Assembly (NCBI RefSeq): GCF_022012415.1
Contig: NZ_JAKLTR010000014.1
Span: 62,001 to 126,000, forward strand
Origin: Terrimonas ginsenosidimutans
GTDB taxonomy: Bacteria; Bacteroidota; Bacteroidia; Chitinophagales; Chitinophagaceae
Length of the DNA stretch: 64,000 nt
Reading direction: 5' to 3'
A program made the translations under genes and the position numbers. Position 1 is the first letter of the stretch, and each line of letters opens with the position of its first letter. Of the stretch, positions 1 through 64,000 are shown in pieces. The notes beneath the pieces are model-generated. The model did no database searches. It saw nothing but the letters and a program-made list of their open reading frames with translations, and was not told where the DNA came from.

Positions 1-804
1 AGCAATTTCAACTTCGCTCATAACCAGGGAAAGATCGTTTCCATGCCTGTGGATCTCCCCACTTTCTATGATTCCGACACCTGGGTATTCGGAAACCTTC
101 GCTCGCAATACTACAAGGGTGCGAATATCGGCAACATGGGAGCAAACACATTGCGCCGTAACAATGCCGGCCAGGTCCTTATCAGCCCAACCACCGGCAT
201 GCCTCTGCGTGATGAGAACTTCGTGACTGTGGGTGACCGGCAGCCTGATTTCACACTTGGCTGGATCAACCGTTTCACATACAAATCGTTCAATCTCTCT
301 TTCAATATTGATTTCCGTAAAGGTGGGGATGTCTTCAACGGCACAGAATACTTCCTGTATCTGACCGGCTACAGCGTACGCACACTCGACAGGGATAATC
401 CGAGAGTGATTGAAGGCGTTCTGGCAGACGGCCTGGAGAATACATCAAATCCAACAAAGAATACCATTGTGATCACTCCTTCTGCAAACTCTGGCTTCTA
501 TTCAAGTACGACCACAGCGGTGGAAGAAGATTTTGTGGAAAAGAATATCAAATGGGCCAGATTAAGGGATGTCACTCTTTCGTATGCTCTGCCCAAAAAA
601 TGGCTGAGCCGGGTGAAATTCGTGAGAGGCGCATCAGTCTTCTTTACAGGAACAGACCTCTTCATGATCACGAATTATAGCGGTGCTGATCCAAGTGTGA
701 ATGCGAATACAGCAGGCAACACCGGCTTTGGTGGCGCAGGCATCGATTTCGGTGCGTTAAGTATTCCACGTGGTTTCAACTTTGGATGTTCAATTCAATT
801 CTAA
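1..804 (+). CDS. SusC/RagA-type TonB-dependent outer-membrane transporter, C-terminal part
   Basis: Open from base 1 with no start codon, so the gene begins upstream and 267 codons are visible. The residues are the last strands of a SusC-family beta-barrel: alternating aromatic/polar strands, a GGDVFNGTEY segment, a WARLRDVTLSYALPKKW segment, a TGTDLFMITNYSGADPSVN segment and a terminal aromatic residue (SIQF), as expected for a BAM-inserted barrel. SusC proteins import oligosaccharides or peptides across the outer membrane with energy from TonB. The next gene, 10 bp downstream, is a SusD homologue, which is the usual partner lid. The substrate cannot be inferred because the upstream part of the locus is missing. 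Confidence 0.93.
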   Translation, partial: SNFNFAHNQGKIVSMPVDLPTFYDSDTWVFGNLRSQYYKGANIGNMGANTLRRNNAGQVLISPTTGMPLRDENFVTVGDRQPDFTLGWINRFTYKSFNLSFNIDFRKGGDVFNGTEYFLYLTGYSVRTLDRDNPRVIEGVLADGLENTSNPTKNTIVITPSANSGFYSSTTTAVEEDFVEKNIKWARLRDVTLSYALPKKWLSRVKFVRGASVFFTGTDLFMITNYSGADPSVNANTAGNTGFGGAGIDFGALSIPRGFNFGCSIQF

Positions 805-814
805 AAAAAGAGTT

Positions 815-2446
815 ATGAAAAAAATAATCTTACCATTTCTATTGGCCATCTCGATCCTTCCCGGCTGTAAGAAATATCTCGATATAAATTCCGACCCGGA
901 CACTCCGCAAGAGCCAGATGCTTCATCGGTTTTTCCGGCGATGCTTTCAGCGATTCCCCGCGGCACGCAATATGACGGCCGGTATGTTTCAAAATACATC
1001 CAGAATTTTGCGCAGTCCACTTCCGCAAACGCCTGGGATGTCCATAACTTCCAGGGCTACCCTACGGTGACCGATGTGGGGGGCGATATCTGGAGACAAT
1101 GCTATTTCGGCCTGGGTGCGAACCTCAATTATATCATAGATCGCGGACTGGCAAAAGGTCAGTGGGATTACGTTGGTGCAGGGTATGCATTGAAGGCGCT
1201 TATTTTCCAAATGACTGCTGACGAGTATGGTGATATCATATATACAGAAGCATTTAAAGAAAACACTTCTGTATTTAAATATGATCCGCAGGATGTGACT
1301 TATCGTGGAGTAGATTCTCTTTGCCGCCTTGCCCTTGATTACCTCGGCCGTTCCGATCTGAGCACTGCAAACAGCCTCTTAAGCAAAGGTGATTTTGTTT
1401 ATAATGGTGACAGGGATAAATGGATCAAATTAGTGAATGGAGTTCTTGCCATGAATTTTCACCGCCTCACTAACAAAGCGGAGTATACCAGCCGGTTTGC
1501 TGATTCTGTCATCAAATACGTTGACCGTTCTTTTATCAACTCCAACGAAGATTTCGTGATCCCGTTTGATGCGTCTAAAAATGATGACAGTAACTTCTAT
1601 GGTCCCTATCGGGACAACCTGACCACATTCCGCCAAACGAAAATGATCGTTGGTTTGCTGGATGGTTCATTGATGGCAGGCGCCCAGACATTTGCCAACA
1701 GGGACCCAAGGATCAGGCATATGCTCTCCGCCTCGAATGATACAACAAACGGCAACGGTGGCTATCGCGGCCTTGAACCGGGGATCGGAGAACCAAACAC
1801 AGGCAATACGCGGACAGCGGCGCCCTTCGGTGATTCCTTATACGCCAATCCAAGCGCTACACGTTTTGATCCGTCAAGAGGTAAATACCTTTTCCGCGAC
1901 AAGGTGATCTCTCCTGTCATAACATATTCTCAGTTGCAGTTCACAAAAGCCGAAGCTGCATACCGTAAAAGTGCAACCGCTGACGCATACACAGCTTACA
2001 TCAACGGGATCAATGGGCATTTTGATTTTATCAACCGCTCAACATTTCCGCGGAGCAATGTCCCCCTGTACAACGTTACCCCGATCTCCGCTGCACAGCG
2101 TAGTGCATATATGACGAGTGCGAATGTGGCGCAAAGTGCCGGCGTAGTTACCCTGACGGACATTATGCTGCAAAAATATATTGCTCTGTGGGGATGGAAT
2201 TTCTTTGAGACCTGGGTTGACATGCGCAGATTTCATTACCTGGACAATGACCCGGTAACCAACACTCCGGTCTATCGTGGCTTTGTAGTACCTGCTGCCC
2301 TGCCCGTGATCAATGCAGGAAAGCTGGCCACCAGGATCAGACCGCGTTATAACTCGGAATATGTATGGAACCTGGAAGAGCTGACAAGGATCGGTGCTAC
2401 AGCTCCCGACTATCATGTAAAAGACATGTGGTTCATGGTGCCTTAA
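815..2446 (+). CDS. SusD/RagB-like nutrient-binding lipoprotein
   Basis: 543 residues. The start at 815 is preferred over an earlier in-frame ATG because it gives a lipoprotein signal, LPGC with Cys18, just after the SusC stop. The protein begins like SusD-like family 2 members (CKKYLDINSDPDTP) and has their alpha-helical, Asn/Tyr-rich make-up, with a late WNFFETWVDMRRFHY segment typical of the C-terminal half. It would sit on the outside of the outer membrane and cap the SusC barrel encoded upstream. The two genes are certainly co-transcribed. The ligand is unknown. Confidence 0.93.
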   Translation: MKKIILPFLLAISILPGCKKYLDINSDPDTPQEPDASSVFPAMLSAIPRGTQYDGRYVSKYIQNFAQSTSANAWDVHNFQGYPTVTDVGGDIWRQCYFGLGANLNYIIDRGLAKGQWDYVGAGYALKALIFQMTADEYGDIIYTEAFKENTSVFKYDPQDVTYRGVDSLCRLALDYLGRSDLSTANSLLSKGDFVYNGDRDKWIKLVNGVLAMNFHRLTNKAEYTSRFADSVIKYVDRSFINSNEDFVIPFDASKNDDSNFYGPYRDNLTTFRQTKMIVGLLDGSLMAGAQTFANRDPRIRHMLSASNDTTNGNGGYRGLEPGIGEPNTGNTRTAAPFGDSLYANPSATRFDPSRGKYLFRDKVISPVITYSQLQFTKAEAAYRKSATADAYTAYINGINGHFDFINRSTFPRSNVPLYNVTPISAAQRSAYMTSANVAQSAGVVTLTDIMLQKYIALWGWNFFETWVDMRRFHYLDNDPVTNTPVYRGFVVPAALPVINAGKLATRIRPRYNSEYVWNLEELTRIGATAPDYHVKDMWFMVP

Positions 2447-2474
2447 TCAATTATTCTATTTTAAAAAGAAGATT

Positions 2475-3266
2475 ATGTCAATATACAGGTTTGGAAAACT
2501 AGTCATGGCAGTGGGAATATCCGCACTGCTTGCCGGCTGCGAAAAAAACGCACTCAGCTCCAGCGAGTTTCAATATATCACGCCGCAGGAAGCTCAGGTA
2601 AAAGTTATCTTTACATCCTCCTATCAGGCAAACCCGGGCTTTCATATCAAAATAAATGATGCAAGGGTCAGTGGTGTCCTCAACTTTACTTCGGGCAATC
2701 CCACACCATTTCCCGGTGGTGGTTTGCAGACAGGAGGAGGCAGTACTTCTGATTATCTTATAGTTCCGGCAAGGGAAAACAAGATCACCATAGCGAGACC
2801 CTTTGTGGGAACAGCCAACGATTCAGTGCTGCTGGCGACTTCCACCAATACATTTGAAGCTGGTAAAAAGTATTCTTTGTATTTTACAGATACTGCGGCA
2901 AAAACAACCTCTTTACTGGTGGTGGATTCTCTCACTGCGCCAGATTCTGGTTTTGTACGGTATAAGTTCATTAACCTGATGCCAGACCTTCCCGGAGTTG
3001 ATCTTTATCTGGGTACGCTCAAAGTAGCGGAGAATATTCCTTTTAAAGGGGTAAGTCCTGCTTTTACCATCCCTACCAATAACGCCAGTACAACATGGGC
3101 TATACGCTCTGCCGGTAGCGCAACAAACCTTCATACATATGCAAGCGCCGCATCTGTCGCTACGTCCAATCAGCGTGTAATGACTGTCATTGCCCGTGGA
3201 TACAGTACGATAAGCGCAGCAGCTGATACGAGGAAACGGGCGGTAAGTCTGATCTACAATCAGTAA
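2475..3266 (+). CDS. DUF4397 domain lipoprotein
   Basis: 263 residues with a lipoprotein signal (LLAGC, Cys22). The second half, from about residue 155, has the DUF4397 pattern: FINLMPDLPGVDLYLG, then an extended beta-rich stretch ending in VMTVIARGYS. DUF4397 proteins are surface or periplasmic beta-sandwich proteins of unknown function, often found with SusCD pairs. The gene lies 28 bp after the SusD gene and is followed by the operon terminator, so it probably belongs to the same uptake unit as an accessory binding protein. That role is inference. Confidence 0.8.
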   Translation: MSIYRFGKLVMAVGISALLAGCEKNALSSSEFQYITPQEAQVKVIFTSSYQANPGFHIKINDARVSGVLNFTSGNPTPFPGGGLQTGGGSTSDYLIVPARENKITIARPFVGTANDSVLLATSTNTFEAGKKYSLYFTDTAAKTTSLLVVDSLTAPDSGFVRYKFINLMPDLPGVDLYLGTLKVAENIPFKGVSPAFTIPTNNASTTWAIRSAGSATNLHTYASAASVATSNQRVMTVIARGYSTISAAADTRKRAVSLIYNQ

Positions 3267-3357
3267 ACGTAGACAGAGAAAAACAAGGTTAGATAAAACA
3301 GATTACGTATCTTTTGGGTTCTCAAGCTGATTTACGCAAAACAATAGTCCTTGTCTG

Positions 3358-3390
3358 CTGCCCCCGACAAAATCGGGGGCAGTTTTTTTT
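3358..3390 (+). terminator. Rho-independent terminator of the SusCD operon
   Basis: A perfect 10-bp stem (CTGCCCCCGA / TCGGGGGCAG) with a 5-nt loop is followed by eight T residues. It lies 91 bp after the DUF4397 stop. The downstream gene is on the other strand. Confidence 0.9.
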
Positions 3391-3459
3391 GAGATAAGGT
3401 ATCAGGAGTTTAGACTTTTGGTGAGCTGATTTAAGCAACTTATTGAACCTTCCCTGGTT

Positions 3460-4875
3460 CTAAACCGCTCCTCCAAAGAACAGATAACAAAGTATAATCG
3501 CCGTAATGATCCCCACCAGGTCTGCGAGCAGCATTGCACCGATAGAATATCGGGTGTTTTTGATGCCTACAGCACCGAAATAAACAGCGATCACATAAAA
3601 AGTCGTATCAGAAGAACCCTGCAGGATGGCAGACAAACGTCCCGCAAAGGAATCTGCACCATATGCATTCATGGTGTCGATCATCATTCCGCGGGCACCG
3701 CTTCCGCTCAAAGGCTTGATCAGTGCGGTAGGCAGGCCATCTACAAATCTTGTATCCGTTCCAAGTGCGGCAAATACGGTTTTGAGCCCATTGATCAGAA
3801 CGTCAAAAGTCCCACTGTTGCGGAGAAGACTGATCGCCACAAGCATTCCTACGAGATATGGAATGATCCTTACAGCCACTTCAAATCCGCCTTTTGCTCC
3901 TTCTACGAATGCGTCGAAGATGTTGATCTTTTTATACAGGCCACCAAGCACAATGGCGATAAAGATGGTGAGGATAATGCCATTACTCAATGCGCCGGAA
4001 AAGAACTGCAGATCCCCGGAGCTGAGGGAAGTAAGATACAGTACCAGCAAAGCGATAACGGCCGAGATACCGAGCACCCACAGCATGATCGTGCGTTGGA
4101 AGATGTTGATCTTTTGTTTGAATGAAACGATGAACATAGCCGCCATGGTTGCCACAAATGTGGCGATCATACAGGGAACAAAGATATCGGTCGGGTTTGC
4201 AGCAGGGTTCTTCAAAGATGATCTCACCGCGATGATGCTCACCGGGATGAGCGTCAATCCGGAAGCATGCAGGCAAAGGAACATGATTTGCGCATTGGAA
4301 GCCCTCTCCTTTTGCGGATTCAGCTCCTGCAGGCTTTCCATGGCTTTGATCCCGAAAGGCGTCGCAGCATTATCCAGTCCGAGCAGGTTCGCGGAAAAAT
4401 TCATCATCATATGGCCCATTGCCGGGTGGCCATTCGGTACGTCAGGAAATATCCTGGAGAAGAAGGGCCCGATGATCCTCGACATGAACCTGATCCCGCC
4501 GGCCTTTTCCGCGATACTCATAAAACCCATGAACAAAGCCATGATCCCTATCAACCCGATACAGATCTCCACCGCACCTTTACAGGTATCGATCACCCCA
4601 TTTGAAGGCAATAACCGGAATATGCGGTACTGACCATCTGCTGTTCTGAATACTTTGTTGTTATCCCAGACAGCCGTTTTCTCCCGCTGGAGCTGCGTCA
4701 ATACAGGAGCAGGCAATACTGCCGAGTCAAGCTGACGCACATACACCGTATCAGTGTTCTTACCCGTCACAAGTCTGCTGAAGATCTCCTTCTGCTCCGG
4801 CTGAAAAGAGAAGCGGAATGCTGCAACCAATATAGCTATGATAATGAACGCCGACCAGATCCTGCTTAAGGCCAT
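3460..4875 (-). CDS. Fused SpmA/SpmB-like nucleoside-recognition (Gate) membrane protein
   Basis: 471 residues from the Met at 4875. An in-frame extension to 4980 is rejected because it only translates the AGGTTCCAT repeat into MEPL-type filler. There are multiple hydrophobic helices. One Gate-type half lies around residues 110-290 (GLIGIMALFMGFMSIAEKAG, NLLGLDNAATPFGIKAM, LIPVSIIAVR) and a second from about 300 to the end (GFEVAVRIIPYLVGMLVAI, KPLSGSGARGMM, GSSDTTFYVIAVYFG). In Bacillus these halves are the separate SpmA and SpmB proteins; Bacteroidota often carry them fused. An N-terminal helix is followed by a short soluble segment (about 30-100). Members are related to nucleoside and ion transporters, but the substrate is not known. 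The gene stands alone, divergent from ychF. Confidence 0.85.
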   Translation of the reverse strand: MALSRIWSAFIIIAILVAAFRFSFQPEQKEIFSRLVTGKNTDTVYVRQLDSAVLPAPVLTQLQREKTAVWDNNKVFRTADGQYRIFRLLPSNGVIDTCKGAVEICIGLIGIMALFMGFMSIAEKAGGIRFMSRIIGPFFSRIFPDVPNGHPAMGHMMMNFSANLLGLDNAATPFGIKAMESLQELNPQKERASNAQIMFLCLHASGLTLIPVSIIAVRSSLKNPAANPTDIFVPCMIATFVATMAAMFIVSFKQKINIFQRTIMLWVLGISAVIALLVLYLTSLSSGDLQFFSGALSNGIILTIFIAIVLGGLYKKINIFDAFVEGAKGGFEVAVRIIPYLVGMLVAISLLRNSGTFDVLINGLKTVFAALGTDTRFVDGLPTALIKPLSGSGARGMMIDTMNAYGADSFAGRLSAILQGSSDTTFYVIAVYFGAVGIKNTRYSIGAMLLADLVGIITAIILCYLFFGGAV

Positions 4876-4904
4876 GAAGAAGTGTTTTCGATGAGGACGG
4901 AAGG

Positions 4905-4985
4905 TAGGAAAAGGTTGGGGAAGTTTGGAAGGTTCTAAAGGTTCCATAAGTTTAGGTTCCATAGATCTCAACGGTTCCATAAGTT
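4905..4985. repeat. AGGTTCCAT word repeat, single arm
   Basis: Four degenerate copies of the word GGTTC(C/T)A in about 80 bp, in the divergent gap upstream of the SpmA/B-like gene and ychF. The same word builds the inverted repeat at 43490-43686. No facing inverted arm was found here. Confidence 0.6.
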
Positions 4986-5124
4986 CATGCCCACGAGGAC
5001 GCGCCTTAGCATAGCCATCACCTTAAGTATTGACTGGCGTAACGTTTGGTGAGACCAGGACGGGCACGAACCTCCCAAACTTCCCTCTCCCCTCCCCAAA
5101 CTTCTCTCCCTCCCCATTTTGCCC

Positions 5125-5132
5125 TATCTTTG
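5125..5132 (+). promoter_or_regulatory. Bacteroidota-type -7 box for ychF
   Basis: TATCTTTG fits TAnnTTTG exactly and lies 23 bp before the ychF start, giving a leader of roughly 17-20 nt. I see no convincing -33 TTTG at the usual distance. Confidence 0.5.
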
Positions 5133-5155
5133 CGCCTCTTAAACAAGAACCCCGT

Positions 5156-6253
5156 ATGGCTTTACAAGCAGGAATCGTCGGATTGCCGAATGTTGGAAAA
5201 TCAACCCTATTTAACGCGGTGAGTAACAGCGCGAAAGCTCAGGCGAGCAACTATCGTTTTTGCACTATTGACCCGAATGTCGGACTCGTGGATGTGCCGG
5301 ATCAGCGACTCAAAAAGCTGGCTGAGCTGGTGGTACCCGACAAGATCGTGCCTACACAGATCGAAATTGTGGATATCGCCGGGCTCGTTCGTGGCGCCAG
5401 CAAAGGTGAAGGACTGGGAAATAAATTCCTGGGAAATATCCGCGAAGTGGATGCGATCATTCACGTGATCCGCTGTTTTGAAGACGAGAATATCCTGCGT
5501 GACGAAGGTGCGATCAACCCCGTCGGAGATAAGGAGATCATTGACACTGAATTGCAGCTGAAAGACCTCGACAGCGTGGAAAAAAAGATCTCCAAATCAG
5601 AAAAACAAGCCCGTACAGACCCGAAGATCAAAGCTGAACTGGAAGTATTGCTGCGCTGCAAAGGTCATCTTGAGCAGGGAAAAAGCATTCGTGAACTGGA
5701 TCTGAGCAAAGAAGATAAAGTGGCGATCGCTGACCTCTTCCTTCTCACCGATAAACCCGTGCTGTATGTTGCCAATGTAGATGAAGCATCTATGCACACT
5801 GGCAATAAGTATTCAGAAGCATTGAAAGAATCAGTGAAGCAGGAAAAAGCTGAAGTGATCATCATGAACAATAACATCGAAGCACAGATCGCGGAGATGG
5901 AAAATCCTGAAGACAAGGAACTCTTCATGGAAGAATACCAGATGAAAGAGCCTGCGCTTGACCGTCTGATCCACTCAGCCTACCGCTTGCTGAACCTGTA
6001 CACTTATTTCACTGCAGGCGTACAGGAAGTTCGCGCGTGGACGATCCAGGAAGGCTGGAAAGCGCCACAGGCTGCCGGTGTGATCCACACCGATTTTGAA
6101 AAAGGTTTTATCAAAGCTGAAGTGATCGGCTATTCAGATTATATCCACTACGGCTCTGAAGCTTCCGCACGTGAAGCCGGCAAACTCCGCATTGAAGGGA
6201 AAGAGTATATCGTGAAAGATGGGGATGTGATGCATTTCAGGTTCAACGTTTAG
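5156..6253 (+). CDS. ychF: Ribosome-binding P-loop ATPase/GTPase YchF (Obg family)
   Basis: 365 residues, the normal length. The start at 5156 gives MALQAGIVGLPNVGKS; an upstream in-frame ATG at 5030 would add 42 unrelated residues. The G1 loop is at residues 9-16 (GLPNVGKS). The G3 region contains DIAGLVRGASKGEGLGNKFL. The G4 position reads NVDE (207-210), not NKxD, which is the known YchF signature linked to ATP rather than GTP preference. A TGS domain makes up the last third (AWTIQEG, AGVIHTDFEKGFIKAEV). YchF binds ribosomes and affects oxidative-stress responses. The gene is monocistronic, with a word-based inverted repeat after the stop. Confidence 0.97.
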   Translation: MALQAGIVGLPNVGKSTLFNAVSNSAKAQASNYRFCTIDPNVGLVDVPDQRLKKLAELVVPDKIVPTQIEIVDIAGLVRGASKGEGLGNKFLGNIREVDAIIHVIRCFEDENILRDEGAINPVGDKEIIDTELQLKDLDSVEKKISKSEKQARTDPKIKAELEVLLRCKGHLEQGKSIRELDLSKEDKVAIADLFLLTDKPVLYVANVDEASMHTGNKYSEALKESVKQEKAEVIIMNNNIEAQIAEMENPEDKELFMEEYQMKEPALDRLIHSAYRLLNLYTYFTAGVQEVRAWTIQEGWKAPQAAGVIHTDFEKGFIKAEVIGYSDYIHYGSEASAREAGKLRIEGKEYIVKDGDVMHFRFNV

Positions 6254-6267
6254 CGGAAAAGACTCCG

Positions 6268-6361
6268 GTTAAGAAGTTTAAAAGTTTAAAGGTTTAAAAG
6301 TTTAAGAGTTAGTCGAAAATGATCAACTGTTAAACTATTAAACCTTTAACTTTTAAACTCC
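6268..6361. repeat. AGTTTAAAAG-type inverted repeat between convergent genes
   Basis: The left arm (6268-6315) repeats the word AGTTTAAA(A/G). The right arm (6325-6361) carries its reverse complement (TTTAAACT, TTAAACTATTAAACC). The arms pair imperfectly over about 45 bp around a short centre. It fills the gap between the ychF stop and the stop of the next gene on the minus strand. The same word recurs at 50571 and 53862. Confidence 0.7.
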
Positions 6362-9300
6362 TTAAAACAACGCGGTCAGCGAGGCCTTCCCAGTATGGAC
6401 CGTTCTGGATGCAGCGGGCCTGCGGCCATCGTACTGGAAATTCAGTTCGAGATTGTTCAATAATCTTTTGGTGAGCGTGAGCGACCAGAGAAAATTTTTG
6501 CCTGGCAATAAACCATCCAGCATGATATAACTGACGGTTGTTGCGGCGGTTCCCCCACTATAGCTGATATTATTGAACGTAAACTTTCCAGTAAGAGAAC
6601 TATTCTGCAACACGTTGTACTTTGATTCAAGATTAAAGGAATGTGAATCCGCCGCTTCCCCACCGTAAACCGGTTTGTTCTTTTTATGTTCGAACTTATA
6701 CCCCGTTGCTATACGCATGGAGGTTCCCCTGATCAAACTAAAGACCGGCTCCACACTCTGTATATCCAGCTCATAGTTCCTGTTGTCAAACTGAGAGTTC
6801 GGTGTGAACAATGAATTTGCGGCAAGCCTTCCGACGATATTAAGCGAAAGCGCGCGCGAGAAATTCCACCGGATCCGGGAGCTCCAGTCATTCAACTCCC
6901 TGCTTTCGTAGCCATAGGTTAATAATGACTTCCCGTTATTCCGCAAGTTACTGAAATCAACACCCCAGGTCGTATTGAAGCGGTTGAATGAGATCGTATT
7001 CGTCAGTACGGTATTGAGCGTAACAAGATTTGTATCTGTTACGCCATACTTAAAAGGGTTGAATTCAAAGCTGCCCTGCGCTATGGACTTCTTGTTGATC
7101 TGAAGCGATGTAATAAAATTGAATCGCGCCACAAAGCCCTTAAAGCCTTTTTGCCCGGGCTTGTTGAAGACTGCTTTCGGATTAAGGCTGATGCTGTAGT
7201 TGAACGTGATGTAATTCGACTTGATGAATTCATTTGTGGGAGTGAAGATGCGGATGAACTTTGCCTGATCCGCAAATACTGCCAGCTCAAATTCATTCAG
7301 TTGCTGAGTGCCATCTGAATTATAATCGATCCATGCATACTGACCTGTTCCTGCCGGCACTTCGACATAAGCGATATCACGTCTTTGTTCCTGCCCTGCG
7401 CCAACTTCATACAGCACATTACCTGTAAGAAGGCCTTTCCATTCATTCATTACATATTCTGCACGGCCAAGAATGGTCTCGTCTTCCGTTTGTTTCGAGA
7501 TTGCCGCATTACGCACATTCAGCTTGCGGAAGGTCGTGTTCAGGTATAGCTGACGGTTGGGGTTCGACAATAGCTCTGCCTGCAGGTTAAGGTTATAACT
7601 TCTGTCTCCATCCAGGAAATCTTTTCCCACAAGGTATTTGTCTTCCCGGGTAAAGAATGTAGCATTATAGCGATTGCGCTTACCCGGATCGGAGCGGAGA
7701 TAGATCGAATAGCTATCGAACCAAAAAGCATTGTACGTCAGAGTATCGGTTGCTTTATCCTTCACTGTGTTTTTTTCCAGTGCGTAACGGAAACCGAGTT
7801 TCCAGTTGTTGAATTGTTTGAACTGTTTGCTCAGGTCAAATGTTGGCCGCAGGAATAGGCCTTTCTCAATGGCGGCATTGAAGTTGGTTGCAACAAATTC
7901 GTTATTGAACTCCCAGCCTTTCCAGTTCGCTGTATGAACCAACGCATTCTGGTAGCCATTGTAATCGGTACCGCGGCGGTAATTGATGAACCTGTAAGTG
8001 AATGCATGATTACGGTTGTCTTTTAATCCGGCAGAGGCCCGGATGATATTTTCAGTTTGAGGGATGATCTGGATCGGCAGGCCCCAATCGCGGGAGAACT
8101 CAACGGTACGGAGACGTTCCAGGGGTCTGAACTTTGCCTGTACGTATTCATAATCCAGTGATGTTGCCAGTTGCAGTTTGGAAGAGGCTTTGAGCTGTTG
8201 CAGGTTATTCAGCTGCACTTTTGCCGCGTAACCCTGATCGTCTCCGTTATCTACGCTGGAAAACGTATTGGGATCATAACGGCTCATCGCTACTTCTGTT
8301 CTAACCAGTGTGTTCTCAGTAATGTTATAATCAACCCCAAGGTTAACGAGTTGCTGTTGCTTCGGTGTAACGAGCAGCGATGCGGCTTCATAACTTCCCT
8401 GTTTAACGCCATTTACCGGCTGCACGAAAGTGTATACCTTTCCATTTGCACCGTTGAATTCAGGTACATAGTTACCATTTCCCTGGCCAACAAGTGCGAA
8501 AGAGAGGTTGTAAAGCGTAACGGCAGTGTTTGTTGAATACTGGTAGAATGAATCGACGCCTGTTGGTCCGGTAAAGTAGATCTTCTCATACAGGATCTTA
8601 CCCGCTGCGAATGTATCTATCACTGCTGAGGGATAATAGGCCCGTTGGATGCTGTCACCGATCGATCCGAGGAATTGTTTTTGTTCGGGGCTCAGCACCT
8701 GGTTGATCTGCGAATTCTTTGCATCGCTGTTAGTAAAAGCACCGATGCGAATTTTCAGCTTTCTGTTGATGTCAAGCTCCTGGGAAGCATAGAAGTTTGC
8801 GTTGAGATAGTTCCGGTCAGCATATTCAAATTCTACCTGTATCCTGCTGTCCTTGGTGATCATTCTTTTAGGAGTGAAAGTAAGTTCCGCCGTGTTGTAG
8901 TTGATCACATAATCCTGGTCTTCGCCGCGTTGCAGCAATTGCCCGTCTATAAAGACCCGCTCCGTATTGGCAAGGATAATGAAGAAGAATTCATTATTGG
9001 CTCCGGTCAACCGGTAAGGGCCCTGGTTGCCTTCGAGATTGGGCGTATTGGTATTATCAATGATATTCCTGGTAAACTTTCCCTTTGCGATCGAACCGCT
9101 CACGAGTGTTCTTGATTCAATCTTCTCTCCTATCTTATTGATCGTTTGAAACGAAACACCCTGCAATCGCTTATAGAAATTCAGGAAGTAGCTCTGATTC
9201 TGGCGAATATCAATATCGCCGAGATTAAGTTGCCAGTTCTTCTTTTTGAACTGAAGGAATACCTGGTCGAACTCATTCAGTTGCTGGGTAGTTCCATCCG

Positions 9301-9883
9301 GTTGAAGCGGGATATTATTATCGGTTATGGCTGCCTGTATTTCGATACTATCGCCCAGCATGCCGCTGAGTTGGAGGTTAAGTGTTGAATTGAGTACGGC
9401 GTCCTGTGCATTTCCGAATGCGATCTGCCGGCCGAAGCTACCTTCAGCTTTAAGTGATCCGAAATTAAAGATCCCTTTTTGTGCATCTGACAGTTCGCTG
9501 TTGAACTCATACGGCTCCAGTGCGATATTGTATTTGACGCTATCATATGGCATTCGCTGTGCCACCGGGTTGAGTTTGTAGTTGAATACGCGGTAAGAAA
9601 CGAGGATACTGTCCGTTAATGGCCTTTTCTTCCAGATCAGCAATCCGTTGATAAAATCAAGGCGGTAATCGGCACTATCGATGCCGGGCGAATTAAATGT
9701 GTTGGGAATAATGCTGAGTGTATCCAGGCGAAGCGTGTCAGTAAGAACGGGAGTCTTTTTCACGCGCAGATTCGAACGGCTCTGAGCAGGGATCTGCGCC
9801 GTGGCAGCCATGCTCAGCAGCAGAACCGGAAAGAGCAGGTATATGCGGCGTAAAACGCTCAAAAGCAGGGAGTTTTTCCTCAA
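6362..9883 (-). CDS. Very large predicted outer-membrane beta-barrel protein, function unknown
   Basis: 1173 residues with a signal peptide (LLFPVLLLSMAATAQ, cleavage after about residue 29). Much of the length alternates hydrophobic and polar residues with frequent Asn, Tyr and Phe, as in large beta-barrels. A recognisable segment around 300-370 (NEFFFIILANTERVFIDG, QDYVINYNTAELTFTPKRM, IQVEFEYADRNY) resembles extracellular-loop or plug segments of big Bacteroidota surface proteins such as SprA, but overall similarity to SprA is not evident to me. There is no TonB-box or plug motif, so this is not a SusC. The C-terminus ends in a Phe. Role unknown; a surface transport or assembly function is possible. 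Confidence 0.6.
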   Translation of the reverse strand: MRKNSLLLSVLRRIYLLFPVLLLSMAATAQIPAQSRSNLRVKKTPVLTDTLRLDTLSIIPNTFNSPGIDSADYRLDFINGLLIWKKRPLTDSILVSYRVFNYKLNPVAQRMPYDSVKYNIALEPYEFNSELSDAQKGIFNFGSLKAEGSFGRQIAFGNAQDAVLNSTLNLQLSGMLGDSIEIQAAITDNNIPLQPDGTTQQLNEFDQVFLQFKKKNWQLNLGDIDIRQNQSYFLNFYKRLQGVSFQTINKIGEKIESRTLVSGSIAKGKFTRNIIDNTNTPNLEGNQGPYRLTGANNEFFFIILANTERVFIDGQLLQRGEDQDYVINYNTAELTFTPKRMITKDSRIQVEFEYADRNYLNANFYASQELDINRKLKIRIGAFTNSDAKNSQINQVLSPEQKQFLGSIGDSIQRAYYPSAVIDTFAAGKILYEKIYFTGPTGVDSFYQYSTNTAVTLYNLSFALVGQGNGNYVPEFNGANGKVYTFVQPVNGVKQGSYEAASLLVTPKQQQLVNLGVDYNITENTLVRTEVAMSRYDPNTFSSVDNGDDQGYAAKVQLNNLQQLKASSKLQLATSLDYEYVQAKFRPLERLRTVEFSRDWGLPIQIIPQTENIIRASAGLKDNRNHAFTYRFINYRRGTDYNGYQNALVHTANWKGWEFNNEFVATNFNAAIEKGLFLRPTFDLSKQFKQFNNWKLGFRYALEKNTVKDKATDTLTYNAFWFDSYSIYLRSDPGKRNRYNATFFTREDKYLVGKDFLDGDRSYNLNLQAELLSNPNRQLYLNTTFRKLNVRNAAISKQTEDETILGRAEYVMNEWKGLLTGNVLYEVGAGQEQRRDIAYVEVPAGTGQYAWIDYNSDGTQQLNEFELAVFADQAKFIRIFTPTNEFIKSNYITFNYSISLNPKAVFNKPGQKGFKGFVARFNFITSLQINKKSIAQGSFEFNPFKYGVTDTNLVTLNTVLTNTISFNRFNTTWGVDFSNLRNNGKSLLTYGYESRELNDWSSRIRWNFSRALSLNIVGRLAANSLFTPNSQFDNRNYELDIQSVEPVFSLIRGTSMRIATGYKFEHKKNKPVYGGEAADSHSFNLESKYNVLQNSSLTGKFTFNNISYSGGTAATTVSYIMLDGLLPGKNFLWSLTLTKRLLNNLELNFQYDGRRPAASRTVHTGKASLTALF

Positions 9884-10024
9884 AATCGTAAAATTCGGTC
9901 TTTTATTGCATGAATTGGATCAGGGGTTGATTTTTAGACGGAATCAGGCGTTTTTAGTCATTCAGATTAGGAAAAAATGTATTGTCATTGCGGAACTGGT
10001 CAGTGAAGATGTCAGGAGTCAATG

Positions 10025-10969
10025 TCACTTCATCAGCGTTACCGTCCAGTTACTGCCCGCGCTTATTTTCTTCTCCTCTGCGAGACTACCCATGTTGATG
10101 GCAATCGAAAAGTTCATAAGGCTATTGAGATAGCCGAGCATCCTTCCTTCCGGCACTTCCCCGAAAGTATGGACGAAAGGAATTCTATCCTGATAAACGA
10201 GCGAGTCTTTGAAATGGATCTTTAACGCGACACTGTCCCCGGTCTTAATCCCGGCTCGTTTTATAAGCGAGTCCGGGATGTTCGTCCAGGCATTACCATA
10301 CTGAATATCGAGAACGGGAATACTGCCTTTGATGATGCCATCGGAATAAGAGGCGCGCTGGTACGGAATTTTGGTCACATCGCGTTTGAGTTCAGGCCCT
10401 ACTTCATCAAAGCGGATCTTACCGGCCGCGAGTTTTGCGGCGGTATACGCGTATACATCCCGGCCATGGAATGTGTAAGAGCCGGAAGAACCCGCACGGC
10501 GGTTGGCTGCTTCATCGATCTGCCGCAATGATTCGATCCCGATCTCATCTGCAAGAAGAGTGAGTGTGCCATTATCCGGTGTTACGATATAGTGGCCATT
10601 TTTCGTCCGTGCAACGACAGACTGGCGATCGGTTCCAACACCCGGATCAACCACAGATACAAAAACTGTTTCCGCCGGCCAGTAGGGAACAGTCTGGCTT
10701 AAACGATAAGCCGCTTCCCAGATATTGTACGCCGGAATTTCATGGGTAAGATCAAATAAGGGTAAGGCGGGGTCAACGCTGAATGCGACACCTTTCATGG
10801 CACTGACCGCACCGTCCTTCAAACCGAAATCAGTTTGCATAACGATCGGCTTTAACCTGGCAGTCTGCTCGTCTCCGCAGGAGTACATCATGACGATAAG
10901 GATCATCAGTGAGGACAAACAGGCGGCTTTTGTCCCGTGTAATACCTGGTGTGGTGTAATATGCTTCAT
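10025..10969 (-). CDS. SAM hydrolase / SAM hydroxide adenosyltransferase family (DUF62) with lipoprotein signal
   Basis: 314 residues. The family converts S-adenosylmethionine to adenosine and methionine; the fluorinase and chlorinase belong to the same fold. Conserved family segments are present: QTDFGLKDG (Asp47), VVDPGVGT (107-113), TPDNG (130-134) and YTFHGRDVY (165-173, with His168 and Arg170). Unusually, the N-terminus is a membrane-targeting signal (SLMILIVMMYSC) with a plausible lipidated Cys31, whereas most members are cytoplasmic. If lipidated, the enzyme would act outside the cytoplasm, where SAM is not expected. It is divergent from the HEAT-like gene, with overlapping promoters. 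Confidence 0.87.
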   Translation of the reverse strand: MKHITPHQVLHGTKAACLSSLMILIVMMYSCGDEQTARLKPIVMQTDFGLKDGAVSAMKGVAFSVDPALPLFDLTHEIPAYNIWEAAYRLSQTVPYWPAETVFVSVVDPGVGTDRQSVVARTKNGHYIVTPDNGTLTLLADEIGIESLRQIDEAANRRAGSSGSYTFHGRDVYAYTAAKLAAGKIRFDEVGPELKRDVTKIPYQRASYSDGIIKGSIPVLDIQYGNAWTNIPDSLIKRAGIKTGDSVALKIHFKDSLVYQDRIPFVHTFGEVPEGRMLGYLNSLMNFSIAINMGSLAEEKKISAGSNWTVTLMK

Positions 10970-10979
10970 CTTTTAGTTT

Positions 10980-11002
10980 TACATTTGACCAGATCAAATT
11001 TA
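10980..11002. promoter_or_regulatory. Face-to-face -7 boxes forming a palindrome
   Basis: On the plus strand TACATTTG (10980-10987) fits the -7 consensus for the gene at 11013. On the minus strand TAAATTTG (11002-10995) fits it for the gene starting at 10969. The two boxes form the inverted repeat ATTTGA-CCAGA-TCAAAT. The predicted start sites nearly coincide, so polymerase could probably not use both at once. Confidence 0.5.
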
Positions 11003-11012
11003 TCCATTCATC

Positions 11013-11522
11013 ATGAAACTTCGCGAGCAGCTTCTCCGTGAACATTCCAGGGCTAATTGTCTGAAAGTGGTGGAATGGGTCGGCGATTCTCCCGTGCGGT
11101 TTGCGGAACTGATAGAGTTGTTCCTAAAGGATGAATACCGTGTAGTGCAACTGGCGGCCTGGCCGATCAGTTACGTCGTAGAATCCCATCCCGCGCTGAT
11201 CAGAAAACATTTGCCGAAGATCATTAAGAACCTGGAAAGAAAGGATACGCATCCTGCGGTAAGAAGAAATACGATCCGGCTCTTCCAACATATTGACATA
11301 CCGGAAAAGTACCAGGGTACCGTTATGAATCTTTGTTTTGAGTATGTCTGTGACCCAACAGAAAAAGCAGCGTTAAAAGCATTTTCACTGACAGTGCTGG
11401 AAAATCTTTCGAAACAATACCCCGAAATAAAACCGGAGCTTAAGACGATCATTGAAGAACGGTGGGACACGGAAACTCCGGCCTTTCGTTCCCGGGCAAA
11501 AAAGATAATGAAGAAACTCTAG
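11013..11522 (+). CDS. HEAT-repeat-like alpha-helical protein
   Basis: 169 residues, all helical, with repeating hydrophobic pairs resembling HEAT/ARM repeats (RFAELIELFLKDEYRVVQLA, HPAVRRNTIRLFQHIDIPE, PTEKAALKAFSLTVLENLS). No catalytic motif is visible. Similar short Bacteroidota proteins are sometimes labelled adenylosuccinate lyase, but I see none of that enzyme's signature sequences, so I would not use that name. No signal peptide, so probably cytosolic. A protein-binding scaffold role is inferred from the fold only. Transcribed from the divergent promoter region at 10980. Confidence 0.7.
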   Translation: MKLREQLLREHSRANCLKVVEWVGDSPVRFAELIELFLKDEYRVVQLAAWPISYVVESHPALIRKHLPKIIKNLERKDTHPAVRRNTIRLFQHIDIPEKYQGTVMNLCFEYVCDPTEKAALKAFSLTVLENLSKQYPEIKPELKTIIEERWDTETPAFRSRAKKIMKKL

Positions 11523-11603
11523 AACATTCTTCCATAAAGTACGTTTTGCGTGATGATTATTGCTGCTGAACAAGCATCAAATAAATAACCAAACAAGCCG
11601 CCG

Positions 11604-13079
11604 ATGAAACTCTCTGCTCTTCTGCAAGTTGCAGCATACAGCTGCGCGCTTATTTTTTTTGTATGCTCCTGCAGCACCGAAGCATCCGTTCAAAACGAAT
11701 TCCTCAACACAAGGAACATTCCTGCACAATTTTTCAAAGTCGATGGACAAAAAGACACGGTATTAAAAACCTCTCATGCGTCTTTGGTCCGTATTAAAAA
11801 AGGAACTTTCGAAGGAATGGTGGATATCGAGATAAAAGAAGTATTTACACCGCAGGAGATCTTTCAATCCGGACTGGCCACTGTATCGGATGGAAGGCCG
11901 CTAAGAAGTGCTGGGATGATCTATTTCAATGCCACACAGGATGGCGAAAAGGTTGAGCCATCTATGCCGGTATCGATCGGCATTGCAACAAAAAGTGTTG
12001 ATACCACGATGAAAGTTTTCAAAGGTGAATGGGAGAAAGACAGTACGATGAACTGGGTCGATCCGGAAAATCTGAATTTTCCTGATCTCGAACAAAATGA
12101 CACAACCGAAATTAATGCAGCAGCTTTATTTCACGCGAAATGCTCCAACTGCCATCATGTTTTTAAAGACATGACAGGGCCCGGATTGAGGGGTTTTAAC
12201 TCGCGTGGGCCATGGAAAAACCCATTGAATACGTTGGACTGGCTTCATAATCCCCCTGCTTTCATGGTGAAAGACAAGTATACACAAGACCTCAAAAATA
12301 AATTCGGATCAATAAAACCAGCATTTCCTGATCTTTCGCTGGAATTCATTATCGCACTCGCGAAATACGTGAACGAAGTAACGCCGCAACAATACGATTT
12401 AAATGAGTCAATGTACCGCCCAAAATTTATTGCGGACTCATCATCTGTGTCCAGCAGCGACTGTGGCGCCGACACATCATATTATTCAGCCATTGAAGAA
12501 GATTTTGCGGAATATGACACAACATTTCCTCCTGCTGTACTCTCCGACGCTACAATAAAGCTAATTGATCCCGGATGGGAGGGAAACTTTCTGGAATATC
12601 TTGAGGAGTTGGACAGGCAACGTTATGAGTTCAGGGTAGAGGCTAACGGCTGGTATAATATTGATGCGTTCTTGAAGCCCGGTAAGAGCATAAAAAATGT
12701 CCGCTTAAAAGTACAGGTCATTTCAACTGAAAAGATGGCGTTAAAAACACTGGTTCTCGTCCCTTCGAAACGCGCAATGTTGGAAAGTACGAACAGGGAG
12801 GGTCAGCTTTACAAATTCGTTTACAATGAAGATGGAACAACGCTGCCTTTGTCTGTTGGATACCGGGCGCTCGCGCTTACATTCGGTTCCGTAAAAGATA
12901 AGATCGTGTATGGGGTAAAGGAATTTGTGATCAGCAATGATCAGACAATCAAGATCGATCTGCAGGAAACGACAAAAGAAAAGCTGCAGAACTTGCTTCT
13001 GTCAAAGAATATTGATGGGGTCAGCCTGGAAGCGATTGAGAAGCAGCAAGTGATCATACCCAAACCCTGCGATCAATGA
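11604..13079 (+). CDS. Cytochrome c-domain lipoprotein
   Basis: 491 residues with a lipoprotein signal (FFVCSC, Cys23). Residues about 40-160 form a beta-rich domain (SLVRIKKGTFEGMVDIEIKE). A class I cytochrome c domain covers about 165-265: CSNCH heme-binding motif at 180-184, then MTGPGLRGF. At the place where related domains have an axial Met (MPxFPxLS), this protein reads KPAFPDLS with Lys238. The C-terminal 200 residues are not recognised. The protein would sit in the periplasm anchored to a membrane and take part in electron transfer or redox sensing. It stands alone, 81 bp after the HEAT-like gene. Confidence 0.78.
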   Translation: MKLSALLQVAAYSCALIFFVCSCSTEASVQNEFLNTRNIPAQFFKVDGQKDTVLKTSHASLVRIKKGTFEGMVDIEIKEVFTPQEIFQSGLATVSDGRPLRSAGMIYFNATQDGEKVEPSMPVSIGIATKSVDTTMKVFKGEWEKDSTMNWVDPENLNFPDLEQNDTTEINAAALFHAKCSNCHHVFKDMTGPGLRGFNSRGPWKNPLNTLDWLHNPPAFMVKDKYTQDLKNKFGSIKPAFPDLSLEFIIALAKYVNEVTPQQYDLNESMYRPKFIADSSSVSSSDCGADTSYYSAIEEDFAEYDTTFPPAVLSDATIKLIDPGWEGNFLEYLEELDRQRYEFRVEANGWYNIDAFLKPGKSIKNVRLKVQVISTEKMALKTLVLVPSKRAMLESTNREGQLYKFVYNEDGTTLPLSVGYRALALTFGSVKDKIVYGVKEFVISNDQTIKIDLQETTKEKLQNLLLSKNIDGVSLEAIEKQQVIIPKPCDQ

Positions 13080-13082
13080 GCT

Positions 13083-13197
13083 TAGGCTGGCGTAAAGAGT
13101 ATCGCAAAGAACACAGAGGACCGCAATGAGCGCCAAGAAATTCTTTGCGCTCATTGCGGTCCTCTGTGTTCTTTGCGTTGCTCCTACGCCAGGCTGA
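13083..13197. repeat. GCGTAGGAG/CGCAAAGAAC-type inverted repeat with a perfect 31-bp stem
   Basis: Bases 13103-13133 are the exact reverse complement of 13147-13177, around a 13-nt centre that is itself nearly palindromic (AAGAAATTCTT). Outside this stem the words GGCTGGCGTAAAGAG and CTCCTACGCCAGGCTG also pair with few mismatches, so the whole structure is about 115 bp. It fills the gap between the convergent cytochrome lipoprotein and serA genes. Confidence 0.9.
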
Positions 13198-13214
13198 GCT
13201 ATCAAACCTTTCGA

Positions 13215-14450
13215 TCAGTACAAAGCTCTCACCTTGATCGTTTCCTTAATATCCTTCAGCAGTTGCACTGCTTTATTCGATAACTGCCTGTCAACATCCA
13301 GCACCACATACCCGATCTCTTCATTCGTTTTCAGGTACTGGCTAACGATATTGATATTATGTTTTGACAATTGCGTATTGATCTGCGATAATACACCCGG
13401 TACGTTCTGGTGAATGTGCAGAATCCTGTGTGAACGCTCCTGCGGAGGTAAAGCCAGGGCAGGAACGGTATGTGATCCGAACGTAATTCCTTTTTCGAGA
13501 TAGTTGAACAGCTTCGCGCTCACGTCTTCACCGATATTTTCCTGGGCTTCTTCTGTTGAGCCTCCAATATGCGGAGTCAGGATCACGTTTGGCAGATCCT
13601 GCAACGGACTCTGGAAGCGGTCGCCATTCTTTTCCGGCTCCCATGGGAATACATCGATCGCGGCACCACTGAGTTGTCCATCCAGCAAAGCCTTGCGTAA
13701 CGCATCAAGGTCCACCACTTCTCCCCTTGCATAGTTGATCAGGATCGCTCCCTTTTTGAAATACTTAAGGGTTGTTTTATTGATAATGTTTTTTGTCTGG
13801 CTTGTTTCAGGCACATGCATGGTCACCACATCCGCTTTACCCAGCACATCTTTCAATGTTTTGCCATCTGTGGCATTACCCAATGGCAGTTTGGTCTCCA
13901 CGTCATAGAACAACACTTTCATACCGAGACCTTCCGCCAGCACACTTACCTGGCTTCCGATATTGCCGTAACCTATAATTCCAAGGGTTTTCCCTCTGAG
14001 CTCAAAGCTTCCTTTGGCATCTTTCATCCAGATCCCTTCATGAGCGGCTTTGTTCTTATCCGGGATCCGGCGAATAAGCATGATCGACAAACCAATCACC
14101 AGTTCCGCAACCGAACGTGTGTTCGAATAAGGGGCATTGAATACCACTACGCCATGTTTTGTTGCGGCGTCGAGGTTGACCTGGTTCACCCCGATACAAA
14201 AACAGCCGATCGCCTGCAGTTTTGTTGCAGCCTCCAGTACTTTTGGAGTGATCTGTGTTTTGGAACGGATCCCCAGGATATGAACGTCTTTGATCTCTTT
14301 GATCAGTTCATCTTCCGTCAGGGCTTTGGTGATCTTTTCAACCTTTGTATATCCCTGTACCTTGAACGTCTTTACCGCCTGGTCGCTGATATTCTCCAGG
14401 AAAAGGATCCGGATCTTCTCTTTTGGATAACTAGTTTTTTCGCTTGCCAT
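13215..14450 (-). CDS. serA: D-3-phosphoglycerate dehydrogenase
   Basis: 411 residues, the same length as the E. coli enzyme. The start at 14450 gives MASEKTSYPKEKIRILFLEN; the longer frame to 14600 translates only the heptamer repeat. The enzyme oxidises 3-phosphoglycerate to 3-phosphohydroxypyruvate with NAD, the first step of serine synthesis. Visible features: the N-terminal substrate domain, the Rossmann motif GIIGYGNIGSQ, catalytic-site segments INYARGEVVD and LTPHIGGSTEEAQ, and a C-terminal ACT domain (NVPGVLSQINTQLSKHNINI, from about residue 338) that normally mediates serine feedback inhibition. Its -7 box is almost at the start codon, and a GTTGTCC element lies upstream. Confidence 0.97.
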   Translation of the reverse strand: MASEKTSYPKEKIRILFLENISDQAVKTFKVQGYTKVEKITKALTEDELIKEIKDVHILGIRSKTQITPKVLEAATKLQAIGCFCIGVNQVNLDAATKHGVVVFNAPYSNTRSVAELVIGLSIMLIRRIPDKNKAAHEGIWMKDAKGSFELRGKTLGIIGYGNIGSQVSVLAEGLGMKVLFYDVETKLPLGNATDGKTLKDVLGKADVVTMHVPETSQTKNIINKTTLKYFKKGAILINYARGEVVDLDALRKALLDGQLSGAAIDVFPWEPEKNGDRFQSPLQDLPNVILTPHIGGSTEEAQENIGEDVSAKLFNYLEKGITFGSHTVPALALPPQERSHRILHIHQNVPGVLSQINTQLSKHNINIVSQYLKTNEEIGYVVLDVDRQLSNKAVQLLKDIKETIKVRALY

Positions 14451-14455
14451 AAATG

Positions 14456-14463
14456 CAAATATA
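14456..14463 (-). promoter_or_regulatory. -7 box of serA; mRNA possibly leaderless
   Basis: Read on the minus strand this is TATATTTG, an exact TAnnTTTG match. Its last base is only 6 nt from the serA ATG, so transcription would start at or within a base or two of the start codon. Confidence 0.6.
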
Positions 14464-14494
14464 ACATGTAGAGGGGAAATTTGGAGGAGGGATT

Positions 14495-14721
14495 CGTTGA
14501 CCGTTGACCGTTGTCCGTTGTCCGTTGTCCCTTGTCCGTTGTCCGTTGTCCGTTGTCCGTTGTCCGTTGTCCGTTGTCCGTTGTCCGTTGTCCGATACAA
14601 CTTAAAAGTGAAGGGTTATCGTATAAAAACGATAACCCTTCACTTTTAAGTTGTACACGAAGATCCAATTTATTCCGCCCCACTTGAATTCCGGACAACG
14701 GACAACGGTCAACGGTCAACG
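14495..14721. repeat. GTTGTCC heptamer-hairpin element, copy 1
   Basis: Bases 14495-14594 hold about 14 tandem heptamers (two GTTGACC, then GTTGTCC with one CTTGTCC variant). A perfect 27-bp hairpin follows: 14596-14622 pairs with 14629-14655 around loop ATAAAA. Next comes a single-copy spacer (about 14656-14690) that is similar in all three copies. Last are four inverted heptamers (14691-14721). The outer ends form an exact inverted repeat of about 30 bp: the order GTTGACC, GTTGACC, GTTGTCC, GTTGTCC is mirrored. It lies in the divergent gap between serA and the beta-lactamase-like gene, with both promoters just outside it. Confidence 0.93.
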
Positions 14722-14738
14722 AACACGAACATCTACGT

Positions 14739-14769
14739 TTTGTTCAAACACCTGTAAGCTTTACTTTTG
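14739..14769 (+). promoter_or_regulatory. Promoter of the beta-lactamase-like gene
   Basis: TTTG at 14739-14742 (-33), a 19-bp spacer and TACTTTTG at 14762-14769 (-7) match the Bacteroidota consensus closely. The predicted transcript starts near 14775, which supports the TTG start at 14786. It begins 18 bp after the heptamer element. Confidence 0.72.
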
Positions 14770-14785
14770 TAAAAACACACACCTG

Positions 14786-16102
14786 TTGAAAAACATCTTA
14801 TATGCGTTGGGCATGCTTGCCCTGTTGAATAGTTGCAATAACACCGCCCCTGCTGCTGAGAATACTGCTGATACTGCTTATAAGGCTCCTGCGCCCGGAG
14901 CTGTGCCGGAAAAAGAAATGAGGCATTATAAGGCTGTACTGTCATCGTATTTCGATAGTATGCTGCTTGGCCGCGGCTTCAGCGGAGGAATCCTGGTGGC
15001 AAAGAATGGAACCATACTGTATGAGAGCTATGCGGGCTTTGCCGATATCGCACGCAAAACACCTATTACCGATACCTCTTCCATTCATATAGCATCCACC
15101 AGCAAGACGTTCATGGGCGTGGCGATCCTGGGACTGGTGCAGGATAGCCTGCTGTCGCTTGAAGATTCCATACAGAAATTCTTTCCTGCACTGCCCTATC
15201 CGGGCGTGACGGTGAAAATGCTGCTGAACCATCGGAGCGGTATGCCCAACTACCTTTACTTTATGTCTGAAGGAAAATGGGATAAAAGCAAACAGGTCAC
15301 GAATGCCGATGTGCTCAATGCGCTTTACACAGAAAAACCCAACCGGAGCTTCAGCCCCGGCCGAAGGTTCAGCTACAGCAACACCAATTTCGTATTGCTG
15401 GCGCTGATCATGGAGAAGATCACCGGTATTCCTTATCCGCAGTACATGAAGGTGAAATATTTCGACCCGCTCCGCATGGAACATACCTTCGTCTGCACGC
15501 TGAATGAACTGGATCGAATGATCCCCTCGTTCAATTACAACGGAACCATCTGGGATAATGATTTTCTCGAGGGAACTTATGGCGATAAGAATATCTATTC
15601 AACACCGCGTGATCTGCTGAAATGGGACCAGGCATTATACACGGAACAGCTTCTTAAGAAAGCATTCCTCGATTCTGCTTTTACGCCTTACAGCAATGAC
15701 CGTCCCTCCGTTCACAATTATGGTCTTGGCTTCCGGATGTTGAACCTGAAGAATGGCAAGAAAGTGATCTATCATTTCGGACGCTGGCATGGTTGCAATG
15801 CGGTTTTCGCCAGATTAATGGATGAAAAAGCGACCATCATCATTCTCGGAAATAAGTATAACAGGAATATCTATCATACAGCTAATAAGTCGTACGATCT
15901 GTTCGGGAATTATCTGCAGGGCGGCGGAAATGAAGATGATGAAAATGCGCCGGTAGAATCGAAACCTGCGCCGGGAAAAAACGCAGCCAGAAAAGCTGCT
16001 CCTAAAAAGGAACCGGCCAGAAAAGCCGCACCTTCGAAAAAGCCGATCACAAAGAAAGCCGGAACAGTAAAAAAGGCAGACCCTAAGAAAAAAACAAAAT
16101 AA
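14786..16102 (+). CDS. Serine beta-lactamase-like/penicillin-binding hydrolase lipoprotein (class C fold)
   Basis: 438 residues from a TTG start. This start is chosen because it follows a good promoter by about 10 nt and gives a compact lipoprotein signal (LALLNSC); the frame continues upstream to 14651 only through repeat sequence. The SxxK motif of the beta-lactamase/PBP fold is STSK (104-107). The second motif is in RRFSYSNTNF (YSN), and a late HFGRWHG segment stands in for the usual KTG-type motif. The family includes esterases, D-aminopeptidases and beta-lactamases, so the substrate is open. The last 45 or so residues are an odd Lys/Ala/Pro-rich tail (KKEPARKAAPSKKP), like a histone H1 tail. 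It is followed by nnr after 7 bp. Confidence 0.86.
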   Translation: MKNILYALGMLALLNSCNNTAPAAENTADTAYKAPAPGAVPEKEMRHYKAVLSSYFDSMLLGRGFSGGILVAKNGTILYESYAGFADIARKTPITDTSSIHIASTSKTFMGVAILGLVQDSLLSLEDSIQKFFPALPYPGVTVKMLLNHRSGMPNYLYFMSEGKWDKSKQVTNADVLNALYTEKPNRSFSPGRRFSYSNTNFVLLALIMEKITGIPYPQYMKVKYFDPLRMEHTFVCTLNELDRMIPSFNYNGTIWDNDFLEGTYGDKNIYSTPRDLLKWDQALYTEQLLKKAFLDSAFTPYSNDRPSVHNYGLGFRMLNLKNGKKVIYHFGRWHGCNAVFARLMDEKATIIILGNKYNRNIYHTANKSYDLFGNYLQGGGNEDDENAPVESKPAPGKNAARKAAPKKEPARKAAPSKKPITKKAGTVKKADPKKKTK

Positions 16103-16109
16103 CCTAACC

Positions 16110-17612
16110 GTGAAGATCTTCAATGCAGCACAGATAAGAGAATGGGACCAATACACCATTTCACATGATCCCATCTCATCCATCGATCTGATGGAAAAAG
16201 CTGCAAAGGCTTGTGTCCGATGGATCAATCAGTATTTCCCTGAAGAGTCATTAACGATCTTCTGTGGAAAAGGGAATAACGGCGGCGATGGCCTGGCGAT
16301 CGCGAGATTACTTTCGAAACGGGATATTACCGTTTATATACTCGACACTACACAAAAGGGTACTGATGATTTTCAGGAAAACCTTTCACGTCTTGAAAAA
16401 TTACCACATGTTGAGATCCGTTTTATTCAGACGGAAGAAAATATCAGCGAAGTGAATTTCGATGGGGTCCTGATAGATGCACTGTTAGGTTCCGGACTGA
16501 ACCGTCCGCTGCAAGGAATAACTGCGCGGCTTGTTGAGCGGATCAATCAATCCGGAAACATGGTCGTTTCAATTGACCTTCCCAGTGGAATGTTTGCAGA
16601 TCAATCTTCTTTGAACAATCCACAGATCAAAGCTGATCATACGCTGAGCTTTCAATCGTATAAACGGGCTTTTCTTGCAGCGGAGAACAGCTTGCATTGC
16701 GGCGAAGTGCATATTCTGGAGATCGGACTTCATCCTGAATTTTATAATAATACTCCATCCAGAGATGAACAGACAGACGAAGACATCATTTATACTGTTT
16801 ACAAACCAAGAAACAGTTTTGGCCATAAAGGAACTTTTGGCCATGCGCTATTGATCGCAGGCAGCTATGGCAAGATCGGGGCAGCGGTCCTTTCTGCAGA
16901 AGCCTGTTTGCGTAGCGGAGTTGGGCTTGTTACCTGTCATCTTCCCTCCTGTGGCTATACGATCATGCAGACCTCTCTTCCGGAAGTAATGGTAAGTACA
17001 GATGTTGATAAGGCCATCAGTACAACGATCGAAACAGACCTTTCTATGTATAAGGCGCTTGGTATCGGACCGGGATTGGGAACGGCGTCAGAAACAAGAG
17101 CCTTATTAAGAGAAGTACTGACGCAATATGATCGTTCGGTGGTGATGGATGCGGATGCATTGAACTGCGTAGCCAAAGAGCCGGAGCTTCTTGCCCTGAT
17201 CCCTGCAGGATCAATACTAACACCTCATCCCAAAGAATTCCAGCGTTTGTTTGGAGATACATCCAATGAATTTGACCGTATTGATCTTGCTTCGCAAAAA
17301 GCGAAAGAGCTTGATCTGATCATTGTTCTCAAAGGGCATCATACACTGATCGCTTTACCTGATGGACGCAGGTTCTTTAATTCTACAGGTAATGCAGGTA
17401 TGGCTACCGGTGGAAGCGGTGATGTATTAACGGGTATACTGACGGGCTTGCTGGCGCAGGGATATCCAGGCGATGATGCTGCGATACTTGGCGTATACCT
17501 TCATGGTCTGGCAGGAGATCTTGCAGCTGAAAAGCTTTCAATGGAAGCGATGATCGCTGGTGACATTATCAGGTTTTTAGGGCAAGCATATAAGAGCATT
17601 GCAGAAATGTAA
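16110..17612 (+). CDS. nnr: Bifunctional NAD(P)H-hydrate epimerase / ADP-dependent dehydratase
   Basis: 500 residues from a GTG start 7 bp after the previous stop, giving MKIFNAAQIREWDQYT, the typical beginning of the family. The N-terminal YjeF epimerase domain (about 1-220) has the nucleotide site GKGNNGGDGLAIAR and DALLGSGLNRPL. The C-terminal ribokinase-like dehydratase (about 230-500) has FGHALLIAGSYGKIGAAVL, GIGPGLGT, LTPHPKEF and the catalytic NAGMATGGSGDVLTGI. Together the domains repair hydrated, inactive NADH and NADPH in the cytosol. Cotranscribed with the beta-lactamase-like gene; no functional link between them is evident. Confidence 0.96.
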   Translation: MKIFNAAQIREWDQYTISHDPISSIDLMEKAAKACVRWINQYFPEESLTIFCGKGNNGGDGLAIARLLSKRDITVYILDTTQKGTDDFQENLSRLEKLPHVEIRFIQTEENISEVNFDGVLIDALLGSGLNRPLQGITARLVERINQSGNMVVSIDLPSGMFADQSSLNNPQIKADHTLSFQSYKRAFLAAENSLHCGEVHILEIGLHPEFYNNTPSRDEQTDEDIIYTVYKPRNSFGHKGTFGHALLIAGSYGKIGAAVLSAEACLRSGVGLVTCHLPSCGYTIMQTSLPEVMVSTDVDKAISTTIETDLSMYKALGIGPGLGTASETRALLREVLTQYDRSVVMDADALNCVAKEPELLALIPAGSILTPHPKEFQRLFGDTSNEFDRIDLASQKAKELDLIIVLKGHHTLIALPDGRRFFNSTGNAGMATGGSGDVLTGILTGLLAQGYPGDDAAILGVYLHGLAGDLAAEKLSMEAMIAGDIIRFLGQAYKSIAEM

Positions 17613-17621
17613 AAGATTGAT

Positions 17622-17738
17622 TTGCGTAGGAGTATCGCAATGAACGCAATGGCCCGCAAAGAACGCGAAGCTTTTACTATCGATGATCTCTTAGCGTCCA
17701 TTGCGGACCTTTGCGTTCTCTGCGATACTATCATACTC
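17622..17738. repeat. GCGTAGGAG/CGCAATGAACGC-type inverted repeat
   Basis: The left arm (17622-17672) starts TTTGCGTAGGAGTATCGC. The right arm (17690-17738) reads the reverse complement of CGCAGAGAACGCAAAGG and related words. The arms pair imperfectly over about 45 bp. It begins 9 bp after the nnr stop, in a convergent gap. Confidence 0.8.
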
Positions 17739-17778
17739 AACACATGTAGAAATACTTCAAAAAATTCCAGCTATACTT

Positions 17779-17970
17779 CTACTCCTCCACTTCAACCTTT
17801 CTTTTTGACAGGAATCCCAATCCCAGAAACGCTATCCAACTTGGATACAGCAATGCAAAACCTGTATGCACAATGCTATTCTCAGCTACGTTGGCAAAAC
17901 AAACATGCAAGGCGATGGTCAGGATGAGGCCGACTGCTCCTATCTTATAAAATGCGTTGAGGTTGCTCAT
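17779..17970 (-). CDS. Small membrane protein, 63 residues, function unknown
   Basis: Two hydrophobic segments are visible (IGAVGLILTIALHVCFANV at about 10-28 and LLYPSWIAFLGLGFL at about 40-54), followed by a short charged tail, SKRKVEVEE. I recognise no family. The frame is convincing because it fills the gap between the inverted repeat at 17738 and another at 17978, starts with ATG and has a sensible two-helix layout. Localisation would be the inner membrane. Confidence 0.55.
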   Translation of the reverse strand: MSNLNAFYKIGAVGLILTIALHVCFANVAENSIVHTGFALLYPSWIAFLGLGFLSKRKVEVEE

Positions 17971-17977
17971 ACAATTC

Positions 17978-18012
17978 TGTTTTCGTAGGTAGGGAAATTT
18001 AATACGAAAACA
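17978..18012. promoter_or_regulatory. 10-bp inverted repeat upstream of the small membrane protein gene
   Basis: TGTTTTCGTA (17978-17987) and TACGAAAACA (18003-18012) are exact reverse complements separated by 15 nt. It starts 8 bp upstream of the small gene's ATG and 71 bp after the esterase stop. It could be an operator for the small gene or a 3' hairpin of the esterase mRNA; there is no T tract. Confidence 0.5.
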
Positions 18013-18082
18013 AGATAGAGAACCCCGAAGGACTGGTATAATGGTTTTTACGGCTGAAATTCCCTGAATATCTCCTACCTCA

Positions 18083-19042
18083 TTAAGGCAACTTAGTGAA
18101 TATATCGCGTGTATCTCCGTTGACGATCAATCCGCGTCGTTTTCCCGCTTGTGTAAACTCCACGTCTACAGGCAGTTCCTCCTCAATGAAAAAGAGTTTT
18201 TCCGATACAGGTCTTAAGGTGACCGAATTATTACGATTGGTTTTTACCAATAACCTGCCCGCATCAGGGGTAATATAGAGCGTATCATTTTTATTCACAT
18301 AAGTGCCGGCCAGCGTGGACAAGACCTCTGGTGCTACGGGTTTTTCCTTATAAGCAAATCTTTTCTTTGATAACATCCATTCATACAGACTGTCAGTGTT
18401 ATAGGCAGCGGTCCAACTATCATGTTTTACTTCGGGATAAATGGTCAGTCGCGCTGTTGGATTGGTCTTTCTCACGGCGGCGACCATCTGCTCACTTTGT
18501 TGAGGCAAGACCACATCATCCTTCCCACCGTGAAATGCCCAAACGGGCACATTGCGCAAACGCCATGCAGTGGACGTATCACCACCGCCGCAAATGGGAA
18601 TGACGGCGGCAAATTCCTGCGGGAACTGGGACGCCAGTTTCCAGGCACCATAGCCTCCCATGCTCAAACCTGTGACGTATACACGATCTTTATCAACCCT
18701 GTAGCGCTTCTTCAGATCGGTCAGCAGATCATACAGTTCGATCGGATCCCAACCAATACGGCCGTCGGCCTGTGGGGAGACCAGGATAAAAGGATATTTT
18801 TTCCCTTTTTCCACAAGCATCGGTGGGCCATTCACTTTAACCTTCTGTACATCTGTTCCGCTTTCTCCACTGCCATGAAGGAATAACATCAGGGGCCATT
18901 GCTTGCTTGTGTCGCTGTCATATCCTTCCGGCATATACAGTAGATAGCGCGTTTCGCGGGTAAAACTGCGCGCTGTTTGCTGGGAATGAGTTGTTATCGC
19001 TGAACAGATGAGCAGCAGTAAGGATAAGAGTATATGGCGCAT
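18083..19042 (-). CDS. Secreted alpha/beta-hydrolase esterase (polyhydroxybutyrate-depolymerase/phospholipase-like)
   Basis: 319 residues with a signal peptide (LLSLLLLICSAITTHSQ). The alpha/beta-hydrolase core covers about 25-240: oxyanion region LMLFLHGSGESG, nucleophile elbow GLSMGGYGAWK, acid-loop region AFHGGKDDVVLP and the likely catalytic His in VKHDSW. The last 75 residues form a small beta-rich domain (GTYVNKNDTLYITPDAGRL) like the C-terminal domains added to other Bacteroidota hydrolases. Exported to the periplasm or outside. The ester substrate cannot be told from sequence. It is divergent from the GH16 gene. Confidence 0.87.
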   Translation of the reverse strand: MRHILLSLLLLICSAITTHSQQTARSFTRETRYLLYMPEGYDSDTSKQWPLMLFLHGSGESGTDVQKVKVNGPPMLVEKGKKYPFILVSPQADGRIGWDPIELYDLLTDLKKRYRVDKDRVYVTGLSMGGYGAWKLASQFPQEFAAVIPICGGGDTSTAWRLRNVPVWAFHGGKDDVVLPQQSEQMVAAVRKTNPTARLTIYPEVKHDSWTAAYNTDSLYEWMLSKKRFAYKEKPVAPEVLSTLAGTYVNKNDTLYITPDAGRLLVKTNRNNSVTLRPVSEKLFFIEEELPVDVEFTQAGKRRGLIVNGDTRDIFTKLP

Positions 19043-19180
19043 CGGGATCTTATTAAAATGAAGGTTAAAATGAATTTACCTCATTTTTTGATGGGAAAAC
19101 AGTTTTTGTCCCTGTTTGGTACAAAGACCGCCGTTCTGCCGTCTTAACAAAAAGAATCCACTCCTTCTGAATCAAATTTT

Positions 19181-20293
19181 ATGAAAAGAAATCTCCTTCG
19201 GTTTGCTGTTGCCTGCTGTACCATAGCCATGGTCTTTTCCTGCAAGAAGTCAGGCGGAGACCCCGCGCCGGCCCCTCCTGCCCCACCGCATCCAAATCCG
19301 CCGGCAAACAATAATCCTCTCATTCCTCCAACCGTCTATTCCGGATATTCACTTCTCTGGAATGATGAGTTCGATGGATCACAGATCGATGTGAACAAAT
19401 GGAATTTTGAAACAGGTACCGGCATCGACGGAAATTTCGGCACCGGTCAGCTGGATCGTGCGCGGCCGGACAATGCAACCATTGCTACAGGCATCACAGA
19501 TGCAAGCGGAAACTGCCTCGCTATCGTCACCAAAAAAGAAAGCTATATCGACCGTAACTATACCAGCGCAAGACTGAATACGAAAGACAAAGGCTCCTGG
19601 GGACCAGGGCATCGGATAGAGGCAAGAGTGTGGGCGCGGGACGTACGTTATAAAGGTCAGGGATTTGCCTTCTGGATGATGCCGCAGGAAATTCCGGCCG
19701 GGCAGACATCGCTGATGTGGCCACAGGGCGGGGAGATCGATATTATGGAATATGTAGGCACAATTCCCAATCATAACCTCGGCAGTGTTCACTATGCATG
19801 GTCATGGGAAAACAACCAGTATCAAAGCTGGAATCATGGACATAAAGGTGGTTATTATTCCTATGCAGATAAACAGGTGCCCTCTGCCAATCCTCCATAT
19901 GGCGGATGGCCTGCTCCGGCATCGGATCTTAATACCGGCAGCGGGGGCTTTCATACTTATCGGATCGACTGGTATGCAAACAGGATCGAGTTTGCTTTGG
20001 ACGACCAGGTGTATCATATCAATTATTTTAAAGACGGTGATGCTTTTGATAATGGGGTTCCCAACGGGCAGGACCAGGATGCACGGGTAACGATCAACGG
20101 GAAGCGCGTATTTGTATCAGAATACTCGCATCACTTTGCGGAATGGGCGCCTTTCTCCCATAAGTTCTTCATACTGCTGACAGCTGGTGTAGGTGGAAAT
20201 GATAACCAGACCTATGGCGGAGCAATTGTCCCGAATGCAGTGTTCCCCTGTACAACGTTTATTGACTGGATACGGGTGTATAAGAGGAATTAA
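19181..20293 (+). CDS. GH16 family beta-glucanase/laminarinase-like lipoprotein
   Basis: 370 residues with a lipoprotein signal (MVFSCKK), then a Pro-rich linker (about 28-50) and a GH16 catalytic domain to the end. The family active site is EIDIME at 185-190: Glu185 nucleophile, Asp187, and Glu190 acid/base. Segments WNDEFDGSQIDVNKWNFE and RTYRID-like FHTYRIDWYANRIEF are also typical. GH16 enzymes cut beta-1,3 or beta-1,3/1,4 glucans and some galactans. The lipid anchor places it on the cell surface or in the periplasm. It is monocistronic and not next to a SusCD pair. Confidence 0.93.
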   Translation: MKRNLLRFAVACCTIAMVFSCKKSGGDPAPAPPAPPHPNPPANNNPLIPPTVYSGYSLLWNDEFDGSQIDVNKWNFETGTGIDGNFGTGQLDRARPDNATIATGITDASGNCLAIVTKKESYIDRNYTSARLNTKDKGSWGPGHRIEARVWARDVRYKGQGFAFWMMPQEIPAGQTSLMWPQGGEIDIMEYVGTIPNHNLGSVHYAWSWENNQYQSWNHGHKGGYYSYADKQVPSANPPYGGWPAPASDLNTGSGGFHTYRIDWYANRIEFALDDQVYHINYFKDGDAFDNGVPNGQDQDARVTINGKRVFVSEYSHHFAEWAPFSHKFFILLTAGVGGNDNQTYGGAIVPNAVFPCTTFIDWIRVYKRN

Positions 20294-20309
20294 GATCATT
20301 TTTATTTGA

Positions 20310-20410
20310 CAGGCGTAGGAGTAACGCAGAGAACGCTAAGAAAATCGCAAAGAGCGCAAAGATTATGTCTTCGCTCCCTTTGCGATTTTCTTATATCATT
20401 GAGCGCCCTG
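20310..20410. repeat. GCGTAGGAGTAACGC-type inverted repeat
   Basis: The left arm begins AGGCGTAGGAGTAACGCAGA. The best-paired part is AAGAAAATCGCAAAG (left) against CTTTGCGATTTTCTT (right), with weaker pairing outside. It lies in a convergent gap between the GH16 gene and the efflux operon, next to a conventional terminator for the latter. Confidence 0.8.
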
Positions 20411-20416
20411 AATTAT

Positions 20417-20449
20417 AAAAAGCCCGGTTCCGCAACAAGGAACCGGGCT
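20417..20449 (-). terminator. Rho-independent terminator of the efflux operon
   Basis: On the minus strand an 11-bp perfect stem (AGCCCGGTTCC and complement, 7-nt loop) is followed by a run of T. It lies about 80 bp after the RND gene stop. Confidence 0.85.
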
Positions 20450-20527
20450 CATCATCGATTACATAAAGCCTGTCAATTTCAAAACCAATCTTTGTTTTTA
20501 TTGCTGATAGATACTGTTGCCTTTGTT

Positions 20528-23500
20528 TTATATATGCGAGGGAGTAAAACCATCTTCTCCCGGCTCAAATTCTTCTGTCATTTGTTCATCGATCGATTTA
20601 CCTTTTTTGTTCCTGTTCATCCGTGTTACGATCTTATCGAATACAGAATACATCACAGGTACCACTACAAGTGTCAGGAACAGTGAGCTGATCAACCCTC
20701 CGATGATCACCCATGCAAGACCGTTCTTCCATTCTGCACCGGCCCCTTTTGCAATAGCGATAGGCAGCATACCGATCACCATGGCAATGGTGGTCATCAG
20801 GATCGGACGCAAACGAGCATGGTTTGCATCGATGAGTGCCTGGTAAGTACTTACACCTTCTGCTTTCCGCTGATTGGTAAAATCGACCAGGATGATCGCA
20901 TTCTTCGCCACCAGACCGATCAGCATGATCAATCCCAGAATGGTAAACAGGTTAAGCGAATTGTTCGTCAATGCCAGCGCAAGGAATGCCCCGATGATCG
21001 CCAGCGGAATCGAAAACAACACCACAAAGGGATATATGAAACTGTTGTACAATGCCACCATGATCAGGTATACCAGCACGATCGCGGCAAGCAAGGCAAT
21101 ACCCATCGAACCAAAACCTTCACTCTGATTTTCCATATCACCGCTCCATACATAGCTCACACCGGTTGGCCGCGGCAGCTTGTCGAACAATGCCTGCCAT
21201 TCAGCTGCAACAGTACCCGAAGGCCTTCCAACACTTTGTGCTTCGATCGTTACAGATGTACTCTTATCGCGGCGCTCTAACTGACTCGGCCCACTTGCCT
21301 CTTTAACCGTTGCAAACTGGGACAGACGAACCTGTTGTCCCTGATCATTGATAAAAAGAAGATTGCTTACATCGCCGATATTCTGCCGGTTGAATTTTTC
21401 ATAGCGGATATTGATATCATATTCATATTCTCCCTGGCGGAATTTACCATCTGTATTCCCACTGAAAGCAGTTTGCATCGTACTACCCACCGTAGATAAT
21501 GACAACCCAAGAGAGGCCATCTTATCACGATCCACCTGTACGTTGATCTCCGGATTGCCCGCTTCAACAGACAAACGCATTTCGGTTGCACCCGGGATCT
21601 TCTTTAATTCTGCCATAGCTGAATTCGCAAAACGCATTACGCTATCCAATTCGGGGCCGGTTACCACTAACGCTAACGGTGCCTGTTCAGCCGTACCAAG
21701 AATACTCACCGGTACGGTTTTCACCTTTGCACCGACCAATACTTTTTGCAGTTCCCGTTTGATCTTCACCGCGTAAATATTCGACTCATCTTCCCTTTCT
21801 GTCTTGGGTACCATCTGCACGGTGATCTCGGATTTATAGGCGGTGCTTTGAGTACCGCCGGTACCACCATCGCTACTTTGACCGATGGTGGAGATCAGCT
21901 TTGTGATCTCTGGCTTATGCTTCAGGTATTCTTCTGCACGACGGGTCATTTGATTGGTTTGTTCTATCGAAGCGTCTTTAGGCAATTCGATCTGAACAAG
22001 GAACTCGCCACGATCCGTTTTGGCAAAGAACTCTGCACCGATAAAGCCGGCGCCAACAAGTGCGAAAGATCCGAAGAATAGCACCAGCATAGCAACAAGA
22101 GTTGTCTTCTTATGACCAAGACACCATTTCAAAATACCAGTGATCCAGTTGGTAAAATTATCAAGACCGCGTTCGAATGCAAGAATGATCCTTCCAAAAA
22201 TATTTTTCCCGGTGATCTTCTCCAGCTTACCAAAACGCGATGAAAGCCATGGAACGATCGTAAAGGAACTTAATAATGAAAGAAGCGTTGCAATGGAAAC
22301 CGTCACACAAAACTGTTTCAGGATATCTGCGGCAAGCCCTGTACTCAGCGCGATCGGGATAAATACTACCACGATCACTAATGTGATAGAGGTTACAGTA
22401 AACCCGATCTCCTTTGTTGCATCATACGCAGCACGAACACGGTTCTTTCCCATCTCCATGTGACGGTAAATATTTTCCAGTACAACGATCGCATCATCCA
22501 CCAGGATACCTACCACGAGCGATAACGCAAGCAGCGACATCAGGTTGAGCGAGTAACCCAGCAACTGCATTCCAATGAACGTGGCGATCAGTGAAGCCGG
22601 AATGGCCACCATTACGATCAACGCATTCCGGATACTGTGCAGGAAGAACAACATTACAAAGGCAACGAGTACGATCGCAAGGATCAGGTCATGGATCACT
22701 GCATCAGCTGACTGAAGCGTATATACGGAACTGTCGCTGGCAATATCGATCTTCAGACCGGCGCTGGAATAATCTTTCTGCAGTTTCTCAATGCTGGCAG
22801 TGATCTGCTCGCTCACGGACACGGCATTCGCATCAGACTGTTTGATCACCTGCAAGGCGATCGAACTTTGCTGATTTACGCGTGCGAGTTTCTCGACATC
22901 TTTTTGCGTATCCTGAACGTCGGCTACATCTTTCAGCCGGACCTGTGAGCCATTCTTTGTAAGAATAACGAGGTTACGTAGTTCTTCGACATTTTTATAC
23001 TTTCCTGCAAGACGGATCAGGATATCCTGCTCACGCGTTTGCACACTTCCCGTTGGGAAGTCCAGGTTCGATGTAAGAATGATATTCTGCAACTGACCCA
23101 GCGAAAGACCAAAGCCCTGTAATTTGACGGCATCGATATTCACCTGGATCTCCCTTTCCTGGCCACCGATCAGGTTTACCTGTGCAACGCCCTGTACACG
23201 GGATAATACCGGTGCAATGCGTTTGTCCATCAGGTCAAAGAAGGCCGCTTCATCCATTTTTCCCGAGGCTGATAAGGTCATGATGGGAAGATCATCCAGT
23301 GAGAACTTATTGAGCGATGGAGGATCCACATCATCCGGCAGATCGCCGAGGATGGCATTTACCTTACGCTGCGCATCATTCAGTGCATAGTCAACATCGG
23401 ATCCGCTGTTAAGCGTGATCGTGATGATGGAGAGACTTTCGAATGATTTTGTCTCGAGTTTTTTGATATTCTCCATTGAAGACACCGCGTCTTCGATCTT

Positions 23501-23695
23501 TTTTGATACAGTGTTCTCTACTTCACTCGGTGAAGCGCCGGGGTATATCGTTGTAACCGATACAACGGAGGGAGAGAACTTGGGAAGCAACTCATAGTTC
23601 AGCGAAGTGTAACTAAGTATGCCGCCCAGTATCAGTATGGTGAACAGCACGATCACGAGTGTCGGCCGCTTTATCGATACTTCTGCTATTTTCAT
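20528..23695 (-). CDS. RND-type efflux pump inner-membrane permease (HAE1/AcrB-like)
   Basis: 1055 residues, normal for the family, with 12 predicted membrane helices and two large periplasmic loops. The N-terminus KRPTLVIVLFTILILGGILSY is TM1. Proton-relay region: VVGILVDDAIVVLENIYRHME carries the paired Asp residues of TM4. TM10-12 region: IGLVAKNAIILVDFTNQRK. The C-terminal tail is Asp/Glu-rich. The family drives proton-coupled export of drugs, detergents or other hydrophobic compounds through a tripartite complex; no heavy-metal (CusA) methionine signature is obvious. Last gene of the operon, 27 bp after the adaptor gene. Confidence 0.96.
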   Translation of the reverse strand: MKIAEVSIKRPTLVIVLFTILILGGILSYTSLNYELLPKFSPSVVSVTTIYPGASPSEVENTVSKKIEDAVSSMENIKKLETKSFESLSIITITLNSGSDVDYALNDAQRKVNAILGDLPDDVDPPSLNKFSLDDLPIMTLSASGKMDEAAFFDLMDKRIAPVLSRVQGVAQVNLIGGQEREIQVNIDAVKLQGFGLSLGQLQNIILTSNLDFPTGSVQTREQDILIRLAGKYKNVEELRNLVILTKNGSQVRLKDVADVQDTQKDVEKLARVNQQSSIALQVIKQSDANAVSVSEQITASIEKLQKDYSSAGLKIDIASDSSVYTLQSADAVIHDLILAIVLVAFVMLFFLHSIRNALIVMVAIPASLIATFIGMQLLGYSLNLMSLLALSLVVGILVDDAIVVLENIYRHMEMGKNRVRAAYDATKEIGFTVTSITLVIVVVFIPIALSTGLAADILKQFCVTVSIATLLSLLSSFTIVPWLSSRFGKLEKITGKNIFGRIILAFERGLDNFTNWITGILKWCLGHKKTTLVAMLVLFFGSFALVGAGFIGAEFFAKTDRGEFLVQIELPKDASIEQTNQMTRRAEEYLKHKPEITKLISTIGQSSDGGTGGTQSTAYKSEITVQMVPKTEREDESNIYAVKIKRELQKVLVGAKVKTVPVSILGTAEQAPLALVVTGPELDSVMRFANSAMAELKKIPGATEMRLSVEAGNPEINVQVDRDKMASLGLSLSTVGSTMQTAFSGNTDGKFRQGEYEYDINIRYEKFNRQNIGDVSNLLFINDQGQQVRLSQFATVKEASGPSQLERRDKSTSVTIEAQSVGRPSGTVAAEWQALFDKLPRPTGVSYVWSGDMENQSEGFGSMGIALLAAIVLVYLIMVALYNSFIYPFVVLFSIPLAIIGAFLALALTNNSLNLFTILGLIMLIGLVAKNAIILVDFTNQRKAEGVSTYQALIDANHARLRPILMTTIAMVIGMLPIAIAKGAGAEWKNGLAWVIIGGLISSLFLTLVVVPVMYSVFDKIVTRMNRNKKGKSIDEQMTEEFEPGEDGFTPSHI

Positions 23696-23722
23696 GAATC
23701 TCTTTTTTTGTAAATGGCCGTG

Positions 23723-24799
23723 TTATTTCACAATTGATACTTTCGTGCCGTCATTAAGATTGATCTGACCGCTGGTGATCACGGACTCTCCTTCAGAAAG
23801 TCCTTGCAATACTTCCACCTGATCTCCCATCACACGACCCGCTATGACCTTTTTAAGTGAAGCTGAACTATCTTTTCCAACAACGAAAAGCTGGTTACTG
23901 CTTACGCTTCCGACGAATGATGAACGCGGGATGGTGATCACAGGAGCCTGTGAAGGAAAGCTGAAGATGGCTGTTGCATACATACCTGCTTTTACAAGAT
24001 TGCCGGGGTTGGCCGCCAGTTCAACTTCGATCGGAAAACTTAATGTAGCATCTGCCTTTGGAGCGATGAAGGTAACTTTACCGGTAAATTCTTTATCCGG
24101 GAATACGCTTACATGTATGTTTACTTTATCTCCTTCTTTTAACTGCGCCACCTGTCCTTCGTTTACAGTTGCCTGCAGTTTCAGTCGGGAAACATCTACC
24201 AGTTCGAACAACTCTGTCCCGGGAGCCACTACAGCTCCTGGCTCGATGAGACGCTTATTGACAATGCCATTGATGGATGAGCGAACATAAGTATCTCCCA
24301 CTTTTATCTTTGCCTGGGCAAGTTTTGCTTCGGCATTGCTGAGGGCCAATATTGCCTGGTCCACCTGTTGCTGTGTTACACCGCCAGTTTTGAACGCATT
24401 TTCATAACGTTCCTTGTCTTTCTGTGCAACCTGGTAAGCAGCCTGCGCGCTTTCCACATCAACATTCAATTGATCTGCTTTGATGATAGCGAGGGTCTGT
24501 CCTTTACTTACACGGCTGCCTTCATCTACCAGCACTTGTGTAACCCGTCCTGAGTTCTCAGAAGAAAAGTTCAATTGTTGCGAAGGAATGAAATTGCCAT
24601 TAGCGGTAAAGTCCTGCTGAAGAGGTTGCTTCTTCACCTCCACCACCCTCACGGCTACGCTACCATCAGCTTGTGCCACGATGGCTGTTTTCGCTTCATT
24701 TTCCTTTTTATTACTGACCAGTACCGACCCGATAGCGAAGCCGGCGGCTGCAATGATCACGATCGTTAAAACGATCCTTACCAATTTCTTTTTGTTCAT
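23723..24799 (-). CDS. RND efflux periplasmic adaptor (membrane fusion protein)
   Basis: 358 residues. An N-terminal membrane anchor (VRIVLTIVIIAAAGFAIGSV) is followed by the biotinyl-lipoyl-like half (NFSSENSGRVTQVLVDEGSRV), an alpha-helical hairpin (about 110-160, AQAAYQVAQKDKERYENAF), the second lipoyl half (VRSSINGIVNKRLIEPGAVV) and beta-barrel/membrane-proximal domains. It bridges the RND permease and the TolC-like channel encoded on either side. The helical hairpin is short compared with E. coli AcrA. Confidence 0.95.
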   Translation of the reverse strand: MNKKKLVRIVLTIVIIAAAGFAIGSVLVSNKKENEAKTAIVAQADGSVAVRVVEVKKQPLQQDFTANGNFIPSQQLNFSSENSGRVTQVLVDEGSRVSKGQTLAIIKADQLNVDVESAQAAYQVAQKDKERYENAFKTGGVTQQQVDQAILALSNAEAKLAQAKIKVGDTYVRSSINGIVNKRLIEPGAVVAPGTELFELVDVSRLKLQATVNEGQVAQLKEGDKVNIHVSVFPDKEFTGKVTFIAPKADATLSFPIEVELAANPGNLVKAGMYATAIFSFPSQAPVITIPRSSFVGSVSSNQLFVVGKDSSASLKKVIAGRVMGDQVEVLQGLSEGESVITSGQINLNDGTKVSIVK

Positions 24800-24841
24800 A
24801 ACATTTAAGTTGCAGTATAAACGGTTGTTGTTTGTTGTATC

Positions 24842-26233
24842 CTATTGGGCTGAGACCAGCAGGCTTTTTAACTGTCCCTGTGCTTTTAGTAACTGGATCT
24901 GTGCGATCCGGTAATCAAGCAATGCGGACGAATAGTTGTTTTGGGATTCTGTCATCTCATTTTCTGAATTGATCAGATCTGTCAGGCTGGCCAATCCCTG
25001 GTTATAGTTATTCATCACGTTGAAATAAACTTCTTTAGCAAGGGCGGCATTCTCTTCCTGTGTTTTCAGGATAAGCTGGTTATTGGTGATCTGCATTTTC
25101 GCATTTTCGAAATCTTTATTCAGCGATAAAGACATTTTCGAAAGATCTTCGTTCAGTTTGCGGATGCTGACGTCTGCTTTGCGCACACGTGCGCGTGTAG
25201 CAAATCCATTGAAGATGGGGATCTTTAATGTAAGCCCCATTGAAGCATAGTCGAACCAGTTCACTCCCTGACTCGTTCCTTTGAACAAAGGAAACCTGTT
25301 ACCAAGTCCCTGGTAAGAATAGTTACCCGAAAGCGAAAGGCTTGGATAGTATTCAGCTTTGTACGCCTCTTTCTGGAACTCGAGCAATTTTGCCTGCTGG
25401 GTAAGTGTGCGGTATTCCAGCCGCGTGCCGATCTGAAAATCTGCGTCTGCCGCGGCACCGAGTGCGTCAGCAGATCTGTCTTTTGCAGGGATGACAATAG
25501 GCAGCTGGATCGGCATTCCCATTGCAAACTTCAATTCGTTCTCTGCAAGGATCACCTGGTTCAATAACTGCTGCCGTTGCGTGTGCAGGTTCGAAAGGTT
25601 CACTTTCGTACGATCTACGTCAATTCGTTTGGCGAGTCCATTTTCAAACTGACCGGTGATGATATCGCGGACGCGGGTGGTATTTTTGATATTACTGTCA
25701 ACGACTGCGATCTTCTGTCGTTGGATCAGGATCTGATAGTAGAGAGATGCGACATTTTCGATCACCTGCTCTTCGGTCAGCTGTGCCTGCAGGCGGTAGT
25801 ATTCCTGTGTTGACTTTGCGGCTTTCAACCCGGTGAACACGGATTTATCAAACAGTGCCTGTGATACGTTCACACCTGCATTCGCGTTCCATTTCTGGCC
25901 GAATGCTACAAGTAATGTAGTGCCGGGCTGACCAACGAAATCACCCGGAAGTGCGCTTTGCTGCAGGATCGGATTGTAGTTCAATGAGGCATTGCCACTT
26001 ATCTGGGGAAGCGCCCCGGATCTTACTTCTTCAATTTCATAGCCGGCATTTTCCTGGTCGAGGCGCGCTTTGCGTGCATCCTGGTTTGCCTTCAATGCAT
26101 ATTGCAACGCTTTCTGCAGCGTGAGTTCTTCATCAGGCTGCTGTGCCTGCGCGCAGGTCGTGATGAATATACAGCACAACAGCAGCATAAGCCAGTTCTT
26201 TTGTGGCTTGGTAAATGGGATTGTTTGTTTCAT
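24842..26233 (-). CDS. TolC-family outer-membrane efflux channel
   Basis: 463 residues from the start at 26233, which gives a signal peptide (WLMLLLCCIFITTCAQAQ). An in-frame extension to 26284 would overlap the tetR stop and is unlikely. The protein has two OEP repeats of about 200 residues with long coiled-coil helices (ALKANQDARKARLDQENAGYEIEEVRSG cut short here: ALKANQDARKARLDQEN; second repeat LLEFQKEAYKAEYYPSLSL). It forms the trimeric exit duct of the pump. It lies 13 bp after the tetR gene and 42 bp before the adaptor gene. Confidence 0.95.
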   Translation of the reverse strand: MKQTIPFTKPQKNWLMLLLCCIFITTCAQAQQPDEELTLQKALQYALKANQDARKARLDQENAGYEIEEVRSGALPQISGNASLNYNPILQQSALPGDFVGQPGTTLLVAFGQKWNANAGVNVSQALFDKSVFTGLKAAKSTQEYYRLQAQLTEEQVIENVASLYYQILIQRQKIAVVDSNIKNTTRVRDIITGQFENGLAKRIDVDRTKVNLSNLHTQRQQLLNQVILAENELKFAMGMPIQLPIVIPAKDRSADALGAAADADFQIGTRLEYRTLTQQAKLLEFQKEAYKAEYYPSLSLSGNYSYQGLGNRFPLFKGTSQGVNWFDYASMGLTLKIPIFNGFATRARVRKADVSIRKLNEDLSKMSLSLNKDFENAKMQITNNQLILKTQEENAALAKEVYFNVMNNYNQGLASLTDLINSENEMTESQNNYSSALLDYRIAQIQLLKAQGQLKSLLVSAQ

Positions 26234-26246
26234 ATAATTGATCAGA

Positions 26247-26864
26247 TCAGTTTTCGAGCGTAATTCCGGACAATTGGCGTTCAACCAGTGCGCGGCCTGA
26301 TGGTCCGCAGAGCCCGAATAAGAAGTGTGTGATAAAATAGTTCTTCACGGAAAGCGGCGAAAGATGCTGATTACGTTTTCCAATAACGGCGCAGCAATTA
26401 TCCATCATGAACAAGGCGTTTTCCACAAGTAGTTTGCTATCCCAGTTGTTGGTATAAAATTCTTCTTTCGCACCGCGGGAAAAGTTTTTTTGAAGAAAAT
26501 CTTCCAGCACGTGTTGTTTGAATTTCATGCATTGCTCGTAAGCCGGGTAGCAATAGGCATGGAGATCCTGCAGGGAGGTCGATTGCCAGGTGATATTTGA
26601 ATCGATGATATCATTGGTTACGCTGATAAATTCACTGATTGCATTGGCAGAAGATCGCTCTGCGTTTTTGATCGAGTCTTCCAGTACATCGAGGTTGGAC
26701 TGAACCACTTCATAAAGCAGGCTGGCCTTGTCTGTAAAATGCGTATAGATCGTTTTCTTGGAGATCCCGAGCGATTTTGTAAGCTCATCCAGGCCTGTAT
26801 TGCGGATACCCTGGCGGATCATCAGATCCCGGGCCGCTGTCAGTATCACGTTTCTTTCTATCAT
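26247..26864 (-). CDS. TetR/AcrR-family repressor, first gene of the efflux operon
   Basis: 205 residues. The N-terminal helix-turn-helix domain (about 5-50) reads ILTAARDLMIRQGIRNTG, then ELTKSLGISKKTIYTHFTDK, a standard TetR recognition helix. The ligand domain is not assignable. It is followed 13 bp later by tolC, so the repressor controls its own operon, as is common for pumps. A palindrome at 26892-26907, 28 bp upstream of the start, is the likely operator. A second TetR gene lies directly upstream. Confidence 0.93.
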   Translation of the reverse strand: MIERNVILTAARDLMIRQGIRNTGLDELTKSLGISKKTIYTHFTDKASLLYEVVQSNLDVLEDSIKNAERSSANAISEFISVTNDIIDSNITWQSTSLQDLHAYCYPAYEQCMKFKQHVLEDFLQKNFSRGAKEEFYTNNWDSKLLVENALFMMDNCCAVIGKRNQHLSPLSVKNYFITHFLFGLCGPSGRALVERQLSGITLEN

Positions 26865-26891
26865 TTCAACATTTTATTTCAACAATTTATT

Positions 26892-26907
26892 TTGACATTT
26901 TTGTCAA
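26892..26907. promoter_or_regulatory. Candidate TetR operator in front of the efflux operon
   Basis: TTGACA-TTTT-TGTCAA is a perfect 6-bp palindrome with a 4-nt centre. A near-identical site lies upstream of the second tetR gene at 27534-27549. Its position close to the start suggests overlap with the promoter. Confidence 0.6.
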
Positions 26908-26927
26908 TTACCGGGCAAAAAAAACAG

Positions 26928-27527
26928 CTATTTAAATAGCATTTCCAAAATCAGCTCGCGTCTTTCCTTCAGCAGTTTTTTATACTGCTTATCATTCTGA
27001 TCGAATGCCAGCTGGTACATACCCCGGAAGGTGATCGGATGGCCCATCAGTGAAGTCAGCGTAAGGAAGAAGTGTATTGCGCTGCTCGCCCGGATCGTTC
27101 CCTTTTTGCGCTCTTTTTCTACTTCCTTCAGAAAATGACTGATCTTCTCACGCATTTCCTTGTTGTGTGCCTGCTTCTCAGAACCTTCGGAAACATCTTT
27201 AATGCTTGTGATCGTATAGATATCCATAAATGGATAATCGAATACAGATTCCAGCAATTCATCGATCATCAGCCCGATCTTTTCCCTAAAGGGAAGATCC
27301 ATTTCAAAAAGGCGTCCCATGCGTTCCTCTATCTGCTGGCGGGCATCTTTCAATACAAGCTCAAACAAATGATCCCTCGAACGGAAATAATAATTCACCA
27401 GCGTCCTGTTCACACCCGCAGCATCGGCAATCTCCTGGGTAGTTGCCCTGAATTTACCTTCCGAAAAGAATAACCTCTTTGCGGTTGCTTTGATCAATTC
27501 CTCTGTCTGGCTATCGCGGATCGGCAT
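26928..27527 (-). CDS. Second TetR/AcrR-family regulator
   Basis: 199 residues. The helix-turn-helix region reads ATAKRLFFSEGKFRATTQEI, then ADAAGVNRTLVNYYFRSRDH, with the Y-Y-F turn typical of TetR. The C-terminal ligand domain (LMIDELLESVFDYPFMDIYT) is not similar to that of the neighbouring TetR. The stop is 63 bp upstream of the first-tetR start, so readthrough into the efflux operon is possible. An operator-like palindrome lies 7 bp upstream of its start. Confidence 0.93.
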   Translation of the reverse strand: MPIRDSQTEELIKATAKRLFFSEGKFRATTQEIADAAGVNRTLVNYYFRSRDHLFELVLKDARQQIEERMGRLFEMDLPFREKIGLMIDELLESVFDYPFMDIYTITSIKDVSEGSEKQAHNKEMREKISHFLKEVEKERKKGTIRASSAIHFFLTLTSLMGHPITFRGMYQLAFDQNDKQYKKLLKERRELILEMLFK

Positions 27528-27533
27528 AGATGA

Positions 27534-27549
27534 TTAACAAAATTGTCAA
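27534..27549. promoter_or_regulatory. Second copy of the candidate TetR operator
   Basis: Read on the minus strand: TTGACA-ATTT-TGTTAA. Compared with the site at 26892, 14 of 16 positions match, and only one arm base breaks the palindrome. It lies 7-22 bp before the start of the second tetR gene. Confidence 0.55.
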
Positions 27550-27699
27550 ACAAAAATAATAAACAAAGCTGATCCTCCAAACGCAGGTTTTGGAAGAGCC
27601 GGGTTTACTCCAGCATATTTTAAATCTATTGCTGTAAAAAATATTATAAATCAATGATTAACGGGTTATGTCCGGTCACGAAAAAAATATTTCATAAAG

Positions 27700-27707
27700 T
27701 ATATTTG
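27700..27707 (+). promoter_or_regulatory. -7 box directly before the phosphotransferase start
   Basis: TATATTTG, an exact consensus match, ends 3 nt before the ATG at 27711. If used, the mRNA would be leaderless; otherwise translation starts at the upstream ATG at 27654. No -33 TTTG is seen. Confidence 0.4.
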
Positions 27708-27710
27708 TCC

Positions 27711-28709
27711 ATGCAAAACCTGTTTCCCATTTCCTATTCGACCTTATCACCTGATGCACTTGCAGCATTTATCAGTCAGCAATATGACCTGCCCGCTGCA
27801 AGTTGCCGCTTCCTGGTCCGGGGCGTGGGGGATACTTACCTGATTGAAACCGGTAAGTCAACATTCATTTTCAGGGTATATCGCTCCTCTCATCGTGGCC
27901 ATGGAGCGATAGAAGGAGAAACGACACTGTTGAAAGCGCTCCATGCAGCCGGTGTTTCCGTCTCCTATCCTGTTGCAGATAAAAACGGAAGCCTGATCCA
28001 GTCTTTCACCGCCGCTGAAGGAAACCGGTATGGCGCGCTGTTCAGTTTTGCTGCGGGGAAAGTGATCCCTGCTCCGAATGACGCCCAACTGCGGAGCCTG
28101 GGACATGAGATCGCGAAATTCCACAACGTTTCTTCCTCTATCACCCTCACTGGTGTTACAAGAAAATTTGATCTTCAAACAACATTGTTTGATCCGTTGG
28201 ACAGAACACGCAGTTATTTTTTGAATGATCAGGAGGGATATGAGTGGCTGAACAATATGGCTGGAAGGATCAAGGCTGCACTGGATAAACTAGATACCTC
28301 CGCATTTTCTTCCGGGTATTGCCATTTTGATTTTCTACCGAAGAATTTCCATTTTGACGGTGATAAAGTGACGCTCTTCGATTTTGATTTCCTGGGCTAT
28401 GGCTGGCTGGTAAACGATCTGATGATTTTCTGGACGCATCTTCAGATGGACCAGCAATTCAATCGCATCACGAAAGAAAGAGCAGAAGACAGTTTCCGGA
28501 TCCTGATCGGAGCCTATCGTGAGATCCGTCCGGTAACTGATGATGAGCTAAAAGCCATTCCTTATCTGGCTTTGGGGTTCTGGTTATTCTATATGGAGTT
28601 TCATTCTACACATGATCAGTTCTATCAATTGATCGCGGAACCTGCAATGTTGAAAATGCGGATAGCATTCGTAAGGCAGTTGATCGAGAGAAACTGGCCG
28701 GAGGAATAG
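27711..28709 (+). CDS. APH/homoserine-kinase-type phosphotransferase
   Basis: 332 residues from 27711; an in-frame ATG at 27654 would add 19 residues that do not look like the family. Kinase-like fold: nucleotide-binding strand segment RFLVRGVGDTYLIETG, Lys-loop region FIFRVYRSSHRG, then the catalytic loop YCHFDFLPKNFHFDG (about residue 203), in which His-x-Asp and the downstream Asn match the APH H-x-D-x4-N pattern, and the metal-binding Asp in TLFDFDFLGYG. The family phosphorylates small alcohols or amino alcohols (choline, homoserine, aminoglycosides). The substrate here is unknown. There is no resistance context. Confidence 0.85.
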   Translation: MQNLFPISYSTLSPDALAAFISQQYDLPAASCRFLVRGVGDTYLIETGKSTFIFRVYRSSHRGHGAIEGETTLLKALHAAGVSVSYPVADKNGSLIQSFTAAEGNRYGALFSFAAGKVIPAPNDAQLRSLGHEIAKFHNVSSSITLTGVTRKFDLQTTLFDPLDRTRSYFLNDQEGYEWLNNMAGRIKAALDKLDTSAFSSGYCHFDFLPKNFHFDGDKVTLFDFDFLGYGWLVNDLMIFWTHLQMDQQFNRITKERAEDSFRILIGAYREIRPVTDDELKAIPYLALGFWLFYMEFHSTHDQFYQLIAEPAMLKMRIAFVRQLIERNWPEE

Positions 28710-28721
28710 TCGGTCCGGTCG

Positions 28722-28930
28722 CCGGGGCGTAGAAGGAACGCGGCGAACGCAACGATACGCAACGGACGCAACGAAACAGCCATCTTTAATCTTGTATTTT
28801 GCCGCACTCACCGGGGCGTAGAAGGAACGCGGCGACGCAACGATACGCAACGGACGCAACGAAAACAGCCATCGTTAATATTGTATTTCGCCGCGCATCG
28901 TTGCGATCCGCCGCGTTACGCTTACGCCAG
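28722..28930. repeat. GGGGCGTAGAAGGAACGC element with a duplicated left arm
   Basis: A unit of about 84 bp beginning CCGGGGCGTAGAAGGAACGC occurs twice in tandem (28722-28805 and 28811-28894) with few differences: 'gcgaacgc' against 'gcgacgc' and 'catctttaat' against 'catcgttaat'. A single right arm (about 28891-28930, ending TTACGCTTACGCC) is the inverted complement of the unit's start. It fills the convergent gap between the phosphotransferase and hutU. Confidence 0.85.
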
Positions 28931-28965
28931 GAAAATATAAAGATCATCAAACCAGCCGGAGTATC

Positions 28966-30627
28966 TCAACCTAAACTTGCTTCCAGATCCAACCCATGCT
29001 CCTTCGCCGTCTCCTTCGCAATTTCATATCCTGCATCGGCGTGACGTATCACTCCCATTCCGGGATCGTTACGTAATACGCGTTGCAATCTTGCGGCAGC
29101 TTCCTTTGTTCCATCTGCAACGATCACCATGCCTGCGTGAATGCTGTATCCCATCCCAACACCTCCGCCATGATGTAAACTTACCCAGCTCGCACCACCT
29201 GCCGTATTTACCAGCGCGTTCAGCAAAGGCCAGTCGGCCACTGCATCACTACCATCCTTCATCGCCTCGGTCTCACGGTTAGGGCTTGCGACGGAACCGG
29301 TATCGAGATGATCTCTTCCTATAACGATGGGCGCTTTTACCTTACCAGAACTAACGAGTTCATTAAATGCCAGCCCTGCTTTTTCTCTTTCGCCCTGCCC
29401 TAACCAGCAGATCCTGGCGGGTAAGCCCTGGAATGCGATCTTCTCTTTGGCCAGGCGCAGCCAGCGTTGCAGCCCTGCATTCTCCGGAAACAGCTCTGCG
29501 ATCACTTTGTCTGTAACAGCGATATCCGCCGGATCGCCGCTTAAAGCAGCCCATCGGAACGGTCCCTTGCCTTCGCAAAACAGTGGCCGGATATATGCGG
29601 GTACAAACCCCGGGAAATCAAAGGCATTCTCCACTCCTTTTTCCTTTGCACGTGCGCGGATATTATTGCCGTAGTCAAAAGTGATCGCTCCTTTCTGCTG
29701 CAGCTCCAGCATCAGTTGTACGTGCCGCACCATGGAATTGTATGCGTTGGCAATATATTCATCCGGGTTTTCAGTCCGCATTTGTTTCGCATGATCATGG
29801 CTAAGCTCATGTGGCCAGTATCCGATCAGCGGATCATGTGCCGATGTCTGATCAGTCAGCGTATCCGGAATAATATTTCGCTCCACCAATCTTTCCAGCA
29901 GATGAACTGCATTGCATAATACACCAATAGAAACCGTCACCCCGGCTGCTTTTGCCTCTACGGCGCGATCGATCGCCCGATCGATATCTGTGATCTTTTC
30001 ATCAAGGTATTTTGTTTCAAGGCGCTTGTCTATTCTCCATTCTTCTACTTCTGCGATCAGCGCCACTCCTTCATTCATAGTGATCGCCAGCGGCTGCGCA
30101 CCACCCATTCCTCCCAATCCGGCCGTAACATTCAATGTGCCTTTTAAGGTACCTCCAAAATGTTTTGCCGCAGCAGCTGCATAGGTTTCATAGGTGCCCT
30201 GAACGATACCCTGGCTGCCGATATAGATCCATGACCCCGCAGTCATCTGTCCATACATCATCAATCCCTTCTTTTCCAACTCATCAAAATGCTGCCAGTT
30301 TGCCCAGTTTGGAACCAGTTGTGAATTACTGATCAGCACCCTCGGCGCATCAGGATGCGTTTTCAGGATCCCTACAGGCTTACCGCTTTGCACAAGCAGG
30401 CTTTCATCATTTTCCAGGATCTTTAATCCCTGGATGATCTTGTCCAGTGCATCAAAATTACGGGCAGCCTTTCCCCTGCCTCCATAAACGATCAGGTCTT
30501 CCGGTCGCTCTGCCACATCAGGGTCCAGATTATTCAGCAACATGCGAAGTGCGGCTTCCTGCACCCAACCTTTGCAGTTTAAACGGGTTCCTGTGGGCGT
30601 TTTATATTTTATCGGATCGTAAGGCAT
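28966..30627 (-). CDS. hutU: Urocanate hydratase
   Basis: 553 residues from 30627 ([20 protein letters not shown]), the family length; a longer frame to 30717 is not family-like. The enzyme converts urocanate to imidazolonepropionate, step two of histidine breakdown, using tightly bound NAD. Conserved segments: [10 protein letters not shown], the [13 protein letters not shown] region, [20 protein letters not shown], the glycine-rich [16 protein letters not shown] and [18 protein letters not shown] near the C-terminus. hutH, hutI and hutG are not in the window, so the pathway genes are dispersed or outside it. It is divergent from the S9 peptidase gene. Confidence 0.97.
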
Positions 30628-30746
30628 GACAATTCGTTTATCGTGATTAAATTGTTGCCTGCAATGTAAGGCATTTTCTTTTTGGAGCAGGACAGTCGCC
30701 TCAGCCTTCCTGCGCATTAAATACTTTCATAAAACCATAAAAATCT

Positions 30747-32807
30747 ATGAAGTTCTTTTCCCTGCTGATCTTTTTACTATTGGTAAAAACCGGTATATCC
30801 CAGAAACAAGCGTCTATTTCCTTTGAAAAATGGATCAGCCTGAGATCTGCGGGAAGTCCCCAGATCTCCCCCGATGGTAAAACGGCGATCTACTCTGTGA
30901 ATAGCACTGACTGGGCAAATAATACCTACGACAGCGAGATCTGGATGGCAAAGGAAAATGAAGAACCCATTCAGCTGACACGTACCGCCAAGGGAAGCAG
31001 CTCGGGTGCAAGATTCACACCAGACAGCCGTTTTATCAGTTTTCTTGCGGACCGTGGTGATAAAACTCAACTTTATATCATCGCGGTAAAGGGAGGCGAA
31101 GCGTTGCAGGTGACAAAAGATGAGGACGGGATCAGCAGTTATGAATGGAGCCCGGATGGTAAACAAATTGCTTATCTCAAAACTGAACCTGAAAGTAAAG
31201 ATGATAAATCGATCAAAGAACGGTACGGTGCATTTGGTATTGAAGGAGAAGAATTCAGGCAAAGTCATTTGTGGCTGCTGAACTTTCACTATGATTCCAT
31301 ATTGCTGGCCGGGCAGCTTCCCTGCTATACGTCCAAAGACACAGCAAAGACAGCGGCGGTCAGCAGCCAGCCTTGCTTTACTTTGCCTAAGGCAACCAGG
31401 CTGACAGAAGGTAAATTCACTGTTACCGGCTTCTCCTGGCATCCTGCCGGAAAGCAGATAGCCTTCAATCGCCAGAAAGATCCCCTGATCAATTCCAGCA
31501 TCACTGCAGATATAGCATTGCTTGATGTAGCTGCTAAAACCGTTAAGACCGTGGTGAGTTCCCCTGTATCTGATTTCTTTGGCAGATGGAAGCCGGACGG
31601 CACCGCATTCGTATACAGCTCATCCAATTCGGATACCGCTTCCTTTTACTATCTGAACAACCGGGTACTGGTATATGATCTGGCCACCGGCAACAGCAAA
31701 GAGATCGCGAATGATATTGACGAAAATAAATCGATCGTCAGTTGGGGCAGCCAGGGTCTTGTGATCAACGTAACACAACAGGCAAAACAAAAACTGTACA
31801 TCGCAGATCCTTCAGAAAATAAAGTAACGCCGATTGACATACCTCTCGACCTGGTGAATAGTGCAGACTTCTGCAAAACAAGTAATGCAATGGTGATCAC
31901 CGGCCGCAATTATGCAGATCTGTCGGAAGTGTTCTGGCTGCAACCCGGTCAACCAATGAAAAAGATCACATCGGTAAATGATCAGATCAAGGGATGGAAT
32001 GTGCCTGTAAACGAATTGGTACAGTGGAAAAGTAAGGATGGTACAAAGATCGAAGGTGTATTACTCAAGCCGGCGAATTTCGACAAGAACAGAAAATATC
32101 CTTTGCTGGTGGTGATCCACGGCGGACCGACGGGCATCGATCTTCCTGAGCCCACACCTACTTATGTTTATCCAATTATGCAATGGGTAGAGAAAGGTGC
32201 GGTAGTGTTGCGTGTGAACTATCGCGGCAGTGCAGGTTATGGCGAAAAATTCAGATCACTCAATGTCCGTAATCTCGGCGTTGGTGATATGTGGGACGTG
32301 ATGAGCGGCGTTGATTTTATTCAGAAACAGGGTTTTGTTGACACATCCCGTATGGGTTGTATGGGATGGAGCCAGGGTGGCTATATTTCTGCATTTCTGA
32401 CAACAAACACGACTGCATTTAAAGCCATCTCTGTAGGTGCCGGTATATCCAATTGGGTGACATACTATGTGAACACAGACATCACACCATTTACCCGTCA
32501 GTATCTCAAAGCCGATCCATGGAAGGATATGAACGTGTACCTGAAAACATCACCGATGACCAATATTACCAAAGCACGTACGCCAACATTGATACAGCAC
32601 GGTGAGTTTGACAAACGCGTTCCCATTCCGAATGCATACGAGCTTTATCGCGGTTTGCAGGACAGAAATATCCCATCAAAACTGATCGTATACAAAGGAT
32701 TTGGCCATGGCATTACCAAACCCAAAGAACGCCTCGCTGCTATCTGGCATAACTGGGAATGGTTTAACAGGTATGTGTTTGGAGAGGTGGAGGAGATGCC
32801 GAGGTGA
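30747..32807 (+). CDS. Secreted S9 prolyl-oligopeptidase-family peptidase
   Basis: 686 residues with a signal peptide (FFSLLIFLLLVKTGISQ). The N-terminal two thirds form a WD/TolB-like beta-propeller (repeats such as PQISPDGKTAIYSVNSTDWA and YEWSPDGKQIAYLKTEP). The C-terminal alpha/beta-hydrolase domain (about 440-686) has LLVVIHGGPTG, the nucleophile GWSQGG with Ser542, Asp in HGEFDKRVP and His in GFGHGI. This layout matches dipeptidyl- and acylaminoacyl-peptidases that cut short peptides in the periplasm. Monocistronic. Confidence 0.94.
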   Translation: MKFFSLLIFLLLVKTGISQKQASISFEKWISLRSAGSPQISPDGKTAIYSVNSTDWANNTYDSEIWMAKENEEPIQLTRTAKGSSSGARFTPDSRFISFLADRGDKTQLYIIAVKGGEALQVTKDEDGISSYEWSPDGKQIAYLKTEPESKDDKSIKERYGAFGIEGEEFRQSHLWLLNFHYDSILLAGQLPCYTSKDTAKTAAVSSQPCFTLPKATRLTEGKFTVTGFSWHPAGKQIAFNRQKDPLINSSITADIALLDVAAKTVKTVVSSPVSDFFGRWKPDGTAFVYSSSNSDTASFYYLNNRVLVYDLATGNSKEIANDIDENKSIVSWGSQGLVINVTQQAKQKLYIADPSENKVTPIDIPLDLVNSADFCKTSNAMVITGRNYADLSEVFWLQPGQPMKKITSVNDQIKGWNVPVNELVQWKSKDGTKIEGVLLKPANFDKNRKYPLLVVIHGGPTGIDLPEPTPTYVYPIMQWVEKGAVVLRVNYRGSAGYGEKFRSLNVRNLGVGDMWDVMSGVDFIQKQGFVDTSRMGCMGWSQGGYISAFLTTNTTAFKAISVGAGISNWVTYYVNTDITPFTRQYLKADPWKDMNVYLKTSPMTNITKARTPTLIQHGEFDKRVPIPNAYELYRGLQDRNIPSKLIVYKGFGHGITKPKERLAAIWHNWEWFNRYVFGEVEEMPR

Positions 32808-32812
32808 GGTTT

Positions 32813-32854
32813 GGGGAGTGAGAGGTTTGGAACCTTCTAGACCTCTCACTCCCC
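32813..32854. terminator. 14-bp hairpin between convergent genes, overlapping the antiporter stop
   Basis: GGGGAGTGAGAGGT (32813-32826) pairs exactly with ACCTCTCACTCCCC (32841-32854), with a 14-nt loop. The right arm includes the stop codon and last two codons of the antiporter gene. There is no strong T tract, so terminator function is likely but not certain. Confidence 0.65.
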
Positions 32855-34099
32855 CTCCTTCCTCTTCAACCACCTGATCAGCCATGGAAGCGTCAGCCCC
32901 TGTCCAACCAGCGTAAACAGCACAACAGCTACGGAGATAAAGATGATCGCATTTCGCATAGGAAAAGGAGTTCCATCCTGCAGATGTGTGGGCAGACCGA
33001 TCGCGATCGCGAGCGATACGATACCACGCATACCGGACCATGAAATAATGAGGCTGTTCTTAAAATCATACAGGGCATTCACGGTAACACGCGAATGTCC
33101 TTTTTTATAGGCGCGTTCAAGGTTCACCTGTTGCATATACACTCTGAAAAAACGTAAAAGCAGCGCCGCGACGGTGATCGCTAATGCATACAAGGTATAA
33201 GGGAGAATGTGCTGAGGTTTGATGCTTCGCGCGATATAGGGGAACTCCAGTCCTATCAGAATAAAGATCAAACCATTCAGCAGGAAGATGATGATCTCCC
33301 ATATACTTTTTGACTGCGTCTTCATTTGCTCTGGCAATATTTTCTTGCTGAAACGCGCAATGGAAAGTCCGAGTATCACTACAGCGATGACTCCGGACAC
33401 ATTCAATTCTTCAGCAAGCCGGTAAGTAACAAAAGGCATCAGCAGCATAAAACTGATGGCAACCGTATTGTTATGCTGCACACGTTTGATGATAAATGAT
33501 AGAAGCTTACCGCAAACAAAGCCAACGAGGAATCCACCGGCCATAAGGACAAGAAAGTTGAGCGATGCTTTCCAGAATACAAATACAGATCCTGTAACAG
33601 CAGCAACGGCAAAACGGTATGCCACCAGAGCAGACGCATCATTGATCAGGCTCTCCCCTTCCAGGATCGTACTGGTTTTTTGAGAAAGTCCAAGCCCTCT
33701 GGTAATGCTGATCGCGGCCACCGCATCTGTTGCTGAAAGTATGGCGCCAAGTACAAAAGCGAGTGGCCAGGTCATTCCGGGTATAAGGTAATGTGCCACT
33801 ACGGCAATTCCCGACGCGGTAAGAAAGACCAGAGAAACAGCCAGCGTACCGATCGTATTCCGATGGATTTTAAATTCCTGGAAAGAAATATTGAAAGCGG
33901 CATCATACAGCAACGGCGGCAGGAAGATCAGGAAGATCACTTCAGGATTTATTTCTATCTCGGGGATCGAAGGAATAAATCCGATCGCAATACCCGCACA
34001 GATCAGCAGGATCGGATAAGGGATCTTTACCCGGTCAGCCATTGCCGACAAACCGATCATCACCGCAAGAATAAAAATGACAATACTATAGTTCTCCAT
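32846..34099 (-). CDS. CPA1-type cation/proton antiporter
   Basis: 417 residues with about 12 hydrophobic helices and no large cytoplasmic domain after the last helix. Family segments: LIFLPPLLYDAAFNISFQEF in the N-terminal half, LGAILSATDAVAAISI and EGESLINDASALVAYRFA, where the Asp residues of the ion-binding site lie, and SWSGMRGIVSLAIAIGLP near the C-terminus. The protein exchanges Na+ (or K+) for H+ at the inner membrane. The C-terminus is short and basic (RWLKRKEGE). A heptamer-hairpin element lies 25 bp upstream of the start. Confidence 0.93.
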   Translation of the reverse strand: MENYSIVIFILAVMIGLSAMADRVKIPYPILLICAGIAIGFIPSIPEIEINPEVIFLIFLPPLLYDAAFNISFQEFKIHRNTIGTLAVSLVFLTASGIAVVAHYLIPGMTWPLAFVLGAILSATDAVAAISITRGLGLSQKTSTILEGESLINDASALVAYRFAVAAVTGSVFVFWKASLNFLVLMAGGFLVGFVCGKLLSFIIKRVQHNNTVAISFMLLMPFVTYRLAEELNVSGVIAVVILGLSIARFSKKILPEQMKTQSKSIWEIIIFLLNGLIFILIGLEFPYIARSIKPQHILPYTLYALAITVAALLLRFFRVYMQQVNLERAYKKGHSRVTVNALYDFKNSLIISWSGMRGIVSLAIAIGLPTHLQDGTPFPMRNAIIFISVAVVLFTLVGQGLTLPWLIRWLKRKEGE

Positions 34100-34123
34100 T
34101 TGAGCACCGAATATAGCTCATTT

Positions 34124-34345
34124 CGTTGTCCGTTGTCCGTTGTCCGTTGTCCGTTGTCCGTTGTCCGTTGTCCGTTGTCCGTTGTCCGTTGTCCGTTGTC
34201 CGTTGTCCGTTGTCCGACTCAAATCAAAAGAGAGGGATTATCGTTTTCCAAACGATAATCCCTCTCTTTTGATTTGTATATAAAGATGCAATTCTATTCC
34301 ACCTCCTTTGAATTCCGGACAACGGACAACGGTCAACGGACAACG
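34124..34345. repeat. GTTGTCC heptamer-hairpin element, copy 2
   Basis: About 13 tandem GTTGTCC units (34124-34216), a perfect 26-bp hairpin (34220-34245 with 34251-34276, loop TTCCA), the conserved spacer (about 34277-34314, containing GCAATTCTATTCCACCTCC) and four inverted heptamers (34315-34345, one being GGTCAAC). It fills the gap between the antiporter start and the DUF6515 stop 5 bp away. Confidence 0.93.
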
Positions 34346-34349
34346 ATCC

Positions 34350-35090
34350 TCATTTCCCGACGATCTTATAGGAGATCGTATTCTTCCCAACTACTTCCTC
34401 ATAATAGATATCATCCGGAGATACAAAATATTTCTGACCATTTACAACAACCGTACGACAATCGGAAGGAAGTTTATCTACGATGTCACCGATCTGCGGG
34501 CCATTATCTTCAGGTTGATCATCGATAGATCCATCATCCGTGTTTACTTTTCCATCTTTTCCTACAACAGTATACCAGATCTCACTGTTGTCTCGGATAT
34601 CTTCTTTATAATAAGTGCCGTCGAGCTCATACAGTTTCTGGCCATTGATCACGACCACTTTTGCATCTTCCGGAAGCTCTGGCACAGATGCCCCCATCGG
34701 TGCATCCACTACATCATACGTATCCTTTTTTGAACCCTGCCGGTAATAGGTGCCGCCATAGTAATAATAAGGCGCTCCACCCGCATAAATATTCCTGTAC
34801 CCGCGTGGCAACACATTTATACTGATGCCTATCGGTGGTGCAACAACGCGGAGGTAACTTCCATAGGGACGGTAATAATAACCTCCGTAATAATGATAGT
34901 TGACACCCCTGTATGGGTATACTGTCCGCGGGCCGGCAAAAAAATTAAAGCTTACTCTTGCTCCGCGATGAGGTGCATAACCGTATCCGGAACGGGGATG
35001 ATACACACGACCACGCTGTGCTGAAACATCCTGAAGCAGGATCATCGATAATGCTGCCAGGCAAAGAACACGTATTAAAGTTGGCTTCAT
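34350..35090 (-). CDS. DUF6515-type secreted protein
   Basis: 246 residues from 35090, giving a signal peptide (IRVLCLAALSMILLQDVSAQ). After a Tyr/Gly-rich stretch (about 30-115: VNYHYYGGYYYRPYGSYLRV) come two copies of the DUF6515 core: MGASVPELPEDAKVVVINGQ with YYK, and IGDIVDKLPSDCRTVVVNGQ with YFV. The family is exported or envelope-associated and has no known function. The Tyr-rich part is probably extended or surface-adhesive; that is inference. The first copy's frame continues to an upstream ATG at 35111, which is less likely. Confidence 0.82.
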   Translation of the reverse strand: MKPTLIRVLCLAALSMILLQDVSAQRGRVYHPRSGYGYAPHRGARVSFNFFAGPRTVYPYRGVNYHYYGGYYYRPYGSYLRVVAPPIGISINVLPRGYRNIYAGGAPYYYYGGTYYRQGSKKDTYDVVDAPMGASVPELPEDAKVVVINGQKLYELDGTYYKEDIRDNSEIWYTVVGKDGKVNTDDGSIDDQPEDNGPQIGDIVDKLPSDCRTVVVNGQKYFVSPDDIYYEEVVGKNTISYKIVGK

Positions 35091-35432
35091 TTGACGCTGT
35101 TTTATGTACATAAATGTAAAAAAGGGTTTGAGAAAAGTGAAAGTTTAATGGTTAATACTAAGCTAAACACGAATGGCCGCGAATGAGACGCGAATGGCCG
35201 CGAATAAACGCGAATGCGAACAGCCTACAGACGACGGGGCAGCCTTTGAAGTTGTATAGTTCAGTGGATTGATTAACTGTAAGTAATGTTTTAACAAATT
35301 TCAATAAGTCTGGCCCGGGAACCTCTTGAAAGGAAAACGGTTCGTCGTTTCAAAAGAGAGGTTTCAACACTGAAAGAGCCCTTTTAGTCATTTTAGTTTG
35401 CGGATGGCAGGATGCACCATTACCTTTAAAAC
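35091..35432. other. 342-bp divergent gap with CGAATGGCCG repeats
   Basis: From 35167 to 35216 the word CGCGAATGGCCGCGAATG is repeated as a single arm; the facing inverted arm seen at 59611 is absent. An imperfect inverted repeat CCTCTTGAAA...TTTCAAAAGAGAGG follows at about 35321-35362. No promoter box with full consensus and no open frame of interest was found. Confidence 0.6.
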
Positions 35433-35915
35433 ATGAATAGCATAAAAATATTTACAACAGCTTTTATATTTCTTTGCGGCCTTACGGTAAAGGCTCAACA
35501 GCAGGCCTCTGCTGGAAAAGCCTCATATGTTCCGGATGACCGGACCCTATTTAATACGATCGTAAGAATGGACAGCATTTTCTTTGACGCCTATAATAAG
35601 TGCAATGTGGATCTGCAAACGGCTATCTATGCAGACTCACTGGAATTCTATCATGATAAGGGAGGTTACTCCACTTCAAAAGCAGATGTGCTTGCCGCAA
35701 CAAAAAGAAATATCTGTGATAAAGTCACAAGAACGGTTGTTCCCGGTAGCATCGAAGTATATCCCATTGCTGGCTTTGGCGCGATCGAAATCGGCTTGCA
35801 CCGTTTCTTTAATAAACAGGAACCCGATGCTCCTCAGCACGACAGTAAGTTCATTATTATCTGGAAACAAACCGGCAGCGACTGGAAGATAACACGTGTT
35901 ATAAGCCTGCACTGA
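35433..35915 (+). CDS. DUF4440/SnoaL-like secreted protein
   Basis: 160 residues with a signal peptide (TAFIFLCGLTVKAQQ). The rest matches the small NTF2-like cone fold of DUF4440: a long first helix (FNTIVRMDSIFFDAYNKCN), SLEFYHDKGGYSTSKADVLA, and a beta-sheet ending KFIIIWKQTGSDWKITRVIS. Members are usually small-molecule-binding proteins or ketosteroid-isomerase-like enzymes. No catalytic residue can be named. Monocistronic and exported, probably to the periplasm. Confidence 0.8.
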   Translation: MNSIKIFTTAFIFLCGLTVKAQQQASAGKASYVPDDRTLFNTIVRMDSIFFDAYNKCNVDLQTAIYADSLEFYHDKGGYSTSKADVLAATKRNICDKVTRTVVPGSIEVYPIAGFGAIEIGLHRFFNKQEPDAPQHDSKFIIIWKQTGSDWKITRVISLH

Positions 35916-35970
35916 TAGTACCGTGCTTTAAACTTTTTTGATGGTAAATAATGATTGATCCATCTTACTG

Positions 35971-37902
35971 TTATCTTGTTATAAGAACTGTTCCTTTTAA
36001 CAATACACCACCTTCTTTCAGATCAAGAATATATACATACACTCCCATCGCCAAAGGCTGCCCTTTGAACTTGCCGTCCCAGTGCACATTCGATTTTTTC
36101 GCCTGGAACACCAGGTGCCCCCAGCGATCGTATACGGCCAGTTCAAAATTAGGATACGCACTCAGCGCAGGAATATACCAGGTATCATTCACTCCGTCTC
36201 CGTTGGGCGTAAATGTATTCGGAACAAACACGTCCTTGTATACAAATACTTTTACCGTATCCGTTGCTTCACCGCAGCCATCGTTTGAAGTCACTTTTAA
36301 TACATAGGTCGTATCATGTGGCGGAGTGATGACAGGTTGCAGTACGGATGGATTGTTCATATACAACACCGGTGTCCAGCTGATGCTGAGATTTTCGCCT
36401 GTGGCAGTTCCTGTTAATTGCGCAGATGTTCCCTGTACGATCCATTTATCTTCACCCGCATTTGCGGTGGGCTTATGCGTGACCCGGACAATTGATTCGG
36501 CAGTATCGCGGCAGCCAAACTGATTTGCAACGATCACCTGGTAGGTGATGTTGTTGACCGGGCTGGCAAAAGGATTTGAAATGCTGGTGCTTGACAAACG
36601 TGTCGCCGGAGACCATTCATAAGTAGTCCCTCCCTGAGCTGACATCTGAACGCTTGTCCCTTCGCAGATAGTAGTGGTATCGAAACCTGTTGTCGCAAGC
36701 GGATTGGGATTTACAATGGCTTGTATCGAGCCACTGGAAGCGCAACCGGCGTCATTGGTAACAGTTACGTTGTATTGTCCGCTTTGCGCAGTTTGAGCCA
36801 GCGGGAATGAGAGAGAAGGATTGGTAGATTGAAAACCGGCAGGGCCTGTCCACGCATATTGAACGCCATCCGACGCATTCAGGGTCAGCTGGTCGTTTTC
36901 GCAAACCGGTGCATTTGTCTGAAGGTTGATCACCGGATAAGCAGCTACCCGCACACTCAATACACCAGATGCCACACGGCATTGCGGTGTTCCCATATTT
37001 CCCTGTTCAGCAGCTGTAAGACGAAAATTATAGTTACCCGTATTGGTATTGGCCGGGAAATTTCTGATCAGTGTTGTAGTTGTCTCACCCGGAATATCTG
37101 TCCAGCTCCCGCCATTGATCCGTTGCTGCCATTGAAAGCTCGGATTGTTGAACCCTGCCGAAACTGTGCAATTGAATTCAAACTGACCTGCCGAACCCTC
37201 GCAAAGATTTACGTTACTGTTTACATTGCCGGTGATCGTCGGCCGTAATTGCGGACCACAAGGCCGGAAGGTGATATCATCCAAAGCAATATCATTTCCG
37301 CAACCTCCCTGGGCATTATTGAAAATGCGGAGAACCACATCCTGAACGTTATTAGGCGTTGTAAAGAAAAAACCGAACTGCTTCCAGTCGGCAGTGGCCG
37401 GTTGCGGCAGATCATTGGTATTATACGTCTGAAGCACGGTGCCATCCGTTCTTTCTATGCTGAAGGTCAGATTGGGGAGGATCGGGTTCGGGCTGCAGGA
37501 ACCGGGTGATTGCACATTCATCAGCCAGGCAGCAAATTCATAGGTCGTACCGCCACACAGGCCTTTCACCGTATCTATATAGAAGGCACTCGGCTGGTAT
37601 GAGGCATTCACCAGCATAAAATACCCACCGGCATCACCGGTATGATCACGCGCCAGTGTATGCCAGCTATTCGTAAAGCAGGCAATGGTGTTGTTCCGGA
37701 CGCTGTAAAAACCATCATTCGGGCAATCCGCTGCGGTATACTGATACGCTGTTGTCGCCGCCTTGAGAGGAGCACCGGGATTTGGCCCCGCGCCAAAAGT
37801 GATGTTGACGATCGGATCGCCAAGACTACCCTGGCAAAGCTGGGCGTTCAATGTGGCGCTGCAAAACAAGAACAGGCAAAAGATTCCGGCAAATTTCCTC
37901 AT
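35971..37902 (-). CDS. Large secreted protein with type B T9SS C-terminal sorting domain
   Basis: 643 residues with a signal peptide (FAGIFCLFLFCSATLNAQ). The N-terminal part (about 20-215) resembles a carbohydrate- or adhesion-type jelly roll (FYIDTVKGLCGGTTYEFAAWLMN, IALDDITFRPCG). Then come Ig/PKD-like repeats (about 215-545, with paired Cys and PVINLQTNAPVCENDQLTLN). The last 85 residues are the gliding-motility-type C-terminal domain: FVPNTFTPNGDGVNDTWYIP, VYDRWGHLVFQ, GVYVYILDLKEGG. The C-terminal domain directs export across the outer membrane by type IX secretion and surface attachment. Its presence implies a T9SS elsewhere in the genome. Probably an adhesin. Confidence 0.92.
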   Translation of the reverse strand: MRKFAGIFCLFLFCSATLNAQLCQGSLGDPIVNITFGAGPNPGAPLKAATTAYQYTAADCPNDGFYSVRNNTIACFTNSWHTLARDHTGDAGGYFMLVNASYQPSAFYIDTVKGLCGGTTYEFAAWLMNVQSPGSCSPNPILPNLTFSIERTDGTVLQTYNTNDLPQPATADWKQFGFFFTTPNNVQDVVLRIFNNAQGGCGNDIALDDITFRPCGPQLRPTITGNVNSNVNLCEGSAGQFEFNCTVSAGFNNPSFQWQQRINGGSWTDIPGETTTTLIRNFPANTNTGNYNFRLTAAEQGNMGTPQCRVASGVLSVRVAAYPVINLQTNAPVCENDQLTLNASDGVQYAWTGPAGFQSTNPSLSFPLAQTAQSGQYNVTVTNDAGCASSGSIQAIVNPNPLATTGFDTTTICEGTSVQMSAQGGTTYEWSPATRLSSTSISNPFASPVNNITYQVIVANQFGCRDTAESIVRVTHKPTANAGEDKWIVQGTSAQLTGTATGENLSISWTPVLYMNNPSVLQPVITPPHDTTYVLKVTSNDGCGEATDTVKVFVYKDVFVPNTFTPNGDGVNDTWYIPALSAYPNFELAVYDRWGHLVFQAKKSNVHWDGKFKGQPLAMGVYVYILDLKEGGVLLKGTVLITR

Positions 37903-37975
37903 CAGCGAAAAATATTCCTTTAAGACACGGAAAATAGGTAGAAAGTACCAAAGAATAGAATCGATGATCGTCTTC

Positions 37976-38008
37976 GACCGGTAGGCTTAAGATAACGCTC
38001 TACCGGTC
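37976..38008. repeat. 9-bp inverted repeat upstream of the T9SS cargo gene
   Basis: GACCGGTAG (37976-37984) and CTACCGGTC (38000-38008) with a 15-nt spacer. It lies 74 bp upstream of the cargo start and 46 bp after the GNAT stop. It may be a 3' hairpin or an operator; no T tract. Confidence 0.4.
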
Positions 38009-38053
38009 CAATCTTAAATAATGCCTGATTGTTGGGCCTGCACCACCCGTCCT

Positions 38054-38557
38054 TTATGGTACCAGCCTCTTTCCCAAGATCGCAAGTCCATATTCCTTTC
38101 CATCGAGAACAGCAATGTCCGGAAGTGTCCCCCAGTCGTCAAATCCCAAATTCCTGAACAATTTAAGGCTGGGGCCGTTATGGCTAAAAATAAATCCGAG
38201 AAGTGTTTTGATCTGGAATCTGGGTGCCGTGTTGATGCAATATTGAAGGATCTGCCGGCCAAGTCCTTTCCCCCTGTGTTTTGAATCGATATAGATGCTG
38301 ATCTCAACCGTAGCATCATAAGCAGGTCTGCCATAGAACGACTGGAAGCTGACCCAGCCAAGAATATCTCCCTCTTTATTCTCCACCATCCATAGCGGCC
38401 TGTTCCCTGTGTGTTCGTCAAACCATTCTTCCCGGCTTTCAACAGACACCGGCTCCGTATCTGCAGTTACCATCCTGGAGGCTATTGTTGAATTGTATAT
38501 TTCTACGATTTTAGAAAGATCATTTCTTGCCGCGTCTCTGTATTTAAGTTCGTTCAT
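38054..38557 (-). CDS. GNAT acetyltransferase, phosphinothricin-acetyltransferase-like
   Basis: 167 residues spanning one GNAT domain. The opening (YRDAARNDLSKIVEIYNSTI) and VSVESREEWFDEHTGNRPLW match the pat/MnaT-type subfamily. The acetyl-CoA phosphate loop is HRGKGLGRQ (about residues 94-102), preceded by ATVEISIYID. These enzymes N-acetylate amino acids or analogues such as phosphinothricin and methionine sulfoximine. The substrate here is unknown. It is separated from the next upstream gene by a long inverted repeat. Confidence 0.87.
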   Translation of the reverse strand: MNELKYRDAARNDLSKIVEIYNSTIASRMVTADTEPVSVESREEWFDEHTGNRPLWMVENKEGDILGWVSFQSFYGRPAYDATVEISIYIDSKHRGKGLGRQILQYCINTAPRFQIKTLLGFIFSHNGPSLKLFRNLGFDDWGTLPDIAVLDGKEYGLAILGKRLVP

Positions 38558-38638
38558 GTATTTGCTTGTGCGCGCAAATCTACTACAATGTATCGAAGCA
38601 TTCTTCTGATCCCGTTTCGGTGCTGGCTAATACTTTAA

Positions 38639-38756
38639 TGACGTAAGAGCTAACGCAAAGAGCGCGAAGTAAGCCGCAAACGACACAAAGAATTATTCAT
38701 TTCATCTCTGCGTCGCTTGCGGCTTAATTCGCGCTCTTTGTGCGCTTATGCGGGTG
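38639..38756. repeat. ACGTAAGAGCTAACGC-type inverted repeat
   Basis: The left arm (38639-38692) carries AACGCAAAGAGCGCGAAG and AAGCCGCAAACGAC. The right arm (38703-38756) carries their near-complements CGTCGCTTGCGGCTTAA and CGCGCTCTTTGTGCG. Pairing extends over about 50 bp with few mismatches. It lies between two minus-strand genes, directly after the ribosome-hibernation gene. Confidence 0.85.
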
Positions 38757-38770
38757 AGCTTGTCGTAACC

Positions 38771-39145
38771 TTACTTCACCACATCTTCCAGTTCTACATC
38801 ATCCTCTCCGCCTTCCATTAGCTGATCCTGTATGCGGATTGCGTCGGCCTGGCGGGCATCTACGTGCTTATCGCGGGCCTGTTTCAACATTTGGGTCAAT
38901 ATATCCACACATTCGCTGGCGGAGGTTTCAAAATGCTGACTGTGTTTCTTCACAAAATGGTCATTTCCCGGTACTTCAAGCCTGATCTCACAGTAATCAC
39001 TTTCAGGACTTCCAGCAGCACCCTTATACAGCACTACGTTAGCCCTGACAATACGATCACTCTTCAGGTTATTCAGTTTTTCCCTGATAAATCCTTCCAG
39101 AGCATCACTTGCTTTGAATCCCAGTGATTGAATAATTATATCCAT
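38771..39145 (-). CDS. Ribosome hibernation-promoting factor / RaiA-like
   Basis: 124 residues from 39145 (MDIIIQSLGFKASDALEGFI); alternative starts at 39175 and 39208 add residues without family resemblance. The protein is one S30AE/HPF domain: beta-alpha-beta layout with EKLNNLKS, DYCEIRLEVPGNDHFVKKHS, then ASECVDILTQMLKQARDKH, ending in an acidic tail. It binds the 30S decoding region in starved cells and stops translation. The size is that of a short HPF without the C-terminal dimerisation domain. Confidence 0.88.
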   Translation of the reverse strand: MDIIIQSLGFKASDALEGFIREKLNNLKSDRIVRANVVLYKGAAGSPESDYCEIRLEVPGNDHFVKKHSQHFETSASECVDILTQMLKQARDKHVDARQADAIRIQDQLMEGGEDDVELEDVVK

Positions 39146-39287
39146 GATTTGATTGTTTTGCGTACGAAGTTCCATTATTATGCCAGAATAGTTACTCTCC
39201 GGGGGCATAAAATTCTTTGCTGTATGTAACTTTATTCATGGCATTATTCTTTTGGAGCAAAGACCTTCTTATGATGATGGCATTTCT

Positions 39288-40700
39288 ATGACAAAAGACA
39301 AACGACTTATTCTGATAACCCTCATGCTTGGTACGTCAATGGCTGCGATCGATAGCAGTATTGTTAACGTATCATTACCGGTGATCAGAACTCATTTCAA
39401 TGCAGACGTACAAAATGTTCAGTGGGTGGTGACTGCCTACATGATCTCCTTCTGCCTGTTCATTCCTCTAACGAGCTGGTTAAAGAACAGGGTCGGATAT
39501 TTTTATCTCTATACCGGTTGCGTTACCATATTTACGATCGGGTCACTGTTGTGCAGCCTTTCCAGCAGTCTTGAAATGCTGATCATCGCGCGGGTCATAC
39601 AGGCTATCGGAGGTGGTGCAATGTCCCCTACTTCGCTCGCCATATTAAGCGATACATTTCCTAAAGAAGAGAGAGGCTCCGCGATCGGCTGGTGGGGCAT
39701 TGGGAATGTAATGGGGCCCGCGCTTGGCCCAACACTCGGCGGTGTACTCACCCATTATTTCGGATGGCCTTCCGTATTCTATATTAATATCCCTATAGGC
39801 TTGCTGGTATTGTGGATGAACTTCCGCTATCTTGGCTTTTTGAGAAACATTCCGATCTCCAAACCAAAGTTCGATGCTTCGGGCTTTGTATTCTTCTCAT
39901 TGTTCATTGTTGCTGTTCAATACGCGACATCTACAACATCAAAGACGGGAATTGGTTCAATAGAATTTATCACCGGGCTTGCCGCCTGCCTTATCTCCTT
40001 TGCGTTATTCCTGCGCTCGTCCAAAAAGCCGGATGCATTACTTGACCTCAGCGTATTCAAATCGCCGACATTCAACCGTGCCGCCATCGTTGTGGTGATA
40101 CGTTCTGTGGCACTCTTCGGCGGAATGTTCTTTATACCATTCCTCCTGCAGGGTCAGGTGGGATTCTCCGAAGTGCAGTCGGGACTGCTGATGTTACCAA
40201 ATGCATTGATGATGCTTGTCACGAGACCCTTTGCCGGCAGAATGGCCGACAAGGGCCTTACCCGCAATATCTCCGTTGCAGGGATCATCATCGTAGCAAC
40301 CTCCTTTGTCTTTTTTTCCCGGATAGACCCGGGCACCTCTATCGGATTTATCATTGTATCCATGATGATCCGCGGACTTGGCATGAGCTTACTTGTAGCC
40401 CCGGTATCCACCGCTCTGCTGAATTCTGTTGGGCCATTCCAGACAGCCACTGCCACATCAATGAACAGCTTGCTTCAACAACTGGGCGGCTCCATCGGCA
40501 TCGCCCTTAGTACCGTTGCTCATAGTTATATATACGCCTATTACGAAAACAAACATTATACTCCCAATATGGCAGAGCACTTTGCTCTACAATGGGGTTT
40601 CCTGATCACTTCTTTTATCATCATCCTGGCATTGATACCAGCAAGTAAGCTTCCTGAAAAAGCGATCCTGTTCAGGGAAAGAAAGGAAATGCCGATGTAA
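39288..40700 (+). CDS. DHA2-family (EmrB/QacA-type) MFS exporter
   Basis: 470 residues from 39288; an in-frame TTG at 39252 is less plausible. About 14 hydrophobic helices. TM1 carries the DHA2 signature AAIDSSIVNVSLPVI, followed by QWVVTAYMISFCLFIPLTSW. Motif A equivalent: RVGYFY loop; motif C-like: GWWGIGNVMGPALGPTLGGVLT. These pumps export drugs or toxic ions with proton antiport. There is no EmrA-like adaptor next to it, so partners would be elsewhere. A heptamer-hairpin element starts 2 bp after the stop. Confidence 0.93.
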   Translation: MTKDKRLILITLMLGTSMAAIDSSIVNVSLPVIRTHFNADVQNVQWVVTAYMISFCLFIPLTSWLKNRVGYFYLYTGCVTIFTIGSLLCSLSSSLEMLIIARVIQAIGGGAMSPTSLAILSDTFPKEERGSAIGWWGIGNVMGPALGPTLGGVLTHYFGWPSVFYINIPIGLLVLWMNFRYLGFLRNIPISKPKFDASGFVFFSLFIVAVQYATSTTSKTGIGSIEFITGLAACLISFALFLRSSKKPDALLDLSVFKSPTFNRAAIVVVIRSVALFGGMFFIPFLLQGQVGFSEVQSGLLMLPNALMMLVTRPFAGRMADKGLTRNISVAGIIIVATSFVFFSRIDPGTSIGFIIVSMMIRGLGMSLLVAPVSTALLNSVGPFQTATATSMNSLLQQLGGSIGIALSTVAHSYIYAYYENKHYTPNMAEHFALQWGFLITSFIIILALIPASKLPEKAILFRERKEMPM

Positions 40701-40702
40701 AC

Positions 40703-40959
40703 CGTTGTCCGTTGTCCGTTGTCCGTTGTCCGTTGTCCGTTGTCCGTTGTCCGTTGTCCGTTGTCCGTTGTCCGTTGTCCGTTGTCCGTTGTCCGTTGTC
40801 CGTTGTCCGTTGTCCGTTGTCCGTTGTCCGACACAAATTAAAAGAGAGGGGTTATCGTTTTCCAAACGATAACCCCTCTCTTTTAATTTGTATACGAAGA
40901 TGCAATTCTATTCCACCTCCCTTGAACTCCGGACAACGGTCAACGGTCAACGGACAACG
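40703..40959. repeat. GTTGTCC heptamer-hairpin element, copy 3
   Basis: The longest copy: about 18 tandem GTTGTCC units (40703-40830), a perfect 27-bp hairpin (40833-40859 with 40865-40891, loop TTCCA), the conserved spacer (about 40892-40928) and four inverted heptamers (40929-40959, two being GGTCAAC). It lies in a convergent gap and starts directly after the MFS stop codon. Confidence 0.93.
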
Positions 40960-40978
40960 ATCAACTACCAACGCTCTC

Positions 40979-42880
40979 TCACCATCCAATCCCATAATCT
41001 TCTCCATGATTACTGGATCCACCCCAGAAACCGCCATGTTTCCAGTCAAAGTATATGGCATTGATCGGACCACTTGTTCGTTCATCAAATTTTAATGTAT
41101 AACCCAGCCTCTTCAGTTCTTCCCTGACTTTTTCCGGTGTTTTATCCTGCAGCAACAAGCTTCCCGGACGTGGCATACGGTCTTCTTTTTTAACACCACC
41201 AAGCGATAACCAGAGTTGATTCATATTGATGTTTCCTGCTTCCGCCGCCTGTTGCACATTCATACCAAATTCTACCATATTCAAAAAGAACTGCAAAAGA
41301 TTCTGTTCCTGCGTGTCACCTCCCTGAACAGCAAACGAAATAAATGGTCTGCCATCTTTCATAGCCAATGTTGGAGTTAAGGTTACACGCGGACGTTTTC
41401 CCGGCGCAACAACATTGAATGGATTCAGTTCTTCATCAAGGACAAAGCTTTGCATACGCTGGCTCATACCCACACCCGTATTACCTGCGATGCAAGCCGG
41501 TAACCATCCTCCACTGGGCGTGATCGATACCACCCAGCCATCTTTATCAGCCGCTTCCACACTGGTTGTACCGCGCCACAAACGATCCATATAATCGGCA
41601 TCAATCGGTTGATAGGCGGTGCCGTTCCGGGCATCGTGTGTGGGCACAAATTGTCCGGGTGATCTTTTACTTGTGTCAATATTAAATCCACGCTTCTTTA
41701 ATAGTTCGGTATACGGATTTGTTCTTCCTTCAAATGCATATGGATCACCAGGAGCGGCCGCAGCATCGTTCTTATCGAACCCTATCTGGCCCGCACGCTG
41801 TTTTGCATATTCCTTACTCAATAATCCTTTGATCGGCTCAACAGGTGGAAAATATGGATCTCCATAATAGAAATCACGATCGGCAAAACTCAGGTTCATT
41901 GCCTGGTAAATTGTATGAATGTATTTGCTGCTGTTATACCCCATGCCTTTCAGGTCAAAGTTTTCCAGTATGTTCAGCGCCTGCAGCATAGATGCGCCCT
42001 GCGTCCAGGAGGTAAGTTTGTATACATCGATCCCTTTATAGTTGACCCGCAGCGGCTCTTCTTCCAGTGGTTTCCATTTCGCCAGATCATCGAGTGTGAT
42101 CAAGCCACCCTGTTCCTGGCAGCCACGTACAAATTCTTTCGCGATATCACCTTTGTAAAAACGATCACAGGCTGCCATGATAGCCTGCTTGCGGGTCTTC
42201 CCCTGTTTCAATGCCTGTTGTTCTGCGTCAACCATCTTCGTAAGTGTGGCCAGCAGGTCTTTCTGTACGAAGATCTCTCCTGCTTCAGGCGCCTCCCGCT
42301 TTTCACCGGCATGGGTGAGAAATACTTTCTTGCTGTAAGGCCATTCTTTGATGCGATCCTTGCCCCGCTCAATACTATTGGCGGTTTGTGCCTCCATCGG
42401 ATAACCCGCGGCCAGTTGCATCGCCGGTGCAAGTACCTGCTGGAGACTCATCGTTCCGTATTCTGCAAGCATATGGCATAATCCCCCGGGAGTGCCGGGC
42501 GTGGTTGCCGCCAGCGGACCATATTCGGGAGGGAACTGATAACCTTTGCCTTTGAAAAAATCGGCTGTTGCACCTGTTGGGGCCACGCCCATTGCATTGA
42601 TCGCAATTACTTTTTTTGTCCTGGGATTATAGATCAATGCCTGCGTTTCACCACCCCAGCTTAATACGTCCCACATCGTGCAGGTGGCACCCAGCATTGC
42701 ACAGGCTGCATCCACAGCATTTCCTCCCTGCTGAAAAACGATCGAACCAGCTGTGGCCGCGAGCGGCTTACCTGTGATCGCCATCCAGTTCTTACCATGT
42801 AAAACAGGTTTCTGCGTTGATTGGGCCTGTAACAGGAAAATAATACCGGCAAAGAATGCCGTGAGGAAAAAACGTCTCAT
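40979..42880 (-). CDS. Secreted gamma-glutamyltransferase-family protein
   Basis: 633 residues with a signal peptide (FFLTAFFAGIIFLLQAQ). Ntn-hydrolase family: large-subunit part with GGNAVDAACAMLGATCTMWD and GPLAATTPGTPGGL, then the autoprocessing site before Thr438 in RGTTSVEAADKDG, and a small-subunit part with RPRVTLTPTLAMKDG and AVQGGDTQEQNL. In classical GGT the mature subunit begins TTHxSVVD; here the His and Val-Val-Asp are replaced, so it belongs to a divergent branch. The expected chemistry is hydrolysis or transfer of gamma-glutamyl groups, but acylase-like activity is possible. Monocistronic. Confidence 0.9.
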   Translation of the reverse strand: MRRFFLTAFFAGIIFLLQAQSTQKPVLHGKNWMAITGKPLAATAGSIVFQQGGNAVDAACAMLGATCTMWDVLSWGGETQALIYNPRTKKVIAINAMGVAPTGATADFFKGKGYQFPPEYGPLAATTPGTPGGLCHMLAEYGTMSLQQVLAPAMQLAAGYPMEAQTANSIERGKDRIKEWPYSKKVFLTHAGEKREAPEAGEIFVQKDLLATLTKMVDAEQQALKQGKTRKQAIMAACDRFYKGDIAKEFVRGCQEQGGLITLDDLAKWKPLEEEPLRVNYKGIDVYKLTSWTQGASMLQALNILENFDLKGMGYNSSKYIHTIYQAMNLSFADRDFYYGDPYFPPVEPIKGLLSKEYAKQRAGQIGFDKNDAAAAPGDPYAFEGRTNPYTELLKKRGFNIDTSKRSPGQFVPTHDARNGTAYQPIDADYMDRLWRGTTSVEAADKDGWVVSITPSGGWLPACIAGNTGVGMSQRMQSFVLDEELNPFNVVAPGKRPRVTLTPTLAMKDGRPFISFAVQGGDTQEQNLLQFFLNMVEFGMNVQQAAEAGNINMNQLWLSLGGVKKEDRMPRPGSLLLQDKTPEKVREELKRLGYTLKFDERTSGPINAIYFDWKHGGFWGGSSNHGEDYGIGW

Positions 42881-43042
42881 ACAAGTGTGTTTGCTTTAAA
42901 GATAAAGCATGCCAACGTACGCCGCACGACAAAAAAACAACTCTCCCGACTTTAAGACATCATTCATGGTCCTTCGCGGCCATTCATGCTGTATTCGCGT
43001 TCCGTTGGCACACTATTTTCAGCACTACCAGTAAAAATCGTT

Positions 43043-43489
43043 ATGAAAAAGAAAGCAGATAATACATCGAAGGAGACAACCATCGATATGCCTGAAGTGA
43101 AAGACATACCCGGACAGGAGAATATCCGCCCGCCGCATATGCGTGAAATGTCAGACGTCACAGCGTCGTCACCAGGCGAAGAAGGTGAAGGGATCCTTGA
43201 CAATCTCAATAAAGAGGACGATGACGATGATCTACTGGATGATCAGTCAAACGTTTCGCAGACAGAACGTGATCTTCTCCGCCAATCGGACAGACCTGTT
43301 ACGGATGAGGACCAGGACCTGGAAAACATGAAACTCGATTCTACAGATGATGAGGATGAACTCAACGAAGGTTCCAACCCAATGGATATGGGTGAAGATC
43401 TCGATATCCCCGGCGCTGAGCTCGATGACGACGATGAAGATATGGGAGAAGAAGATGAAGAGAATAACGCGTACAGCGGGAGAGATTAG
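43043..43489 (+). CDS. Very acidic low-complexity protein, function unknown
   Basis: 148 residues from 43043 (MKKKADNTSKE); an upstream in-frame ATG at 42986 is less likely. From about residue 55 the protein is dominated by Asp and Glu (EDDDDDLLDD, DDEDELNEG, DDDDEDMGEEDE), with little predicted fold. No signal peptide and no domain that I recognise. Such proteins often act as charge shields, chaperone-like or nucleic-acid-mimic proteins, but nothing here decides among these. It sits between the gamma-glutamyltransferase gene (divergent) and a word-based inverted repeat. Confidence 0.65.
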   Translation: MKKKADNTSKETTIDMPEVKDIPGQENIRPPHMREMSDVTASSPGEEGEGILDNLNKEDDDDDLLDDQSNVSQTERDLLRQSDRPVTDEDQDLENMKLDSTDDEDELNEGSNPMDMGEDLDIPGAELDDDDEDMGEEDEENNAYSGRD

Positions 43490-43686
43490 GGGAAGGTTAG
43501 GGAGATTTCATAGGTTCCATAGGTTTTAGAGGATTCTGACGTTTTCTAAGTTTTTCAATAAATCAAAAGAGTTTGAGCGGACAATCATTTGTTTGCTCAA
43601 ACTTTTTTTACTCTAAGCCTTAATGGAGAACTTATGAAAATCTACGGAATCTCTGAAACCTATGGAACCTATGAAACCTTCCAAAC
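43490..43686. repeat. AGGTTCCATAGG-type inverted repeat enclosing a terminator
   Basis: The left arm (43490-43550) contains CATAGGTTCCATAGGTTT. The right arm (43621-43686) contains the reverse complement of the same word, with 21 identical bases in a row. Between the arms lies the hairpin at 43570-43609. The plan (word arm, central hairpin, inverted word arm) matches the GTTGTCC elements although the sequence is unrelated. Confidence 0.8.
43570..43609 (+). terminator. Rho-independent terminator after the acidic-protein gene
   Basis: AGTTTGAGC (43570-43578) pairs with GCTCAAACT (43595-43603), extended by G-T pairs inward, and is followed by a run of T to 43609. Confidence 0.82.
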
Positions 43687-43760
43687 ATCCCCCCTCCTTT
43701 CTCCCACCTTTTCCCTATATTCGGCGATCCAAAAACATATTCTCACAATCTTTGATTAGT

Positions 43761-45314
43761 ATGAAAAAAACAAGACTTCTGCTTCCTGCCGCCCTTCTGG
43801 CTGGCAGTGTGGCCTTTGGACAGGTTGCCGATTCGGTTATCGTAAAGAGCATTGTCAAAGAAGCCACAGAAAACTCTCAGTTGAAAAATCTTGCACATGA
43901 ACTGCTTGACGGCATCGGACCGAGACTGGTTGGTACCCCGCAAATGAAACAGGCCAATGACTGGGCTGTGGCAAAGTATACATCATGGGGCATTGCAGCG
44001 CGTAATGAAAAATGGGGCGAGTGGAGAGGCTGGGAACGTGGTGTATCACACATCGATATGGTTTACCCACGCGTAAAAACGATCGAGGGAATGCAGCTTG
44101 CCTGGAGCCCAAGCACCAATGGTAAAACTGTTACAGGTGAAACGATCATCCTCGCTGACGTAGCCGATTCAACAGCCTTCCAGCAATGGTTGCCGAATGT
44201 AAAAGGAAAATTTGTGATGATCTCCATGAACCAGCCAACAGGCCGCCCGGATTATAACTGGGAAGAATTCGGCACAAAAGAATCCGTTGAAAAAATGAAG
44301 AAAGAAAGAGCAGCGGACCAACAGGCATGGGCCAGCCGCATGCGCAAAACCGGTCTGAATGCGAAAAACCTTGCACTGGCACTGGAAAAAGCCGGAGCAG
44401 CAGGCGTCGTAACCTCTAATTGGTCAAACGGATTTGGCGTAAACAAGATCTTCGGCGCTAATACGACAAAGATCCCGACAATTGATATCGCACTGGAAGA
44501 TTATGGCATGCTATTCAGATTGACAGAGTCAAGTATCAAACCAAAGATCAGCGTACGTACAGATTCAAAAGAACTCGGTCTGGTACCCACTTTCAATACA
44601 CTCGCTGAGATCAAGGGCACGGAAAAGCCAAATGAATATGTGATGCTCTCCGCACACTTTGATTCATGGGATGGCGGTACCGGCGCCACAGACAACGGTA
44701 CTGGCACCCTCGTGATGATGGAAGCAATGAGGATCCTGAAAAAGATCTATCCGAATCCTAAACGCACGATCCTCGTTGGGCATTGGGGTAGTGAAGAGCA
44801 GGGACTGAATGGTTCACGTGCATTTGTGGAAGATCATCCGGAGATCGTTGCAAATCTTCAGGCATTGTTCAACCAGGACAATGGAACCGGCCGCGTGGTA
44901 AACCTCGGTGGCCAGGGTTTCCTGCATTCTTATGAATATCTGACACGCTGGTTGTCGAAAGTTCCTGCCGATATCCGCACACAGATCGAAACGCGTTTCC
45001 CTGGTTCTCCCGGCGCGGGCGGTTCAGATTTCGCATCATTTGTTGCTGCGGGAGCTCCCGGTTTTTCGATCAGCTCTACAAGTTGGTCTTATGGCAACTA
45101 TACCTGGCATACCAACCGCGATACGTATGACAAGATCGTATTTGACGACGTAAGAAGTAATGCAATTCTTGCAGCGATCCTTGTGTATATGGCTTGCGAA
45201 GACCCTAAGAAAATATCCACCGAGAAAAGCGTGTTGCCTCCAAATCCACGCACCGGTGAACCAGGCAGATGGCCTGCTAAAACCTCTCCCACGAGGAAAG
45301 GCGGTGTAAACTAA
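43761..45314 (+). CDS. Secreted M28-family metallopeptidase
   Basis: 517 residues from 43761, which gives a signal peptide (LLLPAALLAGSVAFGQ); the longer frame to 43662 only translates the repeat. The M28 zinc site is visible: first ligand His in SAHFDSWDGG, bridging Asp in GATDNGTG, and the Glu-Glu catalytic/ligand pair in GHWGSEEQGLNG. A protease-associated (PA) insert with AAGVVTSNWSNGFGVN precedes the catalytic part. M28 members remove N-terminal amino acids or act as carboxypeptidases. Exported, probably for peptide nutrition. Monocistronic, with a terminator 37 bp after the stop. Confidence 0.93.
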   Translation: MKKTRLLLPAALLAGSVAFGQVADSVIVKSIVKEATENSQLKNLAHELLDGIGPRLVGTPQMKQANDWAVAKYTSWGIAARNEKWGEWRGWERGVSHIDMVYPRVKTIEGMQLAWSPSTNGKTVTGETIILADVADSTAFQQWLPNVKGKFVMISMNQPTGRPDYNWEEFGTKESVEKMKKERAADQQAWASRMRKTGLNAKNLALALEKAGAAGVVTSNWSNGFGVNKIFGANTTKIPTIDIALEDYGMLFRLTESSIKPKISVRTDSKELGLVPTFNTLAEIKGTEKPNEYVMLSAHFDSWDGGTGATDNGTGTLVMMEAMRILKKIYPNPKRTILVGHWGSEEQGLNGSRAFVEDHPEIVANLQALFNQDNGTGRVVNLGGQGFLHSYEYLTRWLSKVPADIRTQIETRFPGSPGAGGSDFASFVAAGAPGFSISSTSWSYGNYTWHTNRDTYDKIVFDDVRSNAILAAILVYMACEDPKKISTEKSVLPPNPRTGEPGRWPAKTSPTRKGGVN

Positions 45315-45350
45315 TATTGACCTGTATCATCATACTAAGAGTTTCTACCG

Positions 45351-45382
45351 AAAGCCGGCCCTGAATAAAGGCCGGCTTTTTT
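45351..45382 (+). terminator. Rho-independent terminator of the M28 peptidase gene
   Basis: AAAGCCGGCC (45351-45360) and GGCCGGCTTT (45370-45379) pair perfectly, followed by further T residues. It lies 37 bp after the stop. Confidence 0.9.
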
Positions 45383-45533
45383 ATACCCGCAAGAGATATG
45401 TGCGGTTAAAATAGCTGTCAGACGAAACAACAAAAAATCAGAATCGTTCTTTTCCGGGTAAAAACACCTGCCGTTTGAAATATTTTTAAAGGAATATCAG
45501 GGGTTTGTGATGCTATCCGATTAAGAAGTTGTG

Positions 45534-45541
45534 TATTTTTG
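45534..45541 (+). promoter_or_regulatory. -7 box of the RRM protein gene
   Basis: TATTTTTG is an exact TAnnTTTG match 16 bp before the start at 45558. A TTTG at 45504-45507 is somewhat further upstream (26 bp) than the usual -33 spacing. Confidence 0.5.
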
Positions 45542-45557
45542 TCAAAATATAAACTCA

Positions 45558-46055
45558 ATGAAGATTTTCGTAGCCGGCCTGCCTTATGATCTTGATGATG
45601 CTGAACTCGAAGAAATATTTGAAAAGTTCGGTAAGATCATTTCAGCTAAAGTAGCAATGGACAGGGAGACAGGAAAGAGCAAAGGATTTGGCTTTGTAGA
45701 AATGCTGAATGATGACGAAGCAAAAGATGCAATAGAGAGCCTTAACGATATATCATTGGGTAAAAAACCGTTGGTGGTGAAGGCGGCTGATGAGCGTGGC
45801 GGAAGCGGCGGTGGCGGTGGATACCAGGGTGGCGGCTATCAGGGCGGCGGAGGCGGTAATCGTGGCGGTGGCGGCGGTTATGGCGGCGGCGGCAACCGTG
45901 GCGGCGGAGGCGGTTACGGCGGTGGTGGTGGAAACCGTGGCGGCGGAGGCGGTTATGGAGGCGGCGGCGGTGGAAACCGTGGCGGCGGAGGCGGTGGTTA
46001 CCAGGGCGGTGGCGGAGGCTATCAGGGCGGTGGCGGCGGAGGAAGAAGATATTGA
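45558..46055 (+). CDS. Glycine-rich RNA-binding protein (single RRM)
   Basis: 165 residues from 45558; the extension to 45531 is unlikely. The RRM covers residues 1-78: RNP2 is IFVAGL (3-8), RNP1 is KGFGFVEM, with typical LPYDLDDAELEEIFEKFGKI. The second half is a low-complexity Gly-rich tail of repeating GGGGY, GGGNRGGGGG and YQGG units. This resembles the cold-induced Rbp proteins of cyanobacteria and plant GRPs. The protein binds RNA in the cytosol; a role at low temperature is likely by analogy. The DNA of the tail is a GGC/GGT-rich near-tandem repeat. Confidence 0.92.
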   Translation: MKIFVAGLPYDLDDAELEEIFEKFGKIISAKVAMDRETGKSKGFGFVEMLNDDEAKDAIESLNDISLGKKPLVVKAADERGGSGGGGGYQGGGYQGGGGGNRGGGGGYGGGGNRGGGGGYGGGGGNRGGGGGYGGGGGGNRGGGGGGYQGGGGGYQGGGGGGRRY

Positions 46056-46171
46056 TCGCTCTTCTCTGTCACACACATTGCTTTCGAAGTCTTATTACCG
46101 TCTACCGATGTAAACAGTTCCTTTTTGTTTCACATCAATGGCAGGTAGACTGAATAAAAAGGTTAAATTAA

Positions 46172-46232
46172 ATACTTCCGTATAAAAGAAATAGCTGGCT
46201 TAGTGCCAGCTATTTCTTTTATACGGAAGTAT
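46172..46232. repeat. Perfect 28-bp hairpin downstream of the RRM gene
   Basis: Bases 46172-46199 are the exact reverse complement of 46205-46232, with the loop TTAGT. The stem starts ATACTTCCGTATAAAAG and ends at GGC/GCC. It lies 117 bp after the RRM stop and 131 bp before the stop of the small minus-strand gene, in a convergent gap. There is no T tract. Confidence 0.92.
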
Positions 46233-46362
46233 CATTGCTATTATCCTCAACTATTGCATGTAAACTAATATCAACTCTGTATTCGTCTTCTAAGTTGATC
46301 GCGTATTACTTTCACTTATACTAAAGATACGTACAACGGTCAATGGACAAAAGTCAACGATC

Positions 46363-46542
46363 TTACGCTGTCGCGCTGTTTGCGTGTCCCTTAGCGCGTG
46401 AAAAAATATTCGTCAGATGATGCTTCGCTTTTCGTGAAAGATCTTTCACTTCTTCTGCACCTTTCCCACTACGATAACGTTTGTACAGGTATGCTGCTCC
46501 GGCAATTGCAAGTGCGCCACCAATGATCATATTCCTTTTCAT
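46363..46542 (-). CDS. 59-residue single-helix membrane protein
   Basis: Starts ATG at 46542 and ends TAA at 46363. The N-terminus is a membrane helix (MIIGGALAIAGAAYLYKRY, about 5-23) followed by a basic, amphipathic tail (VKDLSRKAKHHLTNIFSRAK). It resembles the many small Bacteroidota and YtxH-like proteins with one helix and a charged tail. I do not recognise a named family. It stands alone between the 28-bp hairpin and the App1-like gene. Confidence 0.6.
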   Translation of the reverse strand: MKRNMIIGGALAIAGAAYLYKRYRSGKGAEEVKDLSRKAKHHLTNIFSRAKGHANSATA

Positions 46543-46682
46543 AATTTACGGTTTTAGTTATTAATCAATTTCAGATAATGTAAAACAATCACTGTGCCAG
46601 TTGAGCGACCCCGACCTGTAAAATCAGCTGAAAATGTCTAAGACAATAAATATCAGCGATCGTCAGTGGAAAAATTTACACA

Positions 46683-47672
46683 CTACGCAGTAATAAGACC
46701 AATACTACGCGAATGGGCAATGGCTTCATCACTCGAGTCAAACAAACAGGTATGAACATCTTTTTCCTGCGCCAATCGGGCCAGTAACAAACGGGTATCT
46801 TCCTTCTTATGAGCACTTGCATTCCTTATGTATATAGCATGTATCCGTTCAGGATATTTCATCGCAACCTGGGAATATATGGCGGGGTCCTGCTGCGTGT
46901 TATCACCAAGAAGTATAAACTTCTGATTAGGGAATGTTTCGAGTATACGCATCACGCGAAGAAGCTTACCATTGTGTTTTGTCTTTCCTGTCTTAAAGAT
47001 CTCAAACCAACGCTTCACCTGGTTTAGCAAAAAAGCTCCTTCCGGCAATCCCTGGTGTCTGAAAAAATCAACAAGATAATCGTACAGGTTCCATTCGCTG
47101 CTGGATACATAAAAGAAAGGATTACGCATTTCATCCGCGGTATGGGCAATGGATAAAAGACGGTAATGCTCTGCCACTCCTTCAAATGCTTTCCGGGTAC
47201 GTGGGTTGGTAGTGAATAATGTTCTTAACCGCCGCCAGACGGTTGAAGAATGTGAGATCAATACCGTATCATCAATATCAGAGATAAAACCAAACTGCGT
47301 GATATGCGGCACAAAAAGTCTCCCCCTTCCTGCTACTGCCGGATCTTCATCAAGCCTGACGTCCACGTCATGCCAGCCCGCCTCCAGATGCACAACGGAC
47401 TCCCATTCGAATTTGATAAAACCATCAGACTCTGTCACGGCGCTTAAGACCTGATCACCCCAATGCAGCGTCACCCGGGCATTACTTACCGGTTTTACGG
47501 CAAATAACTTTAACAGGTAGACCATATTGGTCAGAATACTTTCGCTGTAAGGGTTGGCCGTCTGCGGTTTACCTGCAAAGACATGCCCGTACAGTAAAAG
47601 ATCCTGGGAGTGACCATAACCGTGGTACAGTTTTATATAGTATTCGCTGCGCTGGGATGTGTTCTTGCTCAT
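46683..47672 (-). CDS. App1-like phosphatidate phosphatase (DUF2183)
   Basis: 329 residues from 47672; a longer frame to 47780 would run into the divergent gene. The C-terminal HAD-type domain has the DxDxT motif in FISDIDDTVLIS (about residues 147-158), a conserved YVSSSEWNLYDYLVDFF segment and KFILLGDNTQQDPAIY. The N-terminal part (about 20-130) is a beta-sandwich (VTLHWGDQVLSAV). Yeast App1 removes phosphate from phosphatidic acid to give diacylglycerol. The gene is divergent from a diacylglycerol kinase gene, which catalyses the reverse conversion, with only 22 bp between start codons. Confidence 0.88.
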   Translation of the reverse strand: MSKNTSQRSEYYIKLYHGYGHSQDLLLYGHVFAGKPQTANPYSESILTNMVYLLKLFAVKPVSNARVTLHWGDQVLSAVTESDGFIKFEWESVVHLEAGWHDVDVRLDEDPAVAGRGRLFVPHITQFGFISDIDDTVLISHSSTVWRRLRTLFTTNPRTRKAFEGVAEHYRLLSIAHTADEMRNPFFYVSSSEWNLYDYLVDFFRHQGLPEGAFLLNQVKRWFEIFKTGKTKHNGKLLRVMRILETFPNQKFILLGDNTQQDPAIYSQVAMKYPERIHAIYIRNASAHKKEDTRLLLARLAQEKDVHTCLFDSSDEAIAHSRSIGLITA

Positions 47673-47694
47673 CCCTTCTAAAATAATAAATACA

Positions 47695-48603
47695 ATGCCA
47701 GCATCGTCCATACACCAATCTGAAACGTATAAAAAAAATAATTGGCTGTTTATCGTCAACCCGGGTTCCGGGCGGAACAATACTGACTGGGAAACCGAGA
47801 TCCGTCAGTTTTTCGAACCTCGCGGTGAAGAGTTCGAGATCTTCGAACTGCCGGATCCCTGCAACCCGGAAATTCTAAAAGATAAGATCTCCTCAAGCAA
47901 GGCCAACCGGGTGATCGCGGTTGGAGGAGATGGCACCGTTAAACTGGTTGCCGGCTTCCTGGTGAATACGGATAAGGAACTGGGCATTCTTCCTGCCGGC
48001 TCTGCAAATGGACTGGCGAAAGAACTCAACATTCCCTCCAAACCAAAAGAAGCTCTTGAATACTGTCTTTCCTCCAGGACACAGCGAATACATCTTGTTA
48101 AGATCAATGATGAGCTTTGCATCCACCTTGCTGATATCGGCTTTAATGCTTTCCTGGTAAAAACCTTCGAACAGCAGCAAGGCCGCGGAATGTGGGGATA
48201 TCTCAAAGCTGCGCTAAAGATCATCTGGCGTCACCCCCATATGGATATCAAAATACAATCGGATGGAAAAGAAATCACACAACGTGCGGCAATGGTGGTA
48301 GTCGCCAACGCAACGCGGTATGGAAGCGGCGCCGTGATCAATCCGCTTGGGCGCCTGGATGATGATCTCTTCGAGATCGTTGTCGTAAAAAAGATCTCTT
48401 TTAAAGAAATATTCAAAATGATGGTGACCCACCGGCCTTATGATCATGATAAAACGGAAGTGTTTCAGACAGGCCGTATTGAGATCAAATCACGCCGTCG
48501 GGTCCATTTCCAGGTAGACGGTGAATACCTCGGCAAAACAGATCGGATCATGGCTTCCATCGTGAAAAACGCATTACAGGTGATAATGCCCGCTGAAAAA
48601 TAA
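47695..48603 (+). CDS. Diacylglycerol/lipid kinase (DAGK catalytic domain)
   Basis: 302 residues from 47695; the frame extends to 47659 but then overlaps the divergent start. Signature segments: WLFIVNPGSGRNN, nucleotide site AVGGDGTVKLVAGFL (about residues 80-94), LGILPAGSANGLAKEL, and YGSGAVINPLGRLDDDLFEIVVV in the C-terminal beta-sandwich. These are the conserved blocks of DAGKc/YegS/BmrU proteins, which phosphorylate diacylglycerol or related lipids. The predicted product, phosphatidic acid, is the substrate expected for the divergent App1-like enzyme. Confidence 0.92.
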   Translation: MPASSIHQSETYKKNNWLFIVNPGSGRNNTDWETEIRQFFEPRGEEFEIFELPDPCNPEILKDKISSSKANRVIAVGGDGTVKLVAGFLVNTDKELGILPAGSANGLAKELNIPSKPKEALEYCLSSRTQRIHLVKINDELCIHLADIGFNAFLVKTFEQQQGRGMWGYLKAALKIIWRHPHMDIKIQSDGKEITQRAAMVVVANATRYGSGAVINPLGRLDDDLFEIVVVKKISFKEIFKMMVTHRPYDHDKTEVFQTGRIEIKSRRRVHFQVDGEYLGKTDRIMASIVKNALQVIMPAEK

Positions 48604-48883
48604 AGGTACCTTTCTCAGGCAATATCCCCCAGGGTTTAATCTGCGTGGATAAGAAGATCCGTTTTAATAATCCCTTAACTACATAGATAGAACGAGACCT
48701 CAACTACGGTTCAACAGACATCAATCACAATGCAGTGTTTGTTAAAATCATCTCCTTTCAAAAGTGTTATTTCCAGTCAGTTATTTCGTTCAATGTTTGA
48801 ACGTTAACATTCCGGTTTTTCATGGCATTCTTTCTGTTTTAAGGTGGATGTAAAAGCAATTATTCATTTTAAAATCTGAGATT

Positions 48884-49348
48884 ATGAAAAAGACATTTAC
48901 ACTTTTAAGTTTACTGGCGGTTACCGTTATCCTGTTAACCGCATGTTCCGGAAGAGCAGGCAACGAACAAGCTGTAAAGGGCGTATCGTATGAAGACACA
49001 GTCGGCTTTTCTCAATTCCAGCAATGGAAAGCACAGAACGAAAGAGTTGACCCGGTCAGCAACTATCAGGCGGGCGCAAAACAACAGGTTGTGTATGTAA
49101 ATACGCCTCCAAAGGTGGTAACTAAAAAAGTCTACACTCCTGCTTCTCAACCTGTAGCCGCGAAGAAAAAAGGATGGAGTAAAGCCGCGAAGGGTACAGC
49201 CATCGGTGCTGGCTCAGGTGCAGTGCTTGGCGCAGTGATCAATAAAAAGAACCGTGCATTAGGTGGTGTGATCGGCGGTGTACTGGGCGGAGGTATTGGG
49301 TATGGTATAGGCCGGTCAATGGATAAGAAAGATGGCCGGGTTCAATAA
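48884..49348 (+). CDS. Glycine-zipper lipoprotein (YMGG type)
   Basis: 154 residues with a lipoprotein signal (VTVILLTACSGR, Cys21). The middle (about 40-95) is low in predicted structure. The C-terminal third is a glycine-zipper pair, GTAIGAGSGAVLGAVI and ALGGVIGGVLGGGIGYGIG, which usually forms two membrane-associated helices. Proteins of this type are envelope components, often raised under envelope stress. It stands alone, 280 bp downstream of the kinase gene; that gap shows no repeat or promoter that I can defend. Confidence 0.85.
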   Translation: MKKTFTLLSLLAVTVILLTACSGRAGNEQAVKGVSYEDTVGFSQFQQWKAQNERVDPVSNYQAGAKQQVVYVNTPPKVVTKKVYTPASQPVAAKKKGWSKAAKGTAIGAGSGAVLGAVINKKNRALGGVIGGVLGGGIGYGIGRSMDKKDGRVQ

Positions 49349-49350
49349 GA

Positions 49351-49460
49351 CGTCAGGATCGCCTGACGCAATACCCCAGCGATCTACGCAGTTATTAAGC
49401 GCGCAGAGCGCAGATAGCACTGATCTGACAGAAGATGCTATCTGCGTATCTGCGCGTTTT
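49351..49460. repeat. Two successive hairpins in a convergent gap
   Basis: The first is CGTCAGG-ATCG-CCTGACG (49351-49368), directly after the stop. The second pairs GCGCAGAGCGCAGATAGCA (49401-49419) with its near-complement at 49436-49454. The words resemble the CGCAAAGAGCGC family seen at other gene ends. Confidence 0.75.
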
Positions 49461-49496
49461 ATTTGCGTCAATCAACGGGAACCCCCGCCAGACCGT

Positions 49497-50264
49497 TTAT
49501 GATGAATTCCGTGCGAGGGACGAACCAGGATAAATCTGTTCTTTTAATACCCTTCTCAAATATTTTTCTACCTCATCCCGAAAGATGGCTCCCCCGATAC
49601 TGTTCAGATGAAGACCATCAATTGTGAGCAATAATCCACGTTCTTCACTCAAGCTATCTGCCCGTTTGAACAGCGCACATTGCCATCTGTCAAGCCAGCT
49701 TACCCGGAAGAAATTCTCCAGGAAATAGTCCTTGGTTTCCTTATTCCCGAGATACTCATCCATTCTTTTACCTGCATCAGCCACCATGCATTGATCACGT
49801 CTGGCTATTTTCCGGATCACCTCGTTTACCTCTTCCCTTTTTTCATTAAGATGAAATGAAGGCATCTCGTTCATTCGTCCTACCGTCAGTATAATGATCC
49901 GTGCATTTGTATAACTGCGTATCAGATCCACGGTTTGTGAATACGCTTCTTCAAATTCTCTCATTGAGCGCCTTGGTGCATATCCTTGTTTTATGAGATG
50001 TTGATGAGCCGTTTTGAACAAAAAACCTTTAGATGGAAGATGAGGGATCAGCAGGTCGTTTGCACCACCATTAAAAACAATGTAGTCATAAGAACCGCCT
50101 TTTTGAAAGATGGCTTCCAGGCGCTGATTGATCTTTACAAGCGTATCCCCGTTCACACCCTGGTTTGTTATTTGCCATTCAGGGAAGGCATTGGCAAGAT
50201 CGTTCACCCAATCCACTCCCACAGTTCCCCGGATAATACTATCCCCTATAAAAAGTATTCGCAT
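49497..50264 (-). CDS. SGNH/GDSL-type hydrolase
   Basis: 255 residues, no signal peptide. Block I is LFIGDSIIRG with the nucleophile Ser8; block II is GVNGD; block III is FNGGANDLLIP (Asn); block V is DGLHLNSIGG, carrying Asp and His. These four blocks define SGNH hydrolases, which cleave esters (acyl, acetyl or thioesters). The substrate is not predictable. It ends with a charged, non-hydrophobic C-terminus. Monocistronic on the minus strand. Confidence 0.9.
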   Translation of the reverse strand: MRILFIGDSIIRGTVGVDWVNDLANAFPEWQITNQGVNGDTLVKINQRLEAIFQKGGSYDYIVFNGGANDLLIPHLPSKGFLFKTAHQHLIKQGYAPRRSMREFEEAYSQTVDLIRSYTNARIIILTVGRMNEMPSFHLNEKREEVNEVIRKIARRDQCMVADAGKRMDEYLGNKETKDYFLENFFRVSWLDRWQCALFKRADSLSEERGLLLTIDGLHLNSIGGAIFRDEVEKYLRRVLKEQIYPGSSLARNSS

Positions 50265-50643
50265 GAGGTGTAAAACTAAAGGCAGAAGCCGGGCTGACCA
50301 TGCTAAAATGAGTGAAACGACGATTGAAGAGGATGGATTGCAGGCAGCTGGACTTAGGAGGGTTTAATTGCCTGAAATTGCGGTTCGCGAATTGCACCAG
50401 CCGGGAGATTTACCTCCCTGACTCAGATCCGCAGTAACCTTCTACTCAAATCATCAGATCGGCATAATCTGCCCTGCAAATCATCATGATCCGCATAAAC
50501 CTTAGCTGATCAACTAAAAAGATATCTCCACAAGCCTCGCCGCCTGCATGAAAAACAATATAAGCAACCACTAAACTCTTAAACTGTTAAACTGTTAAAC
50601 TATTAAACTTTAAACTCTTAAACTTTACCTCCCTCCCCCCCCT
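50265..50643. other. 379-bp gap with two kinds of word repeats
   Basis: Around 50440-50510 a degenerate direct repeat AAATCATCA(T)GATC(C/G)GCATAA appears twice, with a partial third copy (CTCAGATCCGCAGTAA). Then 50571-50626 repeats the word TTAAACT(C/G/A)TTAAAC, the AGTTTAAA family in inverted orientation, as a single arm. The gap separates two minus-strand genes; the arm lies just 3' of the FUSC gene. No promoter box is clear. Confidence 0.6.
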
Positions 50644-52866
50644 TCACACCCCCACCGTTCTCACAATCTTCTTCACATCCTGCGACGTCTTGTAGACAAA
50701 ATAGAACTGATCCGTGATGGACTTGAACGTGCTGAGGTATTTCTTTCCGGCAGACTCAAGCACACCTTCCCTCAATTCCTGTTGACGGGTTTGCATCAGC
50801 GCATTGATCTTCTGATCAAGTAATGCCAGTGGATTTGTTTCATTCTTTTTGGGAGGATCGGTATAAGGATTTTCAAGGTAACGACCCGCTGCTGATAACT
50901 CCGCCACACTCGCTTTGATCAGCGGATCATAATCGGGCATGATATACTCCGGCTGCAATGTGTCAGCATAATATGTAAGTGTAGCAAAGTGTGATACCAG
51001 CATGTGCGAGGAGACAACAAAACGATGGAATTCTTTATAGTCACGTCGCTTGCTTTTCGGCTCTGACAACATCCTGTTGAATGCATCCGTCACATTCGCC
51101 AGGGAAACCCAGGCAGCTTTTCTCTTCTCTTTGCTCACCTGCTGATCATAGGCGGCGCCGGTGAAAGCATATGCGACACTTTCAAAATACTGTATAATAT
51201 CACTCACGAGATAACGCATTAACTCTCCTATCTGCTCACGCTCCCATATAGGAGGCAACAGGTAAGACGCTATAAACCCAACAATACAACCGATCAGCGT
51301 ATCAACGATCCGTTCCTGCACTACTTCCCTGAAATCATCCGGCTCAAGTATATGGAACATGAACAGCAGGTACATCGTGATCATTACCACGCTCGCAAGA
51401 TATTTCCATCGCATGAAGCTGTAACCACCGATCATGCTCAGTGCAAGCAACACAAGGATCGCTGTATTGTTCTTTACAAAAAACAATATGCCTCCGGCGA
51501 TAGCCGCACCGATCACCGTACCAACAAGACGCTGGATATTGCGTTGCCTTGTCAGCGTGTAGCCTGGTTTAAGAATGACGATCACTGTCAGGAGGATCCA
51601 GTATCCACGGCCAAACGGCAGCAATTGTCCGATGATAAAAGCAGCGAACGCAGCGATCGTGATCCGGAGAGAATGCCGGAAAATATTTGAGTTCAGCGAA
51701 AAGTTGTCCCAGAACTGTTGCGGATCGATCGTTTGCCGCGTAACATATTTAGACGGATCAGGTGTATCATTCTTGATCCGCTTCAGATTTCTGTCGTACG
51801 AGGTGTACTGATGCAGCGTTCTGATCCGCGCCGCAATATCATCAATGCTGTCAAGGATATGACGCAGACTGATAAATCCTTCGAGGTTTGCGGGATTGAG
51901 CGATTTCACACGAAGTTGCTGCAGGTGCTCCCGTTCAGTCACCAGCTCTTTGTCTATACCGGTATCATAACCCGATCTTTTCCCACTGATCAGTGAAAGC
52001 CCGATCTCATCCATTTCATCGGCAAGTGAGCGGATGATGGCCCCATATTCGGGAAGGATGCCGGTATCATCAAAATAAGAGTGAAGCTTTCGATAGTCCT
52101 GATGAGAGGTCATGGCGCGTTCCAGCAGATCCGAAACGTCCAGGAATACCATCATCAGGATCCGGCTGGTATGGGTTGATTCTTTAACAATGCTTCTGGT
52201 CTTGAACAACAGCTCCGCAACGAGATCCTGTTTCTGCTGCACATCTATCTGCGCATGCATCAGTTCACTATAACTCTCATCAATATCGGCAGCGGCAGCA
52301 TAAAACCCGGCTCTGGCTCTTAAATACGTAGCAGCGGACAATACATACTCTCCCATCGCCTGCTGGATCAGTTTATAGGGTCTGAGACTGTAAAGCACGA
52401 GACTTAATCCCGTATACCATAAACCGCCTCCCAGTATGTACAACGCAAAATAAACCACCTGCCAGCCGCTCATGGATTCATGCGTCATCATAACCATCAC
52501 CAGCAACGCTGCGATGCCGATAGCGGTTGCGCGGGCTCCGTACACCCCGATCATGGAAAAGAAAAAACAAAGGACCGGAAGCAATACCATGAACAGCCAT
52601 TTCACCGGCATCGCAAACCCGACCATCAGCGCTACTCCAAAGATCATCGCACTGCAGATCAGCAAACCATTCCTGCGGTGATGGATCGGCCCCGGATTAT
52701 CCGTAATGCTGACGCAAAGCGCGCCCAGTGAAATGAAAATACCAAGCTGCAGATGACCATAGTAGCCCAGTATCAAAGAAGGCAGTAATACACCAGCGGT
52801 GATACGCACGCCGTCTGCGAGGTAGTGACTGTAAATAAAGCGGCGGTATTCTTTGATGTAGTCCAT
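50644..52866 (-). CDS. FUSC-family (YccS/YhfK-like) inner-membrane protein
   Basis: 740 residues from 52866 (MDYIKEYRRFIYSHYLADGV); a longer frame to 52953 overlaps the divergent gene. Two clusters of about five to six membrane helices are seen, around residues 20-190 and 385-530, each followed by a soluble helical region. This duplicated layout is that of the FUSC/YccS/aromatic-acid exporter group. The second cluster has LPFGRGYWILLTVIVILKP and TRQRNIQRLVGTVIGAAIAG, typical of the FUSC core. The function is probably export of aromatic or toxic organic acids, but the substrate is unknown. Confidence 0.88.
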   Translation of the reverse strand: MDYIKEYRRFIYSHYLADGVRITAGVLLPSLILGYYGHLQLGIFISLGALCVSITDNPGPIHHRRNGLLICSAMIFGVALMVGFAMPVKWLFMVLLPVLCFFFSMIGVYGARATAIGIAALLVMVMMTHESMSGWQVVYFALYILGGGLWYTGLSLVLYSLRPYKLIQQAMGEYVLSAATYLRARAGFYAAAADIDESYSELMHAQIDVQQKQDLVAELLFKTRSIVKESTHTSRILMMVFLDVSDLLERAMTSHQDYRKLHSYFDDTGILPEYGAIIRSLADEMDEIGLSLISGKRSGYDTGIDKELVTEREHLQQLRVKSLNPANLEGFISLRHILDSIDDIAARIRTLHQYTSYDRNLKRIKNDTPDPSKYVTRQTIDPQQFWDNFSLNSNIFRHSLRITIAAFAAFIIGQLLPFGRGYWILLTVIVILKPGYTLTRQRNIQRLVGTVIGAAIAGGILFFVKNNTAILVLLALSMIGGYSFMRWKYLASVVMITMYLLFMFHILEPDDFREVVQERIVDTLIGCIVGFIASYLLPPIWEREQIGELMRYLVSDIIQYFESVAYAFTGAAYDQQVSKEKRKAAWVSLANVTDAFNRMLSEPKSKRRDYKEFHRFVVSSHMLVSHFATLTYYADTLQPEYIMPDYDPLIKASVAELSAAGRYLENPYTDPPKKNETNPLALLDQKINALMQTRQQELREGVLESAGKKYLSTFKSITDQFYFVYKTSQDVKKIVRTVGV

Positions 52867-52874
52867 CTGGTTTG

Positions 52875-52934
52875 CAAATATAACACGCTTGAAATTAATC
52901 ACTCTGTTGTGCGTCGCCTCCGGGCTACGCACAA
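52875..52934. promoter_or_regulatory. Divergent promoter region of the FUSC and aldo/keto reductase genes
   Basis: On the minus strand TATATTTG (52882-52875) is an exact -7 box 9 nt before the FUSC start. An inverted repeat TTGTGCGT (52907-52914) / ACGCACAA (52927-52934) follows and could be a shared operator. A weaker -7 (TAACTTCG, 52941-52948) sits next to the reductase start. Confidence 0.5.
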
Positions 52935-52951
52935 GTTCACTAACTTCGCCC

Positions 52952-53842
52952 ATGACCTATCACCAACTCGGCAGATCCACTCTGCACCCCTCCTCCATCG
53001 GATTCGGTTGCATGTCCCTCAAACCAGGTAACCCCGGAAACGGGAACATCCTGCTCCGCGCCGTTGATCTCGGTATAAACTTCTTCGACACCGCTGATCT
53101 TTACGACAAAGGAGAAAATGAAATCCTGCTCGGAAAAGCCGTTAAAGCAAAAAGAAAAGAGATCCTGCTTGCCACCAAAGTCGGCAATCAATGGCGTGCC
53201 GATGGCAGCGGCTGGGATTGGAATGCCCGTAAAGCCTACATCCTTTCCGCCGCAGAGAAAAGCCTGCAACGTTTACAGACCGATTACATCGATCTTTACC
53301 AGCTTCACGGTGGAATGATCACCGACAATATCCCCGAGACCATCGAGGCATTTGAAGAACTAAAACAAGCCGGAAAGATCCGGGCATATGGTATCTCTTC
53401 CATCCGCCCAAATGTGATCAGGGAGTACACCAAACATTCTTCCATCGATTCCGTAATGATGCAATACAGCTTACTCGACCGAAGACCGGAAGAAGAATGT
53501 ATACCCCTTCTCCAACAAAACAATATCAGCGTATTGAGCCGTGGCGGCCTCGCACAGGGAATACTGGTTGACAAACCTGCTAAAGATTACCTGGGACTGT
53601 CTGCTGCTGAAGCACAAAACGCAGCGAACGCGATCAACCAACTTTCATCAGCTGAACGTACTGCTGCGCAAACGGCATTGCAATTCGTCCTGTCACAGAT
53701 ACCCATCGCCATTGCCGGTATCAGGACGATGGAGCAATTACAAGAGATCGCTGCAACAACAAACACCTCTCCACTTACTGAACAGGAAATTGAACGATTG
53801 AAAGCAAGTGTGCCCGGAATAAAATACTCTGATCACCGCTGA
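52952..53842 (+). CDS. Aldo/keto reductase
   Basis: 296 residues from 52952 (MTYHQLGRSTLHPSSIGFGCM). It has the family's Asp-Tyr-Lys-His arrangement: FFDTADLYDKGENE gives catalytic Asp and Tyr, LLATKVGNQ gives Lys, and DLYQLHGG gives His. Later segments VMMQYSLLDRRPEEE and LSQIPIAIAGIRTMEQL fit the NADPH-binding end. The family reduces aldehydes and ketones with NADPH. The substrate is unknown. It is divergent from the FUSC gene, so the two may be co-regulated in detoxification; that is inference. Confidence 0.93.
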   Translation: MTYHQLGRSTLHPSSIGFGCMSLKPGNPGNGNILLRAVDLGINFFDTADLYDKGENEILLGKAVKAKRKEILLATKVGNQWRADGSGWDWNARKAYILSAAEKSLQRLQTDYIDLYQLHGGMITDNIPETIEAFEELKQAGKIRAYGISSIRPNVIREYTKHSSIDSVMMQYSLLDRRPEEECIPLLQQNNISVLSRGGLAQGILVDKPAKDYLGLSAAEAQNAANAINQLSSAERTAAQTALQFVLSQIPIAIAGIRTMEQLQEIAATTNTSPLTEQEIERLKASVPGIKYSDHR

Positions 53843-53861
53843 ACAGATATGCTCTAAACGT

Positions 53862-53955
53862 CGAAAGGTTTAATAGTTTAAAAGTTCAACGGGACACTAA
53901 CATGATAGTGGCACCGTTCAAACCTTAAAACTATTAAACCTTTAACTTTTAACTT
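53862..53955. repeat. AGTTTAAAAG-type inverted repeat with central hairpin
   Basis: The left arm carries AGGTTTAATAGTTTAAAAG. The right arm carries its complement (CTATTAAACCTTTAACTTTT). Between them CACTA-ACATGA-TAGTG forms a small hairpin. It lies in a convergent gap between the aldo/keto reductase and helicase genes and shares its word with 6268 and 50571. Confidence 0.75.
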
Positions 53956-53968
53956 ACGCTCCGGCTGA

Positions 53969-55249
53969 TTACGCGCGTTGTTGCGTAAACGACCTGCTTC
54001 CGGATTTCTTACCACCGCTACGGCGGCTGCCGTAAGAGGAAGAAGAACTACCGCCGGTAGAGGAACCTGCTGCTGGCTGTGATACGCCATGCATCAGCGG
54101 AACATCATACAGATGGTCTTTTACAACCGGGACTGCTTTACCGATCAGTTTCTGGATATCTTTGAGGTAGATCTTTTCTTCGTAATCACAGAAAGAGAAC
54201 GCAATACCATTCGCGCCTGCACGACCTGTACGACCGATACGGTGTACATACGTTTCAGGAACGTTCGGAAGATCATAGTTGATCACGTGCGTCAGCTCGT
54301 CAATATCGATACCGCGTGCCGCGATATCAGTTGCCACGAGGATCCTTGTTCTGCGGGTCTTGAAATTATGTAAAGCCGCCTGACGGGCATTCTGGCTTTT
54401 ATTCCCATGGATCGCTTCTGCACGGATGCCGGCTTTTGCCAGCTCGCGCGCGATCTTGTCAGCACCATGTTTTGTACGGGAAAATACAAGAGCCGTCTTG
54501 ATCGACTCATCCTGGAGGATATGAGCCAGCAAAGGACGCTTGTTTTGTTTCTCCACATAGTACAGATGTTGCTGGATCGTTTCCGCGGTAGAAGACACGG
54601 GTGTTACTTCTACTTTGACAGGCTGCTGCAGCAGGATATTCGCCAGTTGCTGGATCTCCGGTGGCATGGTAGCCGAGAAGAACAGCGTTTGACGTTTTGC
54701 CGGAAGCTTCGAAATGATACGGCGTACATCATGTACGAATCCCATATCGAGCATACGGTCTGCTTCATCAAGGATGAAATAGCTGATATCCTGCAAGGAA
54801 ATAAAACGCTGGTTCATCAGATCGAGCAAACGACCGGGAGTGGCAACAAGAATGTCGACCCCCTGGCGTAAAGCACCAACCTGGTGATATTGTGATACAC
54901 CACCGAAAATTACGAGGTGTCGCAGATCAAGATGACGACCGTAAGCTTTCAGGCTTTGTTCGATCTGGATCGCAAGCTCACGTGTTGGCGTAAGGATCAG
55001 CGCACGGATACGGCGTTGAGCTCCGCGGCCGGAAGCACGCTCTGCTTTTTGCTCTTCATGCATCAATTGCAAAAGGGGTAATGAAAAGGCGGCAGTTTTG
55101 CCGGTACCTGTCTGGGCACAGCCGAGAAGGTCTTTCCTCGCAAGCACGGACGGGATCGCCTGCTGCTGGATAGGTGTGGGTGTTGTGTAACCCTCTTCGC
55201 TCAAAGCCGTTAAAATAGGCTCAATGAGCGATAAATCGTTGAATGACAA
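53969..55249 (-). CDS. DEAD-box RNA helicase, RhlE group
   Basis: 426 residues. The start is a TTG at 55249 (TTG-TCA-TTC), at the position where relatives have ATG ([16 protein letters not shown]). All helicase motifs are visible: Q motif ([10 protein letters not shown]), motif I AQTGTGKT, Ia PTRELA, Ib TPGRL, II DEAD, III SAT, IV LVFSRTK, V ARGID and [10 protein letters not shown]. The C-terminal tail of about 40 residues is Ser/Gly/Arg-rich ([16 protein letters not shown]), a feature of RhlE-type proteins that helps RNA binding. Such helicases act in ribosome assembly and cold adaptation. A -7 box about 135 bp upstream suggests a long leader. Confidence 0.95.
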
Positions 55250-55385
55250 TGTTCTAAAAATTTATTTGAATAATGTGGTAAGGCTATCACCAAGCGATGA
55301 TACTTTACCTGCCTTACGTTACACCGTCACGGATTTGTGTGGGGATGAATCAAACAAATGAAGTGAGAGATAACATAGAGAAAAA

Positions 55386-55393
55386 CAAAGATA
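55386..55393 (-). promoter_or_regulatory. Candidate -7 box of the helicase gene, long 5' leader
   Basis: TATCTTTG on the minus strand is an exact consensus match. It implies a leader of about 130 nt before the helicase TTG start. Long leaders are common on cold-regulated helicase genes. No -33 element is evident. Confidence 0.4.
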
Positions 55394-55462
55394 GACTTTT
55401 TTTTGGAAAAGCAAGAAAGATGTGTTTACAGATATGTTGAAGCCTGCCTTCACTGCCACTCA

Positions 55463-57436
55463 TCACTGATACAGGATCGTACAGGAAGTCGGCGCCATTC
55501 TCAACGATCTCTCCAGAGACTTTTCTTCCACAAATGCATTATTCTCCACAGCTACCTTCCATTTACCTATCAATGGAGCTGTCTTCGCTGATGTATTGCC
55601 ATTCAGACACACTAATATCTTCTGCCAGCTATCCCCTACCGTGCGCGCACTGATCTCATAGATAATGATACCATAGCCCGCGGACACGAATCTGACATTT
55701 GCCGCGATCGCCGCCTTATCTTTTATCCGGAAAGCCGGATGCGCTTTTCTCAATTGTATCAAAGCCCTTACATAATCCGCAACATCCTTGTTCGCCGTCT
55801 TCTGATCCCAATCTATCTCATTGATGTTGTCCGGCGACTCGTATGAATTCTCAATTCCTTTCTTGCTGCGCAGAAATTCCGTCCCTGCATGCAGGAAAGG
55901 GATTCCCTGTGAGGTCAGCACAATAGACAGCGCCAGCTTATGCATCTCCTTACGCTGCGCATCTGTGGCATCTTTTGCAGAGATCGCCAGCTTATCCCAG
56001 AGTGTATGATTATCGTGACATTCCGTATAAGTAACCGTTTGTGAGGGCTGCGCAGCATAGGCCGCCTTAGAGTAATTAACTTTACTGTAATCGATCTGCG
56101 GATGCTGCAACGCCGCTACAATACCGAATTTGATACTCTCTTCCATACCAGGCTTGCCGCTTACAAAGCCACGGTCCTCGTGATCAAATACACTGCCTTT
56201 GATCCCATCCCTGATATCATCACTGAAAACAGCGATCTTTTCAAGCTTCGCGACATTCTTCTTTAATGCTCTTGCTGAATCCGGTAATGGAGAACTGCCT
56301 GCTGTCCACCCTTCTCCATAAAGAAGTATACCAGGCTTGATCTTATTCAACTCGCGCGATGCAAGATTCATCGTCGTAATATCATGCACTCCCATCAGGT
56401 CTACACGAAAACCATCAATATGATATTCATTTACCCAGTAAGCCATCGATTCAATGATGAACTTTCGCATCATCGCGCGTTCACTCGCCGTTTCATTTCC
56501 ACAGGCCGTTGCATCAGACAATTTTCCGTCTGCCGTGTGCCTGTAATAATAACCGGGCACCAGCTGGTTGAAATTGGAATTATTTGTCAATCCCGTATGA
56601 TTATATACCACATCCATCACCACCTTTAACCCATTTGCATGAAATACCTTCACCAATTCTTTAAACTCTTTTATCCTCCTGGCTCCATCGGCCGCATCTG
56701 TTGCATACGATCCCTCGGGTACGTTATAGTTCAGCGGATCATAGCCCCAGTTATACTTCTGATCGGGTTGTGTCTCGTCTACTGAATTATAATCGAAAAA
56801 TGGTAACAGGTGAATATGTGTTACCCCCATTTCTTTAAAGTGATCAAGACCGGTTGAAAGACCTGCGGAGTTCGTTGTTCCTGTTTCTGTCAGCCCCAAA
56901 AATTTCCCCTTTGCCTTAATACCGGAGCTTGCAGCAATGCTGGCATCGCGTACATGCAGTTCGTATATCACCGCATCAACAGGACTGGTCAGTGCAGTAC
57001 TTTTATCCTGCAACCATCCCGCGGGGTTGGTACGCGGCAGCTCGATGACCATTCCACGCTTGCCATTTATACCAGTGGCTTTTGCATAAGGATCCGGCAC
57101 TTCATCCATCCATTTTCCATCGATCATCGCACTGAAGGTATAGTAACGCCCATGCTGATCGCCTTTGACCTCGATCAGCCAGGTGCCCTCTTTATCCTTC
57201 TTCATATCGTGGGTCGCAACAGCTTCACCACCCGCACCAGCCTTGTACAGGCGAAGCTTAAGAGCCGTTGCAGTGGGTGCCCATACTTTGAAAGATGACT
57301 GCGTTTTCGTATATGTCAGTCCCAGGTCCCTTCCTGTATACACCGGATAGGAATCATAATCTGTGACGGATTTAACCTGTGAATTAGCGGAGAAAAAAGG
57401 GATCAGAAAACTTGCGAGCATCAAGGCCTGTTTCAT
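55463..57436 (-). CDS. pulA: Type I pullulanase (GH13 debranching enzyme), secreted
   Basis: 657 residues with a signal peptide (LMLASFLIPFFSANSQ). A CBM48-like domain covers about 30-130 (FKVWAPTATALKLRLYK). The GH13 barrel follows, with the pullulanase signature YNWGYDP (region I-like), VVMDVVYNHT, catalytic nucleophile Asp in DGFRVDLMG, acid Glu in LLYGEGWTAG and the transition-state Asp in TECHDNHTLWD. It cuts alpha-1,6 bonds in pullulan, amylopectin or glycogen. Exported, probably to the periplasm, and not linked to other starch genes in this window. Monocistronic. Confidence 0.96.
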   Translation of the reverse strand: MKQALMLASFLIPFFSANSQVKSVTDYDSYPVYTGRDLGLTYTKTQSSFKVWAPTATALKLRLYKAGAGGEAVATHDMKKDKEGTWLIEVKGDQHGRYYTFSAMIDGKWMDEVPDPYAKATGINGKRGMVIELPRTNPAGWLQDKSTALTSPVDAVIYELHVRDASIAASSGIKAKGKFLGLTETGTTNSAGLSTGLDHFKEMGVTHIHLLPFFDYNSVDETQPDQKYNWGYDPLNYNVPEGSYATDAADGARRIKEFKELVKVFHANGLKVVMDVVYNHTGLTNNSNFNQLVPGYYYRHTADGKLSDATACGNETASERAMMRKFIIESMAYWVNEYHIDGFRVDLMGVHDITTMNLASRELNKIKPGILLYGEGWTAGSSPLPDSARALKKNVAKLEKIAVFSDDIRDGIKGSVFDHEDRGFVSGKPGMEESIKFGIVAALQHPQIDYSKVNYSKAAYAAQPSQTVTYTECHDNHTLWDKLAISAKDATDAQRKEMHKLALSIVLTSQGIPFLHAGTEFLRSKKGIENSYESPDNINEIDWDQKTANKDVADYVRALIQLRKAHPAFRIKDKAAIAANVRFVSAGYGIIIYEISARTVGDSWQKILVCLNGNTSAKTAPLIGKWKVAVENNAFVEEKSLERSLRMAPTSCTILYQ

Positions 57437-57745
57437 GAAAGAATGATTTGAGGATTATGGCAATGAGCTAAAATAGAGTTTTTTCCGGAAATGTGTGCAA
57501 CCTACACGAACACTGCAAGGCGTAAGAGTAACATGGCGGAATATGACAATTTACCATAGTTGTATGTCCCGCATCTCCCCGTATCATTACTTCCGCTATG
57601 CTCCGGCTGCGCTGATTAAAATTTAGTAATCCTTTAACCTGGAAGACATGCCTGCGGAGCCTCCGATTGGGCTAAAATGAAAACTTTCCATTTTGAATTA
57701 TTCCTGTAAATTGGTCACTGATTTTAGACCACTAACAACACAAGT
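57437..57745. other. 309-bp divergent gap, little to note
   Basis: One isolated word AAGGCGTAAGAGTAAC at 57517-57532 resembles the left end of the GCGTAGGAGTAACGC family, with no partner arm. I see no promoter box with full consensus, no repeat array and no coding frame. Confidence 0.5.
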
Positions 57746-59488
57746 ATGGGAGATTTCCAGGTTAAGAAGCAGCCAAAGAAATATGACGCGGTAATTGTCG
57801 GCTCCGGAGCCGGCGGCGGTATGGCTGCATATATTTTAGCACATGCGGGCCTGAAAGTATGTATCGTTGAAGCCGGCCCTATGTATGATCCTCAAAAGAA
57901 TGTCACGCAATTTAAAAACCCGTGGGACTCTCCCCGGAGAGGCGCTTCCACAAAAATGCGGCCCTTTGGCGATTTCGATGCCTGCTATGGCGGCTGGAGC
58001 TTGGAAGGTGAGCCTTTCACCAAAGCTCCCGGTACTGAATGGGATTGGTGGCGCGCACGTATGCTCGGCGGAAGAACCAATCACTGGGGAAGGATCTCGC
58101 TTCGCTTCGGGCCAAAAGATTTTAAAAGAAGAAGTATCGACGGCCTGGGTGACGATTGGCCGATCGGGTATGAAGACGTAAAACCATTCTACGACCGCGT
58201 AGACAAACTCATCGGCATATTCGGAACGAACGAAGGACTGGAAAATGATCCTGACGGGATTTTCATGAAACCGCCAAAGCCACGTCTGCATGAACTATTC
58301 CTGAAGAATGCAGCCACACAGGCAGGCGTTAAGGTGATCCCTTCCCGTCTTTCCATCCTCACACAAAAACTGAATGACGAGCGTGGTGAATGTGCATTCT
58401 GCGGACAATGCGGCCGTAATTGCAGTTACTATAAAGCAGACTTCTCCTCTCCTAACGTACTGATCTATCCGGCTATGAAAACCGGTAATATCGACGTGGT
58501 TTCTAATGCAATGGCAAGAGAAGTACTGACCAACCGGGAAGGCCTGGCTACCGGTGTCTCCTACGTATTGAAGGATGATATGCAGGAATACCAGGTGGAA
58601 GGCCGTGTGGTGATCCTGGCAGCCAGCGCCTGTGAATCATCACGGCTGCTGCTGAACTCAAAATCACAACGCCATGCAAACGGTCTTGCCAACAACAGCA
58701 ATGTGGTGGGAAAATACCTGCATGATTCCACTGGTGCCGCACTTGGTGGCGTATTGCCGCAACTATTCGATCGCAAACGCTACAACGAAGATGGTGTTGG
58801 CGGTATGCACGTTTACTCACCATGGTGGCTTGATAACAAGAAGCTCGATTTCGCCCGCGGTTATCATATCGAATACTGGGGTGGTATGGGTCAGCCTGCT
58901 TATGGATTCAACTGGGGCATCGAAAACCTCAATGGAAAATACCTTGTAAAGGGAAAACAAAAAGAAGCCGGCGGTTATGGAGCTTCCTTAAAAGAAGATA
59001 ACCGCTATTTCTACGGCGCTGGCGTTGGCATGGCTGGGCGCGGAGAAGCGATCCCGGTTGAAACAAACTACTGTGAGATCGATCCCAACGTGGTGGATAA
59101 ATACGGCATCCCTGTACTCCGCTTCAACGTTAAATGGAGCGAGCACGAGATCAAACAAGCCAAACACATGAAGGAAACATTCAAGGAGATCATGCACAAT
59201 ATGGGTGCTGTGATCACCTGGGGTGGGGATGATGATGAAAAGAACAACTGGGGCATCTCCAAACCCGGCGAGATCATCCACGAAGCCGGCACTGTGAGAA
59301 TGGGCAACGATCCGAAAAAATCAGCCCTCAACAAATGGAGCCAGGCACATGATTGCAAAAACCTGTTCTGTGTCGATGGCGGCCAGTTCGTATCACAAGC
59401 TGATAAGAATATCACATGGACAATCCTGGCGTTGTCTATGAGAGCAAGTGAGTATATTATTGATGAGCTGAAAAAAAATAACCTGTAA
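57746..59488 (+). CDS. GMC oxidoreductase, catalytic subunit of a membrane sugar/polyol dehydrogenase
   Basis: 580 residues. FAD-binding N-terminus VIVGSGAGGGMAAYILAHAG (about 16-35), followed by EAGPMYD and the second GMC segment GGRTNHWGR. A cysteine motif CAFCGQCGRNC (216-226) is typical of gluconate-2-dehydrogenase-type large subunits. The C-terminal active-site region is AGTVRMGNDPKKSALN, then NLFCVDGGQFVSQ and the NITWTILALSMRAS end. No signal peptide, so export would rely on the small subunit encoded next. It likely oxidises sugars or sugar acids at C2 or C3 and passes electrons to a cytochrome or quinone. The exact substrate is unknown. Confidence 0.92.
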   Translation: MGDFQVKKQPKKYDAVIVGSGAGGGMAAYILAHAGLKVCIVEAGPMYDPQKNVTQFKNPWDSPRRGASTKMRPFGDFDACYGGWSLEGEPFTKAPGTEWDWWRARMLGGRTNHWGRISLRFGPKDFKRRSIDGLGDDWPIGYEDVKPFYDRVDKLIGIFGTNEGLENDPDGIFMKPPKPRLHELFLKNAATQAGVKVIPSRLSILTQKLNDERGECAFCGQCGRNCSYYKADFSSPNVLIYPAMKTGNIDVVSNAMAREVLTNREGLATGVSYVLKDDMQEYQVEGRVVILAASACESSRLLLNSKSQRHANGLANNSNVVGKYLHDSTGAALGGVLPQLFDRKRYNEDGVGGMHVYSPWWLDNKKLDFARGYHIEYWGGMGQPAYGFNWGIENLNGKYLVKGKQKEAGGYGASLKEDNRYFYGAGVGMAGRGEAIPVETNYCEIDPNVVDKYGIPVLRFNVKWSEHEIKQAKHMKETFKEIMHNMGAVITWGGDDDEKNNWGISKPGEIIHEAGTVRMGNDPKKSALNKWSQAHDCKNLFCVDGGQFVSQADKNITWTILALSMRASEYIIDELKKNNL

Positions 59489-59660
59489 GGCGAATGCATC
59501 ACTAATGGCCGCGAATGTCCGCGAATACATTCCTAACGGCCAGGATCATCTTTTGAACTGATGCAGATATAAAAAGGACATAAAATAAATTATATAAACA
59601 ACTCACGAACTTAGGCCCCTATTCGCGAACATCCGCGGCCATTCGTGAACTATTCGTGTA
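59489..59660. repeat. CGAATGGCCGCGAATG-type inverted repeat inside an operon
   Basis: The left arm (59489-59540) starts directly after the GMC stop and carries ATGGCCGCGAATGTCCGCGA. The right arm (59611-59660) carries the complement (TCGCGAACATCCGCGGCCATT). About 70 bp of AT-rich sequence separate them. It lies between two genes that normally are co-transcribed, ending 3 bp before the second start. The same word appears as a single arm at 35167. Confidence 0.8.
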
Positions 59661-59663
59661 TTT

Positions 59664-60329
59664 ATGGATCGGAGAAAATCCCTCAAACTCATTGCCACCA
59701 GCGCACTTGCCGGTGGAGCGATCGCCACCGGATGCAAGCCGGGCGAAGAGAAGAAGGCAGACACCCCGGCAACTGGCGAGCCGAAGTTCAATCTTGACCG
59801 GAATGCTGAAGAACTGAAGTATGAAAAAAGCTTGCTGGCACAGGAAAAGTTTTTCAGTGACCATGAGATGGCTACGCTGACAGTTTTAGGCGATATCATT
59901 ATCCCTAAAGATGAGGTGAGTGGCAGTGCTTCCGATGCGAAGGTGCCTGACTTTATTGAATTTATTGTGAAAGATATGCCGGAGCACCAGATCCCGATGA
60001 AAGGAGGACTCCGCTGGCTCGATATGCAATGCTTTAAACGCTTTGAAAAAGCATTTAAAGATTGTTCTTCACAGCAGCAGATCGAAATAGTTGATGCGAT
60101 CGCCTATCCCAATAAGGCGAAAGCAAATATGAAACAGGGTGTTACCTTCTTCTCACTGATGAGAAACCTCACTATGACCGGATTCTACACTTCTGCGATC
60201 GGTGTTAAAGACCTCGGCTATGCGGGAAATACCCCTAATAAATGGAATGGTATACCCGATGATGTATTAAAGCAATATAAACTCTCTTATACAGAGAAAG
60301 AGCTGAAAGAATGCGTCAGCTTTACCTGA
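59664..60329 (+). CDS. Gluconate 2-dehydrogenase subunit 3-family protein with Tat lipoprotein signal
   Basis: 221 residues. The N-terminus DRRKSLKLIATSALAGGAIA followed by TGC (Cys24) combines a twin-arginine motif with a lipobox. The rest is the subunit 3 domain: EMATLTVLGDIIIPKDEVSG, VPDFIEFIVKDMPEH, GVTFFSLMRNLTMTGFYTS, GVKDLGYAGNTPNKW. In related dehydrogenases this small subunit carries the Tat signal and escorts the folded GMC subunit across the inner membrane. That fits its position 3' of the GMC gene, although 175 bp with an inverted repeat separate the two. Confidence 0.93.
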   Translation: MDRRKSLKLIATSALAGGAIATGCKPGEEKKADTPATGEPKFNLDRNAEELKYEKSLLAQEKFFSDHEMATLTVLGDIIIPKDEVSGSASDAKVPDFIEFIVKDMPEHQIPMKGGLRWLDMQCFKRFEKAFKDCSSQQQIEIVDAIAYPNKAKANMKQGVTFFSLMRNLTMTGFYTSAIGVKDLGYAGNTPNKWNGIPDDVLKQYKLSYTEKELKECVSFT

Positions 60330-60340
60330 TGATCACTTCA

Positions 60341-60377
60341 TAAAATAAAAGCCGCTCACGTAGCGGCTTTTATTTTA
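60341..60377. terminator. Bidirectional terminator hairpin after the subunit 3 gene
   Basis: A perfect 16-bp stem (TAAAATAAAAGCCGCT at 60341-60356 and its complement at 60362-60377) with a 5-nt loop. The AT-rich base gives an A tract on one side and a T tract on the other. Confidence 0.88.
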
Positions 60378-60478
60378 TAATGCCTTTAGAGAATGTGGCA
60401 GGATTTTTTATATTTATGTAAACAGTAGCAGCCGGAACGCCAGAACGATCAACACCCGGCTTTATCAATATACTGCCT

Positions 60479-61015
60479 ATGCAACCGTCCGAAGCCATTT
60501 CCATGCTTGAGCCAGCTGGCTGGATCAGTAATACTCCTCAAACCTGGGCCGACCTTGGCTGCGGCAAAGGAATATTTTCTCTTGCACTGGCCAGTCTGTT
60601 GCCGCCAAAAAGCAACATTTATTCGATAGACAGGGATGCCGACAGTCTGCAGTTTCTTCCACAGGAATATCATGGTGTAAAGATTGAAACTATACAACAA
60701 GACTTTACAACCCTTCCTCCCCTGCCCCCTCTCGACGGTATCATCATGGCTAATGCGCTCCATTACATCAGGAACCGTGATAGCTTTGCGCAAGTACTTA
60801 CACCGGCACTGAAAGAAAACGCAAGACTCATCATTGTCGAATATGACACAGATACAGCCAACAGATGGGTTCCCTTCCCTGTCAACTTTAATGCGCTTGA
60901 AAAATGGGCCGGGCTGGCAGGATTCAGAAACGTGAGACGATTAAAGGAAAGAGCATCGATCTACCAACGTTCAAAGATGTACTCAGCCGTAATGGATGTC
61001 GGCTTTGTGAAGTAG
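60479..61015 (+). CDS. Class I SAM-dependent methyltransferase
   Basis: 178 residues, a compact methyltransferase core. Motif I is WADLGCGKGIFSLALA (about residues 22-37), motif II is SIDRDAD, then DFTTLPPLPPLDGIIMANAL for motifs III/IV, and ENARLIIVEYDTD. The substrate-binding part is minimal, so small molecules are more likely than protein or RNA, but this is not certain. It stands alone after the terminator at 60377 and is convergent with the EF-G paralogue gene. Confidence 0.88.
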   Translation: MQPSEAISMLEPAGWISNTPQTWADLGCGKGIFSLALASLLPPKSNIYSIDRDADSLQFLPQEYHGVKIETIQQDFTTLPPLPPLDGIIMANALHYIRNRDSFAQVLTPALKENARLIIVEYDTDTANRWVPFPVNFNALEKWAGLAGFRNVRRLKERASIYQRSKMYSAVMDVGFVK

Positions 61016-61038
61016 AATATAAGTTTTATCATTTGATG

Positions 61039-61150
61039 TGGCGGAGCAGTATCGCAATGAACCCACAGAGCTCAACAAGATCAATTCCGGAAACGGCCAC
61101 TTTGCGTTCTCTGCCATTCCCTGCTTTCATTGCAATACTTCTGCGCCATA
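61039..61150. repeat. GGCGGAGCAGTATCGCAATG-type inverted repeat, degenerate
   Basis: The left arm (61039-61075) and right arm (61105-61150, AGCATTG-type words read backwards with TGCGCCATAGCC) pair imperfectly. The words relate to the GCGTAGGAGTATCGCAATG family at 17622. It lies in a convergent gap. Confidence 0.6.
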
Positions 61151-61155
61151 GCCTG

Positions 61156-63291
61156 TCAGGCATACTCCTCCTTCGCCGTTGCGTTATAATCCGTAATCAA
61201 CCGGCGCTGAAGATCACCCGGCACTGGCTCATAAGAAGCAAACCGCATGTTAAACTTCGCCTTTCCCTGTGTCAGCGACCGCAACGCCGATGAATATCCG
61301 TCCATTTCAGCAAGCGGAACCTTTGCCGTGATCTTCCTGAAATGACGTTCATTGTCCATTCCCTCAACAATAGCGCGCCTGCTTTGCAGATCACCCATCA
61401 CAGCCCCCGTCAGTTCATCCGGGCACAATACCTCCACCACATATACGGGTTCAAGGATCTGGGGATCGGCTTGTTGAAATGCCTGCCTGAATGCCTGCAA
61501 CCCCGCGATCTTGAATGAGATATCATTACTATCCACGGGGTGCATTTTGCCATCATGCACACATACACGGATATCTCTCGCATAAGCTCCTGTCAACGGA
61601 CCATTATGCATCTTTTCCATCACACCTTTTAAAACAGATGGCAGGAACCTCGTATCAATGGCACCGCCAACAATACAGTTGTAAAAAACAAGCCGCCCGC
61701 CCCAATCGAGATCGTAGTTATCCCGCACCCGTACAGTCAGATCCTTCGGCTCAGGCATCCCCTCATACCACGGCTCTATGCGAAGCAATACTTCCGCAAA
61801 CTGACCAGATCCTCCGCTTTGCTTCTTATGCCGGTAACTGCCTTCCGCAGATTTGCGGATCGTCTCACGGTAAGGAATACGGGGTTTGATGAACCTGACG
61901 TCCAGCTTGTGATTATGCCCGATCTTCCATTTGGCTACCGCCAGATGCATATCACCCTGGCAATGGATCAGGGTTTGTTTTAATTCCGATGACACTTCGA
62001 CATGGATGGTAGGATCTTCTTCGCGCAACTGATGCAAGGCCTGCGAAAGCTTCTCCTCTTCTCCTTTCTTCAACGTTTCTATCGCAACAGTCATATTCGG
62101 CGAAGGAAACTCAATAGGAGGCAACTCATAGTTGCTGCCTTTTGCATGAAGCGTATTGTTGACATGCGTATTCTTCAACTTCAGGGTAGCGCCGATATCT
62201 CCCGCTACCAGTTCATTTACCGCCGTACGTTTATTTCCCTCTATTAAAAACAACTGACTGATCTTTTCAGATACACCGGTTGTTTCGTTTTCAAGATCCA
62301 TTCCCGACTTCACCACCCCTGAATAGATCTTAAAAAAGGAAAGCTCCCCGACATGTGGCTCACTGACTGTTTTGTAAATGAATAAACAAGCCGGGCCATT
62401 CGCATCACAAGGTAACCGGTCACCTTTTTTTGTAACCTGTGCAGGCATTTCGTTGGCACTCGGACATACATTATCGATGAATCCCATCAATCGCCCGCTG
62501 CCCATATTGCGCTCCGCCGATAAGCAGAACAACGGGAAAAGATCATGACCGATCATCGCTCTCTTTAACCCATTCTTCATATCATCCTCATCCAGTTCTC
62601 CCTTATCGAAATATTTCTCCATAAGAGCTTCATCATTGCCCGCCACAGCTTCCACCAGTTCCTTATGCAGAAGATCAGCCTTTTCCTTTTCATCGTCAGG
62701 AATAGGAAGCTTGTCCGGCTTGCCCCCTGCATCATGAAACTTATACATTGTCATCCTCAACACATCAATGATCTCGTGGAAGCCCGCGCCCGTTTGCCGC
62801 GGATACTGTACCATTACGACTTTACTGCCGAAATTCGCCTTTGCCTCGCGTACCGTTTTATCGAAATCGGCGTTATCGTCATCCAGTTTATTAACCGCAA
62901 AGATCATGGGAGTTCGGAACTTTTCTGTATAATCCCAGATGATATCCGTGCTCACTTCCACTCCCATTACCGCATTCAACATCATTACACCTGTATCTGC
63001 CACCCGCAGTGCGGCGATCACTTCGCCGGAAAAATCGTCATAACCGGGCGTATCAATGATATTGATCTTATAACCGCGCCATTTTACATGCAACAGTTTG
63101 CTGAAAATGGAATTACCCCGTTCCCGTTCCAGTTCATGATAATCCCCCGTCGTATTTTTCTCTGAAATATTTCCTTTGCGGTTAATAATGCCTGCTTCGA
63201 ACAGCATGCATTCCGCTAATGTTGTCTTACCAGAGCCGGCATGGCCAAGCAAGACAATATTTTTTACGTGTAAAGTATCAAACTCTGGCAT
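61156..63291 (-). CDS. EF-G paralogue (EF-G2-like translational GTPase)
   Basis: 711 residues from 63291 (MPEFDTLHVKNIVLLGHAGS), shorter frame preferred over 63342. G domain: P loop GHAGSGKT (16-23), G4 NKLD, domains II-V follow (LNVTA-like, GSGRLMGFIDNVCPSANEMP; IPYRETIRKSAEG; SDISFKIAGLQAF). The switch I segment reads RGNSI (58-62) where EF-G has RGITI, and the switch II DTPGH of EF-G is DTPGY (80-84), so the residue equivalent to the catalytic His is Tyr84. This pattern fits the EF-G2 branch, paralogues distinct from the housekeeping FusA. In Bacteroides a related EF-G2 is reported to support translation without GTPase activity; equivalence is inference. Confidence 0.92.
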   Translation of the reverse strand: MPEFDTLHVKNIVLLGHAGSGKTTLAECMLFEAGIINRKGNISEKNTTGDYHELERERGNSIFSKLLHVKWRGYKINIIDTPGYDDFSGEVIAALRVADTGVMMLNAVMGVEVSTDIIWDYTEKFRTPMIFAVNKLDDDNADFDKTVREAKANFGSKVVMVQYPRQTGAGFHEIIDVLRMTMYKFHDAGGKPDKLPIPDDEKEKADLLHKELVEAVAGNDEALMEKYFDKGELDEDDMKNGLKRAMIGHDLFPLFCLSAERNMGSGRLMGFIDNVCPSANEMPAQVTKKGDRLPCDANGPACLFIYKTVSEPHVGELSFFKIYSGVVKSGMDLENETTGVSEKISQLFLIEGNKRTAVNELVAGDIGATLKLKNTHVNNTLHAKGSNYELPPIEFPSPNMTVAIETLKKGEEEKLSQALHQLREEDPTIHVEVSSELKQTLIHCQGDMHLAVAKWKIGHNHKLDVRFIKPRIPYRETIRKSAEGSYRHKKQSGGSGQFAEVLLRIEPWYEGMPEPKDLTVRVRDNYDLDWGGRLVFYNCIVGGAIDTRFLPSVLKGVMEKMHNGPLTGAYARDIRVCVHDGKMHPVDSNDISFKIAGLQAFRQAFQQADPQILEPVYVVEVLCPDELTGAVMGDLQSRRAIVEGMDNERHFRKITAKVPLAEMDGYSSALRSLTQGKAKFNMRFASYEPVPGDLQRRLITDYNATAKEEYA

Positions 63292-63480
63292 AACAATACT
63301 TTTTATGGTAAGCAAAAAGGTGAGTATTGGAGCCCGTTGCATTAAACAACTGCCAGAAATAATGCCGTGAAGAACGTCTGCAGATCAGCTTGTATCTATC
63401 AATTTGAGAAAGGAATAGTGCCGCCAGGCATTGATGCCTGGATATGATCAGCAAAAAGCTCCTTGATGAAGGAGCTGTAA

Positions 63481-63861
63481 TCAGGTTGTAACACTTAGAA
63501 AGCGGCTGAACTCGATCTGGAGTTCCTGCAGGGTTCCGTCCAGTGACTGTACCTGCTCGAAAAGGATCTCATGCAAGTGAATGGTTTCTTCCCGGATCTG
63601 ACCATTGAATACATTCATTTCGTAGTCGATCATGCGGGCGTGTGATTTGATAGCGTGCCGGAGATCATGAATGTTGATGAGCTGGATATGAACCTGGTTG
63701 TTCAGTCGCTCTACATCCTGGCACTGATCTTTGGAGAGTTCGCGGGAACACATTTTTTGCAATTCATTCTTCTCATGTGTAAGTTCTTCGCGATGTTGGC
63801 GGAGTGCATCTCTCCAGTTGTTGCACTCTGCAATAAGCTGTGAAGTTTCTACCGTAACCAT
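63481..63861 (-). CDS. Coiled-coil cytosolic protein, function unknown
   Basis: 126 residues from 63861 (MVTVETSQLIAECNNWRDAL); the longer frame to 63978 is less likely. No signal peptide or membrane helix. Strong helical and coiled-coil character runs through most of the protein: REELTHEKNELQKMCSREL, DVERLNNQVHIQLINIHDL, LHEILFEQVQSLDGTLQELQ. One Cys pair (Cys13 and Cys37) is visible. I do not recognise the family. It stands alone, with 139 bp after it to the window end in which I see nothing. Confidence 0.65.
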   Translation of the reverse strand: MVTVETSQLIAECNNWRDALRQHREELTHEKNELQKMCSRELSKDQCQDVERLNNQVHIQLINIHDLRHAIKSHARMIDYEMNVFNGQIREETIHLHEILFEQVQSLDGTLQELQIEFSRFLSVTT

Positions 63862-64000
63862 GGAAATCAATTTTAAGAGTAAATAAATGGGTTTAACTCT
63901 ACGAACTAAATCCTGGGGTGTTGGATGGTATTCTAAGGTAGGACTGTTTTTTGGAAAATGCGTTGAGCTTTTTTGCACACTCTGGGAGACGAGGGACGAA

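Follow-up and report, generated by a model that had tools for sequence, protein, structure and literature searches.

Cyanobacterial STRR sequences are tandem heptamer repeats, and the REP/BIME elements with RAYT are palindromic, intergenic and located at the 3' ends of genes. Heptamer repeats, TAACTGA repeats among them, are known in Bacteroidetes and Cyanobacteria (PMC4679880), and the GGGNATC heptamers of Xanthomonas and Nostoc are mostly intergenic, lie within 50 bp of stop codons, are few in divergent gaps and preferentially comprise four units (PMC4692102). A dispersed repeat that resembles a terminator is also known, the pneumococcal SPRITE, which is enriched at gene 3' ends, for which no target duplication is established and for which the authors suggest co-option as terminators (PMC3049150). 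Heptamers close to stop codons and a dispersed repeat resembling a terminator have each been described, whereas we found no description of the compound element treated here in the open-licence literature, and the preliminary description of the DNA analysed here knew of none either.

Architecture of the Window Copies

Three copies of such a compound element lie in the window, i.e. the whole stretch of 64,000 nucleotides that was analysed. By direct reading, copies 1, 2 and 3 start with an array of 14, 13 and 18 heptamers, respectively, followed by a hairpin with a perfect stem of 27–28 bp, a spacer of about 37–40 bp and four heptamers in inverted orientation:

14495–14721: copy 1, whole element, 227 bp
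14495–14594, + strand: copy 1, long heptamer array of 14 units on the hairpin side (sequence reading)
about 14596–14655, unstranded: copy 1, hairpin (sequence and fold)
14656–14692, + strand: copy 1, spacer (sequence and alignment of core copies)
14693–14720, − strand: copy 1, short arm of four inverted heptamers
Neighbours of copy 1, divergent: gene for a D-2-hydroxyacid dehydrogenase with ACT domain; beta-lactamase-family gene
34124–34345: copy 2, whole element, 222 bp
34124–34216, + strand: copy 2, long heptamer array of 13 GTTGTCC
34220–34276, unstranded: copy 2, hairpin, terminator-like on the + strand (terminator scan) or on both strands (lenient rule)
34277–34316, + strand: copy 2, spacer
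34317–34344, − strand: copy 2, four inverted heptamers
Neighbours of copy 2, both on the − strand: sodium/hydrogen exchanger gene; DUF6515 gene
40703–40959: copy 3, whole element, 257 bp
40703–40830, + strand: copy 3, long heptamer array of 18 GTTGTCC, likely a lower bound
about 40833–40891, unstranded: copy 3, hairpin, terminator-like on both strands
40892–40930, + strand: copy 3, spacer
40931–40958, − strand: copy 3, four inverted heptamers
Neighbours of copy 3: MFS transporter gene; gamma-glutamyltranspeptidase gene

The plan agrees with the preliminary description, which had listed three copies with 13–18 tandem heptamers, hairpin, spacer and four inverted units. The perfect pairing it reported stands as well, while its sizes of 26–27 bp for the hairpin and about 35 bp for the spacer were slightly too small. 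The array of copy 1 is composed of eleven GTTGTCC, two GTTGACC and one CTTGTCC, and the outer 30 bp of this copy (14495–14524 and 14692–14721) form, as had been noticed before, an exact inverted repeat that includes the order of the GTTGACC and GTTGTCC variants, in the sequence as well as in the fold. Exact mirroring is lacking in copies 2 and 3, where the A/T variants are ordered differently in the two arms. Folding energies of copies 1 and 2, for which the fold was run, lie far below those of shuffled sequences (z −13.5 and −14.8, respectively). A known RNA family is rejected as identity of the element, as the 64-kb window yielded no Rfam match at gathering score.

How does this element compare with the known systems? 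By its description SPRITE is the nearest analogue, being dispersed, similar to an intrinsic terminator and located at gene 3' ends, but its ends are short (AAAA/TTTT), its stem has 18 bp and its T tract is long, and the parts of the report drawn on here describe neither heptamer arms nor array growth (PMC3049150). With the bacterial heptamer repeats the element shares tandem heptamers that are mostly intergenic; those are direct arrays, however, and in the sections of the reports used here no inverted arms around a conserved hairpin and spacer are described (PMC4692102, PMC4679880). As tandem 7-mer arrays in intergenic DNA, the arms are of the STRR type, one of the two analogies drawn at the outset. 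The other one, to REP/BIME, extends to a palindromic intergenic repeat 3' of genes, but not to a linked RAYT (Y1) gene, and heptamer arms take the place of the short REP.

Some repeats of other kinds were observed in the window. An 8-bp repeat, CTCATTTC, flanks copy 2 on both sides (L033, window 34116–34357), the right one 4 bp off; over all elements such repeats are not above chance. At 28722–28894 an 89-bp unit rich in ACGCAACG occurs twice in tandem, and a glycine-rich coding stretch at 45831–46039 contains tandem repeats.

A Dispersed Family With a Common Core

The genome, a 7.14-Mb draft of 64 contigs from a member of the Chitinophagaceae, was searched by BLAST with copy 3 and then with a covariance model built on 24 copies. 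In its own genome the model scores 24 complete copies with 126–155 bits, called core copies in the following, alongside some near-core copies and, where contigs end, fragments. Core copies are 163–281 bp long with a mean column identity of 88%, and have about 100 bp of hairpin and spacer in common. The earlier expectation of tens or more copies with a conserved model is thereby borne out, and hairpin and spacer are not confined to the three window copies. Segmental duplication, which identical flanks would have indicated, is rejected as the origin of the 24 core copies, because their flanks, compared over 400 bp, show no similarity at E 1e-3. The 100 bp common to 24 copies at unrelated sites therefore need copying between loci.

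A second set of 51 non-core elements has the same kind of inverted GTTGWCC arms around other interiors, which are diverse and in many cases unlike one another. This set was drawn from similarity to the core (elements among the matches listed, of 123 at E ≤ 1 on both strands) and is biased and incomplete, and the at least 75 catalogued elements (24 core and 51 non-core) are a sample rather than a census. They derive from a scan for paired arms with 85 loci, in which one duplicate (the first element of L056, identical with L068) was counted once and 11 pairless loci were dropped as contig ends, single arms, hairpins only or degenerate arms (L054, L064, L066, L067, L069, L073, L077, L126, L236, L269 and L271).

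Our preferred reading, which we consider probable on the whole, is that the element is a dispersed intergenic palindrome, the outer parts of which are inverted arrays of the heptamer GTTGWCC/GGWCAAC, and that its core, the spacer of about 40 bp with the 27–28-bp hairpin, would act as a portable bidirectional intrinsic terminator. The element would be copied into gaps directly behind stop codons and stand in for the native terminator at some sites. Replication would keep the palindrome, as the polymerase switches templates between the arms and carries changes from one to the other, and stalling at the hairpin would let the adjoining heptamer array slip and grow.

Two loci deviate from the common plan. 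At about 2085–2140 of L238 a hairpin very like the core hairpin is found without heptamer arms, apparently 3' of an ORF. At L055 (1394–1640) the inverted repeat extends 14 bp beyond the heptamers into the flanks (GCAATGCAAAGTCC); over all elements such extension is not above chance.

Absence of the Core From a Congener and Mode of Spread

A single congeneric genome, G001, was compared, which is about 69–82% identical in syntenic matches. Ten sites were considered, six of them core; core copy L041 and element L239 were left out because gene content differs there. None of the six informative core sites carries the core in G001, in keeping with the empty sites in relatives that the preliminary description had named as support. 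Genome-wide the covariance model found no core-like match in G001, the best one reaching 34.3 bits versus 126–155 bits for the core copies. The distance between the flank matches is 275 bp in the window genome versus 49 bp in G001 at site 1 (element 227 bp), 236 versus 93 bp at site 2 (element 222 bp), and 311 versus 56 bp at site 3 (element 257 bp).

G001 has heptamer-type palindromes of its own. In a scan, one with perfect 24-bp arms, the unit order of which is unlike that of the window genome, was detected at non-core site B, and one with 14-bp arms of another unit, the GGATGAC type, at non-core site D; weaker ones were recognized by eye at two further sites, L255 and the core site A. Controls from G001, 49 kb of stretches that overlap in part, contain one distinct inverted repeat of at least 11 bp, in three loci, and none that is heptamer-like. 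Both species carry a heptamer-type palindrome at two syntenic sites (L297 and L299 in G001, L294 and L295 in the window genome), and these palindromes differ in arms and interiors.

How did the core reach so many sites? Small size, inverted ends, dispersal and empty sites in the congener would suit a non-autonomous MITE-like transposon with heptamer-array ends that is moved by a transposase encoded elsewhere, the hairpin being cargo and the position at stop codons resulting from loss of other insertions. The elements are indeed small, non-coding and dispersed with terminal inverted repeats (the exact mirrored order occurring in some of them only), and their outer ends often carry GATC or ATC. 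Nevertheless, we regard this explanation as rather doubtful: 1) Direct flank repeats of length at least 6 occur at 3 of 73 elements versus 2.9 expected, so that the target duplications the preliminary description had looked to are not above chance. 2) Arm length and order vary from locus to locus, and the interiors are diverse. 3) A transposase with such ends was not seen in a search that covered Y1_Tnp. No heptamer array lies within about 1.5 kb of either of the two Y1 loci of the genome, and G300, a family genome rich in heptamer-armed palindromes, is not among the 301 of 394 family genomes with a Y1_Tnp match. The RAYT/Y1 link suggested earlier is not found, and an element of RAYT-driven REP type is not supported. 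Across the family, Y1 matches are present in 28 of the 31 genomes positive for the heptamer pattern described below versus 273 of the 363 others, a weak tendency by hand count. One of the two Y1 loci has REP-type hairpins of its own; at L061 (800–1340) an ordinary REP-like set of repeated hairpins (CCCACGATT..AATCGTGGGC) lies upstream of a Y1/RAYT-type gene.

As the route by which copies reach new sites, we would guess that heptamer arms already in place at other loci recombine and thereby exchange their interiors, and we put this ahead of an unseen transposase; such exchange would fit site A and the many interiors. Extending this idea, the palindromes in general might be transposase-free dispersed repeats: the arms would provide shared homology, interiors including whole terminators would recombine, the arms would be rewritten in concert by template switching, which would allow related species different heptamer "dialects" in a palindrome at the same site, and terminators would be rewired. 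We put this generalization forward tentatively and would not be surprised to see it fail.

Could the elements instead have arisen without any mobility? Arrays might have formed by slippage at many loci and palindromes by template switching around existing terminators, the common core being an old relic. Arrays of several heptamer units do occur in the family and in other phyla, many interiors are mutually unlike, the core-like hairpin of L238 is free of arms, and sites B and D have heptamer-type palindromes with differing arms in both species. However, the stretch shared by 24 copies at unrelated sites requires copying between loci, and the core is absent from G001, which renders an immobile origin improbable.

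Position Relative to Genes and Resemblance to Terminators

Genes were called with our own simple codon-usage caller and not taken from annotation, and by these calls none of the 75 elements lies inside a gene. Element ends facing a stop codon are a median of 5 nt away from it (n = 63; 35 within 10 nt), those facing a start 92 nt (n = 85). In codirectional gaps elements are closer to the stop than expected, for core (n = 13, KS p 5e-5) as well as for non-core elements (n = 26, p 3e-7). Such a position right behind stop codons points away from a plain transposable palindrome and towards a terminator module. The short arm points toward the stop codon in 10 of the 13 codirectional core copies, which is a tendency only (p 0.09). 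Core copies lie in 8 convergent, 13 codirectional and 2 divergent gaps (copy 1 and L036) and 1 of unknown type, non-core elements in 4, 26, 20 and 1, respectively. When hairpins are classed by a strict self-chosen stem rule, by which imperfect ones (mostly non-divergent, with one divergent, L074) count as hairpin-less, divergent gaps contain 2 of 29 hairpin-bearing versus 20 of 44 hairpin-less elements (p 0.0005). Measured against the background of the 47-gene window alone, the shortage of divergent gaps among core copies is not significant (p 0.11).

On either strand, the foot of the core hairpin is A-rich on the 5' side and T-rich on the 3' side. A terminator scan of 33–42 kb found 20-pair sites at copies 2 and 3 only, at copy 3 on both strands and at copy 2 on the + strand, although the two genes adjacent to copy 2 lie on the − strand; applied to copy 1, the scan found no site. 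The T-rich foot lies inside the stem. A more lenient rule of our own, which allows it in the lower stem, is passed by 20 of the 24 core hairpins for both strands and by 4 for a single strand. Under this rule the hairpin resembles a terminator on the strand of the gene for 26 of the 29 genes whose stop faces an element. The element thus shares with SPRITE the character of a dispersed terminator-resembling repeat at gene 3' ends, the terminator scan agreeing for copy 3 and for one strand of copy 2. Judged by these sequence features, the core is probably an intrinsic terminator, portable and bidirectional, within a palindrome that has heptamer arms. That it is a REP/BIME-like repeat, its heptamers being protein-binding sites and its hairpin a barrier to RNA decay with no terminator involved, accords with the location at gene 3' ends and the strong hairpin but is unlikely, since a terminator better accounts for the T-rich feet present on either strand and for the avoidance of gaps between divergent genes, and no link to RAYT is seen.

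Unrelated terminator-like hairpins are present in G001 at core site C (13-bp arms, scan), at near-core site F (23-bp arms, scan) and at window site 2, a core site (by eye). The core thus appears to have replaced the native terminator at some sites; as the strict scan detects no clear ordinary terminator in G001 at sites 1, 3, A and E, replacement is seen at a minority of sites. If this reading is right, a repeat family replaced ordinary terminators at a set of genes, and the related species would offer a natural experiment in the exchange of terminators.

Co-Variation of the Stem and Proposed Growth of the Arrays

How does the hairpin remain paired while its sequence changes? Over the 24 core copies, 97.3% of the 670 cells of the 28-bp stem are paired, 14 of the 28 pairs carry changes on both sides, and two pairs each show all four Watson-Crick types. 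Counted as sequences and not as events, 50 cells are double-changed versus 6 one-sided, and 11 of the 18 unpaired cells lie at the loop-closing pair. None of 500 shuffles reaches the observed values. As the preliminary description had stated, heptamer count (14, 13 and 18 in the window) and hairpin sequence vary on a constant plan. That one-sided states are scarce fits template switching, by which a stem can be fixed in one step and double changes without intermediates are predicted (PMC8794818), although strong selection on the stem would fit too. Such double changes are the point of likeness to the template-switch hairpins, which the portion of that report used here describes for RNA genes (PMC8794818), whereas the process is proposed here for dispersed repeats.

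The array on the hairpin side is longer than that on the spacer side in 23 of the 24 core copies, with one tie, though these counts depend on the unit allowed (with looser units 22 of 24, L047 being equal and L045 shorter on the hairpin side). Arrays of a single variant are found on the hairpin side in 18 of 24 core copies versus 0 of 23 on the spacer side, and among the 28 elements whose stem is clear, almost all of them core, the median array has 11 units on the hairpin side versus 4 (p 5e-5). We infer that the arrays grow by slippage favoured by the adjoining hairpin. Exactly 18 units, i.e. 126 nt, are found in 5 of the 24 core arrays, a ceiling that we suspect to be an assembler limit (k-mer of 127), and seven contig ends fall within such elements; the longest array counts are therefore lower bounds.

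In the arms of the 51 non-core elements the order of variants is mirrored more within a locus than between loci (z 5.5), and 118 of 209 positions match versus 106.1 (sd 3.4) after shuffling of units within arms (p 0.0005), a modest effect that would likewise fit template-switch repair. No such mirroring above chance is found across the 24 core copies. The matched ends attributed earlier to the element as a whole are thus a property of copy 1 and, statistically, of non-core elements, and not of the core family. Stems that change doubly, shared sites with different arms and long arrays on the hairpin side would make template-switch repair and hairpin-driven slippage testable in bacteria.

Heptamer Arrays in Other Genomes

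Three consecutive units of the pattern GTYRWCC are matched in 31 of 394 family genomes, versus about 49 for the reversed control (hand count). As the control is the commoner one, heptamer arrays of several kinds are common, and a family-wide claim for the GTYRWCC unit is rejected. Many matches to the reversed pattern (CCWRYTG), in G318, G400, G233, G433 and G209, represent other heptamer arrays. An array scan detected the GTTGWCC unit in further phyla as well, Cyanobacteria among them. Of the GTTGWCC-array loci among the matches listed, 3 of 106 have an array of at least two units in exact inversion within 300 bp, by which count inverted arms are rejected as a general property of such arrays. 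A 21-mer specific for the core matched no stretch in the genome-contig collection, which may omit the own genome.

Similar palindromes with other units (GGWTGAC/GTCAWCC) and other interiors are found in G300 and G022. In the G300 loci that were fetched, inverted arms are seen by eye, several with an interior like GACTTCAGGTGCGGATTCGCAATAAAAG. In G008 and G048 (L081–L085) heptamers lie in frame within genes and are read as peptides such as NGQRSTVNGQ. Besides a gene of G048 of the anthranilate synthase component II type (trpG type), the genes concerned presumably encode methionyl-tRNA synthetase, BioA, an M1 peptidase and a NadR-like kinase, named here by sequence motifs. These in-frame heptamers are reminiscent of the palindromic repeats inserted in frame in genes of Rickettsia (PMC10969869), whereas the window elements themselves are intergenic. 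For the trpG-type gene, the best solved relative lacks the inserted stretch, and its alignment covers the sequence to either side of it.
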